DNA of 58,295 bases from Candidatus Margulisiibacteriota bacterium (GTDB taxonomy: Bacteria; Margulisbacteria; WOR-1; O2-12-FULL-45-9; XYB2-FULL-48-7). The translations under genes and the position numbers were made by a program. Positions 1 to 58,295 of the stretch are shown here, piece by piece; within the stretch, counting starts at the first letter, position 1, and every line of letters starts with the position of its first letter. The notes under the pieces were generated by a model. That model did not search any database. It saw only the letters and a program-made list of their open reading frames with translations, and had not been told where the DNA came from. Where the stretch lies: NCBI GenBank assembly GCA_018822365.1, contig JAHJKL010000038.1, positions 1 to 58,295 of the forward strand, given 5' to 3'.

Positions 1-2
1 AA

Positions 3-473
3 AAATTGTTCTTTCGGCGCGTAGGCGATCGATTGATTGCCGCCTTTGATGATAATCAGTTTTATGCTTTAAACACATTAATTGTTATGAACTTAAAAAA
101 AGGGGCAAATAATGATTTAAAATATTATTTGGCTCTTTTCAACTCAAAACTAATAAATTATTATTATTCAACTTTCTTAAAATCTACAAAAAAAGTGTTT
201 TCAGAAATACAAACAAGACAAGTTGCACAATTGCCAATCAAACCCATAAATCCTTCTATTGTCGGCCAAAAGGAATCCCACAATAAACTGGTTCTATTGT
301 CGAAACAGATGATTAATCTCAACAAACAACTTAAAGCCACGCCTGAAAATAGCAATAATTGGCTCCAGCTTAAAGAAGAAATTGCCAAAACAGACAAACA
401 GATCGACGCCGAGGTCTATAAGCTATACGGGCTGACGGAGGAGGAGATCAAGGTGGTGGAGGGGGAGAAATGA
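3..473 (+). CDS. C-terminal part of a restriction-modification-like protein (TaqI-type specificity domain), cut by window edge
   Basis: The reading frame is open to the left edge, so the gene begins outside the window. The visible 156 residues include the stretch ALNTLIVMNLK, then KYYLALFNSKLINYYY and a lysine-rich segment with QLPIKPI. This arrangement is typical of the C-terminal target-recognition domain of TaqI/Eco57I-type methyltransferase-endonucleases. The tail is a helical, charged segment ending in YKLYGLTEEEIKVVEG, also usual for that family. The stop overlaps the next ATG by four bases (ATGA). The family call rests on pattern recognition, and the catalytic part cannot be seen. Confidence 0.6.
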   Translation, partial: KLFFRRVGDRLIAAFDDNQFYALNTLIVMNLKKGANNDLKYYLALFNSKLINYYYSTFLKSTKKVFSEIQTRQVAQLPIKPINPSIVGQKESHNKLVLLSKQMINLNKQLKATPENSNNWLQLKEEIAKTDKQIDAEVYKLYGLTEEEIKVVEGEK

Positions 474-925
474 CAACGTTTTTCTTTTTTAGGCTTGTCG
501 CTTTTCTTTGTTCAATAATGGCCGGGGCCTGGGCATTTTATTCTTTTCGCGGCCAATTTCCGAATATTGTCGTTAGCAACCCTTCGTTCCCTTTTAGTTC
601 TTGTAATAAAACTATTACTAGCCTGGAACTAAGATTCAACATAACAAACCTTGCCAGCAGGGGGATTTCCTTTAAAAGCCTTCTCCTTTCTTGTCCCCCT
701 TATTTTTCCTATGAAACAACGGAGGTTTTCCGCTACCATCCTAACCATATTTCATATCTTCCTCCCCACGAAGAAATGACTCTTTCCATAAAAATCAATG
801 CCCTTGCTGGAATTAACAACAATCGCCAAGCCCTTGCCAAAACAAATAAATACAACCTAGTCTTAGATTCAACCTTTTGTTTTTTCTTTAAGCCAAAGGC
901 TACTTTTATGGCAACACTTGCTTGA
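470..925 (+). CDS. hypothetical protein with N-terminal membrane segment
   Basis: This 151-residue protein of unknown function begins with a hydrophobic helix at about residues 4-24 (FFFFRLVAFLCSIMAGAWAF), followed by a mostly beta-like extracytoplasmic portion with three cysteines (about residues 44, 69 and 136). It starts inside the stop of the preceding restriction-like gene (ATGA overlap), so the two are probably translated together. AT-rich codon use resembles the neighbours to either side and differs from the more GC-rich core genes from 1.8 kb on. No family is recognised. A role beside the restriction-like gene is possible but not shown. Confidence 0.5.
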   Translation: MTTFFFFRLVAFLCSIMAGAWAFYSFRGQFPNIVVSNPSFPFSSCNKTITSLELRFNITNLASRGISFKSLLLSCPPYFSYETTEVFRYHPNHISYLPPHEEMTLSIKINALAGINNNRQALAKTNKYNLVLDSTFCFFFKPKATFMATLA

Positions 926-964
926 TTTATCGATCCGTTTATATAAGATGGGAAAGGGGATTCT

Positions 965-1600
965 ATGTGGTATTTATATTTAGATGAAAGCGGCGATTTG
1001 GGTTTTGATTTCGTCAACAAAAAGCCCTCGAAATACTTTACTATAGCGATATTAGCCATTCAAGGCGTTGACAACAACCGTCAGCTAATCAATGCCGTTA
1101 AAAAAACGCTGGACAGAAAATTGAACGGGAAACGCGTGGTTCTAGAATTAAAAGGATCTTCTTCTGTTATTGAGATTAAAAAGTACTTTTATAAACTTAT
1201 AGAAAATATCCCTTTTGCCATTTTTTCTTTATCTCTAAATAAAAAAAGAGTATACGAGAGCCTTACTCGCGAAAAAGAACGCGTTTATAATTATGTCGCC
1301 CGAAAAGTTTTAGATCAAATCCATTTTGAAAAAGCCGCTGTTCAAGTCAACTTAATCGCGGACAAGTGCAAAGGAAAGCGCGAAATAAAAGAATTTAATC
1401 GCTACATTGAAGCCCAATTAAGGGGGCGCCTTAACCCCAAAGTTCCTTTAAACATTAGACACGCTGATTCAACAGCTTATAAGGGAATCCAGGCGGCAGA
1501 TCTCTTTAGCTGGGGAATTTTTCGTTCTTACGAGCGCAAGGATTTCTCCTGGTATGATCTATTTAAGAAGAAGGTGCGGTTCAATGAACAATATCTATAA
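965..1600 (+). CDS. DUF3800 family protein
   Basis: The 211-residue protein opens with MWYLYLDESGDLGF, the signature start of DUF3800, in which the DESG aspartate is part of a predicted RNase H-like metal site. A second conserved acidic patch, IQAADLFSW, lies near residue 180, as expected for the family. DUF3800 proteins have no settled biochemical function and are frequent in phage, mobile and defence neighbourhoods. An AAGGGG ribosome site lies just upstream of the ATG. Its place behind a restriction-like gene fits an accessory or defence patch at this edge of the window. Confidence 0.75.
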   Translation: MWYLYLDESGDLGFDFVNKKPSKYFTIAILAIQGVDNNRQLINAVKKTLDRKLNGKRVVLELKGSSSVIEIKKYFYKLIENIPFAIFSLSLNKKRVYESLTREKERVYNYVARKVLDQIHFEKAAVQVNLIADKCKGKREIKEFNRYIEAQLRGRLNPKVPLNIRHADSTAYKGIQAADLFSWGIFRSYERKDFSWYDLFKKKVRFNEQYL

Positions 1601-1709
1601 AAAAATGAGCGCGCCCTGCGAGTTTTTTATGCTGATGCTTTTGCCAACCAGATGGATGGGAACACATCAGACAACCCGCAACGGTCTTACCGCTCACAAC
1701 CATTATGGC

Positions 1710-1754
1710 TTGCAGGCCTCGCTCTGTCAAGTCCATTTACAACAAGGCCTGCAA
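1710..1754. repeat. 10-bp perfect inverted repeat in the gap before the glycosyltransferase
   Basis: TTGCAGGCCT at 1710-1719 is repeated as its exact reverse complement at 1745-1754, with 25 bases between. No T-run follows on either strand, so it is not a textbook terminator. The surrounding gap (1601-1825) has no convincing gene. It may be a transcript-end structure or a remnant of a transferred segment. Confidence 0.4.
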
Positions 1755-1825
1755 ATGAACGCTAGCCTTTCATGTTTTTGGCTTTATTATGGGCTTTTTG
1801 GGCGGCTCTCATTTGCCTTTGCGCC

Positions 1826-2956
1826 ATGAACATCGCTTTTTTCATGGACTCTTATAAGCCCTATATTTCCGGGGTGACCAACTCGGCTGAGATCCTGGCA
1901 ACCAACCTCCGTCGCTTGGGTCATCGGGTATATATCTTTGCACCTTCTTATCCCGGACACATTGACACCGATCCTGATATTACCCGCTTCCCTTCGATTG
2001 CCGGAGGCTACCCTAACTTTCGCCTGGCAATCCCTTTCGTCAGAAATATGCCGGAGGTCGACATCATTCACAGCCACTCCCCTTTTCAGGCTGGGCTTCT
2101 TGCTCGGTTGATCGCCAGAAAAAATAACATCCCTCTGGTCTACTCTTTCCATACCTTTTTTACCCGCTATACACATTACGCCCGGTTTGTCCCTAAAGCC
2201 GCAGCCAAGCTTGGGATTACCGCTTATATCAGGCAATATGCGAATGGCGTCGATACCGTGATCGCGCCGTCGGAAATGGCCCGGCGCTACCTGAAAAGCT
2301 TAGGCGTTAAAAAACAGATCGAAATTATTCCCTCCGGGGTTGAGATCGACAAGCTTCCAGCGTCCTTGCCAGAGGCTCGCGCAACATTGCGGTCTCAGCA
2401 TCATATCCCCCATGATGCGATTGTCCTGGTCTACGCCGGGCGTGTTTCCAAGGAAAAGAATATCCCTTTTCTTTTTAAAGCGTTTGAACACATTAAAGAT
2501 GAAAATGTTTATTTGGCAATAGTTGGCAACGGCCCGCTTGATGCCGAGCTCCACCGGCAGCACCGAAGAAATAAGCGCGTAATATTTATCACCAATGTCT
2601 CCTACCCAGGGATCCTTGCTTATTACTCCATCGGCGATATTTTTCTCTTTTCTTCAACAACGGAAACCCAGGGGATGGTCATTGCGGAGGCTAAGGCTTC
2701 CGGTTTGCCGGTCGTCGCCCTTTTTGCCGGGGCCCTGACCGGCTCGGTCCGTTCCGGGGTCGACGGCTATTTGGTCCCGCGTTCGCTCCCCCGCTTTGCG
2801 GAGCATGTTCGCCGGCTTATTGCCGACCCTGTTTTACGTCGGAAAATGTCGGTCGCAGGCCTGGAGGACGCGTTAGATCGTTTTGCCGCTCCGGCGGTTG
2901 CAAAAAGCATTGAGACTCTTTATAATTCCCTAATCGACCACTCCAGCAATTCTTGA
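1826..2956 (+). CDS. GT4-family glycosyltransferase, diacylglycerol glucosyltransferase-like
   Basis: The protein has 376 residues from the chosen ATG, where MNIAFFMDSYKPYISGV matches the usual start of this family. An ATG 54 bases upstream would add an odd hydrophobic leader. The N-terminal Rossmann half carries IIHSHSPFQAG and SFHTFFTRYTHY, the latter typical of enzymes that glucosylate 1,2-diacylglycerol. The C-terminal half has VYAGRVSKEKN and the E-x7-E sugar-nucleotide motif in ETQGMVIAEAKASG. It probably transfers a hexose from a nucleotide sugar to a membrane lipid on the cytoplasmic face. The acceptor is inferred. A GGAGG ribosome site near the gene's end serves the next gene, so the two look co-transcribed. 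Confidence 0.75.
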   Translation: MNIAFFMDSYKPYISGVTNSAEILATNLRRLGHRVYIFAPSYPGHIDTDPDITRFPSIAGGYPNFRLAIPFVRNMPEVDIIHSHSPFQAGLLARLIARKNNIPLVYSFHTFFTRYTHYARFVPKAAAKLGITAYIRQYANGVDTVIAPSEMARRYLKSLGVKKQIEIIPSGVEIDKLPASLPEARATLRSQHHIPHDAIVLVYAGRVSKEKNIPFLFKAFEHIKDENVYLAIVGNGPLDAELHRQHRRNKRVIFITNVSYPGILAYYSIGDIFLFSSTTETQGMVIAEAKASGLPVVALFAGALTGSVRSGVDGYLVPRSLPRFAEHVRRLIADPVLRRKMSVAGLEDALDRFAAPAVAKSIETLYNSLIDHSSNS

Positions 2957-2967
2957 GGAGGATAGCA

Positions 2968-3696
2968 ATGAAGCATAAATTAATGCGCTTGGTCTCCCTG
3001 TTGTTTCTTTTGTCGTTTTTCGGCGGTGTCGCGCTTGCCTTCCCCAATGTCTTTCCAACCTCGACCTTCAACGGCCCATCCGGCCTGGTCAGGATCCCTG
3101 CGGCCGACGTTGTCCCTTATAAAAACTACAACCTTGGGATGAGCTACGGCTCAACGACCACCTCCCTGGCCTCGAATGCCGCTGATTCTGTCTTATATTA
3201 TTACATGAACATGGGCTCATTCCATGGCCTGGAGCTTGGAGTAGTCGGAGGGAACGACAAGGCCAACAACAAATTGCGCGAAGGGGTCTTTGTCAACATG
3301 AAGCTCTCCCTTTCCGCCGATGAGGACTCCTACCCGCTCAAGGTCGCGCTCGGGGTGGAGAACCTTTTTTCCTATACGCAAACTGATGTTTATATGGTCG
3401 CCACCAAATACTTCAAACAAGGGCCAAAGCTGACCTTTGGGTTTATGGCCGATTTCCCGGACTACAAGTTCCGCCCTTTTGGGGTGCTGGGAGCTGAGTT
3501 CCCAACCGCGGACACTTTCATTTTAGTAAGCGACTTTATGTTGGGGGAAAACCTTTCCCAGCTCAATGCCGGGGTCAGGATATATTTCTCTCCTATCTTC
3601 TGCCTGAACGTCAGCGGGCTTAATGTGCTCGATTCAGTTACTGCCAAGGACCAGCGAGCGGTCTTGATCGGATTTAGCTGGGCTAATCCGATCTAA
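2968..3696 (+). CDS. predicted outer-membrane beta-barrel protein
   Basis: The start at 2968 is set by a GGAGG site a few bases upstream and by a clean signal peptide (MKHKLMRLVSLLFLLSFFGG, cleavage near ALA-FPN). After PSGLVRIPAADVV the 242-residue protein alternates short hydrophobic and polar strands (LGMSYG, LGVVGG, FGFMADF, NAGVRIYF) and ends in GFSWANPI. That pattern is typical of small barrels of the outer membrane. The PSGL..P start recalls exopolysaccharide-associated YjbH-type barrels, but the match is too loose to name. Its stop overlaps the hisC ATG by one base. Confidence 0.55.
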   Translation: MKHKLMRLVSLLFLLSFFGGVALAFPNVFPTSTFNGPSGLVRIPAADVVPYKNYNLGMSYGSTTTSLASNAADSVLYYYMNMGSFHGLELGVVGGNDKANNKLREGVFVNMKLSLSADEDSYPLKVALGVENLFSYTQTDVYMVATKYFKQGPKLTFGFMADFPDYKFRPFGVLGAEFPTADTFILVSDFMLGENLSQLNAGVRIYFSPIFCLNVSGLNVLDSVTAKDQRAVLIGFSWANPI

Positions 3697-4757
3697 TGGC
3701 GCAGCTCCGCGAAGCTCTCAGCAAGCTAAGGGACTATGTTCCCGGGAAACCTCCCGTCGGCCCCAAGGGGATCAAGCTTTCCTCCAATGAAAACCCCTTT
3801 GGCCCCTCTCCGCTGGCTGTAAAAGCGATAGCCAAAGAAACAGGGCACATTCAAGCTTATCCGGATCAGCGATCGGGCCTGCTGCGAGAAGCCATCGCTA
3901 AAAAGTTTAAAATATCACCGGAGTCGGTGATTGCCGGCAATGGGTCTGACGAGATCATGCTTCTTCTCGCCGCGACTTTTCTGCGGCCGGGAGAAGAGGC
4001 TATTATCTGTGAGAATAGTTTTAGCCTTTATGAGTTTGTGGTCCGCCTTTTTGAAGGGAACCCGGTTCTTGTCCCTCTTGATCATTACCATCAGGACCTG
4101 GAGGCCATTGCGAGGGTCATTACCTCCGGGACAAAATTTATTTTCTTGACCAACCCGCACAATCCGACCGGCACCTTTATTTCACGTTCTGAATTAGAAC
4201 GTTTTCTCGCCCGTGTCCCTAAAGAAACACTGGTTGTCGTTGATGAAGCATACGCGGAATTTGCCGAATCTGTTGATTTCCCGGGCGCGACGCATTTATT
4301 GGGCTCTTTCCCCAATGTGGTTTTTTTAAGGACTTTTTCAAAGTATTACGGGCTAGCCGGGCTGCGAATCGGCTATGCCCTGGCCGATCCGTTGTTAGCC
4401 TCTCCTATGTTTAAGGCCAAGCTCCCTTTTAATGTCAATCGCCTGGCCCAATCAGCCGCATTAGCCGCCCTGTCTGATAGGGCGTTCCTGGAAAAGACGT
4501 ATAAGAACAACCTTGAGGGGAAGAAGGATCTCTACGCACTCTTTGATAAATATCGATTGTCATACCTGAAGAGCGAAGCAAATTTTATCTTTGTACGCAT
4601 TGGCCGCTCTGCTGACAATTTTTGCCAGGCGGCCCTTGAGCGCGGGGTTAGCTTAAGGCCTTTAACCTCATTCGGTCTTCCCGACGCGATCAGGGTCTCC
4701 GTTGGAACAAAAGAGCAGAACAAACAATTTATAAAGGTTTTTGAAGGGCTTATTTAG
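3696..4757 (+). CDS. hisC: histidinol-phosphate aminotransferase
   Basis: This is a PLP-dependent fold-type I enzyme of 353 residues, the normal HisC length. It converts imidazole-acetol phosphate and glutamate to histidinol phosphate in histidine synthesis. Visible motifs are LSSNENPFGPSP at the start, NPHNPTG near residue 153, VVDEAYAEF near 181, and the Schiff-base lysine K216 in TFSKYYGLAGLRIGY. No other his genes lie in the window, and broad-specificity HisC homologues can also act on aromatic amino acids, so the exact substrate is inferred. Its stop codon overlaps, tail to tail, the end of the opposite-strand gene. Confidence 0.88.
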   Translation: MAQLREALSKLRDYVPGKPPVGPKGIKLSSNENPFGPSPLAVKAIAKETGHIQAYPDQRSGLLREAIAKKFKISPESVIAGNGSDEIMLLLAATFLRPGEEAIICENSFSLYEFVVRLFEGNPVLVPLDHYHQDLEAIARVITSGTKFIFLTNPHNPTGTFISRSELERFLARVPKETLVVVDEAYAEFAESVDFPGATHLLGSFPNVVFLRTFSKYYGLAGLRIGYALADPLLASPMFKAKLPFNVNRLAQSAALAALSDRAFLEKTYKNNLEGKKDLYALFDKYRLSYLKSEANFIFVRIGRSADNFCQAALERGVSLRPLTSFGLPDAIRVSVGTKEQNKQFIKVFEGLI

Positions 4758-5944
4758 GCCGCCTTCTCTAGCTGGTACAATATCCCATGTGTCGTCCCCA
4801 GGTCTACTCTTCCAATTTTTTCCTTCTTTAAGAGCCCGGCAACGGCTTGCTTGAGCTTCTCACCTGATACCCGCCCGCTATAATACCCGTTGATTAAGCC
4901 TGAAAACAAACCAATGAAGAGGTCCTTCCCCAAGACTCCGGCAATTGATTTTTCTAGCCGGTCCGCCCCGCCAAGAAAACGCTGAAAATCGCAGAGCCTT
5001 GAATAGTATGGGACAGGGACCACCCCCGACTCAAACATGGCCCTTTCCCTGATGTTTTCTATCGCCTTTGGGTCTTCATGCACCCGGCGCCAAAAGAGGG
5101 CTTCTGCTTCTTCAAATGTCCGCATCCCTTCTGTGTCTATCAAATGGCCATGGATCTCTACATTGGCCGAATGCAGCGATGAGTACCAGATCGGCTTGCG
5201 AAAGGTTTGCCCGGCAACAACCCCGACCCTCATTGGGTTATGAAGGGTGTATCCGGCTTCGTGCAGTTTCTTTAGTTGCCGCCCCAATCGTTCGCCGCTT
5301 TCGTACAAGAAGCGTTCAGTCGAAACCGCTTCAAGCTCTGCCAAAAACGCGGTTACGGGAACAGGTGAGTCTATCCTTAACCAGGGAAAATAACGGGAGC
5401 CGTTGGTCACGGTCCGGAATAGCTGCGCATATCCATCATACATGCTGGAATACTCAAATAAATTCGTTACCCCGCATTCCACTTCACCGATCAATCGCAG
5501 GCCAACCGCTTCATTCCGAGCGGCAGATAACGATAACAGCCCCTCCGGGTCCCCTGAGTTTGGGTTGAGCTTGCCAAGATCAAACTGGAGCGGTGTTTTT
5601 CCTTTAAATTCTATAACCTTTCCGTCTAACGCAATTATCCACATGGCTCTCCGGCTATGGCTTTGGATCGCCATTTTGGGAGCAAACGAGAACCACGCTT
5701 CTTTTGATAAACGATTCTCCCACTTTATGCTGGTCAACAACACCTTCTTTTCGTGACTGAACAGGCAGGGGCTATAACCAGAGGTTCTGCCAATGATCCC
5801 CTCTCGAAATGTTTCCGCCCGATCTAACTGGGCATTGTTGATCCTGGGAAAAAGCAGGCGCAGGTGGTGGCGGTAAATCCCCCTTTGGACCTTCTCTTTT
5901 AATATTTTTGTCCCGGCTATGTTCATCTCTGTATATATCGTCAT
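4754..5944 (-). CDS. divergent SelO-like pseudokinase (candidate protein AMPylase)
   Basis: I see no close family, but two stretches resemble SelO (YdiU). Around residues 119-160, LQFDLGKLNPNSGDPEG followed by SAARNEAVGLRL lines up with the SelO region that contains SS-R-E and leads into LGIPTT. At 261-270 an Asn is followed nine residues later by Asp in LIDTEG, the same spacing as the SelO catalytic-loop Asn and DFG-like Asp. SelO proteins transfer AMP to proteins. At 396 residues it is shorter than typical SelO (about 480-550), and the loop Asp preceding Asn is Ala here (AN rather than DN). It may therefore be a distant or altered member. It ends overlapping the hisC stop and diverges from gcvT. 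Confidence 0.4.
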   Translation of the reverse strand: MTIYTEMNIAGTKILKEKVQRGIYRHHLRLLFPRINNAQLDRAETFREGIIGRTSGYSPCLFSHEKKVLLTSIKWENRLSKEAWFSFAPKMAIQSHSRRAMWIIALDGKVIEFKGKTPLQFDLGKLNPNSGDPEGLLSLSAARNEAVGLRLIGEVECGVTNLFEYSSMYDGYAQLFRTVTNGSRYFPWLRIDSPVPVTAFLAELEAVSTERFLYESGERLGRQLKKLHEAGYTLHNPMRVGVVAGQTFRKPIWYSSLHSANVEIHGHLIDTEGMRTFEEAEALFWRRVHEDPKAIENIRERAMFESGVVPVPYYSRLCDFQRFLGGADRLEKSIAGVLGKDLFIGLFSGLINGYYSGRVSGEKLKQAVAGLLKKEKIGRVDLGTTHGILYQLEKAA

Positions 5945-5948
5945 TTTC

Positions 5949-5977
5949 TTAACATAATTTCAAAAAGGGTATATAAT
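5949..5977 (+). promoter_or_regulatory. gcvT operon promoter, leaderless arrangement
   Basis: TTAACA (5949-5954), a 17-base spacer and TATAAT (5972-5977) form a near-consensus sigma-70 promoter. Only six bases separate the -10 box from the gcvT ATG, so transcription should begin at or within a base of the start codon. No ribosome-binding site is present. Confidence 0.65.
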
Positions 5978-5983
5978 AAAAAG

Positions 5984-7048
5984 ATGCTGAAAAGAACTGT
6001 TTTATTCGATAATCATCTCTCGTTAGGAGCGAAAATGGTCCCTTTTGGCGGCTGGGAGATGCCGGTTTCATATTCAGGGATAATCAACGAACATAAAACG
6101 GTCAGAGAAAAAGCCGGGCTGTTTGATATCGGCCATATGGGGCTATTGAAGCTCAGTGGGGCCGGGACACTCCCCTTCCTTCAGTCGCTAACGACCAATG
6201 ATCCCTCCCTTTTAGCTGTCGGGCAATGTCAGTATTCTGTCCTATGCAATGAACATGGCGGGGCAGTCGATGACATCCTGCTTTATCGCTTCTCTGAACA
6301 TTATTTGATCATTTGCAACGCCAGCAACACCGACAAAGTCGTCTCCTGGCTGGCCGGGCATCAGCCCAAAAATGTGGCATTGGCCCGCCTTAAGGATTTG
6401 TCCGCCCTTTCTCTTCAGGGGCCATTGGCGCTTCCTCTTGCCGAAAAGGGGATTGGGACAAGCTTATCTTCGCTAAAAAGGAATCACACCCTCCTGGCCG
6501 GCCCCTTGGTCGTTTCCAGGACCGGTTATACCGGGGAAGAGGGGGTTGAGCTTATTTTGCCAAAAGAACTTTGCCCGGATTATTGGGAAAAGCTCCTTTC
6601 CCTTGGTTTTTTTCCATGCGGGCTTGGAGCGCGAGACACCCTTAGGCTGGAATCCGGTCTCCCGCTTTACGGGCATGAATACGATGAGGCAACGACACCG
6701 GTTGAAGCTGGCTATGCCTGGGCGGTAAAAATTAATAAAGGGCCCTTTATCGGCCGGGACGCGCTTCTGAAAGAGAAAGAAGAAGGCCCGAAAAAAACGC
6801 TGGTCGGATTAGAATTGTCTGGCCGCGCCATCCCCCGACAAGGGGCCCTCGTTTATCCCTCATCGTCTAACGCGCCTGTTGGCCAGGTTACCAGTGGGAC
6901 CTTTTCCCCAACTTTTTCTCGGCCGATCGCCCTGGCTTACGTTGCCCCCTCTTCCTTTTCCTCCGGCGATAAGGCTTTCGTCGATATTCGCGGGGTGAAG
7001 CACCCGGCAACGATTGTTGACAAAACGTTTTATAAGAGAGTAAAATAA
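5984..7048 (+). CDS. gcvT: glycine cleavage system T protein (aminomethyltransferase)
   Basis: GcvT takes the aminomethyl group from lipoyl-GcvH and passes it to tetrahydrofolate, releasing ammonia. The 354-residue product is full length. Its start (LSLGAKMVPFGGWEMPVSY, then FDIGHMG) and internal motifs (GGAVDDILLYR, SRTGYTGEEGVEL, GARDTLRLE) are the standard ones. It heads an operon with a small membrane protein, gcvH and gcvPA. The -10 box sits six bases before the ATG, so the mRNA is probably leaderless. Confidence in function is high. Confidence 0.95.
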   Translation: MLKRTVLFDNHLSLGAKMVPFGGWEMPVSYSGIINEHKTVREKAGLFDIGHMGLLKLSGAGTLPFLQSLTTNDPSLLAVGQCQYSVLCNEHGGAVDDILLYRFSEHYLIICNASNTDKVVSWLAGHQPKNVALARLKDLSALSLQGPLALPLAEKGIGTSLSSLKRNHTLLAGPLVVSRTGYTGEEGVELILPKELCPDYWEKLLSLGFFPCGLGARDTLRLESGLPLYGHEYDEATTPVEAGYAWAVKINKGPFIGRDALLKEKEEGPKKTLVGLELSGRAIPRQGALVYPSSSNAPVGQVTSGTFSPTFSRPIALAYVAPSSFSSGDKAFVDIRGVKHPATIVDKTFYKRVK

Positions 7049-7052
7049 CTGA

Positions 7053-7343
7053 ATGGACCTAAAGAAATTGTATTATTATTTGCTTTCGTTTGTCGCGCTT
7101 TTCATTCTTTTCTGGGGAACAGTTGACCTGGCCAACACCTTTGTTGGCTCGTTCTACCGGGCCCCAGCGCCAGCCACCGACCAGACTATGATGCCCGACA
7201 CGATAAACGACCAGGGCCTTGATCTTTATTACCAGAAAAAAATGCTGCTCGACCGCTACTCCGACAGCCTGATCAGGATAATTATCAGCGGGTTGGTTTT
7301 CTTATACGCAAAAAAACGGGCCAATGATCTGGAGCAGGGATAA
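7053..7343 (+). CDS. small two-helix membrane protein inside the glycine-cleavage operon
   Basis: The 96-residue protein has a hydrophobic helix at about 8-30 (YYLLSFVALFILFWGTV), a proline-rich loop, and a second helix at about 74-88 (IRIIISGLVFLYAKKRA). It resembles DUF5671-type membrane proteins in layout, but I cannot name it firmly. It begins four bases after gcvT and its last base overlaps the gcvH ATG, so it is co-transcribed. It is not a known part of the glycine cleavage system. Confidence 0.6.
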   Translation: MDLKKLYYYLLSFVALFILFWGTVDLANTFVGSFYRAPAPATDQTMMPDTINDQGLDLYYQKKMLLDRYSDSLIRIIISGLVFLYAKKRANDLEQG

Positions 7344-7720
7344 TGAATTTTCCTGACAATTTAAAATATACCAAAGAACACGAATGGGCCAAGGCGGATG
7401 GCGGCCATATTATAATTGGCATCACCGATTTTGCGCAAGACTCTCTCGGCGACGTTGTCTATGTCGAGCTCCCGCAGGTTGGTAAAGAACTTGTGGCCGG
7501 CAAGGAGTTTGGCGTTGTTGAGTCGGTCAAGTCAGTTTCCAGCCTTTTTGCCCCGATCACCGGAACGGTTGTTGAGGCGAACCCGGCATTGGAAGGGAAC
7601 CCAGCCCTGGTCAATAAGTCTCCTTATGCGGATGGATGGATCATAAAAGTTAAACCGAACGATCCGGCCTCCTTGGACAGCCTGCTTTCCGCGGCCGATT
7701 ACCAAAAAACCTTGTCGTGA
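7343..7720 (+). CDS. gcvH: glycine cleavage system H protein
   Basis: GcvH is the 125-residue lipoyl carrier that shuttles the aminomethyl group between the P, T and L proteins. The start NLKYTKEHEWAK and the lipoylation site GVVESVKSVS, with K63 as the modified lysine, are canonical. The C-terminal part (NKSPYADGWIIKVKP) is also standard. Its stop overlaps the GTG start of gcvPA by four bases (GTGA), indicating translational coupling. A lipoyl-attachment gene and the L protein are not in this window. Confidence 0.95.
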   Translation: MNFPDNLKYTKEHEWAKADGGHIIIGITDFAQDSLGDVVYVELPQVGKELVAGKEFGVVESVKSVSSLFAPITGTVVEANPALEGNPALVNKSPYADGWIIKVKPNDPASLDSLLSAADYQKTLS

Positions 7721-8916
7721 ACGACCTCTTTTCAGATATCCCTGCGTCCGTTCGTTTAAAAGATGCGCTCCCTCTGCCGCCGCCACTAAGCGAGCCGGCC
7801 TTGCTCGACGAACTGCGCCGCCTGGCCGAGAGGAACAATAGATCCTTATTCACCGGAGGCGGGGTTTATGAATATTTTATTCCCAGCGCGGTCAAGCACC
7901 TGATCGGCCGAGCGGAGTTTTATACCGCTTACACCCCCTATCAGGCGGAAGCGAGCCAGGGGACGTTGCAGGCGATATACGAATACCAGTCCCTGGTCTG
8001 CGCCCTAACCGGCATGGAGGTCGCGAATGCCTCTCTATATGACGGCGCCACCGCGTTGGCGGAAGCGGCCTTTATGGCGGTCCGGCTGACCGGACGCAAA
8101 GAGGTCGCGGTCTCGGCCGCGGCTAACCCCTTTTATCGCGAAATTCTTAGAACTTATTGCCGGGCCGCTGACCTTTTCCTCCGCGAGATCCCTTACGATC
8201 TAAAGGCCGGCGTCACCCTTCCGGTCGAGCGGTTGCAACAGAGCGCTTGTTTTATTTTGCAGCAGCCGAATTTCTTTGGCTGCCTGGAACCGGTTTCTTC
8301 CCTGGCTGAAAAGATCCATGCGGCTGGGGCGCTTTTTGTTGTTTCTGCCAGTCCCCACTCCCTTGGCTTGCTCAAAGGGCCCGGAGAATATGGGGCGGAC
8401 ATCGTTGTTGCCGAGGGACAAGAGGCAGGAAACCCCAGGAACTTTGGCGGACCCGGGTTGGGAATTTTCGCAACCAGGAAAGCTTTTGTCCGTCAAATGC
8501 CCGGCCGGGTTGTTGGCGCAACTACCGACCTGGAGGGAAAACGCGGCTTTGTCCTGACCCTTTCTACCAGAGAACAGCATATTCGCAGAGAAAGGGCGAC
8601 CTCAAATATTTGCAGCAACGAGGCCCTCTGCGCCCTCGCCTCGGCTATCTACCTCTCTCTGCTCGGGAAAAATGGCCTGAAAAAAGCCGCCACCCTTTCC
8701 CTGCAAAACACCGGCTACTTCAGGCGCTCAATCCCTGCTTCGCGACTTCTTTTTTCTGGCACCCAAACCTTCAACGAGCTTGTTGTTAAAACCGATCAGC
8801 CTGTGGGGCTCGCTCTGGCCCCCTATTATCCGGAGCTCGGTTCGGCCAGATTGCTAACATTTTCGGGGCTTGCTTCGCGCAAAGAGCTGGACCTTCTGGT
8901 TGGCAAACTTCCATAA
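7717..8916 (+). CDS. gcvPA: glycine dehydrogenase (decarboxylating) subunit 1, short N-terminus
   Basis: This is the alpha half of the two-subunit P protein, which decarboxylates glycine on PLP together with GcvPB. Motifs such as YTPYQAEASQGTLQAIYEYQ, ANASLYDGATALAEA and REQHIRRERATSNIC are diagnostic. The gene starts with GTG at DLFSDIPASVRL, whereas the usual family N-terminus has roughly 25 more residues. At 399 residues it is also shorter than the usual 440-450. GcvPB, which carries the PLP lysine, would normally follow, but here the next gene is a thioredoxin-fold protein. The enzyme can work only if gcvPB lies elsewhere. Confidence 0.9.
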   Translation: MNDLFSDIPASVRLKDALPLPPPLSEPALLDELRRLAERNNRSLFTGGGVYEYFIPSAVKHLIGRAEFYTAYTPYQAEASQGTLQAIYEYQSLVCALTGMEVANASLYDGATALAEAAFMAVRLTGRKEVAVSAAANPFYREILRTYCRAADLFLREIPYDLKAGVTLPVERLQQSACFILQQPNFFGCLEPVSSLAEKIHAAGALFVVSASPHSLGLLKGPGEYGADIVVAEGQEAGNPRNFGGPGLGIFATRKAFVRQMPGRVVGATTDLEGKRGFVLTLSTREQHIRRERATSNICSNEALCALASAIYLSLLGKNGLKKAATLSLQNTGYFRRSIPASRLLFSGTQTFNELVVKTDQPVGLALAPYYPELGSARLLTFSGLASRKELDLLVGKLP

Positions 8917-8961
8917 ATAAATCAGGGGTGCTATAATTTGCGAAAGTAACGGGGGGAATAT

Positions 8962-9405
8962 ATGAAAAAAAATCAACTATTACTAATTTTAATCGCCTTT
9001 CTGGTTTTTGCCGCGATCATTGTTGTCCTGCTTTATACCGGAAAAACTGAAAAGGAGCCGGCGATCCAGCTGGCCCGGCAACCAGCTGTCGCCGATAAAA
9101 CCATTTCTAAAGAAGCTGAAACCACCGGAAAACTCCCCAAGGTTTTAACTTTATACCAAAAAGGGGAAGGCGAATCCGACCTGGCGGCTTTTGTCTCCAG
9201 CGAACTGGCCAAGGAAGGGAAACAGCTTGCGACATTTCGTTCGATCAACGTGACCGAAGACCCTCAGGCGGCCGTCTATTACGGGGTAACAGAGCACCCG
9301 ACAATTATTATCCTTAGGCCAAATGGCAGTCTTTTCCTAAAACACGAAGGTTATCTTGAGAAATCAAAGATCAAATCCCTGGCCTCTCAAGCGGCGCTTA
9401 AATAG
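8962..9405 (+). CDS. membrane-anchored thioredoxin-fold protein without cysteines
   Basis: An N-terminal membrane anchor (residues 5-26) is followed by a 90-residue thioredoxin-like domain. VLTLYQKGEGESDLAAF occupies the place of the CXXC loop, and VTEHPTIIIL supplies the cis-proline strand. The 147-residue protein has no cysteine, so it cannot be a disulfide oxidoreductase. A binding or structural role is more likely. A TATAAT box at 8932-8937 and a GGGGGG ribosome site give it its own promoter. It converges directly with gyrA with no gap. Confidence 0.6.
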   Translation: MKKNQLLLILIAFLVFAAIIVVLLYTGKTEKEPAIQLARQPAVADKTISKEAETTGKLPKVLTLYQKGEGESDLAAFVSSELAKEGKQLATFRSINVTEDPQAAVYYGVTEHPTIIILRPNGSLFLKHEGYLEKSKIKSLASQAALK

Positions 9406-14207
<4,802 letters not shown>

Positions 14208-14208
<1 letters not shown>

Positions 14209-15344
14209 TAAGCCGCCTCTTGGGTCCTGATCGGCATCACAATGTATAAATAATCTGTTTGGTCCCCCGGCTTGATCACTCCAGGGCTCAATCCTTCGGA
14301 AAATTCCACTATTACGCTTTCGGAAGCCAGTGATTCCAGAACATCGGAGATCAGCCTGACATTAAACGATACCCTGACCTTATCGCTTCCTTCTATCTCA
14401 GCCGCCAATCCTTCATCAAAACTGCCAACATCCGGAGTATGAGCAGATAAATGCAGCTTCCCTTCTTTGATCTCAAACATTGTAACATTTGCTGATCCCG
14501 ATGCAATAACTGCTCCTCTCTCCGCCGCGCTAAGAAGTTCTTTCCTGTTTATCTTAACCCTAGTTGAGCTTTTTTTCGGCACAACCTGTTTATAATCTGG
14601 AAATTTACCCTGGATCACCCTTGAAACCAGGTAAACATCCCCGCAATTGAAGCTAACCTGATCATTTGAGACGTTTATTTTGACCGTTTCACAATTTTTA
14701 AGATCAAGTATCTTTATTAATTCACTCATCGCTCTCGCAGGAACGATTATACTGACCCCATCCCCCCCGCCATTAACCTTTTCCCCTCTTTTCGCTAATC
14801 TATAGCCATCCGTGGCAACCAGCCTCATATTTGAATTATCACCGCTTATACCGCTCTTGCCGAATTCGATCAATATTCCGGTTAACACATATTTATCTTC
14901 ACTGTTGGAAACTGAAAATATTGTATGTTTGATCATTGAGGCAAAAACTTTTGCATCAACAGTGATCGATTTTCCATCTTTAACGGTTGGAAGTGACGGA
15001 AATTCGTCAGATGGTAATGAATGAAGGGTAAAATGTGAGTCTTCATAGCTAATTTTAACGGTTTTATTCTCTCCGACCTTAAATTTTATATTTGTATCCG
15101 GCAACTTAGAAACTATCCCGCTTAATGTTTTTGCCGGCAATAGAAAGGACCCTTCTTTCAAAACATTTGCCTTGATAAACAGTTCGATCCCCATTTCCAG
15201 ATTATTTGCTGACAGCTTTATCCCGGTTTTGTTCAATTCAAAAAGAATATTTCCAATAATTGGCAAAGTACTTCTGGTGGCAACAATCTTTTCGACCGTT
15301 GATACCCCGCTTTGCAGCTCTTTCTTTTCGCAGGTAAATTCCAT
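14208..15344 (-). CDS. dnaN: DNA polymerase III sliding clamp (beta subunit)
   Basis: The start at 15344 (MEFTCEKKELQSGV) is chosen because it matches the family and has AGGAGG about seven bases upstream. A longer frame to 15440 would add 32 unrelated residues. The 378-residue product has the three repeated clamp domains, each including patterns such as VDGYRLAK and the C-terminal YIVMPIRT, the ligand-groove end. The clamp tethers the replicative polymerase to DNA. It follows dnaA across a 195-base gap that is the origin candidate. Confidence 0.96.
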
Positions 15345-15546
15345 AACATTCCTCCTCTTTATCAACTTGTCCAATGGCCTTAGTATTATAGTATATTTAA
15401 GAATAGTAGTAAAAGAGTTTGTAGAAATGTTGATAAACAAGTTAATAGCTTAAAAAGTGCTAAAAATTATCAAACGATTTCAACAACCCTAACAAAAATA
15501 TGTGTACAACTATTTTTACAAATAGTTTTGCACAGACTTTTACACA
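15345..15546. other. candidate replication origin (oriC) between dnaA and dnaN
   Basis: The 195-base AT-rich gap between dnaN and dnaA has two sites matching the relaxed DnaA-box consensus TTWTNCACA: TTTTGCACA at 15526-15534 and TTTTACACA at 15538-15546, the latter reaching into the 3' end of dnaA. One-mismatch versions lie at 15428-15436 (TTATCAACA on the minus strand) and near 15500. A run TAG-TAG-TAA-AAG at 15404-15415 resembles a DnaA-trio unwinding element, but it is over 100 bases from the better boxes. Position and composition are good evidence. The exact origin is inferred. Confidence 0.55.
15385..15413 (-). promoter_or_regulatory. possible dnaN promoter
   Basis: On the minus strand TTTACT (15408-15413), a 17-base spacer and a perfect TATAAT (15385-15390) lie about 40 bases before the dnaN start. 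The -35 is weak, and the site overlaps the trio-like run of the origin candidate. Confidence 0.4.
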
Positions 15547-16913
15547 GACTTAGGTGTGAATTTCTTAATGGTATTTCTGATCTGTTTTACCGCATCGCTG
15601 AACTCAACATTTCCTTTAAGATCGGCTTTGATTTTTGAAACCGCGTGGAGAACGGTGGTATGATCGCGGCCGCCAAACCCCTCTCCTATCTTGGGGAGCG
15701 AGGCGTTGGTCATTTCACGGGTCACAAACATGGCGATCTGTCGGGCGGTTGCCACCTTCTTTGTCCGGTCTTTAGCGTCTATATCTTCGGTCTTTATCCC
15801 GAAATATTCGGCAGTGATCTTTTTGATCAGATCGATCGAGATGTTTTGGTCCTCTTTTTGTGAGTTGAGGATATCGCGCAAGACCTGGTCGACCAGCGGA
15901 ATGGTTATTTCCACGCTGTTCAGCGAGGCAAAGGCAACTATCCTGATCAAAGCCCCTTCCAGTTTTCGGATATTGGAAATGATCTTGCTAGCGATCAACG
16001 AAAGGATGTCATCAGAAATGTTAATCCCGCTTAACTCGGCCTTCTTTTTGAGGATCGCGACCCTTGTTTCAAAATCCGGGGCCTGAACATCTGCGGTCAA
16101 TCCCCATTCAAAACGGGAGCGGAGCCTCTCTTCCAGGGTGGGGATCTCTTTTGGGGGCCGATCGGAACTGACAACGATTTGCTTATTGGCCTCATAAAGA
16201 GCGTTAAAAGTATGAAAGAATTCTTCCTGGGTCCTTTCTTTCCCGGCAATGAACTGGACGTCGTCAACCAGGAGAACATCGATCGAGCGGTATTTATTGC
16301 GGAACTGGACCGTTTTATCATCACGGATGGAATTGATAAGTTCATTGGTGAACATTTCAGAGGTGATATACAAAACCTTTGCCTTATGATTGCGAGATTC
16401 AACGCGATGGCCGATCGCTTGCATCAAATGAGTTTTGCCTAACCCTACCCCGCCATAAAGAAAAAACGGATTATATGCGGTCGCCGGACTTTCGGCGACC
16501 GCCAGCGCAGCCGCATGGGCAAAGCGATTGCCTTGGCCGATAACAAAGGTTTCAAAAGTGTATCGCGAGTTTAAATATGGATTGGCCGGACGAGCGATCT
16601 TTTTAGGCGCGACATCTACCAGCAGCTGGGTTTCAACCAACGGCGTGGTAAATAGATCTTCACTGCCGACGACAAAACTAACGCTTTTGATGATCGTATT
16701 TACGGACCGCGCTTCTTGTTCAAGCAATGTGACGCAATGTTTGGAAAGCCAATTTTTAATAACGTCTCCGGGGACGGCGATCTCAAGATTGCCGTTATTA
16801 ACGGAGACCGGCTTGGAAGAAGTTATCAGCGTCTCATAAATCGGCTTATTGAGGCTCTTCTCCAATGAAGCCAGGATTTGATTCCAGATAAGATTGATAT
16901 CAAAATCAGCCAT
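15540..16913 (-). CDS. dnaA: chromosomal replication initiator protein
   Basis: DnaA binds DnaA boxes and melts the origin. The 457-residue protein has the N-terminal DnaB-interaction domain (MADFDINLIWNQIL), a short linker, the AAA+ domain with Walker A GGVGLGKT at 154-161, Walker B LLVDDVQFIAGK, and the C-terminal helix-turn-helix with the DNA-binding signature GGRDHTTVLHA. It is transcribed away from rpmH from a TTGAAT/TATACT promoter. The predicted leader is only about eight bases, with no ribosome site. Confidence 0.97.
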   Translation of the reverse strand: MADFDINLIWNQILASLEKSLNKPIYETLITSSKPVSVNNGNLEIAVPGDVIKNWLSKHCVTLLEQEARSVNTIIKSVSFVVGSEDLFTTPLVETQLLVDVAPKKIARPANPYLNSRYTFETFVIGQGNRFAHAAALAVAESPATAYNPFFLYGGVGLGKTHLMQAIGHRVESRNHKAKVLYITSEMFTNELINSIRDDKTVQFRNKYRSIDVLLVDDVQFIAGKERTQEEFFHTFNALYEANKQIVVSSDRPPKEIPTLEERLRSRFEWGLTADVQAPDFETRVAILKKKAELSGINISDDILSLIASKIISNIRKLEGALIRIVAFASLNSVEITIPLVDQVLRDILNSQKEDQNISIDLIKKITAEYFGIKTEDIDAKDRTKKVATARQIAMFVTREMTNASLPKIGEGFGGRDHTTVLHAVSKIKADLKGNVEFSDAVKQIRNTIKKFTPKSV

Positions 16914-16928
16914 AAAGTGTAGTTAACG

Positions 16929-16957
16929 AGTATAACAAGAAGAAAAGAAATATTCAA
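16929..16957 (-). promoter_or_regulatory. dnaA promoter
   Basis: On the minus strand TTGAAT (16952-16957), a 17-base spacer and TATACT (16929-16934). The start point should fall about eight bases before the dnaA ATG. Confidence 0.6.
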
Positions 16958-16979
16958 GACTTATCGACGAAAAAACAGG

Positions 16980-17009
16980 TTGACAGTAAAATCAAAAATC
17001 GAGTATAAT
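16980..17009 (+). promoter_or_regulatory. rpmH promoter
   Basis: A perfect TTGACA (16980-16985) and a perfect TATAAT (17004-17009) are separated by 18 bases, 18 bases before the rpmH ATG. An AGAGGG ribosome site follows. It diverges from the dnaA promoter within about 50 bases. Confidence 0.85.
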
Positions 17010-17027
17010 AACGAAAGAGGGATAAAT

Positions 17028-17165
17028 ATGACAAAGAGAGAGTATCAGCCACACGTAAAAAGCAAAAAAACGACCCATGGTTTTCGTTCAAAAATGAAAA
17101 CCAAGGGGGGCAGACGAGTGATCGCGAATCGTCGTAAAAAAGGAAGAAAGCGGCTTGCTCCCTAA
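17028..17165 (+). CDS. rpmH: 50S ribosomal protein L34
   Basis: A 45-residue, strongly basic protein of the large ribosomal subunit. [19 protein letters not shown] followed by [17 protein letters not shown] is the L34 pattern, with an expected HGF(R/L) core. The ATG at 17028 is fixed by AGAGGG upstream. An in-frame ATG 48 bases earlier lies inside the promoter. It diverges from dnaA, the classical origin arrangement, and its end overlaps the rnpA start. Confidence 0.96.
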
Positions 17166-17475
17166 AAAGGCGCGGCTTTCAAAAGAAGTTAAAAGGGTCC
17201 TCGAAAAACAAGAATTGCGCATTAATACCCCACTATTCACACTTGTCGCAAGAAAAAACTTCTTGGGCCTTAATAGGGTCGCAGTTGTTTGCTCAAAAAA
17301 GGTTGGGAATGCGGTTAAAAGGAACAGAATACGACGAAAAATCGCCATGTCCTATCAAAATACCTTTAATATAGGGGAAAAATACGACATGGTGTTTATT
17401 GCGAGGCCAAATGAAGCTGAGATTAAAAAATACAGAGAACAGATTGTACGGATTTTCGAAAAACTGAGCAAATGA
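17155..17475 (+). CDS. rnpA: ribonuclease P protein component
   Basis: RnpA is the protein cofactor of RNase P, which matures the 5' ends of tRNAs. The 106-residue protein carries the RNA-binding signature [15 protein letters not shown] and the flanking [20 protein letters not shown]. It starts with TTG inside the end of rpmH (11-base overlap), as commonly seen for this pair. Its stop overlaps the yidD ATG by four bases. Confidence 0.93.
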
Positions 17476-17681
17476 AGCAACTATTGCTATTTTTAATAAG
17501 GGTTTATCAAAGATCAAAGGTCATATATCCAAGGAATTGTTGCCGATATTACCCAAGTTGTTCTCTTTATGCTGAAGAAGCAATTGTTAAATATGGCCTA
17601 TTTACTGGTATATGGCTAGGAATTAAACGTATTTCAAGATGTAATCAGTTGTTTGCCGGAGGGTACGACCCGGTTCCATAG
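17472..17681 (+). CDS. yidD: membrane protein insertion efficiency factor YidD
   Basis: A 69-residue protein with the YidD signature YPRNCCRYYPSCSLYAEEAI and an amphipathic N-terminal segment (LLLFLIRVYQRSK). YidD assists membrane-protein insertion at the Sec/YidC site. It is coupled to rnpA by an ATGA overlap and followed by yidC after a 66-base gap that holds a parS site. Confidence 0.93.
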   Translation: MKQLLLFLIRVYQRSKVIYPRNCCRYYPSCSLYAEEAIVKYGLFTGIWLGIKRISRCNQLFAGGYDPVP

Positions 17682-17690
17682 GAAATGAAA

Positions 17691-17706
17691 TGTTTCACGT
17701 GAAACA
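17691..17706. promoter_or_regulatory. parS centromere-like site 1 (ParB binding)
   Basis: TGTTTCACGTGAAACA is a perfect 16-bp palindrome identical to the consensus chromosomal parS. It lies between yidD and yidC, about 2 kb from the origin candidate. ParB/Spo0J would load here for chromosome segregation. No parA or parB gene is in the window. Confidence 0.92.
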
Positions 17707-17747
17707 TTTTCACAGTTAAATTGCCCTGAGAGGCAAAAGGAGAAGTA

Positions 17748-18383
17748 ATGGATTATTTAGTTAACATTATGCTTGAAGTGGTTAAGTTTTTTTACGCCAT
17801 AGGAGGACACAATTACGGCCTGGCAATTATTTGGCTTACAGTTGCGGTTAATATTGCATTATACCCGCTAACGGTCTCTTCAATCCAGCAAATGGCTGCT
17901 ATGCAAAGAATCCAGCCAATGATGAAGAATATTCAGGAAAAACACAAGGAAAATCCGCAACAATTGCAGAAGGAGATGATGGATCTCTACAAGATTGAAA
18001 AAGTTAACCCGCTGGGGGGTTGTTTGCCAATGTTATTGAAGATACCTGTTTTTCTGGCGTTATTCTTTGCTTTACAAAGTAAGGAGTTTCTGGCATTGAT
18101 AGGGAATAGTAATAGTTTCTTATGGATAAATAACATAGCGAAGCCTGACCCAACATTTATTATGGTTGTTTTGATTGCAATATCAACATATTTAATGCAG
18201 AAATCGATGCCAAATGCGGGGAGTGGCGGTCAAATGCAAATAATGACCTGGATGATGCCAATATTTATTGCCTTTATCAGCATTTCATTTTCAGCTGGCC
18301 TGCAAATATACTGGGTTGTTTCGAATCTTGTCGGGTGGGGGCAGCAAACATATATTATTAACAGGGCTAATAGGAAGGGTTAA
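17748..18383 (+). CDS. yidC: membrane protein insertase YidC/Oxa1
   Basis: The 211-residue insertase has the five-helix core and no large periplasmic N-terminal domain. The hallmark regions are GLAIIWLTVAVNIALYPLTV, the cytoplasmic helical hairpin MAAMQRIQPMMKNIQEKHK, and NPLGGCLPMLLKIPVF. It helps insert membrane proteins from Sec or on its own. The short form resembles Gram-positive and cyanobacterial-type homologues more than the 500-residue proteobacterial YidC. It sits in the rpmH-rnpA-yidD-yidC-jag-mnmE run. Confidence 0.93.
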   Translation: MDYLVNIMLEVVKFFYAIGGHNYGLAIIWLTVAVNIALYPLTVSSIQQMAAMQRIQPMMKNIQEKHKENPQQLQKEMMDLYKIEKVNPLGGCLPMLLKIPVFLALFFALQSKEFLALIGNSNSFLWINNIAKPDPTFIMVVLIAISTYLMQKSMPNAGSGGQMQIMTWMMPIFIAFISISFSAGLQIYWVVSNLVGWGQQTYIINRANRKG

Positions 18384-18471
18384 TAACCTGAAAAGAAGGC
18401 CGAGGATAGCTATAATTAGCAGAGGACGAAGCTGAAAAAGTGTATAATTGACGAACAATGGAGGGTGCATT

Positions 18472-19098
18472 ATGAAATCTGTTAAAATGAAGGGAAAAAA
18501 TGTTGAAGATGCTACAAAAGCGGCGGTTGCTGTGCTTGGCGTAGATCGTGATTTAGTCGAGATTAGAGTAATTAATGAAGGAAAAGCTGGGATGATGGGG
18601 TTAATAGGGGGCGAAGAGGCGGAGGTTGAAGGGATAGTTAAGGAAAGTGGGGCAGAGGAGGCAAAGCAGATCCTTCAAAACATTTTGGATAAAATGGGGT
18701 TTTTGGCAATGACCGAAATATCGTCACAGAAAGAGGACAACATAGTAATTTCTATAAAAGGCGAAGACATGGGAAGGATAATTGGAAAATCAGGGTCAAT
18801 GTTAAAATCATTGGAAACATTGATAAATGCGATGATTTGGAAGTACATGGGGAAGAGATTTTATATATCAATAGATGCCGGTGGCTATAAAGATAAAAGA
18901 GAACAGGCGCTGCAAAGGTTGGCAACGGATGTTGCGGACGAAGTAATTAGAACGGGCGAGAGCAAGGCGATGCCAAGGCTGGAGCCGAGCGATAGAAGAA
19001 TTATTCACATATTTTTACAGGAAGATGGCCGTGTGAAAACATATAGCGAAGGGGAAGGGAAGGACCGAAAGTTGATAGTTGCTCCAAAAGAGGGGTAA
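18472..19098 (+). CDS. jag: Jag/KhpB-type RNA-binding protein
   Basis: The start at 18472 follows a GGAGGG site; an upstream in-frame ATG lacks one. The 208-residue protein has an N-terminal Jag domain (KGKNVEDATKAAVAVLGVD), a KH domain with the loop IGKSGSMLKSLETL, and a C-terminal R3H domain (RRIIHIFLQEDG). Jag/KhpB proteins bind RNA and are tied to cell elongation and division in Gram-positives. Location between yidC and mnmE is the conserved one. Confidence 0.9.
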   Translation: MKSVKMKGKNVEDATKAAVAVLGVDRDLVEIRVINEGKAGMMGLIGGEEAEVEGIVKESGAEEAKQILQNILDKMGFLAMTEISSQKEDNIVISIKGEDMGRIIGKSGSMLKSLETLINAMIWKYMGKRFYISIDAGGYKDKREQALQRLATDVADEVIRTGESKAMPRLEPSDRRIIHIFLQEDGRVKTYSEGEGKDRKLIVAPKEG

Positions 19099-20430
19099 AT
19101 GTTTCTACAGGACGAAACGATCGTTGCTGCCGCGACAGGTGCGGCGGTAGCCCCAATTGCTATTATACGTATAAGCGGCAAGAAAAGCCTCGAGATCTTC
19201 AGAAATATTTTTAAAACGAAAAAAAGAATATCTTCGCACAGGGTTTTCCACGGTTTGATCATTAATCCCTGCAACCATAAAACGATCGATGATGTTTTGG
19301 CCTGGTATCTGGCCGAGCCAAGGTCGTTTACCGGAGAAGAGATGGTTGAGATAAGTTGTCATGGAAGCCCGCAAATTGTTAACGAGATAATTGAAGTGAT
19401 CATTGGGCAGGGGGGGAGAATGGCGGAACGAGGGGAATTTACGAAAAGAGCATTTTTAAACGGGAAGATTGACCTTACCCAGGCAGAAGCGATCATAGAT
19501 CTGATAAAGGCTAAAACAGAAAATAGTGCCGATTCTGCCAGGAAGCAAATAGCCGGAAAATTGAGAAAGGCGATTGAAGAGATCAGAGAGGAAGCGAAAC
19601 AGGTGGCAGCCAGGATGGAGGCCGCGATTGATTTTCCCGACGACATCGAAGAAACAGAAGAAAAGCGGGAAATTGAAAGATGCTATAAGAAAATAAAGGA
19701 AATTAAAGCAACCGCAGAATTTGGCCGGATAGCCAGAGAGGGGGCAAGGCTTGCTATAATCGGCAGACCAAACGTTGGAAAATCAAGCTTATTGAATAAG
19801 CTATTAAAAGAAGATAGGGCGATCGTTGCCGATCTTCCAGGAACGACCAGAGACACAATTGAAGAACAATTAAACATTAGGGGCTACCTGATTAACATTA
19901 TTGACACAGCAGGCATTCATGATCATGAAGTCAGCATGGTTGAAAGAAAGGGGATTGAAAGATCAAGAAGCGCCGCAAATGAGGCGGACATTATACTTTT
20001 TGTTTGCGAAGCGACAGACCCATTTAACGCGGAGGATATGCTGATATTAAATTCACTAGAAAAAAGCAAAACGATAAAAGTTGTTAACAAAACTGATTTA
20101 AAAAAGCACAGACAAAGAGAGGGAGAGGTTGCGATTTCTGTTATTAATGATAAGGAATTAACGGTGCTGGAGGATAGGATCGTCTGTCTAATTGAGAAAA
20201 AGGCGGCGTCAAGTGAGTATGGGGGGGTCAACAAAAGGCAGAAGGAGCGACTGATTATTGCCGAAAAGGCCCTGGAAAGATGCATAACCGCCATAAACAG
20301 CAGGGAGCCGGCGGACATTGTCTCAATTGACCTCAAAGAAGGAATAATTGCAATAGGAGAAATATCCGGGTACGAAGCAACGGAAGAAGTAATTAACGAG
20401 ATATTTGACAGGTTTTGTATAGGGAAGTAA
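19099..20430 (+). CDS. mnmE: tRNA-uridine-5-carboxymethylaminomethyl GTPase MnmE
   Basis: MnmE works with MnmG on wobble uridine 34 of tRNAs, using a folate one-carbon unit. In the 443-residue protein the N-terminal folate-binding domain is followed by a helical domain and a G domain with G1 GRPNVGKSS at about 222-230, PGTTRD, DTAGIHD and NKTD. The C-terminal FCIGK holds the conserved cysteine (C440). It starts immediately after the jag stop. Confidence 0.96.
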   Translation: MFLQDETIVAAATGAAVAPIAIIRISGKKSLEIFRNIFKTKKRISSHRVFHGLIINPCNHKTIDDVLAWYLAEPRSFTGEEMVEISCHGSPQIVNEIIEVIIGQGGRMAERGEFTKRAFLNGKIDLTQAEAIIDLIKAKTENSADSARKQIAGKLRKAIEEIREEAKQVAARMEAAIDFPDDIEETEEKREIERCYKKIKEIKATAEFGRIAREGARLAIIGRPNVGKSSLLNKLLKEDRAIVADLPGTTRDTIEEQLNIRGYLINIIDTAGIHDHEVSMVERKGIERSRSAANEADIILFVCEATDPFNAEDMLILNSLEKSKTIKVVNKTDLKKHRQREGEVAISVINDKELTVLEDRIVCLIEKKAASSEYGGVNKRQKERLIIAEKALERCITAINSREPADIVSIDLKEGIIAIGEISGYEATEEVINEIFDRFCIGK

Positions 20431-20450
20431 GATAGGGTGCTCGTAGTTAT

Positions 20451-20466
20451 TGTTTCACGTGAAACA
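20451..20466. promoter_or_regulatory. parS centromere-like site 2 (ParB binding)
   Basis: A second perfect copy of TGTTTCACGTGAAACA lies 20 bases after mnmE, 2.7 kb from the first. Two identical 16-bp palindromes near the origin are very unlikely by chance and fit a ParB-loading region. Confidence 0.92.
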
Positions 20467-20498
20467 ATTTGATAGGCGAAAATATAGGAAAAAATGCT

Positions 20499-20520
20499 TG
20501 TGGATAAGGAGTGTGGATAA
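20499..20520 (-). promoter_or_regulatory. pair of consensus DnaA boxes before folD
   Basis: TTATCCACA on the minus strand occurs at 20499-20507 and again at 20512-20520, with start points 13 bases apart, directly before the folD ATG. Another perfect copy is at 20974-20982 on the plus strand inside folD. They lie beside the second parS. They may be a DnaA-titration or secondary origin element, or regulate folD. Confidence 0.6.
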
Positions 20521-20523
20521 GTA

Positions 20524-21378
20524 ATGGCAGAAATAATACATGGGAAACAGATCGCTGCACAGGTAAAAAAAGAGGTTGCGGAAAAAACAAAGGAGTTTGT
20601 AGCGAAAAAGAAGGTGACCCCTAAGTTAGTAGTAGTTTTAGTTGGTGAAAACCAAGCGTCAAAAACATATGTCAGGAACAAGGAGTTAGGGTGTGCGGAG
20701 GTTGGAATTCTTTCAGAGACATTGTTGCTGCCGTCTTCCACGACGGAAAACGAGCTGATCGAGAAGGTTAAGGAATTAAATGAGAGAAAAGATGTCCACG
20801 GCATACTTGTTCAGTTACCCCTGCCTAAGGGATTGAACGAGGTTAAAATACTTAACGAAATCTTGCCGGAAAAAGATGTAGATGGACTACATCCGGTTAA
20901 TATGGGAAAACTAATTAAAGGAGAAGCTGACGGGTTTGTCCCTTGTACCCCTCAAGGGATAATCGAGCTGATATTATCCACAGGTCAGGAGATAGCGGGA
21001 AAAGAAGCGGTTGTTGTCGGAAGGAGCAATATTGTTGGGAAACCGATCGCCCTTCTTCTTCTTCAGCAAAATGCCACCGTTACCCTCTGTCATTCTAAGA
21101 CAAAGGGGCTGGCGGAGGTTGCCAGAAGAGGAGATATACTGGTTGCGGCAATTGGGCAACCAGGGGTGATCAAGGGGGAGATGGTGAAAGAAGGGGGGAT
21201 AGTCATTGATGTTGGCATTAATAGGGAAAATGGCAAGTTAATCGGGGATGTTGATTATGAAATGGCAAAAGAGCGGGCCGGATTTATCACTCCAGTCCCC
21301 GGAGGAGTAGGGCCCATGACCATTGCTATGCTTTTAAAGAACACCCTGAAAGCGGCAGAGTTACTGACCGCGAAATAG
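20524..21378 (+). CDS. folD: methylenetetrahydrofolate dehydrogenase/cyclohydrolase
   Basis: FolD interconverts 5,10-methylene-, 5,10-methenyl- and 10-formyl-tetrahydrofolate with NADP. The 284-residue protein has the folate-site lysine in SKTYVRNK (YxxxK), the motif GILVQLPLP and a Rossmann half with VVVGRSNIVGKPIALLL, ending in TPVPGGVGPMTIAML. It is a natural partner of the glycine cleavage system at 6-9 kb. Its end overlaps the end of rseP, which reads toward it, by 18 bases. Confidence 0.96.
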   Translation: MAEIIHGKQIAAQVKKEVAEKTKEFVAKKKVTPKLVVVLVGENQASKTYVRNKELGCAEVGILSETLLLPSSTTENELIEKVKELNERKDVHGILVQLPLPKGLNEVKILNEILPEKDVDGLHPVNMGKLIKGEADGFVPCTPQGIIELILSTGQEIAGKEAVVVGRSNIVGKPIALLLLQQNATVTLCHSKTKGLAEVARRGDILVAAIGQPGVIKGEMVKEGGIVIDVGINRENGKLIGDVDYEMAKERAGFITPVPGGVGPMTIAMLLKNTLKAAELLTAK

Positions 21379-22407
21379 TCGAAGTAGATCGCTAAAAGTG
21401 ACCAGGGCCATTAATAGCAACAGAAGAATAAACCCGATAGAATTGACCCGATATTCAAGCTTTTCATCAACAGGTCGTTTGGTTGCTAATTCCCATAAAT
21501 AGAAAAGGATCCTGCCACCGTCCAAAGCTGGAAGCGGGAGCAGATTTAAAACCCCAACATTAACGCTAATAAAAGCAGTAAAGTAAACAAGCGAAGCAAA
21601 GCCGGATTGGGCGTACTTTCCGGTTACTTGCGCGATGCCAACCGGACCAGCCAGGTCAAAGAGCGAAACCCCTCCGGTAATAAGCTGCCAGACCACCAGA
21701 AGAACAGAAAAGACCATTAAATAGGTTTGTTGAAATGCAAGGAAAATTGCCACAAAAGGATTAACTTTTTCATATAATGGCTTAGGTGAAAAGCCTAAAA
21801 GGGAAACCTTCAGGCGGAGGTTTTTCTTCGGAGTTGCCGTCAATAGAATCTTTTTATCCCCCCTTTGCAAGGAAAGCTTAAGGGGCTTTTCGGGGCTACG
21901 ATGGATATAGTCAATCGCCTCTTCCATGTTTTTGAATTGCTTCCCGTTAATAGAAAGAAGCTTATCGCCAATTTTTAGCCCGGCTTGCTCAGCCGGAGAG
22001 TTACGGTTGATCATTCCGATCTCATTAGAGGCCCCGATAGGGTTGCCAAAGAAAGCTATATAAAGGGTCAAAATGAAGAAAGCGACAACGATATTCATTC
22101 CTGGACCAGCAACGACCGCCTTCAACTTTTGGATTGGAGGCTTAGCTTGGATCTTTTCATTGGCTGGAACCGCATTGTCCTCCTCGGTGTTGTTTTCCCC
22201 GGCTAAACGGACAAAAGCGAGAATTGGAATTGAATTCAATGAATAGAGGGTGCCGTTTCGGGTGACGGAAAACAGCCTTGGGCCAAAGCCAATGCCAAAC
22301 TCCAGAACCCTGATCCCGACCCGTTTTGCCCAAATGAAGTGACCAAGCTCATGCGCAACGGCAATAATAGTAAAGACGACAAGAAACGAAAGAATGCTTA
22401 TCAACAT
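21361..22407 (-). CDS. rseP: RseP/RasP site-2 protease (M50)
   Basis: An intramembrane zinc metalloprotease that cuts membrane-bound anti-sigma factors and leftover signal peptides. In the 348-residue protein the HELGH zinc motif is at residues 19-23 in the first helix, a single PDZ domain occupies about 120-200 (GLKIGDKLLSINGKQF), and the third zinc ligand is in NLLPLPALDGGRILF. There is one PDZ domain, unlike the two in E. coli RseP. It is not beside dxr/uppS here but next to a nucleotide-sugar dehydrogenase, and overlaps that gene by seven bases. Confidence 0.92.
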   Translation of the reverse strand: MLISILSFLVVFTIIAVAHELGHFIWAKRVGIRVLEFGIGFGPRLFSVTRNGTLYSLNSIPILAFVRLAGENNTEEDNAVPANEKIQAKPPIQKLKAVVAGPGMNIVVAFFILTLYIAFFGNPIGASNEIGMINRNSPAEQAGLKIGDKLLSINGKQFKNMEEAIDYIHRSPEKPLKLSLQRGDKKILLTATPKKNLRLKVSLLGFSPKPLYEKVNPFVAIFLAFQQTYLMVFSVLLVVWQLITGGVSLFDLAGPVGIAQVTGKYAQSGFASLVYFTAFISVNVGVLNLLPLPALDGGRILFYLWELATKRPVDEKLEYRVNSIGFILLLLLMALVTFSDLLRLFRGQ

Positions 22408-23318
22408 GCGTTTTTTACCTCTTCCGCTAATTTAATAGCTCGAATTGCAGCCAGGGCGTCATTGCCTGGTCGCTTTATTCCTTTAATAGAGCCCAAAAAT
22501 GCGGTCAGCTCAGAGGTGAGTTGATCCACAGGGGGAACCGGGGTAGTAGAAGGAATGGGGGATGAAAAATCCCGCAGATAAATAACCTTGTTTAATAGAT
22601 CGGCTTCAACGACCTGCTTTTCGGTGGTAACCGAGATCTTTCGCGTGCGATCTTCGGCTGTCCTATCTCCACTGACCCGCGCAATGACCCCTGACTTGTA
22701 AACAATGGTCGACGAAACACGGTCAAGAAAGCGGCTTTTGACCTTATTCCCCTCCGCACGAACTTCTTCGATCTCAAAAGGAATTAATACATTAAGCAGG
22801 TCCAGGTCATGGATCATCATGTCAAAAATAACGTCGGTATCGCTGATCCTTGAAGGAAAGGGGCTGAATCTTTTTATATCGACGCCAATGATCTTTTCCC
22901 CTTTAACCAGCTTTTGCAATTTAATGAAGGCAGGGTTAAATCGTTCGATGAAACCGACGTTAAGCACAACCCCTTTTTCATTGGCAAGCCTGGAGAGGAC
23001 TTCGGCGTCAGATGAACGGCCGGTAAAAGGCTTTTCAAGAAGGACATGTTTATTGTTGGAAAGAACGTCACTGGCAATAGTTAGGTGCGTCTTAGTTGGG
23101 GTGACAATGCTGACCGCGTCAACTTTGGCCAGCAGTTCATGGCAATCGGAAAACGACGAAACACCATATTTTGAGGCGACATCGTTCGCCAATGAAGGAT
23201 CTTTGTCAAAAAGACCGATCAGCTTTAATCCGCTAAGCTCGGCGGCAATCCGTAAATGGTTTTGCCCCATCGAGCCTGCGCCGATAACTCCAAAAGTTAA
23301 ACCACGTCCCTTAATCAT
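22401..23318 (-). CDS. gnnA: Gfo/Idh/MocA oxidoreductase, probable UDP-GlcNAc 3-dehydrogenase (GnnA-like)
   Basis: The 305-residue protein has an N-terminal Rossmann fold (GVIGAGSMGQNHLR) and the family catalytic EKP in KHVLLEKPFTG. The C-terminal half contains the DLLNVLIPFEI region, preceded by DMMIHDLD. It overlaps the next aminotransferase by four bases. In Acidithiobacillus and Leptospira a Gfo/Idh dehydrogenase (GnnA) and a DegT aminotransferase (GnnB) beside lpx genes convert UDP-GlcNAc to UDP-GlcNAc3N. The same neighbours here make GnnA the best guess. A WbpB-type function is the main alternative. Confidence 0.65.
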   Translation of the reverse strand: MIKGRGLTFGVIGAGSMGQNHLRIAAELSGLKLIGLFDKDPSLANDVASKYGVSSFSDCHELLAKVDAVSIVTPTKTHLTIASDVLSNNKHVLLEKPFTGRSSDAEVLSRLANEKGVVLNVGFIERFNPAFIKLQKLVKGEKIIGVDIKRFSPFPSRISDTDVIFDMMIHDLDLLNVLIPFEIEEVRAEGNKVKSRFLDRVSSTIVYKSGVIARVSGDRTAEDRTRKISVTTEKQVVEADLLNKVIYLRDFSSPIPSTTPVPPVDQLTSELTAFLGSIKGIKRPGNDALAAIRAIKLAEEVKNAC

Positions 23319-24421
23319 TGTTTAAAGAAAGACTCGATAGCGGAACAAACCTCATCAAGCTCTTTTTCCTTTATTTCAGGGAAAATTGGGAGAGAAAGGA
23401 CCTCTGTTTGCGCCTTTTCACTTTCGGGAAGAGACCCGGGCTTATAGCCAAGTGAGGAGAAGGCGGGCTGAAGGTGAAGAGAGAGGGGATAATATACCAT
23501 TGCGCCAACCCCTTTTTCTTTAAGATATGACAATAAAGCGTCTCTCTTTGGCATTTTAACCGTAAATTGATTGAAAACATGCTTAGACTTTGGATCAACG
23601 TAGGGAAGGGTTATTCCTGAGAGGCTTTTTAATCGTTTGAAATAGTAATCCGCGTTCTTTTGACGAGAAGATGTGAGCTGGTCAAGATATTTAAATTTAA
23701 CGCGCAGCACCGCCGCATGTAATTCATCAAGCCGGCTGTTATAGCCGACTTGATCGTAATAATAAGTTTTACGGCTCCCATGCCCCCGCAGAACCCTGAT
23801 CTCGTCGGCAACTTGAGGGTTGCCGGTAAGCACCATCCCGCCGTCGCCAAAGCAACCGAGATTCTTGGTTGGAAAAAAAGAGAGGCAGCCGGCATCGCTG
23901 GTTGAGTTAACAGGCTTCCCGGCATACTCTGCTCCAATTGATTGGCAGCTGTCTTCGATCACCTTCAATTTATATTGTCTGGCCATTTCCATAATCGTCA
24001 CCATATCGGCTGGTTGGCCATAAAGGTGGATGGGGAGGATAGCCTTGGTCTTTTTAGTGATCTTTTGCTCGATCAGCTTAGGCGACAGATTAAAGGTATT
24101 CGGCTCTATATCAACAAATACAGGAACAGCCCCAATATAGCTGATCGCCTCGGCGGTTGCGACAAAGGTAAAGGGGGAGGTGATGATTTCGTCCCCTTTT
24201 TTTACTCCGCAAGCCCTAAGCGCGAGGTGAAGAGCATCGGTGCCGGAGGCCAGGCCAATGGCAAAAGAAGCTTTTGAATAAGCGGCTACTTCCTGTTCAA
24301 GCTTTGCAACATTTTCGCCAAGAATAAAACGACCGGAGTTAATAACGTCGGCAATTGCAGAGTCGATCTCTGAGCGATGAGATTCGTTTTGTCTGGTAAT
24401 ATCAAAGAAGTTGACCGACAT
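23315..24421 (-). CDS. gnnB: DegT/DnrJ/EryC1 aminotransferase, probable UDP-GlcNAc3N-forming (GnnB-like)
   Basis: This sugar aminotransferase of 368 residues uses PLP. The Schiff-base lysine is in FFPTKNLGCFGDGGM and the upstream VIEDSCQSIGAEYAG holds the cofactor aspartate. The start at 24421 (MSVNFFDITRQ) is chosen over an upstream ATG. A TATAAT (24428-24433) sits exactly six bases before it with no ribosome site, pointing to a leaderless mRNA. Together with the dehydrogenase next door it would make UDP-GlcNAc3N for lipid A. A role in O-antigen amino sugars (WbpE-like) is the alternative. Confidence 0.7.
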   Translation of the reverse strand: MSVNFFDITRQNESHRSEIDSAIADVINSGRFILGENVAKLEQEVAAYSKASFAIGLASGTDALHLALRACGVKKGDEIITSPFTFVATAEAISYIGAVPVFVDIEPNTFNLSPKLIEQKITKKTKAILPIHLYGQPADMVTIMEMARQYKLKVIEDSCQSIGAEYAGKPVNSTSDAGCLSFFPTKNLGCFGDGGMVLTGNPQVADEIRVLRGHGSRKTYYYDQVGYNSRLDELHAAVLRVKFKYLDQLTSSRQKNADYYFKRLKSLSGITLPYVDPKSKHVFNQFTVKMPKRDALLSYLKEKGVGAMVYYPLSLHLQPAFSSLGYKPGSLPESEKAQTEVLSLPIFPEIKEKELDEVCSAIESFFKQ

Positions 24422-24627
24422 ATTGGAATTATAGCATAAAAAGTAAAATGCAAAAGGGAGCAAGCTAGAAAGGGGAATATGATAAATGCATTATCGCCAC
24501 CAATAATGTTATTGGCGAAAGGATTGACCGAAAATAGTAATAGGCATAAGGCGGGCAAAAATAAGGGATGATTGAAGCCTACAAACTGAAGGGTGATGAT
24601 TAAAAAATATATGAAAAAGAAAAAATA

Positions 24628-25770
24628 CTATTTTGAGAAATGATCCAGGATCGAGCGGGCAATTCTGGAAATAACACCAGGAGACCCCAGCGATTCTTTT
24701 AATAAAGAAAATGAAGCAAGCATTTCTTTCCTGGCTTGCGGATGATCGAGCAGGGCTAGAGAGGAAAGAGATAGATCAGCCGGGGTAAGCCCCGACATGA
24801 TCAACTCAGGGATGACCGGCTTATCAAGCAAAATATTGACCATACTAAAGTATTTTATCTTCTGATCGATCTTAAGCAAATATTTGCCAATAAAAAATGT
24901 CAAAGGAGAGAGCTTGTACGCCATGATATTTGGCGTCGACAAAAGAGCCGCCTCAAGATTGATGGTGCCGGATGCGCAAATGGCAAGGTCAGATGCAGCG
25001 AGCGCATCATAGGTGTCATTAATTAAATATTTACATGGCAGCCCGGCAAAAGCTTTCTCAATCTCGAATAGGAACTTGGCAGAGGGGAGGGGGAGAATAA
25101 AGCTGACGCCAGGGATAGACCGCATTAATAAGCCGGCCGTTCTAGAAAAAACAGGAAGAAGAGCGCGAAGTTCATGTGTCCGGCTCCCCGGACAGATCGC
25201 AACGATTGGCCCAGAACGATCAGCCAGCCCGAGCTTACTTAAAAGATCGGCCTTTGGCCCCGTTGAATGAGCAATATCGACCAATGGGTGGCCAAAGTAA
25301 ACAACGTTGTTGCCAAAAGACCGAAACCTGTCATATTCTGTTTCAAAAATCGCGATCACCAGATCGACTGAGGATAAAACATGCTTAACCCCTTTCTCGT
25401 TCCCCCAGAGCCATTCTTGTGGAGCAATGTAATAAACGGTTTTCACCCCGATCTTTTTACAGAATCCGGCCAGGGGGAGGTTAAAACCCTGGGAATCGAT
25501 CAGGATAACCAAATCGGGGCGCTCTTTACGAATCAGTGCTTTAGCTTTTTTAAAAGAGAGAAAGAGAGAAAAAAGATTGGGCAGAGCTTCAATAATTCCG
25601 ACGCTGCTGCGCCGGCTAAGGTCGAAGCGGATATCTACACCCGATGCGGCCAGACGTTCAGATCCGATACCAAAAAAAGACAGGCTGGGGTCAAGACGAA
25701 GAAGTTCTTTAACAAGGAACGAGCCATGCAGGTCGCCGGAGAGCTCTCCGGCAGACACCATTATTTTCAT
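24628..25770 (-). CDS. lpxB: lipid-A-disaccharide synthase
   Basis: LpxB joins UDP-diacyl-glucosamine and lipid X into the lipid A disaccharide at the inner membrane. The ATG at 25770 gives 380 residues, the normal length, starting MKIMVSAGELSGDLHG. A longer frame upstream adds non-family sequence. Other motifs are YYIAPQEWLWG and ICPGSRTHEL. A 10-bp hairpin ends directly at the ATG (see separate entry). It lies between gnnB and fabZ-lpxA. The 206-base gap to gnnB has only a short hairpin and the gnnB -10 box. Confidence 0.95.
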   Translation of the reverse strand: MKIMVSAGELSGDLHGSFLVKELLRLDPSLSFFGIGSERLAASGVDIRFDLSRRSSVGIIEALPNLFSLFLSFKKAKALIRKERPDLVILIDSQGFNLPLAGFCKKIGVKTVYYIAPQEWLWGNEKGVKHVLSSVDLVIAIFETEYDRFRSFGNNVVYFGHPLVDIAHSTGPKADLLSKLGLADRSGPIVAICPGSRTHELRALLPVFSRTAGLLMRSIPGVSFILPLPSAKFLFEIEKAFAGLPCKYLINDTYDALAASDLAICASGTINLEAALLSTPNIMAYKLSPLTFFIGKYLLKIDQKIKYFSMVNILLDKPVIPELIMSGLTPADLSLSSLALLDHPQARKEMLASFSLLKESLGSPGVISRIARSILDHFSK

Positions 25771-25814
25771 CACCACACCAGAAGCATAGTCAAAAAATTC
25801 TTTTTGGTGTGGTG
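25771..25814 (-). promoter_or_regulatory. hairpin abutting the lpxB start codon
   Basis: CACCACACCA (25771-25780) and TGGTGTGGTG (25805-25814) are perfect inverted repeats. On the mRNA the 3' arm, which also holds the only G-rich ribosome-binding candidate, touches the lpxB ATG. The loop is 24 bases. Folding would hide the start, so it may regulate LpxB translation. Confidence 0.5.
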
Positions 25815-25816
25815 AT

Positions 25817-27088
25817 TCATATGCCGAGTTCTGGAATATCAGGAAGGAGCAAATCTTCGGACTCTTCCTCAATGGCTGTTTTTTTGCTGATCCCGCGCTT
25901 GCTTTCGGTTTCCAGAAAATCAAGGATCTGTTTGATCTCCGGCAACTGGCGGAGCCGTTTTTTGATCTCTGTGGCTGCTTCGGCCGTGTTCTTCCCAGAC
26001 TCGTAGATCAATTTAAAAGCCTTCTTGATCTCTGAGGTAGCGTCGATAGGAACGCCGCGGCGCTGCAGGCCGATAGAGTTGATCCCGCGAACCTGAGCCG
26101 GGCTACCATCAACCAGCATAAACGGCGGGATGTCCTGGGTAACCTTGGATTGGGCTCCGATCATTGCCAGCCGGCCGACCCTGACAAATTGGTGGATCCC
26201 AGCCATGCCGCCGATCGTTGCCTGATCGCCGATCTCGGTGTGGCCGGCCAGTCCGACATAGCCTCCAATAACAACCTGGTTGCCGATCCGGCAATTGTGG
26301 GGGATATGGGCATGGACCATGATAAAGTTATCGTTGCCAATGATGGTCTTCCCCCCTTCGCCGGACGGAAGATGGATGGTAACGAATTCACGGATCGTAT
26401 TTTTGTCTCCGATAATTACCTCATTGTTTTCGCCCTTATATTTAAAGTCTTGAGGCGGCACGCCGATGGTCACTCCCTGATAAAGGACATTTTCCCTGCC
26501 GATGGTCGTTTGGCCGGCAATTGAGCAATAAGCCCCAACCTTGGTCTTTTCCCCGATCTTGACATTGGGCCCAATGACCGAATATGGCCCGATGTCGACC
26601 CCCTTGGCGATCTGGGCGGTTGGGTGGACGGTAGCTGTGGGGTGGACCTTTGCTTCGCCGGTATCAACCAGGGAGAACATAAATTCCCCTTCGGTCACAA
26701 TCTCATTGTTAACCTTCGCCCTCCCCTTCATTTTTCCCAGAGGGCCCCGGATCCAAACAGTTTCAACTTCAAAGATCAGCTGGTCGCCGGGGACAACCGG
26801 TTTGCGAAAACGTACATTGTCGATCCCGGCGAAATAGACGATCTTGCCGGCAGAGGCGGCCGAGCGGAGCGCCATGACGACCCCGACCTGGGCGATCGCT
26901 TCGATGATCAAAACTCCTGGCATAACCGGGTGTCCGGGAAAGTGGCCCTGAAAATGAGCCTCGTTCATTGTGACATTTTTAAGGGCGACTGCCCGCTTGC
27001 CTTCTTCAAGCTCAAGAACCTTGTCGATCAGGAGAAAAGGAAAACGGTGGGGAATAGTGTTCATTATTTCTTTGATATCAATAACCAT
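25817..27088 (-). CDS. bifunctional FabZ-LpxA fusion: 3-hydroxyacyl-ACP dehydratase and UDP-GlcNAc O-acyltransferase
   Basis: One 423-residue chain carries two enzymes. Residues 1-142 are FabZ, with the hot-dog helix and catalytic H49 and E63 in [15 protein letters not shown]. Residues about 147-400 are LpxA, a left-handed beta-helix of hexapeptide repeats with the catalytic HxxH in HAHIPHNC (H261, H264). The final 25 residues are an acidic tail. Both enzymes consume (R)-3-hydroxyacyl-ACP: FabZ sends it to fatty-acid elongation, LpxA to lipid A. In other bacteria the two genes are merely adjacent, or FabZ is fused to LpxC. No other fabZ is in the window. Confidence 0.92.
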
Positions 27089-27106
27089 TGAGTCCCTCCT
27101 TATGTA

Positions 27107-27922
27107 TTAAACCGACAGGATAGCCTGGACCAGTTGAGCGTTAAGGGCATGTCCTGCCCGGTTTGCCTTGAAATAACCCTTGATAGGCCTTCCTAATAGC
27201 GCCAGATCGCCGATCAGGTCCAGGATTTTGTGTCGGACCGGCTCATTATCAAAACGAAGGACGTTTTGCGTCCCATTTTTCGATAAGATCAACGCATTTT
27301 CGGCCGAGGCGCCTTGACCAAGCCCTCGCGCGAGCAACTGATCGAATTCTTCGGCAAAACCAAAGGTTCTGGCGGGAGCGATCTCCTCTTTAAAAGAATT
27401 GCCGTCAATAATAATACTGTAAGACTGCTCTTCCAGGGATTTAAATTTTATCATGAAATCGATCTTAAAGCCATTGAACGGAAGCGCTTCGATCGAGGCC
27501 TCTCCGGCTGAGACGACCAAGCGCTTTGAGAGAATGAGAGGTTGTTTGGCTTCATTTAAAGCCACAAACCCGGCATTTTCCAGCGCTATAACGAAGGGGA
27601 GGGCGCTTCCATCAAGAATCGGGAGCTCTTCCCCTTCGATGTCAACGGCAAGATTGTCAACTCCAAGCACATAGGCGGCGGCCAGGAAATGCTCAACAAC
27701 GGCGACCTTGCCGAGCGTGGTTCCTCTGTCCGTTTTGGAAACGTTGCCGATCAACGCCTGAACGGTTTGACCGTTATTTGAAAAGAAGATCCCGGCAGAG
27801 GCAGCCGCCGGACGAACGGTTATCCTGGAGGGGCGGCCCGAATGGATACCGATCCCTTCAAGGGAAAATGGCCGGGCAATTGTGGTTTGTTTATCTTGGC
27901 TCTGGCCTGGCGATAGGAACAT
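27107..27922 (-). CDS. lpxC: UDP-3-O-acyl-N-acetylglucosamine deacetylase
   Basis: The zinc deacetylase that commits UDP-acyl-GlcNAc to lipid A. The 271-residue protein has ligands H78 (in VEHFLAAAY), H231 and D235 (in VRHKILDLIGD), and H258 in the family's AGHALN motif. It starts inside the vanW-like gene (32-base overlap), so translation is coupled to it. It is slightly shorter than E. coli LpxC (305). If the substrate carries an amide acyl chain from GlcNAc3N, as the gnnAB pair hints, it would deacetylate that analogue. Confidence 0.94.
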   Translation of the reverse strand: MFLSPGQSQDKQTTIARPFSLEGIGIHSGRPSRITVRPAAASAGIFFSNNGQTVQALIGNVSKTDRGTTLGKVAVVEHFLAAAYVLGVDNLAVDIEGEELPILDGSALPFVIALENAGFVALNEAKQPLILSKRLVVSAGEASIEALPFNGFKIDFMIKFKSLEEQSYSIIIDGNSFKEEIAPARTFGFAEEFDQLLARGLGQGASAENALILSKNGTQNVLRFDNEPVRHKILDLIGDLALLGRPIKGYFKANRAGHALNAQLVQAILSV

Positions 27923-29222
27923 TGGTTTTTTCTCCGTAGAGCTTGTAATAGCTTTTTAGCGTTTCTTCTTTAATGATCATTCCGCTTGAATTATATACCC
28001 GGCGGACAATTTCTGTCCGAAAAGGGCGGTCCGCGGCCAGGACCTCGGCAACTGAAGCGGGCCGATAGCCAACTCCAGGGTTTAACAAAAAGACTTTAAC
28101 GGGAGAGAAATCGACTTTTTTACCGGTTGGGGTCCCGTAAATTCTGAAGGAGAGGCGTTTGTTGGTTGCCAGCGCTTTGATCAAGATAGGGTAGGGGGTG
28201 TCGTTTTTAAATTTTAGATCGACGGCAGGAGGATAAACTGCCGCGTCCCGGCCCAGCGGATAGATATTAAAATAAAATGAATGGCTGGATCTTTGTATGA
28301 CCTCAAGATCTGCCAGCGTTGCAGTGTTGAAAAGGGTTGTGGCGATCTGGCAGGTCCCTCCGCCGAGCATAGGAACAAGTTCCCCATTGTAAATGACAAA
28401 GGCTTCCTTAAATCCCCTCTCCGGGGTAAAGTCGCCAATCTTGTCGCCAAGGGTAAAAATCTCCCCAGGGAGGAGCATGGTCCCATCAAGCCAGGAGGCG
28501 ATAAGCTTGATATTATGGATCCGGTTGGGGGAGTCATGCCGTCCATAATACGTAGTATATGCGGCTAAACGAAAGGCGGGGGGGTGCGCCCGGAGCATTG
28601 TTTCGGTTATTTTTGGTGTTTCATAGTTAAAGATCAAGGGGAAGACGGAGCTTCCTTTAGCAAGGGTCGAATGGAATTCCTTGACCGTCTCAACGATGCG
28701 CAGGGTCCGGCCGGGGTCGTCGCTTTCAATATGGTAGCCGCCAGTATTTTCATCAAGAATGATCGATGCGTCTTTGGCTGTCGACAGGGTTTTCGCGTAC
28801 AGGTCGGTAATGACCTCTAACAGCTGTTTATCGTTCACCCCGACAATTACAGGGAAGTACATCGATTCTTTAGCCAGGCGTTCTTTAAGGCTGGTAACGT
28901 AGCCTTTTTTGCGAAGCTGGGTAAACGCGGATTGAACTGAGCTCTTTAGGTTGATGTAGATCCCCAGGTCTCCAGGTTGGAAGGTGTAGCGAATTTTACC
29001 GGCCTCAAATGTGACAACGGCAGAGTAAACATCATCGGCCCTTAAAGATTCAAGCTTTTCATAGGCCTGGATCTGATCAAGACCGGAAACATCTACTCTG
29101 CCGATAAAAGTCCGATACGGAAAAAGCTCGGTGCTGCGCAGGTAATCATAAAAGACAAGGACAATGGTAATGATTACCGAAATAGCCGCTAGCAGCGCCA
29201 GGGTAACTAGTAGCTTTTTCAA
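27891..29222 (-). CDS. VanW-domain, YoaR-like membrane-anchored protein
   Basis: An N-terminal signal anchor (residues 3-26) is followed by peptidoglycan-binding-like repeats (about 50-220) and a VanW domain (about 220-360), with the typical NIKLIASWLDGTMLLPGE and GGGTCQIATTLFN. The 443-residue protein starts with TTG exactly one base after the tuf stop and has no ribosome site, so it is translated by read-on or not strongly. VanW function is unknown; cell-wall binding is inferred from domain order. It overlaps lpxC. Confidence 0.75.
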   Translation of the reverse strand: MKKLLVTLALLAAISVIITIVLVFYDYLRSTELFPYRTFIGRVDVSGLDQIQAYEKLESLRADDVYSAVVTFEAGKIRYTFQPGDLGIYINLKSSVQSAFTQLRKKGYVTSLKERLAKESMYFPVIVGVNDKQLLEVITDLYAKTLSTAKDASIILDENTGGYHIESDDPGRTLRIVETVKEFHSTLAKGSSVFPLIFNYETPKITETMLRAHPPAFRLAAYTTYYGRHDSPNRIHNIKLIASWLDGTMLLPGEIFTLGDKIGDFTPERGFKEAFVIYNGELVPMLGGGTCQIATTLFNTATLADLEVIQRSSHSFYFNIYPLGRDAAVYPPAVDLKFKNDTPYPILIKALATNKRLSFRIYGTPTGKKVDFSPVKVFLLNPGVGYRPASVAEVLAADRPFRTEIVRRVYNSSGMIIKEETLKSYYKLYGEKTNVPIARPEPR

Positions 29223-30422
29223 TTAGGCAATAATTTTTGTAACCGCGCCTGCTCCGACGGTCCTGCCCCCTTCGCGGATCGCGAAGCGCATCCCGTCTTC
29301 AACCGCCACGTCGGTGATCAGCTCAACCGTCATGGTGATATTGTCGCCAGGCATAACCATTTCAACTTTATCCGGCAGTTTGATCTCTCCGGTAACGTCG
29401 GTGGTGCGGACAAAGAACTGCGGTTTATAACCATTAAAGAAAGGGGTATGCCGCCCTCCTTCTTCTTTGGTCAAAACGTAAACCTGGGCTTCGAACTTTT
29501 TATGCGGCTTGATGGACCCGGCCTTGGCCAGGACCATTCCGCGCTGAAGCTCTTCCTTTTCAATGCCGCGCAAAAGAAGGCCCACGTTGTCGCCGGCGAT
29601 CCCTTCGTCGAGCAGTTTACGGAACATTTCAATTCCGGTAACGACGGTCTTTTTATGGGAGCCAAGACCAACGATCTCGACTTCTTCCCCGACCTTGACC
29701 CGCCCGCGATCAATTCTGCCGGTGCCGACGGTCCCGCGGCCCGTAATGGTAAAGACGTCTTCAACTGACATCAGGAAAGGCTGGTCAAGCGGGCGCTCCG
29801 GATCCGGCAGGTAAGTGTCAAGCGCGTTCATCAGGTCCCAGATAGGCTTAACTTCTGGCGCGTCTTTCGGTTTGGTGCAGTTCTCCATGGCTTTCAAGGC
29901 AGAGCCGCGGATAAAGGGAATGTCGTTGCCAGGATAGTTGTATTTGGTAAGCAATTCCCGGGTTTCGACCTCAACTAGGTCGATCAGTTCGGGGTCGTCT
30001 ACCATGTCAACTTTGTTCAGAAAAACAATGATCTTTGGAACGTTAACCTGACGGGCCAGAAGAATGTGTTCTCGGGTTTGGGGCATGGGGCCGTCGGCCG
30101 CGGAAACGACCAGGATCGCGCCATCCATCTGAGCGGCGCCGACGATCATGTTTTTGACGTAATCGGCGTGTCCCGGGCAGTCAATGTGCGCGTAATGGCG
30201 CTTTTCGGTCTCATATTCGACGTGAGCGATCGCGATGGTGATCCCGCGGGCTTTTTCCTCCGGTGCGGAGTCGATCTCGTCAAACTTTTTAGCCTTGGCC
30301 ATGCCGGCATTAGCCAGGACGCTGGTGATGGCTGACGTTAGCGTCGTCTTTCCATGGTCGACGTGACCGATCGTTCCTACGTTAAGATGGGGCTTTTTCC
30401 TCTCAAACTTTTCTCTTGCCAT
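29223..30422 (-). CDS. tuf: elongation factor Tu
   Basis: GTPase that delivers aminoacyl-tRNA to the ribosome. The 399-residue protein shows GHVDHGKT, the DCPGHADY switch region and NKVDMVDD, and ends at [10 protein letters not shown]. It follows tRNA-Thr after an 84-base gap and is itself followed without a gap by the vanW-like gene, so the cell-wall and lipid A genes are downstream of a very highly expressed gene. No rpsG/fusA are adjacent, so this is a separate tuf locus. Confidence 0.98.
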
Positions 30423-30506
30423 GTTACCTTACCTCCGTGAATTTATTTATCGACTCAATATTACGTGAAATTATACCCAAATCGGCCGACAATGTCAAAC
30501 GAAAAA

Positions 30507-30578
<72 letters not shown>

Positions 30579-30588
30579 ATAAAGGTTA

Positions 30589-30617
30589 ATTATATCAAAA
30601 AAAGTCGGACTTTTTAA
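30589..30617 (-). promoter_or_regulatory. probable promoter of the tRNA-Thr-tuf operon
   Basis: On the minus strand TTAAAA (30612-30617), a 17-base spacer and TATAAT (30589-30594) lie 10 bases before the tRNA-Thr 5' end. They overlap the end of pyrE. Confidence 0.5.
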
Positions 30618-31113
30618 GGATGGGATCAAAAGGATAATTTTTTAGGGAGTCTGTTGCCCCTTCTTCTCTGTCGACAACCGAAATAACCTTAACAACGGTC
30701 GCGCCAGCCGCTTCAACCGCGGCAATCGCCTGCAACGCAGAGGCCCCGCTGGTTGAAACATCTTCAACAACCGCAACCTTCCAGCCGGGCCGCAGGTGTC
30801 CTTCGATCTTTTGTTTTGTCCCGTGTTCCTTTTCTTTTTTTCGGACAATAAATCCCGGGATCCCGCTGAGCATGACCACGGACGAGGTGATCGGGTCCGC
30901 GCCCAGAGTCAGGCCGCCGATCGCGTCTATTTTTGAATTACCGATCTTTTCGAGAATGATCTTGCCGATTAAGCGGGCCCCTTCAGGATGGAGCGTGACC
31001 CGCCGGCAATCAATATATAAGTTGCTTTTTTTCCCGGAAGAAAGAGTGAAGTCCCCGGTTTTTACCGCGGAGATCTTTTTGAATAGGGACAATAAAGCGT
31101 CTTTGTTTGACAT
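30595..31113 (-). CDS. pyrE: orotate phosphoribosyltransferase
   Basis: PyrE makes orotidine 5'-phosphate from orotate and PRPP in pyrimidine synthesis. The 172-residue protein has DCRRVTLHPEGARL, the GGLTLGADP segment and the PRPP loop VVEDVSTSGASA. It is a little shorter than most (180-215). A TATAAT (31122-31127) lies eight bases before its ATG without a ribosome site, so the mRNA probably has almost no leader. No other pyr genes are present. Confidence 0.92.
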   Translation of the reverse strand: MSNKDALLSLFKKISAVKTGDFTLSSGKKSNLYIDCRRVTLHPEGARLIGKIILEKIGNSKIDAIGGLTLGADPITSSVVMLSGIPGFIVRKKEKEHGTKQKIEGHLRPGWKVAVVEDVSTSGASALQAIAAVEAAGATVVKVISVVDREEGATDSLKNYPFDPILKKSDFF

Positions 31114-31131
31114 GTTATACGATTATAACAC

Positions 31132-31163
31132 AAACAGGGCCGCTGGCTAAGGCGACCCTGTTT
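31132..31163. terminator. hairpin terminator between the 54-aa gene and pyrE
   Basis: AAACAGGG (31132-31139) pairs with CCCTGTTT (31156-31163) across a 16-base loop. The T-run is short on both strands, so termination may be weak. It separates pyrE from upstream minus-strand genes. Confidence 0.5.
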
Positions 31164-31181
31164 AAAAGCTCGGAAAGATGG

Positions 31182-31346
31182 TTAATCGGCTATTAGGGCA
31201 AAGGCGATCAGGCCGAAAAGGACAAGGATAAGGCCAAGGCTGCCACGGATCAGGGCGAGGAGGTCAACCTGCCAAAGATAAACCAACCAGGCGCCAAGCA
31301 AAACTAAAATGATTCCTATTAAAGCTTTAATGAGCTTAGATACCAT
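31182..31346 (-). CDS. small two-helix membrane protein (54 aa)
   Basis: The start at 31346 is set by GGAGG eight bases upstream; an ATG seven codons earlier has no such site. The 54 residues hold two hydrophobic helices (LIKALIGIILVLLGAWLVYL and GSLGLILVLFGLIAFALIA) with a short loop. No family is named. It lies between a terminator and an SH3-domain gene, so it may be a single-gene unit. Confidence 0.6.
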   Translation of the reverse strand: MVSKLIKALIGIILVLLGAWLVYLWQVDLLALIRGSLGLILVLFGLIAFALIAD

Positions 31347-31409
31347 AAGACAATCCTCCTTCTTCATGAAGATGGGGAAATTATAACAGCAGGGGAGAGT
31401 GAAGGCAAG

Positions 31410-31482
31410 AAAAAACCCCGGGCAGTTTAACTGGTTGCTTATTAAGCAATCAACCTAAAAATGGTTATTTTTCTGCCGGGGC
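31410..31482 (-). terminator. intrinsic terminator of the SH3-domain gene
   Basis: On the minus strand GCCCCGGCAG, formed by the last codons of the gene, pairs with CTGCCCGGGG just before a run of six T. Inside the loop is a smaller hairpin built from TTGCTTAATAAGCAA. The first arm lies in the coding region. Confidence 0.7.
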
Positions 31483-31800
31483 TTTGTCTTTATTGGTTAA
31501 CGCGATCCTTTCGGCCGCTTTTTGTTCTCGTTCAGCCATGACTTCGCCGACCGGGATCCTGGTCCAGCCGACATAGGTATAGCTAAAAGGGCCAAGGCTA
31601 TACGAGATCTTAACCTTATACCAATTGCCGTCAGCTGACATATCGAGCATTTTAACTTCGATCGGGATCGAGTAGACCAAATTTGAGTCTTCTGAAGGGG
31701 CGGTATAGAGCTCTTTAACGGGAATTTCCATGTTCTTTTCAGCCGCCAGGGCGGGCATTAATAGAACGGCTAAAATCGCTATAATAACGGCATATTTCAT
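31465..31800 (-). CDS. secreted SH3-domain-like protein
   Basis: A signal peptide (MKYAVIIAILAVLLMPALA) is followed by an SH3b-like beta domain (KELYTAPSEDSNLVYSI, then DGNWYKVKISY and YVGWTRIP) in this 111-residue protein. It probably binds peptidoglycan or a periplasmic partner. A GAGAGG ribosome site precedes the ATG. A charged tail encodes one arm of its own terminator. Confidence 0.6.
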   Translation of the reverse strand: MKYAVIIAILAVLLMPALAAEKNMEIPVKELYTAPSEDSNLVYSIPIEVKMLDMSADGNWYKVKISYSLGPFSYTYVGWTRIPVGEVMAEREQKAAERIALTNKDKAPAEK

Positions 31801-31867
31801 GTGGCTACCTCTCTACATATATATCGTTATATTAGAAGGGAAACTTGCGTAAAATTAGGAGAGAGCG

Positions 31868-33724
31868 CTATTGATTAAAGAGGTTTTTCAGCTGGTTTTT
31901 GGCTTCTTCGGCCAGGCGCTTTTTTTCTTCTTCAGCTTTTGCCTTGGCCTCTGCCCCGAGCCGAGTCGCTTCTTCTTTGGCTTTATTTTCCAGTTCAACT
32001 TTTTTTGCCTCGACCTTCAATTTAACTTTGCCGACCACTGCTTCAATTGGTTTGTCAAGAATCGGGAAAGGGATGGGTTTTTTCAGGCTCCCTTTTAGTT
32101 CAAGGGTTAGCTCGAGCCAGTTATCCTTGTCGCGCAGAAGATTATATTCCCGGGAAAGTTCCCTGGTCGCGCTTGGCGAGGCCCGCAGGACCAGGCGATT
32201 CCCCTCGACAAAAACCTGACGCGCCAGATCAGCGCCTCCATTGAACTTAATGTTCAGATCGTTGTCTCGCAGGTTAAGGTCCTTCAGCCTAACGACCATT
32301 TTGTTGAGGGAAAAGTCAGCTGACAAACTTTGAAGAGAAAGATCCTGCTTGAGGGACGAGGCCCCGATCTTTTCGGCGATCGCGTCGATCGTTTTTAGCC
32401 GCTTAAGGGCTCCATTATTTAAAGAGAAGGAGCCGTTCGCGGTCAAATTGTTTAACAACGCGGGCGCCTCAACCCCGGCACCGGAAAGAGAAAGATCGAG
32501 ATCAAGCTTTCCGTAAACCTTGTCAACTAAATCCCGGCTATCGGGGAGAGAGGCGAGCATGCCGACAGCCAGATCGTTAATAAACCGGGTTGAGTCGAAA
32601 CCGGAAAGTTTGAGGCTGGAGACCGAGTAAGAAAGCCCGGGGACATTAAGGTTTACGGTCCCCCTTCCTGACAATGACCCATTATAAACCGCGAGCTCTT
32701 TCAGGTCGAGAGAGGCAACTTTTTGCTTCAAGCCGAGCGCAGCGTTGATCTTGTCGATCTTAAATCCTTGAAATCTGATGTTGCTGGCGGCAATGGTCCC
32801 TTTAAGGCTGACATTGGCCGGGATCGATCTTGCCGCTTGATTGACCGAGGCTGTTAACATGCCGGGCGAGGCTTTTTTCTTTGGAGCGGTTGCCGGTCCG
32901 GCAACAAGGGCTAAAAGCGGGTCGATCTCGATACCATTGGAAAGGAGGGCCACCTCAAGGTGTGGAGCCAGCTTCCAGGAAGAAACGGCGGCAGATCCGG
33001 TCAATGACTCATTGGCGACCGATATGGCCAGGCTAGAAACAACGATCGTCTCTTTTGGCAAGTTGATCCCCACTTTGGCGCCAAGCTCCAACGGGATCTC
33101 CTTTCCGTTGTAAACTACGGTTGCCGAAGCCTGAAGCTCGATCGGGCGGACCAGGGCCAGTTCAAAACCGGATATTTTCAGGTTAAAAGACTTAAGCTCG
33201 TTTCGGCTCTTTGTTGCCTGGTCGAGATAAACGACTTGTCCTCCGGTGATGGAAAAACTGGTCATAAAAAGATCAAAAGGAGGCTTGGCCGGCATCTTTG
33301 CTGAAGAGGGGCGTTTTTGCCCGCCGCTCCCCTGGGTGAGATCGGAAAAGTTGAACTGGCCCCCAGCTGACTTTACAATAAAAACTACCGGCTTAACCAG
33401 TCGTAATTCCTTGACGACAAAATGCCGGGAGAAGAGAGGCCAAAACGCGTAACGGAGGTCGATCGACTCGGCGGCGACAAATGATCGGCCTGAAAAACCG
33501 GGGCGATCGCTGATCGTCAGCCCTTTGAGACGAATACCGGAGAAAAGGTCAAAGGCTACCGAGCTGATCTTTACTTCCCGGTGAATGGATTCCGATATTT
33601 TTTGAGCGGCAAAATCTTTGATCTTTTCGAGCGGGAAGACGAACGGGAGAGCAACGGTTCCAATGATCAGTAAAATTAACAGGCCGCCCAGAAAAATAGC
33701 AAACCATTTAATGGCTTTCTTCAT
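31868..33724 (-). CDS. AsmA-family envelope protein
   Basis: A 618-residue protein with an N-terminal signal anchor (about 7-28) and long beta-rich repeats. AsmA hallmarks near the start are LEKIKDFAAQKISESIHREVKI and LFSGIRLKGLTISDRP, then LRYAFWPLFSRHFVVKELRL. The C-terminal 50 residues are a Lys/Glu/Ala-rich coiled coil. AsmA-like proteins act as periplasmic bridges thought to carry phospholipids between membranes. It follows a DUF2892 gene by 16 bases and fits the LPS-bearing envelope shown by the lpx genes. Confidence 0.75.
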   Translation of the reverse strand: MKKAIKWFAIFLGGLLILLIIGTVALPFVFPLEKIKDFAAQKISESIHREVKISSVAFDLFSGIRLKGLTISDRPGFSGRSFVAAESIDLRYAFWPLFSRHFVVKELRLVKPVVFIVKSAGGQFNFSDLTQGSGGQKRPSSAKMPAKPPFDLFMTSFSITGGQVVYLDQATKSRNELKSFNLKISGFELALVRPIELQASATVVYNGKEIPLELGAKVGINLPKETIVVSSLAISVANESLTGSAAVSSWKLAPHLEVALLSNGIEIDPLLALVAGPATAPKKKASPGMLTASVNQAARSIPANVSLKGTIAASNIRFQGFKIDKINAALGLKQKVASLDLKELAVYNGSLSGRGTVNLNVPGLSYSVSSLKLSGFDSTRFINDLAVGMLASLPDSRDLVDKVYGKLDLDLSLSGAGVEAPALLNNLTANGSFSLNNGALKRLKTIDAIAEKIGASSLKQDLSLQSLSADFSLNKMVVRLKDLNLRDNDLNIKFNGGADLARQVFVEGNRLVLRASPSATRELSREYNLLRDKDNWLELTLELKGSLKKPIPFPILDKPIEAVVGKVKLKVEAKKVELENKAKEEATRLGAEAKAKAEEEKKRLAEEAKNQLKNLFNQ

Positions 33725-33740
33725 AAGCCTGCCCCTCTGA

Positions 33741-33941
33741 TTACTTGGCCAATTTTTGGATCAAGGCTATAATCGGGCAGTATCCGGAGAGCCCGGTCAA
33801 CATCAAAACAACCCCAACAATCAACAGCAACCAGACGAAAAAAACATGGAGAGGCAGATAGGTAGCAAGAAGCAGCAGCAAGCCGCCCACAAAGATCCTG
33901 ATGAAACGCTCAAACGTTGACTGGTTCGTTTTTATATCCAT
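33741..33941 (-). CDS. DUF2892-type small membrane protein
   Basis: The 66-residue start at 33941 (MDIKTNQSTFERFIRI) is fixed by AGGAGG five bases upstream. Two helices (GGLLLLLATYLPL and FVWLLLIVGVVLMLTGLSG), ending in GYCPIIALIQ, follow the DUF2892/YgaP transmembrane pattern. The CP pair near the end is characteristic. It precedes asmA closely and probably shares its transcript. Confidence 0.75.
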   Translation of the reverse strand: MDIKTNQSTFERFIRIFVGGLLLLLATYLPLHVFFVWLLLIVGVVLMLTGLSGYCPIIALIQKLAK

Positions 33942-34056
33942 GACTTCCTCCTGTAATAACCTGAGAAAGTATAGGCCGAAAAACAAGCCATGTAAAGGGA
34001 GTAATTGTGCCGGGAATAATTATGAAATTCAAGAATAATTTGCGCGAAAATATTAT

Positions 34057-35181
34057 ATGAGCATGACAGTCGGAAAGGCGCGCCCCAAGGATAACCGAAG
34101 GCTTTCTTCCCCATATTACCTGCATGGCGAGGACCTTTTTTTAAGACGGAACGGGCGTGAAGTGTTCGTGAAAAAGGTCTCATCCGCGGCCGGCTGGATA
34201 CCAGAAAAAGGGGCGGTTATCCTTGCGCCGGGGATTGCCTGCAATGGCAATCTCTTCAGGGTGACAAGCGATGGAGAATGCCTGACCTTTGACCACGCGA
34301 CATCTTTTGCCAATCTGCTGGCCAGTGCCGGATACCAGGTTTATCTTTGGCACTACAGTTCGTCGCAAAGGATCATGGAGCGCTATGTTTCCCGCTTTTG
34401 CCAGGAGAGCCAGCGCTATGATGTAAAGGGATGCCGGGTCCCGTCCTCTTTGGGTTTCGACCAGCTAATGAGCGATGAAATGCCGATGGTCCTCGACCTG
34501 GTTTGCCAAAACTCCGGCCGGGAAGAGGTGGCCTGGATCGGCTTCAGCATGGGAGGAATGCTTGCTTATGCCTATCTTGCCTGCCAGGCGGACAAAAGGA
34601 TAGACAAATTAATTACGATCGGCAGTCCGGTCTCTTTTTCCACCAGGCTGCCAAAGCTGATCTCCCATGCCAACCGCATTTCCAGCACGCTAGGTATAAA
34701 GGACCGAACCGTTGGCGCGAGAATATCAGAGAGGTTTGTTTTATTAAGCGGCATGCTTAAGTACGCGCCAAAGAAGCTGTTAAGGCTCGACCCGTTGGTC
34801 GGCTTTCTGTACAACCCGGGGAACGTTTCCGACGGTGCCCTGGAATCCTTTTTCAGCAAGATAGTTGAACCGATCCCGGCCGGCCAGGAAAAGTCTTTCA
34901 GCCAGTTTGTCCGAAACGGGTTTTCCTCTCTTGGCGGAGAAGTTAATTACCTGGAAGAAATGCGGCGGATAAAAGGGTTGGGAGTTAGGACTCTTTTCTT
35001 TTATGGCCAGCTCGACCAGTTAGCTGTTCCTAACAGCGTCATGCTGGCGCACGAAGTGGTCTCGCCAGCTAACCGGCGCAATCTGGTCGAAGTTAAGGAG
35101 GCCGGACACAACGACCTGGTTATAGGGCTTAACTCGCCAGAAGCGGTCTGGGGCCCCTCCTTGGAATGGCTTGAATCATAA
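34057..35181 (+). CDS. alpha/beta hydrolase
   Basis: The 374-residue hydrolase has a complete triad: nucleophile S164 in GFSMGGM, an Asp in FYGQLDQLAVP, and a His in GHNDLVIG. VILAPGIACNGNLFRV with YQVYLWHYSS resembles PHA-synthase or polyester-hydrolase relatives, but the substrate cannot be told. It has no signal peptide, so it is probably cytoplasmic. It diverges from the DUF2892-asmA unit and precedes a secreted muramidase-like gene. Confidence 0.65.
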   Translation: MSMTVGKARPKDNRRLSSPYYLHGEDLFLRRNGREVFVKKVSSAAGWIPEKGAVILAPGIACNGNLFRVTSDGECLTFDHATSFANLLASAGYQVYLWHYSSSQRIMERYVSRFCQESQRYDVKGCRVPSSLGFDQLMSDEMPMVLDLVCQNSGREEVAWIGFSMGGMLAYAYLACQADKRIDKLITIGSPVSFSTRLPKLISHANRISSTLGIKDRTVGARISERFVLLSGMLKYAPKKLLRLDPLVGFLYNPGNVSDGALESFFSKIVEPIPAGQEKSFSQFVRNGFSSLGGEVNYLEEMRRIKGLGVRTLFFYGQLDQLAVPNSVMLAHEVVSPANRRNLVEVKEAGHNDLVIGLNSPEAVWGPSLEWLES

Positions 35182-35225
35182 GCGGTTTAGTGAAATTGCC
35201 CCATATATTGTTCGATATTGATTTA

Positions 35226-35942
35226 ATGAAACTATTTAAAATAGCCGCTTTATTGATGATCCTTATTCTTTTAAGTGGCGCGGCCGAAGCCAGGGACCTG
35301 CGAGCGGTCAAGCTTAAGCGCTTTCTTGACCGTTATGAGTTTAGCCCATTGCGCGGGCATGAACAGGAGATCGTCTATTGCGCGGACAAGTTTGGGATCG
35401 ATTATCGATTGTATGTCGCGATCGCTGGAGCGGAAAGCACCTACGGCAAGCGATTTCCAGCCACCAGAAAAAATTTAACCGGCCACCGCAATGGCGATAC
35501 CGCCTTTGAATCAATCTTCGACAATATTTACCAAACCAGCAAGCTGATCGGGACCAGGCATTATTACAGGAAATACCGGCAGACAAAAGACATCTGGGAC
35601 CTGGTTTATGTATATAAGGGGGTCCCGCCATACGATCATTACGTCAGAAACCTCCGCTATGCTTTGGATACGATCACCGCGGTTTCGGTAGAAGACGTTA
35701 AAAAAGAAGAAGCGGCCTGGCTGGCAAAGATCAATTCACCGGAATATCTGGCTGAAGTGAAGAGAAAATTCCAGGCGGCTGCCCTGGCGACATGGAGTGC
35801 CCTAAGATACGACAGGTACGCGACCGGCAAGACTTCTACGGTTGATATACAAAAAGAAGCCGAAAAAGCGCCTAAGATAGAGCAGATAAAGCAGAATGTT
35901 TTTGTCGCGAAAGACGAGCTCAGGCGCGCGGACGCTTTTTAA
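35226..35942 (+). CDS. secreted muramidase/glucosaminidase-like protein
   Basis: The start at 35226 gives a clear signal peptide (MKLFKIAALLMILILLSG, then AAEA). A GTG start 36 bases upstream is less likely, and neither has a good ribosome site. The 238-residue product has ADKFGIDYRLYVAIAGAEST, with a candidate catalytic Glu, and the NLTGHRNGDTAFESIFDN and YVYKGVPPYDHYVRNL regions typical of GH73/lysozyme-like peptidoglycan hydrolases. Its end overlaps the convergent flavin reductase gene by 23 bases. Confidence 0.6.
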   Translation: MKLFKIAALLMILILLSGAAEARDLRAVKLKRFLDRYEFSPLRGHEQEIVYCADKFGIDYRLYVAIAGAESTYGKRFPATRKNLTGHRNGDTAFESIFDNIYQTSKLIGTRHYYRKYRQTKDIWDLVYVYKGVPPYDHYVRNLRYALDTITAVSVEDVKKEEAAWLAKINSPEYLAEVKRKFQAAALATWSALRYDRYATGKTSTVDIQKEAEKAPKIEQIKQNVFVAKDELRRADAF

Positions 35943-36498
35943 CGGAAAAGCCAAACTTCCCCAGCTGTTTTCCCAACACATAATAATGTCCGTGAGAGTA
36001 GCAGATCAGGTCGGCTGACTGCAGGTTGAGCGCGCCTTTTTTGTCTATCAATTTATTGTCAGCGTGGACCGCTAAAACCTTGGCCAGGAACATGTCGTGA
36101 GAGCCAAGATGACGGATGTCGGTGACCCGGCATTCGAGGTTGACCGGGCTTTCGGCGATCAAAGGGGCCTTGACCTGTTCGGCCTTTTCCGCGGTTAGCT
36201 TAAGGTGAAAGAGTTTATTGGTTTCTCTTCCGGACTTTACTCCGCAGAAATCGGTGGCAAACGCCAGTTTTTTTGTCGCCAGGTTTATAACAAACTCGCC
36301 CGTCCTTTTTATGATCTGGTATGAGTGGCGTGACGGCCGGATTGAAATAAAGGCCATAGCCGGATCGCTGCAAACGGTCCCGGTCCAGGCGATAGTAATG
36401 ATATTATAATTTTCCTTTTTGTCCCCGCAGGAGACTAAAACGGCCGGTGCGGGATAAAGCATTGTCCCTGGTTTCCAGATCGCTTTGCTTTGTTTCAT
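35920..36498 (-). CDS. flavin reductase-like FMN-binding protein
   Basis: This 192-residue protein has the FMN-binding split-barrel fold: YNIITIAWTGTVCSDPAM near residue 31 and SIRPSRHSYQIIKRTGEFVINLA are typical. Such proteins reduce or bind flavin for partner oxygenases. The partner is not shown here. It overlaps maf by four bases and the opposite-strand muramidase by 23. Confidence 0.8.
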   Translation of the reverse strand: MKQSKAIWKPGTMLYPAPAVLVSCGDKKENYNIITIAWTGTVCSDPAMAFISIRPSRHSYQIIKRTGEFVINLATKKLAFATDFCGVKSGRETNKLFHLKLTAEKAEQVKAPLIAESPVNLECRVTDIRHLGSHDMFLAKVLAVHADNKLIDKKGALNLQSADLICYSHGHYYVLGKQLGKFGFSVKKRPRA

Positions 36499-37067
36499 AG
36501 TAGTGCCCCCATTTCTTTAAATATGACCGCCAGCCTGGCGATAGGCAGACCAACAACATTGTCATAGTCTCCGTCAACTTTTTCGATGAACCCTTCTTCT
36601 AATTCCTGGATCCCATAGGCGCCGGCTTTATCGAGCGGCCGGCCGGTGGCGACATAGTCGGCGATCAGTATGTCGGCGACCGGCTTCATTCTAACGATGG
36701 TTGTTTCGTACCCAGAGCTGCAAGCCATTGAGTCCGAGTCAATAACCGCGAAACCGGTTATAACTCGGTGGCTCCGGCCGGAAAGGCTTTGCAGCATCAA
36801 GGTCGCTTCGGCCTGATCTTTTGGTTTGCCGAGGACCCGGTCGCCAAGCACGACGATCGTATCTGCGCCGAGGATGAGCGCCCCTTTTTCTTTTTTCGCG
36901 ACCGTCCTGGCCTTTGCGATAGCCGCCTTTTCGGCGAACTCTTCGGGGGAATTTCCAACAACGGAGGCTTCGTCCACCAAGCTAATGGTCACCTCAAAAT
37001 CCGGGACGATCTTTTTTAGCAGCTCCTTGCGGCGCGGCGAAGCGGAGGCAAGAATGATTTTTGTCAT
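36495..37067 (-). CDS. maf: Maf-family nucleotide pyrophosphatase
   Basis: Maf enzymes hydrolyse dTTP, UTP and modified nucleotides. The 190-residue protein has the signature start ILASASPRRKELL, the catalytic ILGADTIVVL and VITGFAV. A TATAAT (37075-37080) seven bases before the ATG and no ribosome site suggest a leaderless mRNA. It leads a two-gene unit with the flavin reductase. Confidence 0.92.
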   Translation of the reverse strand: MTKIILASASPRRKELLKKIVPDFEVTISLVDEASVVGNSPEEFAEKAAIAKARTVAKKEKGALILGADTIVVLGDRVLGKPKDQAEATLMLQSLSGRSHRVITGFAVIDSDSMACSSGYETTIVRMKPVADILIADYVATGRPLDKAGAYGIQELEEGFIEKVDGDYDNVVGLPIARLAVIFKEMGALL

Positions 37068-37109
37068 AAATGTGATTATAGCAGAAGGGGGAAGGGCCAG
37101 CCCCTCTTT

Positions 37110-37958
37110 CTAATTTAAATACTTATCTAATGAGCCATTATAATTTATTCCATTCATTTCTCTTAGTACTGTGATAATTATTTGTTCAAGCCTTTCAAAG
37201 GTTTCCCACATTGTTTTTAATTCAATATTTAATTTGCCGTTATGGACCAGGTCACATCTTGTGCCGTAAAGCTTCCCAATGGCTAATTTTTCTTTTGTTT
37301 CCATGACTGATTTTCCTGTAAGTTTTGCGAGAAAAATAATTAAAGCCTCTATATTTGATGTGTCTTTCATTGGAAATATTTCAACTATAGTCCATAGCAA
37401 AAGAAATTTTTCTTCGCTTGGTTTTAAGGGGCAGGCTTTTGCATAAAATCTAGACATTAATTTAAATCTTTCAAAAAGATCATTATTTTGACGATGTTTT
37501 TTTCTTGCGGTGGCCAATTGTTCTGATAAAAAAGAGTTCTCAATGGATATAGCCTTAGAAACTCTTACCCAAGACTCAAGAATTGCTCTGTTTTCGTTGA
37601 GTATCCATCCCCGATAAACAAGTTCGGCAAAAATGTCCGAATTAATAACGATGGAAACCATAGCAAGGACCATGTCAACCTCATTCTCACATACAGATTT
37701 TGCCAAAAACGGGTCGACCTCTTTGGTTCTTGCTGTGATTTGGATGTAGGTTTGGCCTTCTTCAAGGGTTAATGGGCTGTTTTTAGCAATGAGGGAATCT
37801 TCTTTTTCTGGTAGAATAGATGAAACTTGCCTGGGCGTATCAAAAGATCTTTTACCCCGAAACACCTCAAAAACCACTTGATCAGATATGATTTTAATTG
37901 GGGGATTTCGAACTAAACTTGTTTTATAAATAACTGCATATTTAATATAATTTGTCAT
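37110..37958 (-). CDS. HEPN/Apea-like protein of unknown function
   Basis: The 282-residue protein ends with a helical domain carrying RCDLVHNG (R234, H239), the R-x4-H motif of HEPN ribonuclease-fold proteins. The Apea-like layout (long N-terminal half, LLLWTIVEIFP, then the R-x4-H) supports this. HEPN proteins often take part in defence or toxin systems, but that is inference here. AT-rich codon use differs from maf next door. Its ATG overlaps the stop of the small ORF upstream. Confidence 0.55.
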   Translation of the reverse strand: MTNYIKYAVIYKTSLVRNPPIKIISDQVVFEVFRGKRSFDTPRQVSSILPEKEDSLIAKNSPLTLEEGQTYIQITARTKEVDPFLAKSVCENEVDMVLAMVSIVINSDIFAELVYRGWILNENRAILESWVRVSKAISIENSFLSEQLATARKKHRQNNDLFERFKLMSRFYAKACPLKPSEEKFLLLWTIVEIFPMKDTSNIEALIIFLAKLTGKSVMETKEKLAIGKLYGTRCDLVHNGKLNIELKTMWETFERLEQIIITVLREMNGINYNGSLDKYLN

Positions 37959-38191
37959 ACGACCATTATCAGTCTCGGCCTTAGAGGGGCACTGGCTGTT
38001 CGCCTGCGCATAGGATTTGTTACTCTGCGTTCAATAGGAGAGACGGTTTCGTGACGATGCCACTCGGAAACCTGCGAATAAACTTCGCGGTTTCCGAGCA
38101 AGACTGAAAGAGGATTGAAGCCGTAGTATTCAGTCGTAGGCTCCAGTAAATCAAATGGTGGCCGATCGTTCATAGTGGAGATGCGGATCAT
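37955..38191 (-). CDS. possible small ORF linking the HEPN gene and the split lipoprotein frame
   Basis: This 78-codon frame overlaps its neighbours by ATGA at both ends, which suggests a coupled set. Against it, the sequence is Arg-rich with no family, and the frame runs through the hairpin repeat at 38063-38098. It may simply be repeat-bearing DNA read by chance. Confidence 0.3.
   Translation of the reverse strand: MIRISTMNDRPPFDLLEPTTEYYGFNPLSVLLGNREVYSQVSEWHRHETVSPIERRVTNPMRRRTASAPLRPRLIMVV
38063..38098 (+). repeat. hairpin repeat copy A
   Basis: Outer arms CTCGGAAACC and GGTTTCCGAG pair perfectly. After a bulged T come inner arms GCGAA/TTCGC and the loop TAAAC. Bases 38068-38095 (28 bp) recur exactly at 51201-51228. 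A related inverted copy lies at 51235-51274. Confidence 0.7.
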
Positions 38192-38556
38192 TGATTTTCG
38201 AAATACTTTTTAAGTTCTTTATCTTGTGTTGTCGTGCCACTGGCTTTATCTATTTTAAATTTAAAAAGGTATGTTTGTCCCCCTACGGATAGCCTTAAAT
38301 GATATGGATAATTGTCAGTCTTCTTTTGAAAATAAACATAGCCTAAAATTGCGGTCTCTGGGTCTATGGCTATTTCGTCAGGCAAAGAATATTTCAGGTA
38401 TTTATCGGCTAGTTTTTCGATGTAGTTCAGTTGGCTTGTTTGAATCCCTTTTGAAATGCCTGAGGCCAAAGCGGAGATTGGTTCGTTTTGCTCTGTGGCC
38501 GAATAATTTGATTTAGTGGCGCTATTATGCTTGTTTACCGAAACAGTCGTCCCCCC
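38188..38556 (-). pseudogene. in-frame continuation of the lipoprotein gene after a TAA stop
   Basis: Directly after the TAA of the lipoprotein gene the same frame stays open for 122 codons. It has a Ser/Thr/Asn-rich linker and then a beta-rich domain (GYVYFQKKTDNYPYH, SVGGQTYLFKFKIDK). The first in-frame start codon is a TTG at 38469 without a ribosome site. This looks like the distal domain of one protein cut by a nonsense codon, or a separate gene whose start I cannot see. Confidence 0.45.
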
Positions 38557-38967
38557 TTAAATAACAACTTGCCTGTTGGGTGATGGGATGTCTCGGCTCG
38601 CTATGTTTTTGTATTTGCTCCCATATCTTGAAAGCAAATAATCCACTGAAATCCTGTCTTGGACAAACAGCTTGTCGTCCTTTATAAAAAAATCATTCAA
38701 ATAGATAGAAACAGGTTGTTTTGAATAATTCGTGTAAGATAGCTTCAATACCACGACATCTTCAATTTCTACTAAGGCAACTTCCAGCAGAAAAGAATCA
38801 TTTTTAATAAAAGCGGCTTGAACATCCTCGGTTTTATCGATTCCAATGGAATAAGCCCCATCATCAATAGGGACAAACTTGTTAATGGATATCGGGTTGC
38901 TACAGCCAGAAACAAGAACTAAAGCAATAAGTGCGAAAGTTGTCAGGACCTTCTTTTTAAGGCTCAT
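38557..38967 (-). CDS. predicted lipoprotein (136 aa), possibly truncated
   Basis: A lipoprotein signal (MSLKKKVLTTFALIALVLVS then GCS) has the lipobox cysteine at about residue 22. The rest is a beta-rich domain (VVVLKLSYTNYSKQPVSIYLNDF) with no named family. The frame continues past its TAA for 122 codons, so this may be the front half of a longer lipoprotein. A TATAAT lies about 30 bases upstream. Confidence 0.6.
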   Translation of the reverse strand: MSLKKKVLTTFALIALVLVSGCSNPISINKFVPIDDGAYSIGIDKTEDVQAAFIKNDSFLLEVALVEIEDVVVLKLSYTNYSKQPVSIYLNDFFIKDDKLFVQDRISVDYLLSRYGSKYKNIASRDIPSPNRQVVI

Positions 38968-39415
38968 ACAATGGTCGAAGTTTACCGCCTTGTATTATTA
39001 TAGTCAACGCTTGCTCTGCTGGCCATTCATGATTTGCCTGGTTGCTTTTAGCAAATCAATTTGAGGGGCCTCGGGAAAAACACCAAAGAAAAGAAAAGGC
39101 ACTGACTATTTATCGTCAATGCCTTAAAAATTAAGTGTTGGAGAGGGAAGCCCGCCTGCGGCGGACTATCCTCTGGCATCCTCACTTCTGCATCTGTTGA
39201 TAGGGACTTGTCCTCCGCCCCGGTTGGGACCGGGGGCTCCGGGACATGGCATTTTTCTTCGTTCGCTCACCCCGGCTAGGGCCGGGGGTGTCGCTCACTC
39301 TTCCTCGCCAGCTCGGCGAAAAATGCCTTTCAAACCTTCCCTGCGTCCGCTTGGGGCGGACGCCTTTTGTCCTCCTGCGTCGTCCAAAAGACCATTTTTT
39401 TATTGCATAAAAAAA
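38968..39415. other. gene-free stretch with structured GC-rich non-coding region
   Basis: No gene is convincing in these 448 bases. The part from about 39139 to 39415 contains GC-rich hairpins: CCCCGGTTGGGACCGGGG, CCCCGGCTAGGGCCGGGG, and GCGTCCGC (39343-39350) with GCGGACGC (39356-39363). A larger arm pair GGCATTTTTC (39248-39257) and GAAAAATGCC (39318-39327) encloses the second hairpin. TGGAGAGGGAAG at 39139-39150 repeats the 3' end of tRNA-Tyr. A terminator closes the minus-strand end. Confidence 0.5.
39096..39125 (-). terminator. terminator-like hairpin at the end of the structured region
   Basis: AAGGCA and TGAC (39096-39104) pair with GTCA and TGCCTT (39115-39125), each arm interrupted by one mismatch. 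On the minus strand TTTTCTTTTC follows, as expected for an intrinsic terminator of a transcript from tRNA-Tyr. Confidence 0.5.
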
Positions 39416-39498
39416 TGGAGAGGGAAGGATTTGAACCTTCGAAGGCGTTAGCCGTCTGATTTACAGTCAGATGCGTTTGACCACTTCGCTACCTCTCC
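39416..39498 (-). tRNA. tRNA-Tyr (anticodon GTA)
   Basis: On the minus strand the 83-base cloverleaf opens with GGAGAGG and closes with CCTCTCC plus discriminator A. The anticodon stem CTGA/TCAG holds the GTA loop, and the long variable arm GACGGCTAACGCCTTC marks it as class II tRNA-Tyr. The T arm is AAGGTTCAAATCCTT. CCA is not encoded. Confidence 0.93.
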
Positions 39499-39604
39499 AC
39501 TTGCTGTCGTACGTAATTATCAAATGACCAATGAAAAATGTCAAATATATTTTTTCAAGAAACCGTCCGCCGCAGCGGATTTATTTGTGGGGACACAAAT
39601 TTTA

Positions 39605-39650
39605 AGAGAGCAGCCCGCTGAAGCGATTTGCCTGGCGGGCTGGCTCTCTT
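39605..39650. terminator. terminator-like hairpin downstream of the 42-aa gene
   Basis: AGAGAGC then GCCCGC pairs with GCGGGC then GCTCTCT across a 15-base loop, with small bulges. It lies 30 bases after the 42-aa gene. A weak T-run follows on the plus strand and is absent on the minus strand. Confidence 0.5.
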
Positions 39651-39679
39651 TAATGTGTTCAAAAAAGAACAAGAAAAGC

Positions 39680-39808
39680 CTATCTTCGTTTTTTGCTTTT
39701 CTTTCTGCCGCGAGCCATTTTGGCGCGAGAGATATCACCATTCTTGTCGATAAAATAGAGGTATCCCTTCTCTTTCTTAATGCCGCATTTCATTACTTTT
39801 TCTGCCAT
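39680..39808 (-). CDS. 42-aa basic protein of unknown function
   Basis: A short gene starts with ATG at 39808 ten bases after GGAGG. The 42 residues (MAEKVMKCGIKKEKGYLYFI, then DKNGDISRAKMARGRKKSKK and RR) form a compact beta-like front and a basic tail. I know no function. A nucleic-acid or ribosome role is only suggested by charge. It is transcribed behind the rRNA methyltransferase, ending four bases before its start region. Confidence 0.65.
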   Translation of the reverse strand: MAEKVMKCGIKKEKGYLYFIDKNGDISRAKMARGRKKSKKRR

Positions 39809-39811
39809 TTT

Positions 39812-40327
39812 CTATTCACCTCCTCGTTGCCGAAGAACTTCGTACAGGACAATGCCTGTGGCGACCGACGCGTTGAGGGAATTAATTCTTCCTCGCATAG
39901 GGAGCCGGACAACTTCTGAGCAGCGCTCTTTGACCAACCGGGAAACCCCGTTCCCTTCGCTGCCGATGACAAAAGCAACCGGCCCGCTGTAGTCACGGGT
40001 ATTATATAATGCCTTTCCGTCTATTTCAACAGCAAAAACCGGAATCAGCTCGTCCTGAAGCTGGCGGACAGCTTCGGCAATGTTGGGGACGCGAACGACG
40101 GGAACGACTTCGGCCGCTCCGGTAGAGGTTTTAACGACGGTATGAGTGACCGGGACCTGCCGCGCCTTACGGATAATGACGGCGTGAACTCCAGCCGCTT
40201 CGGCGGTGCGCAGGATAGCGCCAAAGTTGTGGGGATCCTCGATCCCGTCAAGGACCAGGAGAAAAGGGGGTTCGCCGCGTTGCTCAGCCAGTTGGATAAC
40301 GTCGTCTAACGAATGGTAATTAAACAT
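39812..40327 (-). CDS. SpoU/RlmB-type rRNA 2'-O-methyltransferase lacking the N-terminal domain
   Basis: The 171-residue SpoU-fold methyltransferase keeps the SAM knot: LVLDGIEDPHNFGAILRTAEA, then VIGSEGNGVSRLV and NSLNASVATGIVLYEVLRQR. RlmB-type enzymes methylate G2251 of 23S rRNA. This one lacks the usual N-terminal substrate-recognition domain (about 70 residues); the frame starts at MFNYHSLDDVI. It overlaps the aminotransferase stop by eight bases. The target could be rRNA or tRNA. Confidence 0.85.
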   Translation of the reverse strand: MFNYHSLDDVIQLAEQRGEPPFLLVLDGIEDPHNFGAILRTAEAAGVHAVIIRKARQVPVTHTVVKTSTGAAEVVPVVRVPNIAEAVRQLQDELIPVFAVEIDGKALYNTRDYSGPVAFVIGSEGNGVSRLVKERCSEVVRLPMRGRINSLNASVATGIVLYEVLRQRGGE

Positions 40328-41522
40328 TGCGCAGGGCCGCCGAAAAGATCTTGAGCGCCAGATCGATCTCTTTCTTTGAAACGTTCAACGGCGGGATAAA
40401 GCGAATGACCGTCCCGTCCCGACCGGTCGAGATCAGTAGTAAACCATGGTCCAGACAGTAGTCCAGGACCTTTCTTGCCTGGGTATTGTTCCCAAGGTCG
40501 ACACCAATTAGCAGCCCCTGGCCGCGGACCTCTTTGATGGCCGGGAATGAAGCTTGCAGACTGGTCAGGCTTTTCATCAGGTATTGACCAAGCTTGACCG
40601 TATTAGAAAGCAGCTTTTCTTTTTTTATCGTTCCAATAGTAGCAATGGCGGCGGCGCAGCAGACCGGATTGCCGCCAAAGGTGCTCCCATGCGCGCCGGC
40701 CGGCCACTTGGCCATTAGTTCCCGGCTGGCGATGCAGGCGCCAAGCGGGAGTCCGGACGCCAGTCCCTTGGCCAGGACCATAATATCAGGGACAACCCCC
40801 TCGTGCTCGCAGGCAAACCATTTGCCGGTATGGCCCATGCCGGTCTGGACCTCGTCGACAATTAATAATGTGTTGTATTTATCACAAAGCGCGCGCACTC
40901 CCCGGAGAAACCCGGAAGGGAGAGGGAGGTAGCCCCCTTCGCCAAGGATCGGCTCAATAATAACGCTGCCGATCTTCCAATCATTTTCCTTGAGCAGCCC
41001 CTCGACCAATAATAGGTCGAAAGGAGAGATATAGACCTCGGGAAGGAGAGGTTCGTAGCCCTCCCGGTATTTCATTTTCGAGCTGGTGACGGACAGTGCC
41101 CCAAGCGTCCGGCCATGGAAACCTCCCTGGAAGGCAATGATCCCGGGCTTTTTGGCGGCATACTTGGCCAGCTTTATCGCGGCTTCAACCGCTTCGGCCC
41201 CGCTTTGGCAAAAGAAAGATTGAGCTTTTTTTATCGGGACGATCTTTTGCAATTCTTCTCCAAGCTGAATATATGGCTCATAAAGAGCGACGCCAATGCA
41301 GGCGTGGATCAGCTGGTCGAGCTGCTTTTTTGCGGCGGAAACGACACTGGGAGGGCAATGCCCAATAATATTGCAGGCGATCCCGGTCGCAAAATCAAGG
41401 GTCTTTTTTCCCCGTTCATCATAAACGTAGCTCCCTTTTCCTTTTGAGACCGCAAAGTCAGCAAAATACTTTGCCAGGACGGGAGGAAGAACGCTTTTTC
41501 CTCGTTTTTCAAGCTTATTCAT
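40320..41522 (-). CDS. class III aminotransferase (acetylornithine/4-aminobutyrate type)
   Basis: The 400-residue PLP enzyme has GIACNIIGHCPPSVVSA, FCQSGAEAVEAAIKLAKYA, the cofactor site DEVQTGMGHTGK, and the Schiff-base lysine in VLAKGLASGLPLGA. The family covers ArgD, GabT and relatives. Substrate cannot be set from sequence, and a GabT-like call is only slightly favoured. TTGAGT-17-TATAAT (41531-41559) puts the -10 eight bases before the ATG, so a nearly leaderless mRNA is likely. Confidence 0.8.
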   Translation of the reverse strand: MNKLEKRGKSVLPPVLAKYFADFAVSKGKGSYVYDERGKKTLDFATGIACNIIGHCPPSVVSAAKKQLDQLIHACIGVALYEPYIQLGEELQKIVPIKKAQSFFCQSGAEAVEAAIKLAKYAAKKPGIIAFQGGFHGRTLGALSVTSSKMKYREGYEPLLPEVYISPFDLLLVEGLLKENDWKIGSVIIEPILGEGGYLPLPSGFLRGVRALCDKYNTLLIVDEVQTGMGHTGKWFACEHEGVVPDIMVLAKGLASGLPLGACIASRELMAKWPAGAHGSTFGGNPVCCAAAIATIGTIKKEKLLSNTVKLGQYLMKSLTSLQASFPAIKEVRGQGLLIGVDLGNNTQARKVLDYCLDHGLLLISTGRDGTVIRFIPPLNVSKKEIDLALKIFSAALRNV

Positions 41523-41530
41523 AGTATTTT

Positions 41531-41559
41531 ATTATACTGTAATTATATGTTATACTCAA
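41531..41559 (-). promoter_or_regulatory. aminotransferase promoter, overlapping the divergent subtilase promoter
   Basis: On the minus strand TTGAGT (41554-41559), 17 bases, TATAAT (41531-41536), then eight bases to the ATG. On the plus strand TATACT (41551-41556) lies seven bases before the subtilase ATG, so the two elements overlap back to back. Confidence 0.55.
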
Positions 41560-41563
41560 GGCG

Positions 41564-43774
41564 ATGCGCAGGACAGCCATAGCGATATTTTTACTGCTCT
41601 TTTTGGCCGCGAGCGTAATGGCCGAGATCACCCCGGGGCAGGTTGTTGTAAAATTTAAACCAGGCGCTTTTTCTTCGAAGAGTCCGGTTGGGGTTATTTC
41701 TTCGGCAATGATCGGCGCCGCTTCGATCAGGGCTCTGAACGAAAAACATGGGATTTATCGCTACAAGCAAATTTATAGCGAAGCGCTAAAGATCCGCCCT
41801 GACTGGGCCCATCTTGAGAATGATTATATCCTTTTCTTTCCCACCTCGGAAAGCCAATCAGCAATAATAAATGAATTTGAAAAGGACCAGAATGTTGTTG
41901 CTGCCCAGGCAAACGGGGTGGTCCGGGCCTTTCAGATAATCCCAAACGATACTTACTTTGCGCAGGAGTGGGGACTGACCAAGATAATGGCGCCAAACGC
42001 CTGGGACAGGACGACCGGGGCGAGCACAAATATCGTAGCGGTTATGGACACCGGGTTAAATTATAGCCATGAGGATATTGCCGGGAAAGTTGACCTGGCT
42101 CATGCCAAGGATTTGTACAACGGGGATAATGACCCAAGAGATGATAATGGCCACGGCACCGCTATTTCCGGAGTGATCGGCGCGATCTCAAATAACAGCA
42201 AAGGGGTTGCGGGCGTGGATTGGCAAGTCACGATCCTGCCGATCAAAGTTCTTAACCGGGACGGAGTTGGGGATCCGGCGACGATCAGCGCGGGGCTGGC
42301 TTATCTGGCGGCCCTAAAATCATCCGGAGTGAACATTGTTGCCGTGAACCTGAGCCTTGGCCAATATAACGAAGGGCCGGATATGTATGTTGAGGAAAAC
42401 CCGGCAAACATGAGAGACCGCTGCCTGGACGCTTACAACCAGGGGATCGTTGTTGTTGCCGCCGCCGGGAATGGGAGCGTTGACTGGAATACTTATCCGG
42501 CATATTATCCAACGGTATTGGCGGTATCGGCAACCGGGACCGACGACAAAAGATCTGTCTGGTCAGGGCTCGACGAGCAGACCTTTAGGACCCAGGCGTC
42601 AAATTACGGATCCTGGGTAGATATTGCCGCGCCGGGAACAAACATCTTTAGCATGAATATGGATGGGACATACAGCGCCGGTTGGAACGGGACCTCTTTG
42701 GCCGCTCCTTTTGTTGCCGGAGCGGTATCATTGTTAAAGGCGGCCGAACCTACATTGACCAATGCGCAGATCATGGACAGGCTGAAGAAAACAGCTGATC
42801 CTATTGATGCGTTGCAAGAGCCGGCCTATAAAGGCTTGCTGGGGAGCGGCCGGCTTAACTTGAGCCAGGCGACCATCGGGCTGCTTACAGAGATAACCGT
42901 CCCAGTCAGTGGCAGTTACATTAAAGGATTGGTCCAGATCAGCGGGACGGCGAGCGGCTGGAATTTTGGCGGGTATACTATTGAGGCTTACCGCGCGTCC
43001 TCTTTGGAAGTGATCGTGGCGCATAGCGCCTTAGAGGTTGATAATGGAACCTTGGCCAATTGGGACACCGCCGGGATCAATGGGGCGCTAACCCTGAAAT
43101 TAAAAGCAGTTGCAACGACAGGCGGTTCATCAGAAACCAGCGTTAATGTAATTGTTGATAATACGCCCCCTGATGCGGCAATCATTTACCCGACCAGCGG
43201 AGGGTCGATCGAAGGGGCAATTACTATAACCGGAAGAGCAACCGATGAAAACCTGGACAACTACGTCATTGAATATGGCCAGGGAGCGGCGCCGGCCTAT
43301 TACCAGGCCCTGGGAACATTTTACACGTCAGCACGCAATGTCCTGGCAACCTGGGAGACGACCGGGTTGAGCGGCCCATATATTTTGAGGCTGACCGTGA
43401 CCGATTTGGCGGGGAATATTTCCAGAACGGAGCTGACGGTTAACATAAGCAAGGTCTCTTCTTCTCTTGCCCCCGGAGTCGTTACTTTTGCACTCCCCAA
43501 CCCGTTTGACCGCAACAATGGGAGCAGCACGACCTTTTATTACCAATTGCAGGCGAACGCCAATACGTCGGTCAATCTTTTTGAACTTGGGGGAAATATG
43601 ATCTGGCAGAAGAGCTACCTTGCCGGTGAGAACGGAGCCAAGGCGGGAGTGAATAACCCGGCTTGGGACGGGAAAAATCTTTTTGGCGCAAACGTTCCGA
43701 CCGGGGTTTATTTATACCAAATAATTTCCGACCGTAAGGTCGTTGGCCGGGGCAAAGTAATTATCCTCAATTAA
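41564..43774 (+). CDS. secreted subtilisin-like serine protease (S8) with C-terminal FlgD-like domain
   Basis: A signal peptide (about 1-20) leads an I9-like propeptide (ITPGQVVVKFKPG) and a full S8 domain: catalytic D162 in VMDTGLNYSHED, H197 in GHGTAISG, N303 in AAAGNGS, and S378 in GTSLAAPF. Two Ig-like beta domains follow, then a FlgD-type immunoglobulin-like end (VPTGVYLYQIISDRK), which in other phyla targets proteins to the cell surface. The 736-residue protein is thus an exported, surface-bound protease. A TATACT seven bases before the ATG suggests a leaderless mRNA. Confidence 0.88.
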   Translation: MRRTAIAIFLLLFLAASVMAEITPGQVVVKFKPGAFSSKSPVGVISSAMIGAASIRALNEKHGIYRYKQIYSEALKIRPDWAHLENDYILFFPTSESQSAIINEFEKDQNVVAAQANGVVRAFQIIPNDTYFAQEWGLTKIMAPNAWDRTTGASTNIVAVMDTGLNYSHEDIAGKVDLAHAKDLYNGDNDPRDDNGHGTAISGVIGAISNNSKGVAGVDWQVTILPIKVLNRDGVGDPATISAGLAYLAALKSSGVNIVAVNLSLGQYNEGPDMYVEENPANMRDRCLDAYNQGIVVVAAAGNGSVDWNTYPAYYPTVLAVSATGTDDKRSVWSGLDEQTFRTQASNYGSWVDIAAPGTNIFSMNMDGTYSAGWNGTSLAAPFVAGAVSLLKAAEPTLTNAQIMDRLKKTADPIDALQEPAYKGLLGSGRLNLSQATIGLLTEITVPVSGSYIKGLVQISGTASGWNFGGYTIEAYRASSLEVIVAHSALEVDNGTLANWDTAGINGALTLKLKAVATTGGSSETSVNVIVDNTPPDAAIIYPTSGGSIEGAITITGRATDENLDNYVIEYGQGAAPAYYQALGTFYTSARNVLATWETTGLSGPYILRLTVTDLAGNISRTELTVNISKVSSSLAPGVVTFALPNPFDRNNGSSTTFYYQLQANANTSVNLFELGGNMIWQKSYLAGENGAKAGVNNPAWDGKNLFGANVPTGVYLYQIISDRKVVGRGKVIILN

Positions 43775-43781
43775 ACCCGCT

Positions 43782-46700
43782 TTAAAAGTTCAACGTTCCT
43801 TCGAATGAAAAGAGGCTGGCGGCAAAGTCATCGTTTGAGTTTGAGAGGTTGTGGTATTCAACATTCTTTAGCGAGGCGAGGAGCGAAATGTTGGACATGA
43901 CCGGATTATCAACGGGAATGTTAATGTTAATGCCCAGTGATTGGGTCCGTTTTTTGATGTTTAAGGATTGCAGAACCCCGCTTTGGACCTCTCCGCCGTT
44001 TGACTCATCGGAGAGCTCGTAAACCAGTGAACCCCAACTAAAAAGCTGATAATTGGCTTTGCTGTTGATCACCGTTTTATCTAAAGTATTTCCGGCGATA
44101 AGGTCGTAGGTCTTTTTTAGGTTGTAGTCAGCGCTAAGGCTAAGTTTTGGGATGGCGTTAAAGGTCAGCGAGGCTGACAGAGTGTCATTCCTGGTCTCGG
44201 TGGTGACGGGAGAGGTTGGCGCATCATTGTTGTTCTTGTAGTCCTCGCGGCTGTAGCCAATACTGATTGGCAGGACCGGGATAGGGGTTAGGGAAAGGGT
44301 GTGTCCCTGGGAGAGAGACTTGGTGTAAGTGCTAACCTGTACGTTGCCGGAGGGGGCCCGTTGGATCGCGTCTGAAAGGGCAAAGCGGGAGGAGAGAGAG
44401 ATCGCCCGGAAGGTAAAGACCGACCAATTGGCATCCCCCGCTTTGGTCCGGCCGATTGTTTTGAACGCGGTCCCGGTTTCAGGGATCGCTTCGCTCCTTG
44501 AATAGCTCCCGCCAAAAGTCAGCCAGCCAAAGGGGAGATATTTGCCGCTGACCGATGACCTTTCGGTCCGCGGGTTTTCCTGGTTGACGACATAAGAAAC
44601 ACGTTCCTGGCGGTTGTGGTCCAGCGAACCGGAAAGCCAGCTGATCGGCTGCAGGTCCATGTGATAAGTTTCGTTCAGGGTGTCGGACCGCGCTTCCGGC
44701 GTAGGCAGGTATTTTCTTTCAAAATGTTCCTGTCTGGAGGCTTGGGCGGTCCAGGATTGGAAGGCGCCAAGGCTTAGGCCGATCAAATTGAGCGACAGAG
44801 AATATGAATTGTCCTGAATATTAGTTTTGGCTGTTTCCGCTTCCAGAGAGTTCCGGGTAATAGGTTCGCTTTCCTGATGGTCAAGGCTGAAAGAGGCGTT
44901 CTTGGTCAAACTGCCGCTGACATTATAATGGAACGATCTGGAGATCGAAGTTGTTAGATCGGTCAAGTCGACGACATCGGTCTTTGACTGGCTGAAGCTG
45001 ACGTCTCCCTTGGTCGCGACGGAAAGCTCACCCTTGGTGAAGGGGAGAGGGGTGATGCTGGCGGAATAAGAATCCTGGTCATTGTCGCTGTTATGCAGAG
45101 AGGTGGGGGTTGCCGGGTCGTCAAGGGAAGTGAACTTTCTGTAACTGAACCCAATAGCGGCCAAACCATTCGGATTGATACTGGTCGAAACAGAATGGTC
45201 CCAGCTCCTTGAGAATTTTTCATGGGAAACACCGATCGGGCTTTGGTTGTATTTATACGAGTAGGAGGTGCTCAGCGAATGGAAGCCCGGGGTAAGGCTC
45301 AGACTGTATTCTTCAGATTCCGAGCCGGCGCCGGAGGCGGCTGAGCCAAGCGGAGAAAAATCAAAGCCGACCTTTCTGGTTGAACCGCTAATGGCCAATT
45401 TATTATCAAAAAGAGACGTTCCCGCGCCCAGGCGGAAAGCAGTGTCCGATTTTACGCCGGCGACACTGGATGACCCGGCCGGGTCCTGATACATATATTC
45501 AACGACAATGGCATCGGCCGAAGATGGGGTTATATAGTAGAAAGAAAGATTAATGGTCCGTTTGTCAGGGCTACTGATAAAATAATCGGCCTCTTTGTTC
45601 AGTAAAAGATTGTTGACGTAAACCCTGTCACTGCCGTCAATAATATTTCCAGGGGAGGTGACAACGTAGTTTTTAGTGCCGTTCCCCCGGAAGCTTTCGA
45701 TGCTGGTGTCGCCAATGATCACCTGGTCCGACTCGCTCTTGGCCCAGGAGGAGTCGATATGGAAAACATCGCCAATTTTAAAGCTTCCATCAACACCCAG
45801 CGCCGACATGGAAATGTCCTCGTTGGTGTCGGTTGAGGGGGGGACGTATTGATAGATCAATTGGAAGTTGGTGGTTGGCGACAGGAATTTGTTAAAGGTG
45901 ATCGAGGAGTTGTCCTTGTTATAGTTAAAGAAATAGCCGGCATCGCCGGCGTTAGATTCAAAGCTGGAGTTACGGACGTACGTGGTAACGGTTGAGGAGC
46001 CCTGTTCCCAGACCTGGATCGTTTCCGACCCGGGGACAATATCTTTAACGTTCCTTAAATAATATGGCCCCTGGGAGCCGTTGCCGACCCCGGAATATTT
46101 GCCGACGATCCCTTTTTTATAGGTATAGGCGACGGTTACCTCGTCGGAAGCCAAAATGCTGTTGTTGACAAAAGCGATCGTTCCTGTCCCGTAGCCGTCG
46201 GTCAGGTCGGTCCGGTCGTTAATATAAGCAAGCTTGACGCTGGGGCTGGTTACGGCGTATCCGGTTGCCGGATCAACAGAGGTTGTTGGTACGACATATT
46301 CGGTTTCCCAGCTCATCGCGCGGCTGACCCCCCCCCGCTGGACCCGGACCGTGATCGTTGCTTCAGATGTAGGGGGGATCGGGCGGCTGGTCAAATAGGC
46401 AACCCCTCCTTTGTTGATGATGTCCTGTCCGCTGAATTGGTCGATCGCGGTTGCGGTTGGGGCCCCTCCCCCTTTTTTCGCGCTCTCTTTCAAATAAGTA
46501 ACCCCGACCTTCATTTCCTTAGGGAACTGGGATGGGGCTTCTTGCAGAACGGCAATAATATTGTGTTTGTAGGAAATGAAAATAGTTGAGGTCGGGCCAA
46601 CGACCATGCCGAACAATATCTGGCCGGTTTTATAGCTGATCGTATAATCAAGGTCGCGGACAAACAATTTGCCGTCAACTACGACCCGTTCACTTTCCGG

Positions 46701-47855
46701 GACGATCTCGGGATAGCGGGTATTATAAGGGCCGCGGCTGCCGATTCCGGGGATCGATTCGCTCTCGATGGAGGTTTGATAATATCGGTATTCAACGGTC
46801 AGCGCCTCCTCGGTTGAGGGAAGAAACCTGGTTAAAAGCTTGATCTCACCGGAATCGTAGCGAACGATATAATCTTCGTTCTTGATCAGCTTGGTCCCCA
46901 TAAAGGTCAGGGTCTCGCTGAATTTTATAAGCGGAAAATTGTTCAAACGATACTGGCCTGAGGCCTCGTTTTCCTGTACATAGGCGTCCAACGAACCGAT
47001 CGTTGGAAAGGTTTCCCTGACCGAGGTGACCAGAGGTTCCGGCTTTGGCTCAGGTTTGCCGATCTTTTCCGGATCAACGGTAAAGCGGGATTGCCAGCCA
47101 AAGAAATCACGGCGGGAAAGGGAAGGGAAAAACATATCAATTATATTGGTGTACTCATAGCTGTATTTGAACTCATCGGTCTGGCTCAGCTGGCGGGTAA
47201 AAGTAATTTTACCTTCAAAATAATCGATAGTGTAATCGGCGTTGCGGACCATTACATTGTTGTTTAAAAGGACGACTTCGGATCCCTCGACGATCCCCCC
47301 ATGCCCCAAATTGTACGGGCCGGGGGTGTTATTCCCTTTTTGCGAGGTCAGGGCCTGGGTTTGGCTTTTCAATTTTGCGGAAGGGACGACGGTAACATCG
47401 TACCAGGTGTCTTTTGAGGTTAGCATGACCCCGTTCAAGGTTTTTGAGGCTGAAACAAACTCGTTGCCGGAGAAAGAGGCATTAATATCGCCAAAAGAAA
47501 GCTCGGTATTGTAGTATTTAACCTTAACATCAAAACGTTCGGGAGATTCCGGCTGCTGCTCCAGGTCGTAGCTAACGGAGAGGTCTTGAGAGAGCTGGCC
47601 AAGGATCCGCAACTGCAGGCGTTCCTGCCAGGGACCCCCGCTGTAGGTTGGATAGAAACCTCCTAACTGGGAGAGGGCGTTAAAGTACTGCTTGTCCGGA
47701 GAGACAGAGACGTTCTTGGTCTCGTATTTTTTATATCCGGAAATATCTATCTGCGGGTAGGTTTCAGACTGCGCCCAGGCCGGGGCCATAGTAAACCACA
47801 GCGCCGCCGACAGCACGATCAGAGCCCTAGTTGTGGCTTTAGCTTTTAACATCAA
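43782..47855 (-). CDS. large outer-membrane protein with repeated beta modules (1357 aa)
   Basis: A signal peptide (to about residue 28, ending in APAWAQ) starts a 1357-residue protein built from beta strands, with a C-terminal half that looks like an outer-membrane barrel ending in FEGTLNF. The N-terminal half repeats a roughly 70-residue module at least four times. Its pattern is GPY, then IV-(P/E)-GS-E, V-V-N/D-G, about eight residues to DY-I-Y, and a hydrophobic strand (examples near residues 185, 395, 610 and 740). I know no family. It starts 10 bases after fabF, so it ends the lipid operon. Confidence 0.6.
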   Translation of the reverse strand: MMLKAKATTRALIVLSAALWFTMAPAWAQSETYPQIDISGYKKYETKNVSVSPDKQYFNALSQLGGFYPTYSGGPWQERLQLRILGQLSQDLSVSYDLEQQPESPERFDVKVKYYNTELSFGDINASFSGNEFVSASKTLNGVMLTSKDTWYDVTVVPSAKLKSQTQALTSQKGNNTPGPYNLGHGGIVEGSEVVLLNNNVMVRNADYTIDYFEGKITFTRQLSQTDEFKYSYEYTNIIDMFFPSLSRRDFFGWQSRFTVDPEKIGKPEPKPEPLVTSVRETFPTIGSLDAYVQENEASGQYRLNNFPLIKFSETLTFMGTKLIKNEDYIVRYDSGEIKLLTRFLPSTEEALTVEYRYYQTSIESESIPGIGSRGPYNTRYPEIVPESERVVVDGKLFVRDLDYTISYKTGQILFGMVVGPTSTIFISYKHNIIAVLQEAPSQFPKEMKVGVTYLKESAKKGGGAPTATAIDQFSGQDIINKGGVAYLTSRPIPPTSEATITVRVQRGGVSRAMSWETEYVVPTTSVDPATGYAVTSPSVKLAYINDRTDLTDGYGTGTIAFVNNSILASDEVTVAYTYKKGIVGKYSGVGNGSQGPYYLRNVKDIVPGSETIQVWEQGSSTVTTYVRNSSFESNAGDAGYFFNYNKDNSSITFNKFLSPTTNFQLIYQYVPPSTDTNEDISMSALGVDGSFKIGDVFHIDSSWAKSESDQVIIGDTSIESFRGNGTKNYVVTSPGNIIDGSDRVYVNNLLLNKEADYFISSPDKRTINLSFYYITPSSADAIVVEYMYQDPAGSSSVAGVKSDTAFRLGAGTSLFDNKLAISGSTRKVGFDFSPLGSAASGAGSESEEYSLSLTPGFHSLSTSYSYKYNQSPIGVSHEKFSRSWDHSVSTSINPNGLAAIGFSYRKFTSLDDPATPTSLHNSDNDQDSYSASITPLPFTKGELSVATKGDVSFSQSKTDVVDLTDLTTSISRSFHYNVSGSLTKNASFSLDHQESEPITRNSLEAETAKTNIQDNSYSLSLNLIGLSLGAFQSWTAQASRQEHFERKYLPTPEARSDTLNETYHMDLQPISWLSGSLDHNRQERVSYVVNQENPRTERSSVSGKYLPFGWLTFGGSYSRSEAIPETGTAFKTIGRTKAGDANWSVFTFRAISLSSRFALSDAIQRAPSGNVQVSTYTKSLSQGHTLSLTPIPVLPISIGYSREDYKNNNDAPTSPVTTETRNDTLSASLTFNAIPKLSLSADYNLKKTYDLIAGNTLDKTVINSKANYQLFSWGSLVYELSDESNGGEVQSGVLQSLNIKKRTQSLGININIPVDNPVMSNISLLASLKNVEYHNLSNSNDDFAASLFSFEGTLNF

Positions 47856-47865
47856 ATGTGTTTTT

Positions 47866-49110
47866 TTAGGGAACGAACTTTTTAACGATCAGGGTCGCGT
47901 TATGGCCGCCAAACCCGAAGGATTCGGAAAGGGCGGTATTAATGGTCATTTTTCTTGCCTGATTAGGGACATAATCAAGGTCGCAATCGGGATCAGGGTT
48001 TTCATAATTAACAGTGGGTGGCGCCAAATCGTTCTGCGTTGAAAGGACCGTGGCAACAAATTCGACCGCGCCGGAAGCGCCAAGCAAATGGCCGATCATC
48101 GATTTGTTCGAACTGATCGCCAGTTTCATGGCATGCTTGCCAAATGCGGTCTTGATCGCCATGGTTTCGTATTTATCGTTCAGTTCAGTGGAGGTCCCGT
48201 GGGCGTTAATATAATCGATTTGATCAGGGTGAATATTCGCGTCCTTGAGCGCGGCCATGATCGCCCTGGCAGCCCCCTCCCCGCCCGGTGCGGGGGCGGT
48301 GATATGGTTGGCGTCGCCGCTCATGCCGTAACCGATGACCTCGGCATAGATCTTGGCGCCGCGCGCTTGAGCGTTTTCAAGAGACTCCAAAACAACCACG
48401 CCGGACCCTTCTCCCATAACAAACCCGCTCCGTTCTTTGTCGAAAGGACGGCTCGCTTTTTGCGGTTCATCATTGCGCGGGCAAAGCGCTCCCGCGGCGG
48501 TAAAACTGGCCAGGCCAAGTGGGGTGATCGAGGCTTCGCTCCCGCCGGCGAGCATCGCCTTGGCCGCTCCCCGCTCGATGCATTTGTAGGCTTCACCTAT
48601 GCTGTTGGTCCCGGAAGCGCAGGCGGTAACAACGCAGGAGTTTGGTCCCTTTGCCCCCAAGACAATAGAGCTGTAGCCGGCTGCCATGTCGGCGATCATA
48701 AAGGGGACAGTGAAAGGAGAGATCCGGCTTGGCCCTTTTTCATGAAGCGTTCGGGCCGCTTCTTCAAGAAAGTCCAAGCCGCCAATCCCGGAGCCAATGA
48801 TCACGCCAATGTCGTTGGCGTTTTCCGGGGAAATAATAAGGCCGGCGTCAGCAACCGCAAGCTTGGATGCGGCCACGGCGAATTGGATAAAACGAACCAA
48901 ACGGCGGGCGTCTTTTTTGTCTAAATACTGGGACGGGTCAAAGTCTTTAACTTCAGCGGCGATCTTAATATCAAAACCGGTAGTGTCAAAGCGGGTGATC
49001 TTATCGATCCCATTCTTGCCGGCGATCAGGTTTTGCCAGAACAACTCCCTGCCGATACCGATGGGGGAGACAACCCCCAGTCCGGTAACTACGACCCTTG
49101 AAGAGGTCAA
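47866..49110 (-). CDS. fabF: beta-ketoacyl-ACP synthase II
   Basis: FabF condenses malonyl-ACP with acyl-ACP in chain elongation. The 414-residue protein has nucleophile C164 in VTACASGTNS and the two catalytic histidines in NAHGTSTELND and IGHLLGASGAVE. Start and length are standard. It overlaps fabK by four bases and is followed by the giant outer-membrane protein gene. Confidence 0.96.
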   Translation of the reverse strand: MTSSRVVVTGLGVVSPIGIGRELFWQNLIAGKNGIDKITRFDTTGFDIKIAAEVKDFDPSQYLDKKDARRLVRFIQFAVAASKLAVADAGLIISPENANDIGVIIGSGIGGLDFLEEAARTLHEKGPSRISPFTVPFMIADMAAGYSSIVLGAKGPNSCVVTACASGTNSIGEAYKCIERGAAKAMLAGGSEASITPLGLASFTAAGALCPRNDEPQKASRPFDKERSGFVMGEGSGVVVLESLENAQARGAKIYAEVIGYGMSGDANHITAPAPGGEGAARAIMAALKDANIHPDQIDYINAHGTSTELNDKYETMAIKTAFGKHAMKLAISSNKSMIGHLLGASGAVEFVATVLSTQNDLAPPTVNYENPDPDCDLDYVPNQARKMTINTALSESFGFGGHNATLIVKKFVP

Positions 49111-50066
49111 GGCTGCGCCTCTTTAAACTCTTTAACGATCTCGGCCACGATCTTAGCGGCCGGTTTAATGGTCCGGTCGGGGATCTTCCAGATATATTCG
49201 CCGGAAAAGACCACCCCGTTGTCGACGTCGCCAACCTGCGCGTTTTTAAGCGCCTGGATGATGCAATATTCATAAGAGCAGTGTTTCAGGCAAAAATCAC
49301 AGCCAACCGGCTTTGGGGCCGTCTTGCTGAGGATCTTGGCGACCAGCGCGGTTTTGATCGCCCGGCCCGGCATGCCAACAGGCGAAGAGATCTTGACGAT
49401 GTCGTCTTTGGTTGCTTTTTGATAAACTTCCTTGAATGCCGGGGCGGCGTTGCACTCTTCGGACAGGACAAAGCGGGTAGCCATTTGGACCCCATTGGCC
49501 CCGGCCTTAAAAGATTTAAGCATTTCCGCCCCATTGATGATGCCGCCGGCGGCGATCACCGGAAGCTTGACCGCTTGCCGGACTTCCGGCAGAATTTCCC
49601 AGATCGAACGGTCAGTCCCAAGGTGTCCGCCGGCCTCGACCCCTTCAACCACAATGGCGGTCGCGCCAAGCTTTTCGGCGGTGGCGGCCAGGCGGCCGGT
49701 GGAAACAATGGAAACTATAGGCGTATTGTTGTCGAGCCCGACCTTGAAAATGTCTCGCGAGAAGCCGGCTCCGGTAATGACCAGGTCGACTTTCTCTTTG
49801 ATGGCAGTTTGGACCAATTCCCAAAACTCACGGGCGGCAAACATGATGTTGACGGCAACGATCCCGCCTGCCGCCCGTGCTCGAGCAATTTGGATCTCTC
49901 TGCGAAGTTCATCAAGAGCCATACCAGAAGCGCCGATCACGCCGATCGCCCCGGTCGAGGCGACCGCGCCGGCCAGCGCGCCGGTGGAGATGCGTACAGC
50001 CATCCCTCCCTGAATTATCGGGAGCTTTGCCGTAAATCTGCCAATGGTCAATTCTGGTAAGTTCAT
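49107..50066 (-). CDS. fabK: enoyl-ACP reductase II (FabK) / nitronate monooxygenase-family protein with C-terminal Cys cluster
   Basis: The 319-residue FMN protein has the FabK start (LPIIQGGMAVRIST), VVEGVEAGGHLG and AAGGIINGAEM. FabK reduces enoyl-ACP in many bacteria that lack FabI, and its place among fab genes favours this over nitronate oxidase. Unusual is a cluster C256-xx-C259-xxx-C263-xxxx-C268 at the C-terminus, which might hold an iron-sulfur cluster or zinc. It is coupled to fabF by an ATGA overlap. Confidence 0.8.
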   Translation of the reverse strand: MNLPELTIGRFTAKLPIIQGGMAVRISTGALAGAVASTGAIGVIGASGMALDELRREIQIARARAAGGIVAVNIMFAAREFWELVQTAIKEKVDLVITGAGFSRDIFKVGLDNNTPIVSIVSTGRLAATAEKLGATAIVVEGVEAGGHLGTDRSIWEILPEVRQAVKLPVIAAGGIINGAEMLKSFKAGANGVQMATRFVLSEECNAAPAFKEVYQKATKDDIVKISSPVGMPGRAIKTALVAKILSKTAPKPVGCDFCLKHCSYEYCIIQALKNAQVGDVDNGVVFSGEYIWKIPDRTIKPAAKIVAEIVKEFKEAQP

Positions 50067-50070
50067 TGTT

Positions 50071-50316
50071 TTACTTCTTTCCGTGAGCCATCACGTAATT
50101 CATTGTATCTCCGATAGTCTTGATCTTTTCCGCGTCTTCGTCCGGGATCTCCATGCCGAAGGCTTCCTCCAGGGCCATGACCAGCTCAACCGTGTCGAGC
50201 GAGTCGGCCCCTAAATCATTGACAAAGGAAGATTCTCGGGTAATTTCCGATTCAGAAACGCCCAGTTGTTCCGCAACAACCTTTTTAACCGCTTCAAAAG
50301 CTTTTTGCTCGTCCAT
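50071..50316 (-). CDS. acpP: acyl carrier protein
   Basis: An acidic 81-residue carrier whose serine S39 in [12 protein letters not shown] receives the phosphopantetheine arm. It carries the growing acyl chain for the Fab enzymes and the 3-hydroxyacyl chain for LpxA. A strong GGGGGTG site precedes the ATG, and a 54-base hairpin lies in the gap upstream. Confidence 0.96.
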
Positions 50317-50388
50317 TCCGTCACCCCCTTTTTAAATAACAACGCATTCACTTCGCCGATCGAAACTTGCCTGTTTTATTAAATTGCG

Positions 50389-50442
50389 ACTAACAATATT
50401 AATTTTCCAGCTGTTGGCAAGCGACCACAGCTTGTTGTTAGT
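50389..50442 (-). promoter_or_regulatory. long hairpin between fabG and acpP
   Basis: ACTAACAA (50389-50396) pairs with TTGTTAGT (50435-50442), and inside lie AGCTGT/ACAGCT arms. The hairpin overlaps the fabG stop. It could set RNA stability or raise acpP expression over fabG. A promoter is not clear. Confidence 0.45.
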
Positions 50443-51185
50443 TACATGTACATGCCGCCGTTGACCGCCAGGACCTGGCCGGTGATGTAATCGGCTTCTG
50501 GGCTGGCCAGGAAAACGGCCGCATTTGCTATGTCATCAGGTGAACCCAGCTTCCCCATGGGGATCTGGGACATCATCTTTTGCTTGACCTCATCGGTCAG
50601 CTTGTCGGTCATCGCGGTCTGAATAAAGCCCGGCGCGATCGCGTTGGCGGTGATATTGCGTGATGCAAGCTCCCGCGCGATCGTCTTGGTGAACGCGATC
50701 ACCCCGCCTTTAGTGGCCGCGTAATTGGCCTGCCCAAAATTTCCCATCTGGCCAACTATACTGGCGATCGAGATTATTCTACCGTATCGTTGTTTCATCA
50801 TCAAGGTGGAAACTGCCTGCGAGCAGTTAAAAACACCGGTCAGGTTAACCGCAAGAACTGCGTCCCATTCTTCCTTTTTCATCCTGATCAGGAGGTTGTC
50901 TTTGGTGATCCCGGCGTTATTGACCAGAATGTCGATCCGGCCAAAATGCTTATGAGCCTCGGTGATCGAGGCTTGGACATCCGAGAGGTCTGCAACATTG
51001 GTCTTGATGGGGTAAGTTTTAACCCCAAGCCTGGCGATTTCGTCAGCGGTTTGTTTAGCCAGGTCGAGGTTGATGTCGGAAACAACGATGTTTGCTCCCT
51101 CATTGGCAAAAGCAACAGCGATCGACTTGCCTATCCCCTGGGCGGCGCCGGTAATGAACGCGATCTTTTCATTTAATCTCTTCAT
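50442..51185 (-). CDS. fabG: 3-oxoacyl-ACP reductase
   Basis: FabG reduces 3-ketoacyl-ACP with NADPH. The 247-residue short-chain dehydrogenase has the TGAAQGIGK cofactor loop, the NNAG motif, the catalytic Ser-Tyr-Lys set (IVGQMGNFGQANYAATKGG) and the C-terminus ITGQVLAVNGGMYM. A GGAGG site precedes the ATG. Hairpin repeat copies B and C sit in the gap before it. Confidence 0.95.
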   Translation of the reverse strand: MKRLNEKIAFITGAAQGIGKSIAVAFANEGANIVVSDINLDLAKQTADEIARLGVKTYPIKTNVADLSDVQASITEAHKHFGRIDILVNNAGITKDNLLIRMKKEEWDAVLAVNLTGVFNCSQAVSTLMMKQRYGRIISIASIVGQMGNFGQANYAATKGGVIAFTKTIARELASRNITANAIAPGFIQTAMTDKLTDEVKQKMMSQIPMGKLGSPDDIANAAVFLASPEADYITGQVLAVNGGMYM

Positions 51186-51200
51186 ATTTTTCCTCCTCGA

Positions 51201-51228
51201 AAACCTGCGAATAAACTTCGCGGTTTCC
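51201..51228 (+). repeat. hairpin repeat copy B
   Basis: The 28 bases are identical to 38068-38095: arms AAACC and GGTTT, a bulged T, inner stem GCGAA/TTCGC and loop TAAAC. It lies in the fabD-fabG gap, just before the fabG ribosome site. Confidence 0.7.
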
Positions 51229-51234
51229 TCGTTA

Positions 51235-51274
51235 TTTTTGGAAACCGAGACGTTTAGTCTACGGTTTCCAAAAA
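51235..51274. repeat. hairpin repeat copy C, also a likely transcript-end hairpin of fabD
   Basis: TTTTTGGAAACCG (51235-51247) and CGGTTTCCAAAAA (51262-51274) are perfect 13-bp inverted repeats. The minus strand reads GGAAACCG, bulged T, inner arms AGAC/GTCT with loop TAAAC, then CGGTTTCC. This is the same architecture as copy A with a different inner stem. It overlaps the last codons of fabD. Confidence 0.6.
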
Positions 51275-52129
51275 CGATTTAACTTCTGCATTGGGATCGA
51301 TCTTTTTGATCAACCCCGCCAACACCTTGCCAGGGCCGACTTCAATAAACTTGGTAACCCCACCTTCGATCATGTTTTTGACCGAATCTTCCCAGAGAAC
51401 GGAACCTGTTACTTGCTCAACCAGCAGGTTTCTGATTTCAGGGCCGGTCGTGACCGGTTCGGCTGTAATATTTGAGTAAACCGGGATCCGGGCGTCATTA
51501 AAGGATGTTTTGGCAAGCTGACCGGCCAGTTTATCGGCAGCCGGCTTCATTAAAGGGCAATGGAAAGGGGCCGAGACCGCCAGTGGAATGACTCGTTTTA
51601 CCCCGGCCGATTTTAATTTTTCCCCGGCTTGTTCAACGCTTTCTTTTTTTCCAGAGATCACAACCTGTCCGGGTGAATTAAAGTTTGCCGGCCAAACATT
51701 GCCGATTTCCCGGCAGATCTTAATGACCGTTTCTCTCTCTCCCCCCAGGATGGCGGCCATTGCCCCGGTCCCTTCGGGAACTGCTTCTTGCATGAAGCGG
51801 CCGCGCAGGTTAACAGTTTTAACCCCATCCTCGAAAGAGAGAACTCCGGCGGCATAAAGGGCGGAATATTCTCCCAGGCTGTGACCGGCAACAACAGTGG
51901 GCCTAATTCCTTTGCTAATGAGCAACTCTAACGCTGCAACGCTAACGGCAAAGATCGCCGGCTGCTGGATCTCGGTCCGTTTTAATTCCTCTTCGGGCCC
52001 TTCCAGGCAGATCTTTTTCAGGTCAAAGCCGAGGATCTCGTTGGCCCGGTCAAGATACGCTTCCGCAAAGCCCTGGCCCATGCCAATGGCTTGCGATCCC
52101 TGACCAGGGAAAACAAAGGCTAACTTCAT
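51254..52129 (-). CDS. fabD: malonyl-CoA:ACP transacylase
   Basis: FabD loads malonyl onto ACP. The 291-residue protein has PGQGSQAIGMG at the start, nucleophile S84 in GHSLGEYSAL, and the catalytic His in SAPFHCPLM. Its last codons form part of hairpin repeat copy C. It lies between etfA and fabG, 30 bases after etfA. Confidence 0.96.
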   Translation of the reverse strand: MKLAFVFPGQGSQAIGMGQGFAEAYLDRANEILGFDLKKICLEGPEEELKRTEIQQPAIFAVSVAALELLISKGIRPTVVAGHSLGEYSALYAAGVLSFEDGVKTVNLRGRFMQEAVPEGTGAMAAILGGERETVIKICREIGNVWPANFNSPGQVVISGKKESVEQAGEKLKSAGVKRVIPLAVSAPFHCPLMKPAADKLAGQLAKTSFNDARIPVYSNITAEPVTTGPEIRNLLVEQVTGSVLWEDSVKNMIEGGVTKFIEVGPGKVLAGLIKKIDPNAEVKSFLETVD

Positions 52130-52159
52130 AATTAATAAACCGCCTGTTTGCGCCTGATA

Positions 52160-53386
52160 TTACTGGCGCAATTCTTTGAGCTTCCTGATCAGAAGCGGGA
52201 TGATCTCCAGAGCATCGCCGACAATGCCGTAAGTCGCTACCTTGAAGATTGGCGCGTCAGGGTCTTTATTGATCGCGATAATGGTGTCGGCGCTTTGCAT
52301 CCCGACCAGATGTTGGATCTTGCCGGAAATCCCGCAAGCGATGTAGAGCTTGGGGGAAACGGTTTTGCCCGTTTGGCCGACCTGATGATGGGCTGAGATC
52401 CAGCCGGCGTCAACGGTGGCCCGGGAAGCGCCGACCGCGCCGCCGAAAAGGGTGGCCAGCTCTTCCAGCAATACAAAATTCTTAGCGTCGCCAATCCCCC
52501 GGCCGCCGGAAACAATAATTTCTGCCTCGGCCAAGTTAATCTTGACGCTTTCGTCCTGCACGATGTCGAGCAATTTAACGGCAAGGTCTTCTTTGTTCAG
52601 GACCGGGCTGAATTTAATGATCTCCCCTTTGATCGGTTTGTCCAAGGGAACCTTTTTGAAGACTTTAGGACGGACCGTTGACATCTGCGGCCGATGGTTT
52701 GGGGAAACAATGGTTGCCATGATGTTGCCGCCGAAAGCGGGCCGGGTTTGCTGCAGGATCTTTTTTTCCGGGTCTATCGAGAGGCTGGTGCAGTCGGCGG
52801 TCAGCCCGGTGCCGATCCTGATCGCCAGACGGGCGGCCAGGTCCCGCCCCTGGGTGGTTGCTCCAAGCAGAAAAATTTCCGGCTTATGCTTGATGATCGT
52901 TTCCGAGATCGCCCGGGTGTAAGGTTCGGTGTGGTAGTGCTTCAGCTCTTGGTGGGTGACAAGATAAACCTTGTTTGCCCCATAACGGAACAAATGTTCA
53001 GCTTCTTCTGCGATCTTCTGGTCGCCGCAAAGGACGGCGGCAAGCTCGCACCCCAGGTCGGCCGCCAGTTTGCGCCCTTCAGAAAGAAGTTCGTAGGTTA
53101 CCGCCTGGATCTTTCCCTCGCGCTGTTCGGCAAAGACCCAGACGTTTTTGTAGGCGGAAAGGTCTTTGGCCGCAGAGAGCTCTTTTTTTAATTCAATGGC
53201 CTTAAACTTGCAGGTCTCGACGCAGGCCCCGCATAAAGTGCAGACATCAAGGTTGATCGAAGCCTTTTTTTTCGGCTTAGCTTCGCCGCTTGCCGGGGCC
53301 TCAACCATGCTGATCGCCGCAAATGGGCAACCTTTTACACACAAAGTGCAACCAGTGCATTTATCAAGCAAAATTTTAATGCTCAT
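52160..53386 (-). CDS. etfA: electron transfer flavoprotein alpha subunit with N-terminal ferredoxin domain
   Basis: EtfA (with EtfB) carries electrons from acyl-CoA dehydrogenase. The 408-residue protein starts with a 2[4Fe-4S] ferredoxin domain (C10, C13, C16, C20 and C49, C52, C55, C59) fused to a standard EtfA. The EtfA part ends in the FAD domain, with SRATVDAGW, GQTGKTVSPKLYIACG and the characteristic INKDPDAPIF. Ferredoxin-bearing EtfA is known in some anaerobes with bifurcating complexes. Whether bifurcation occurs here is not decided. It sits 25 bases after etfB. Confidence 0.92.
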   Translation of the reverse strand: MSIKILLDKCTGCTLCVKGCPFAAISMVEAPASGEAKPKKKASINLDVCTLCGACVETCKFKAIELKKELSAAKDLSAYKNVWVFAEQREGKIQAVTYELLSEGRKLAADLGCELAAVLCGDQKIAEEAEHLFRYGANKVYLVTHQELKHYHTEPYTRAISETIIKHKPEIFLLGATTQGRDLAARLAIRIGTGLTADCTSLSIDPEKKILQQTRPAFGGNIMATIVSPNHRPQMSTVRPKVFKKVPLDKPIKGEIIKFSPVLNKEDLAVKLLDIVQDESVKINLAEAEIIVSGGRGIGDAKNFVLLEELATLFGGAVGASRATVDAGWISAHHQVGQTGKTVSPKLYIACGISGKIQHLVGMQSADTIIAINKDPDAPIFKVATYGIVGDALEIIPLLIRKLKELRQ

Positions 53387-53411
53387 AATAATGTCCTTTT
53401 AAATATAAAAG

Positions 53412-54200
53412 TTAAACGAGCTTACGCTCTTTTAATTTGCCTAACAGGGCGCTGGCCATTTCTGATGGTTCGCCGGCGAGCATTTCGCCTCCCCCTTTTG
53501 GTGGGGGAGAAAAAATCTTGACGACCTTAGTGGGGGAGCCATTAAGGCCGGTATTAGCTGGATCGGCCGATATTTCCTGGGCGTTCAATGATTTGATTTC
53601 CGCTTTTTTGGCTTTCATCATACCTTTCAAAGAAGGGAGACGCGGTTCGTTTATCTGTTTAACCACTGTGATCAGACAGGGGAGCGGGATAGAAACAATT
53701 TCGTTTACTTCTTCGAGCAACCGCTCGACTTTTAGTTCTTTGCTTCCGGGTTCAGCGCCGATCTTAACGGCAAAGGTAACCTGGGGTAAATTGAGCCATT
53801 CGGCGATCCCTGGGCCGACCTGGGCGGTATCACCGTCGACGGCTTGTTTGCCGCAAAGGATCAGGTCAAACGTGCCGATCTTTTTAATTGCTTGGGCTAA
53901 AGTGTACGAGGTCGCCCAGGTGTCGGAGCCGGCAAAGGCCCGGTCAGAGGCCAGATAGCCTTCGTCTGCCCCCATGGCGATCGCGGTCCGGAGCGCTTCG
54001 GCCGCTTGCGGGGGACCCATAGTAACAACGACGACTTTTCCGCCGTGCTGATCGCGAAGCTGCAAAGCGGCTTCCAGCGCGTTCTCATCCATCGGGTTAA
54101 TGATCGATGGAACACCGTCTCGAACCAAAGTATTGGTCTCGGGGTTGATCCTGACCTCGGTCGTATCGGGGACCTGTTTGATGCAGACAACGATATCCAT
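53412..54200 (-). CDS. etfB: electron transfer flavoprotein beta subunit
   Basis: The 262-residue EtfB has CIKQVPDTTEVRINPETNT at the start, CGKQAVDGDTAQVGPGIAEWL, and NTGLNGSPTKVVKIF near the end. That GLxGSPTxV segment is typical of Etf from clostridial butyryl-CoA dehydrogenase systems. A Pro/Gly-rich insert (SPPPKGGGE) near residue 240 is unusual. It starts one base after the acyl-CoA dehydrogenase stop. Confidence 0.93.
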   Translation of the reverse strand: MDIVVCIKQVPDTTEVRINPETNTLVRDGVPSIINPMDENALEAALQLRDQHGGKVVVVTMGPPQAAEALRTAIAMGADEGYLASDRAFAGSDTWATSYTLAQAIKKIGTFDLILCGKQAVDGDTAQVGPGIAEWLNLPQVTFAVKIGAEPGSKELKVERLLEEVNEIVSIPLPCLITVVKQINEPRLPSLKGMMKAKKAEIKSLNAQEISADPANTGLNGSPTKVVKIFSPPPKGGGEMLAGEPSEMASALLGKLKERKLV

Positions 54201-54201
54201 G

Positions 54202-55359
54202 CTACTTCTTGGCGCTTTCCTTGATCAATGCCAAGCCGATCTGATTTCGTTGGATCTGGTTGGTCCCTTCATAGATCTGGGTGATCTTTGCGTCGCGCGC
54301 CATTTTTTCGACCGGATATTCTTTCATGTACCCGTAGCCGCCAAAAACCTGGATCGCGTCGATCGTTACCTTCATGGCAACATCAGAGGCAAAAAGTTTG
54401 GCTTCAGAAGCGGGGAGGGTAAAGTTTTTATGTCCGGCATCGATCATCTTTGCTACGGCGTAAACTAATGCCCGGGCCGCTTCGATCTGGGTCGCCATAT
54501 CGGCCAGCATATGTTGGACCGCTTGCAGGCTGATGATCGGCTGACCAAACTGGACGCGTTGTTTGGCGTATTTTATTGCTTCGTCGAGTGCCCCTTGCGC
54601 GATCCCCACCGCCTGCGCACCAATGCCCGGGCGGGTCATATCCAGGGTTTTCATCGCGACAATAAAGCCCATTCCTTCTTTTCCAAGCAGCTGGCTTTTA
54701 TGGATCTTGCAATCCTGGAAGACCAATTCGCGGGTGGCGGAACAGCGGATCCCCATTTTATTCTCTTTTTTGCCAAAGGTGAAGCCGGGAGTTCCTTTTT
54801 CCACTATAAAAGCGGAGGCGCCGCGGGGGCCTTTGGTTTTGTCAGTGATCGCGATAACGGTATAGGTGTCGGCTTCCCCGCCGTTGGTGATCCATTGCTT
54901 GGTTCCATTGAGAATGTAATGGTCGCCGCTTTTAACGGCGGTTGTCTCCAGACCGGCGGCATCGGAGCCGGCGCTTGCTTCCGTTAAGCCAAAAGCGGCC
55001 AGTATTTTTCCTGCTGCGATCGGGGGCATATATTTCTTTTTTTGTTCTTCAGAGCCAAAAAGCAGGATGGGAGTCGAGCCCAAAGCGGAAGCGGCAAAGG
55101 TTACTCCCACGCCGCCGCAGATCCGGCTGATCTCTTCGGTGGCCAAACAAAAGTTAAAAACGCTTTGTCCCATTCCGCCCAACTCTTCAGGAATGTATAG
55201 ACCGCAAAGGTCCGCTTCCGCATAAGCCTTGAGCGCCTCCCATGGGAACTCGCCGGTTTCATCCCATTCGGCTCGCTTGGGAAGCGCTTTCTCCAGGGAA
55301 ACCTTTCGGGCCAGGTCGCGGACCATCTTTTGTTCGTCGGTCAATAAATAATCTAACAT
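54202..55359 (-). CDS. acyl-CoA dehydrogenase (short-chain, butyryl-type)
   Basis: The 385-residue FAD enzyme has LTEASAGSDAAG, the flavin-contact WITNGGEADTYTV, QVFGGYGYMKEYPVEKMARD and the catalytic Glu in IYEGTNQIQR. It oxidises (or, run backwards, reduces) short acyl-CoA with Etf as partner. Its position between fabH and etfB makes a dehydrogenase-Etf unit inside the fatty-acid operon. Confidence 0.92.
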   Translation of the reverse strand: MLDYLLTDEQKMVRDLARKVSLEKALPKRAEWDETGEFPWEALKAYAEADLCGLYIPEELGGMGQSVFNFCLATEEISRICGGVGVTFAASALGSTPILLFGSEEQKKKYMPPIAAGKILAAFGLTEASAGSDAAGLETTAVKSGDHYILNGTKQWITNGGEADTYTVIAITDKTKGPRGASAFIVEKGTPGFTFGKKENKMGIRCSATRELVFQDCKIHKSQLLGKEGMGFIVAMKTLDMTRPGIGAQAVGIAQGALDEAIKYAKQRVQFGQPIISLQAVQHMLADMATQIEAARALVYAVAKMIDAGHKNFTLPASEAKLFASDVAMKVTIDAIQVFGGYGYMKEYPVEKMARDAKITQIYEGTNQIQRNQIGLALIKESAKK

Positions 55360-55375
55360 TTTTACTTAATTCCTC

Positions 55376-56335
55376 CTACCAAATAATAGCGTTGGCCCCA
55401 TAAGTCAAACCAGCCCCAAAGCCGGACAAGATAACGAGGTTGCCGCTTTTTAATTTCCCTTCAGCTGCCGCCTCGTCAAGGGCGAGGGGAACAGAAGCCG
55501 CTGAGGTGTTACCGTATTTGTGGAGATTAACATAAACTTTTTCTTTTGACAACCCCATTTTCTTGGTCACATGGTCGATAATTCTAATATTTGCCTGATG
55601 GGGAATGAGCAGGTCAACGTCGGCTAACTGCCGTCCGGAGTCCTTGAGGACTTCGTTGACCGATGACTCGAGCGCCCGGACCGCGAACTTGAAAACTTCT
55701 TTTCCATCCATCCGGATAAAACGGCTGTTTTTACATTCCGGATCGCGGCTTCCTCCTCCTGGCATTACCAGGGATTGCCTAAGATGTCCCTCCGCTTTCC
55801 AGAAGTTGCTGATTACCCCTTTGTTTTGGTCCGCCCGTAAAACGACCGCCCCGGCCGCATCGCCAAAAAGGATGCAGGTTCCCCGGTCGGTCCAGTCCAG
55901 ATACTTGGTTAGCGTGTCAGCCCCAACCAAAAGGATCGTTTTGTGGCGCCCGCTCTCGATAAGGCAGCTCGCGACCGCCAGGCCATGGTTAAAGCCGGCG
56001 CAGGCGGCAGACAGGTCGAAGGCGGCCGCATTGACAGCTTTGAGCTTGTCCTGCAGGATGCAGGCGACGGAAGGAAAAAGAGTGTCGGGCGAAGTTGTGC
56101 AAACAATGATAACCTCTATCTCTTCGGGGAAAACCTTTGCTTTGACGAGCGCCCTTTCCGCGGCGACGATCGCCAGGTCAGAGGTTGCTGTTAATTCGTC
56201 GGATACCCGCCGTTCAATTATCCCGGTCCGTTCCCTGATCCATTCATCCGATGTTTCAACGAGTTTGGCCAGATCGTGGTTGGTGACTATTTTACTTGGA
56301 ACACAGGAACCGGTCCCAATGATCCTGGCTTTCAT
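55376..56335 (-). CDS. fabH: beta-ketoacyl-ACP synthase III
   Basis: FabH starts fatty-acid synthesis by condensing acetyl-CoA with malonyl-ACP. The 319-residue protein has C112 in LSAACAGFNHG, the His in PHQANIRIIDH and the Asn in KYGNTSAASVPLAL. It overlaps plsX by four bases, the common plsX-fabH pairing. Confidence 0.96.
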   Translation of the reverse strand: MKARIIGTGSCVPSKIVTNHDLAKLVETSDEWIRERTGIIERRVSDELTATSDLAIVAAERALVKAKVFPEEIEVIIVCTTSPDTLFPSVACILQDKLKAVNAAAFDLSAACAGFNHGLAVASCLIESGRHKTILLVGADTLTKYLDWTDRGTCILFGDAAGAVVLRADQNKGVISNFWKAEGHLRQSLVMPGGGSRDPECKNSRFIRMDGKEVFKFAVRALESSVNEVLKDSGRQLADVDLLIPHQANIRIIDHVTKKMGLSKEKVYVNLHKYGNTSAASVPLALDEAAAEGKLKSGNLVILSGFGAGLTYGANAIIW

Positions 56336-57321
56336 GGCTGGGCCTCGATCTTGGTGATCCGTCCGACCAGGTCTTGCTGGATCGCCTCCATAGTTGCACG
56401 GATCGCGTTTTTGATCGCTTTTGCCTTAGCCCGGCCATGGGCCTTGAAAACGACCCCATTGATCCCAAGCATCGGGGCTCCACCGTATTCGTCGTAATCT
56501 GTCCGCTTCTTTATCCCGGCAAATGCGGGGAGAAGGAGGAAGGCGGCAAAATAGGTGATCGGGTTCTTTGTTAGCTCTTTCTTAAAAAGGTCGAGCAGGA
56601 AGCTGCTGACCGACTCCCCGAATTTAAGGATCAAATTTCCGACAAATCCGTCGCAAACGACAACATCGACCTCTCCGGCGAACATTTCTTTTGGCTCAAC
56701 GTTTCCAAGAAAGTTGATCGGGGCTTCTTTGAGCAGCGGCCACGCTTCGGTCACCAGCTCATTCCCTTTTTCTTTTTCTTCCCCGATGTTAAGCAGGCCA
56801 ACCCGCGGGGCTTTGACGTGCATGACGCATTCGCTGTATTGCGATCCCATCTCGGCAAATTGTTTCAATTGCTTTGCTTTACAGTCGGAATTGGCCCCGA
56901 TATCCAGGATCAACAACGGGTTTTTTTGGGTAGGAAACAGTCCCGCGATCGCCGGTCTCTCGATCCCGGGGATCCGGCCCAGGCCAAAAAGGGAGGCGGC
57001 CATTAACGCGCCGGTGTTGCCGGCGGAAACGATCGCCATGGCTTCTTGTTTTTTCACCAGGGCGACGGCGACATTTAACGAGGAATCCTTTTTTTGTTTG
57101 ACGGCGGATACGGGGGACTCGCTGTTGGTGATCACTTCTTCGGCGTTGATCACGGAGATTCTGCCAATTTTTTTGTATCTGGAGAGCTCCCGGTTGATCT
57201 TGTCCTTTTTGCCGACCAAAACAAGTTCAACCGGGAGATCAAGCGAAGCCTGAACCGCTCCTTTGACGATCTCTGCGGGAGCAAAATCACCCCCCATGGC
57301 GTCAATCGCGATGCGGATCAC
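56332..57321 (-). CDS. plsX: phosphate acyltransferase
   Basis: PlsX makes acyl-phosphate from acyl-ACP for phospholipid synthesis. The 329-residue protein shows IAIDAMGGDFAP at the start, VSAGNTGALMAASLF and NIGEEKEKGNELV. It starts directly after rpmF and ends overlapping fabH, the conserved rpmF-plsX-fabH arrangement. Confidence 0.96.
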   Translation of the reverse strand: MIRIAIDAMGGDFAPAEIVKGAVQASLDLPVELVLVGKKDKINRELSRYKKIGRISVINAEEVITNSESPVSAVKQKKDSSLNVAVALVKKQEAMAIVSAGNTGALMAASLFGLGRIPGIERPAIAGLFPTQKNPLLILDIGANSDCKAKQLKQFAEMGSQYSECVMHVKAPRVGLLNIGEEKEKGNELVTEAWPLLKEAPINFLGNVEPKEMFAGEVDVVVCDGFVGNLILKFGESVSSFLLDLFKKELTKNPITYFAAFLLLPAFAGIKKRTDYDEYGGAPMLGINGVVFKAHGRAKAKAIKNAIRATMEAIQQDLVGRITKIEAQP

Positions 57322-57522
57322 TTATTTCTTCCCTTTCTTCTTCTCCTTAAGCTTTAAGACCTGCTTTCCTTTGTAGCTGCCGCAGGCCTGGCAAGCCTGG
57401 TGAGGGAGGGCCGGAGCCCCGCATTGAGGGCACTTGCTGACGTTAGGGGCGGTCATTACATAGTTGGAGGCCCGTCTTTTTCCCTGCCTTGAATTCGAAT
57501 GTCGTTTCTTTGGTACTGGCAT
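57322..57522 (-). CDS. rpmF: 50S ribosomal protein L32
   Basis: A 66-residue zinc-ribbon ribosomal protein. MPVPKKRHSNSRQGKRRAS is diagnostic and two CxxC pairs (KCPQCGAP and QACGSYKG, with the further cysteine in HQACQ) bind zinc. It is translated two bases after yceD and abuts plsX. Confidence 0.96.
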   Translation of the reverse strand: MPVPKKRHSNSRQGKRRASNYVMTAPNVSKCPQCGAPALPHQACQACGSYKGKQVLKLKEKKKGKK

Positions 57523-57524
57523 AT

Positions 57525-57947
57525 TTACACTCCTTTACAATTATTATCGCATAGCGACTTGATCGGCAGAGAGAGCAGGATATTCTGACGGATCAATTCG
57601 TTTAGGTCGATAGTGTTATCCTTTTCGATCGGATAAACAAAATCACTTTCTTTCAGCTCGGTTTCTTTGCCAACGGACTGCTCCAGGTCTTGTCTGGCAT
57701 AGGTTTCTGAAACCTCAAGGGTGATCGGCTGTTTAAAACTATTCAAACAACGCGAACATTCAAGTTCAGCCTCGGCCTGGATCGTTCCTTTTACCAGGAC
57801 CGAGTTCCCGGTATTGGTCAGATGAAGCCGGACCAGGACCGGCTTCGTCAGGATAAGCCCATCCTCGGGAAACGAGAGTTTTTCAGAATCCTCGACATCC
57901 CCTTCGTTTCCAACCTGACGAAGTAGTTCGGTCAGCTCAATCTTCAC
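57525..57947 (-). CDS. yceD: YceD/DUF177 family protein
   Basis: A 140-residue DUF177 protein with CSRCLNSFKQPITLEV and the C-terminal CDNNCKGV. YceD is commonly transcribed ahead of rpmF and may aid ribosome or rRNA maturation. It starts with GTG. The promoter (57959-57988) leaves about five bases of leader and no ribosome site. It heads the long lipid operon. Confidence 0.88.
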   Translation of the reverse strand: MKIELTELLRQVGNEGDVEDSEKLSFPEDGLILTKPVLVRLHLTNTGNSVLVKGTIQAEAELECSRCLNSFKQPITLEVSETYARQDLEQSVGKETELKESDFVYPIEKDNTIDLNELIRQNILLSLPIKSLCDNNCKGV

Positions 57948-57958
57948 AACAAACAGAA

Positions 57959-57988
57959 ATTATACTTAAAAAAGGGGGTAATTGTCAA
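57959..57988 (-). promoter_or_regulatory. promoter of the yceD-rpmF-plsX-fab operon
   Basis: On the minus strand a perfect TTGACA (57983-57988), an 18-base spacer and a perfect TATAAT (57959-57964). The predicted start is a few bases before the yceD GTG. Confidence 0.8.
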
Positions 57989-58000
57989 ATTTATCGGGAA

Positions 58001-58295
58001 TTATCCGGCCCTCGGGTGGGTGTGGTCGTAAACTTTTTTAAGCCGGTCTTTTGTAACATGAGTGTAGACCTGGGTGGTAGAAAGCGAAACATGGCCCAGA
58101 AGCTCCTGGACCATGCGGAGGTCTGCCCCCCCGTCAAGAAGATGGGTAGCAAAGGAATGGCGCAGGGTATGCGGCGTCACCTTTTTATTTATGCCGGCTT
58201 TTTTCGCGTAAAACTTGATCAGCCGTTCGATCTGTCGGGCGGTTAGCCTGGTGCCAAGCCTCCCAAGAAAAAGGGCCTGGCTTTTTCGGCCAACA
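58001..58295 (-). CDS. C-terminal part of a tyrosine recombinase (XerC/XerD-like), cut by window edge
   Basis: The visible 97 residues are the catalytic end of a tyrosine recombinase: [20 protein letters not shown] holds the HxxR and RHS region, [16 protein letters not shown] the last His and the nucleophilic Tyr. [14 protein letters not shown] precedes them. XerC/XerD resolve chromosome dimers at dif. The length to the edge and the near-origin position fit a housekeeping Xer, but an integrase cannot be excluded. Confidence 0.85.

Follow-up and report, generated by a model that had tools for sequence, protein, structure and literature searches.

The aminomethyltransferase gene gcvT of an uncultured Candidatus Margulisiibacteriota bacterium is preceded by a TATAAT hexamer that lies 6 bases before its ATG. 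The question raised by this locus is whether such a hexamer is the -10 box of a promoter giving an mRNA without a leader, and how widely this arrangement is used. The window, which is the whole stretch of 58,295 nucleotides analysed here, is one of the 88 contigs of a 1.68-Mb draft genome (95% complete). The gcvT protein has 72% identity to that of candidate division WOR-1 bacterium RIFOXYB2_FULL_45_9, a match located in the same-genus genome G064, and 57% identity to that of a Candidatus Saganbacteria genome, and every other match is at or below 48%. Saganbacteria are placed in the Cyanobacteriota/Melainabacteria group in the NCBI taxonomy.

Genes were sampled from the window and 39 further stretches of the source genome (600,406 bases, 36% of the genome), where a gene finder based simply on codon usage, which chooses starts without regard to the upstream sequence, called 525 genes, 497 of them with a complete start and upstream region. 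The comparison sample from G064 consisted of 400 kb with 349 genes. Genes were taken as leaderless candidates (n = 88) if a TA...T hexamer differing from TATAAT in no more than one letter stood 5-12 bases upstream of the start; the TG of an extended -10 box and the -35 box were unused in picking them. Operon structure was taken from intergenic distance only, and a gene less than 20 bases behind its same-strand neighbour was treated as operon-internal.

Predicted promoters in the window

The features of the window are as follows.

5949..5954, + strand: -35 box TTAACA of gcvT, matching TTGACA in 5 of 6 letters, 17 bases before the -10 box
5972..5977, + strand: -10 box TATAAT of gcvT, 6 bases before ATG 5984, kept in the same-genus locus L001
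5984..7048, + strand: gcvT, predicted leaderless, aminomethyltransferase (Pfam GCV_T and GCV_T_C)
16929..16934, - strand: -10 box TATACT of dnaA (Pfam Bac_DnaA), 15 bases before ATG 16913
24428..24433, - strand: -10 box TATAAT, with TGC before it, of the DegT-type aminotransferase gene ('gnnB'; Pfam), 6 bases before ATG 24421, kept in G064
31122..31127, - strand: -10 box TATAAT, with TGT before it, of a pyrE-like phosphoribosyltransferase gene (Pfam Pribosyltran), 8 bases before ATG 31113, kept in G064
37075..37080, - strand: -10 box TATAAT, with TGC before it, of maf (Pfam Maf), 7 bases before ATG 37067, kept in G064
41523..41563, no strand: divergent intergenic region of 41 bases between the class III aminotransferase and subtilase genes, with two interlocked predicted leaderless promoters
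41531..41536, - strand: -10 box TATAAT of the class III aminotransferase gene (Pfam Aminotran_3), 8 bases before ATG 41522, kept in G064
41551..41556, + strand: -10 box TATACT, with TGT before it, of the subtilase gene (Pfam Peptidase_S8), 7 bases before ATG 41564, kept in G064
57959..57964, - strand: -10 box TATAAT of yceD (Pfam YceD), 11 bases before GTG 57947
57983-57988, - strand: -35 box TTGACA of yceD, with an 18-base spacer to the -10 box

The gene identities are those given by Pfam, and 'gnnB' is the name used for the DegT-type aminotransferase gene in an earlier note on this DNA. That note had placed the hexamer 6 bases before the start in gcvT and 'gnnB', 7 bases in maf and the subtilase gene (TATACT), and 8 bases in the pyrE-like and class III aminotransferase genes, and had described the six genes as lacking a ribosome site. 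All six spacings are exact, and the SD core is absent from all six genes. As shown in the list, TGn stands directly before the -10 box in four of the six (DegT aminotransferase, maf, pyrE and subtilase). The -35 box TTAACA of gcvT is identical in L001, and both -10 boxes and both spacings of the 41-base aminotransferase/subtilase region are kept in the G064 locus L131. For dnaA and yceD, leaders of about 5-8 bases had also been proposed. Their -10 spacings are 15 and 11 bases; the predicted leader is about 8 bases long and lacks an SD in dnaA, and is about 4 bases long in yceD. The 42 bases compared in the yceD promoter region are identical in G064.

It is very probable from these features, and from the counts given below, that ordinary housekeeping-sigma promoters direct leaderless transcription at about a third of first genes, while SD initiation serves many others. 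The promoters would consist of TTGaca, a 17-base spacer, often TGn, and TATAAT. Transcription would start at the start codon or within about 0-5 bases of it, so that the mRNA would have no leader, and the ribosome would initiate on the 5'-terminal AUG by the 70S (leaderless) pathway familiar from other bacteria.

The two neighbours of gcvT were also considered. A small DUF5671-like gene (7053-7343, + strand; below the Pfam cut-off) follows gcvT after 4 bases and has its own TTGACA, 18 bases, TAAAAT, 6 bases and ATG, which lie inside the end of gcvT and are kept in G064. The gene at 4754-5944 (- strand) encodes a 396-aa protein, for which no Pfam family was found. A mirrored leaderless start for this gene (TATGTT, 6 bases, ATG 5944) was dropped; ATG 5944 is not conserved, as the frame opened by it in G064 meets a stop six codons later, and the start that is conserved lies six codons further in.

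Positional enrichment and promoter anatomy

A scan suggested in the earlier note, for TANNNT ending 5-9 bases before the start, gave 100 matches, compared with 47.8 ± 7.0 in 100 dinucleotide shuffles (maximum 66), and 70 matches at spacings of 6-8 bases, compared with 28.5 (maximum 43). TANNNT is a weak, degenerate detector, and the signal is carried by TATAAT-like hexamers accompanied by TG and a -35 box. At spacings of 6-8 bases, TATAAT-like hexamers occurred 50 times versus 4.0 in the shuffles (maximum 10), and exact TATAAT occurred 32 times among the 497 genes versus 0.93 in 100 dinucleotide shuffles (maximum 4). Exact TATAAT was found 15, 5, 12, 3, 1, 7 and 4 times at spacings of 6, 7, 8, 9, 10, 11 and 12 bases, respectively, and 0-2 times elsewhere. 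In this sample, spacings of 6 and 8 bases are thus commoner than 7, and a smaller rise of exact TATAAT is seen at 11-12 bases; matches at spacings of 9-12 bases would give leaders of roughly 2-5 bases. Before 2631 internal in-frame ATGs, used as a control, there was almost no TATAAT. In the whole source genome, the pattern TATAATN{5,9}ATG occurs 182 times and its reversed pattern 53 times. The -10 hexamer near starts is real and exceeds chance.

AT-rich intergenic DNA can yield functionless TATAAT-like words near starts, and the degenerate TANNNT, with a shuffle mean that already reaches 47.8 at spacings of 5-9 bases, is a detector on which such chance words would register. Individual genes could still be accidental matches. 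For the whole set, however, an origin by chance is refuted by position and by the spacing of the -35 box: the peak is confined to 6-12 bases, exact TATAAT at spacings of 5-9 bases occurs 36 times versus 1.6 in the shuffles (maximum 6), and the matches carry -35 and TG marks and are conserved. We regard this explanation as having almost no probability.

The features that were left out of the selection describe the promoter itself. The TG of the extended -10 box is present in 51 of the 88 candidates versus 2 of 32 controls in the source genome, and in 41/64 candidates versus 1/24 controls in G064. When the 88 candidates are aligned on the hexamer, T and G reach 67% and 75% at the two extended -10 positions. 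The TTG of a -35 box is found at a 17-base spacer in 23 of the 88 and at an 18-base spacer in 7, with 0-5 at the other spacers from 8 to 24; in G064, it is found at the 17-base spacer in 14/64 candidates. Matches of 5 or 6 letters to the -35 box number 15, compared with 2.3 in the shuffles. TTGACA-like -35 boxes thus lie 17 ± 1 bases from the -10 box, as in sigma-70-type promoters.

The hexamer could instead be an A/T-rich translation element bound by S1, of the kind considered for genes lacking an SD in other phyla, with transcription beginning further upstream. An S1-type protein is present (its best match, at 300 bits, falls short of the curated rpsA cut-off), and S1 is raised as another explanation of such biases in the available part of one paper (PMC5397173). 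However, neither TGn nor a TTG placed exactly 17 bases upstream would be required by an S1 site, and such a site would have no need to concentrate at first genes; the probability of this explanation is accordingly put very low.

Gene context and conservation of the start mode

Candidates make up 41 of the 106 divergent first genes versus 14 of the 241 operon-internal genes (Fisher 2e-13). The SD core is found in none of the 41 divergent candidates versus 19 of the 65 other divergent genes (4e-5), in 3/88 candidates over all contexts, and in 106/241 operon-internal genes; 46 of the 106 divergent genes have neither signal. The excess of candidates over shifted positions in the source genome is 36% for divergent genes, 17% for same-strand genes at least 20 bases away, 4% for operon-internal genes and 15% for all genes. 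The corresponding values in G064 are 33%, 20%, 4% and 14%. The best reading of these counts is that, in the genus, the leaderless mode probably serves about one in three divergent first genes and roughly 15% of all genes.

Two start modes had been proposed to coexist, and this proposal holds, with the SD core in 179 of the 497 genes alongside the -10-adjacent starts. Coexistence is indicated because operon-internal genes are almost without excess and many of them have the SD core. The 16S genes of G064, G069 and G035 end in GGATCACCTCCTTTCT, with the anti-SD CACCTCC intact; the 16S search gave no match in G028, only a broken one in G066, and none in the source draft. Given an intact SD pairing site and the presence of an S1-type protein, the natural reading is that one cell uses two start modes.

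The promoters could be real and yet serve mRNAs with ordinary SD leaders, if the true start lay downstream and the adjacent ATG were misassigned. An SD and an in-frame start within 35 codons downstream are found in 13 of the 88 candidates, and a few candidate starts may therefore be misassigned; the background among SD-led genes is 17/176. There would also be no reason for a promoter at a fixed distance from an ATG that is not a start. The start codon is ATG in 81/88 candidates and in 321/409 other genes. In 14 conserved genes, the differences counted by codon position are 42/26/94 over codons 2-16, compared with 35/44/33 over the 30 bases upstream of the start. Codon periodicity thus begins at the adjacent start codon, which marks it as the predicted translation start, and a downstream start is highly unlikely for the set.

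These 14 genes come from the comparison of the 497 source genes with the 349 genes of G064, which gave 111 reciprocal best hits; 69 of them have the same start by alignment, and the other 42 were excluded. Among the 69 pairs, all 14 source candidates are also candidates in G064, versus 0 of the other 55, and the spacing is equal in 11 of the 14. The 14/14 agreement partly reflects shared ancestry, because upstream regions of such close genomes are about 70-75% identical anyway, and in one of the 14 pairs (window 7053) the promoter falls within the last part of gcvT, where the sequence is also under coding constraint. The identity within the conserved pairs is 0.83 for the hexamer, 0.73 for the spacer and 0.65 for the discriminator. 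The leaderless-type reading of the earlier note is hence supported by genome-wide positional enrichment, promoter anatomy and conservation within the genus, with the transcript 5' ends placed by prediction.

In the more distant Saganbacteria locus L002, gcvT instead starts with GTG and has an SD-like AAAGGAG, which indicates that genes are not tied to one start mode. The genome of this locus, G092, is itself rich in the pattern (82 versus 11 reversed).

Divergent distances under 70 bases are common. In L089 (11962-11977), only 16 bases separate two divergent genes; each strand carries a TATAAT, the two hexamers sharing two bases, and any -35 boxes must fall within each other's coding sequence. 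Bidirectional promoters are described in the literature (PMC12825309, as far as its available part goes). A single favoured spacing, as for shared symmetric promoters, was considered and rejected; the divergent distances have no single peak, and the 16-base case is therefore treated as an oddity.

Known systems and spread across the phylum

Actinobacteria and Deinococcus-Thermus are well-known users of leaderless promoters. In Mycobacterium, transcriptome studies reportedly find leaderless and SD-led genes in one genome. The mycobacterial starts were mapped experimentally, according to the parts of PMC3898074 and PMC4633059 available to us, whereas those described here are predicted from DNA. 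In the corresponding part of Zheng et al. 2011 (PMC3160421), TA-led (leaderless) genes are given for 207 of 953 genomes. The likeness lies in a TA-like signal roughly 10 bases upstream of the start, beside SD-led genes, in the TAtaaT form at medium GC, and in a TG before the box in several low-GC genomes; the difference is that the groups of the 207 positive genomes, as given there, do not name Margulisbacteria, one group being 'unclassified'. Deinococcus-Thermus is alike in having leaderless mRNA and a -10 motif situated a few bases upstream of the ORF, as was shown with reporters and with transcript levels (Zhong et al. 2025, PMC12340547, available part). In that group, about 30% of ORFs are concerned, compared with about 15% of genes here, where a -35 box and an extended -10 box are frequent. 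The accessible text of the StartLink paper predicts leaderless starts for 21.6% of bacterial species. The open-licence literature searched gave no report of leaderless starts in Margulisbacteria (WOR-1/Saganbacteria), Melainabacteria or candidate-phylum metagenome-assembled genomes.

The mechanism is already established elsewhere and is unsurprising, and the signal described here is clean. A cyanobacteria-related candidate phylum joins the lineages with a sizeable share of probably leaderless genes. Gene finders that expect an SD may misplace starts in these genomes, and the clean positional signal provides a ready set of predicted transcript starts.

The scan of 74 genomes of the phylum included 31 from the class of the window, and in every one of these TATAATN{5,8}ATG is commoner than its reversed control. 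A stricter test compared TGNTANNNT at 6-7 and 16-17 bases from ATG, a position ratio that is blunt in AT-rich genomes; the mean ratio is 1.60 in the class (29/31 above 1), 2.18 in family f30 (8/8 above 1.6) and 1.01 in the other 35 genomes (15 above 1). Gene-based counts were made in 12 samples from 13 genomes, G042 and G037 of f30 being pooled, and G025 was excluded, as its five stretches of about 0.55 kb are too short. The peak is clear in the source genome, G064, G069, G028 and G014, and weaker in f30 (G042 + G037). Outside the class, G028 has 19 matches at spacings of 6-9 bases versus a mean of 3.9 (maximum 10) at shifted positions, and G014 has 9 versus 0.6 (maximum 2). The trait therefore reaches beyond the class, and a class boundary drawn from the reversed-pattern control was rejected as overstated. 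G035 has no peak at these spacings (2 versus 1.75 at shifted positions), and G034 has no clear one, with small numbers (5 versus 2.1, maximum 5). The counts in the remaining small samples are 3 in G046 (shifted maximum 3), 3 in G073, and 4 each in G047 and G059 (shifted maximum 2 in each of these three).

It is conceivable, though we think it rather doubtful, that leaderless initiation is old and phylum-wide in Margulisbacteria, kept for conserved first genes, and that it allows divergent genes intergenic regions of 14-70 bases, with two complete promoters interlocked or partly inside neighbouring coding sequence. The mode is kept gene by gene within the genus (14/14) and switches further out, which makes the phylum a useful place to ask if leaderless starts are the ancestral state.

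In other groups, represented by 18 genomes hand-picked from 80 loci of the gcvT search, the pattern is mostly about 1-2 times its reversed control, with a few higher values from small counts. In G014 (L212-L216), the SD core is present in only 6 of 69 genes, and nine -10-like boxes lie 6-9 bases before the start.
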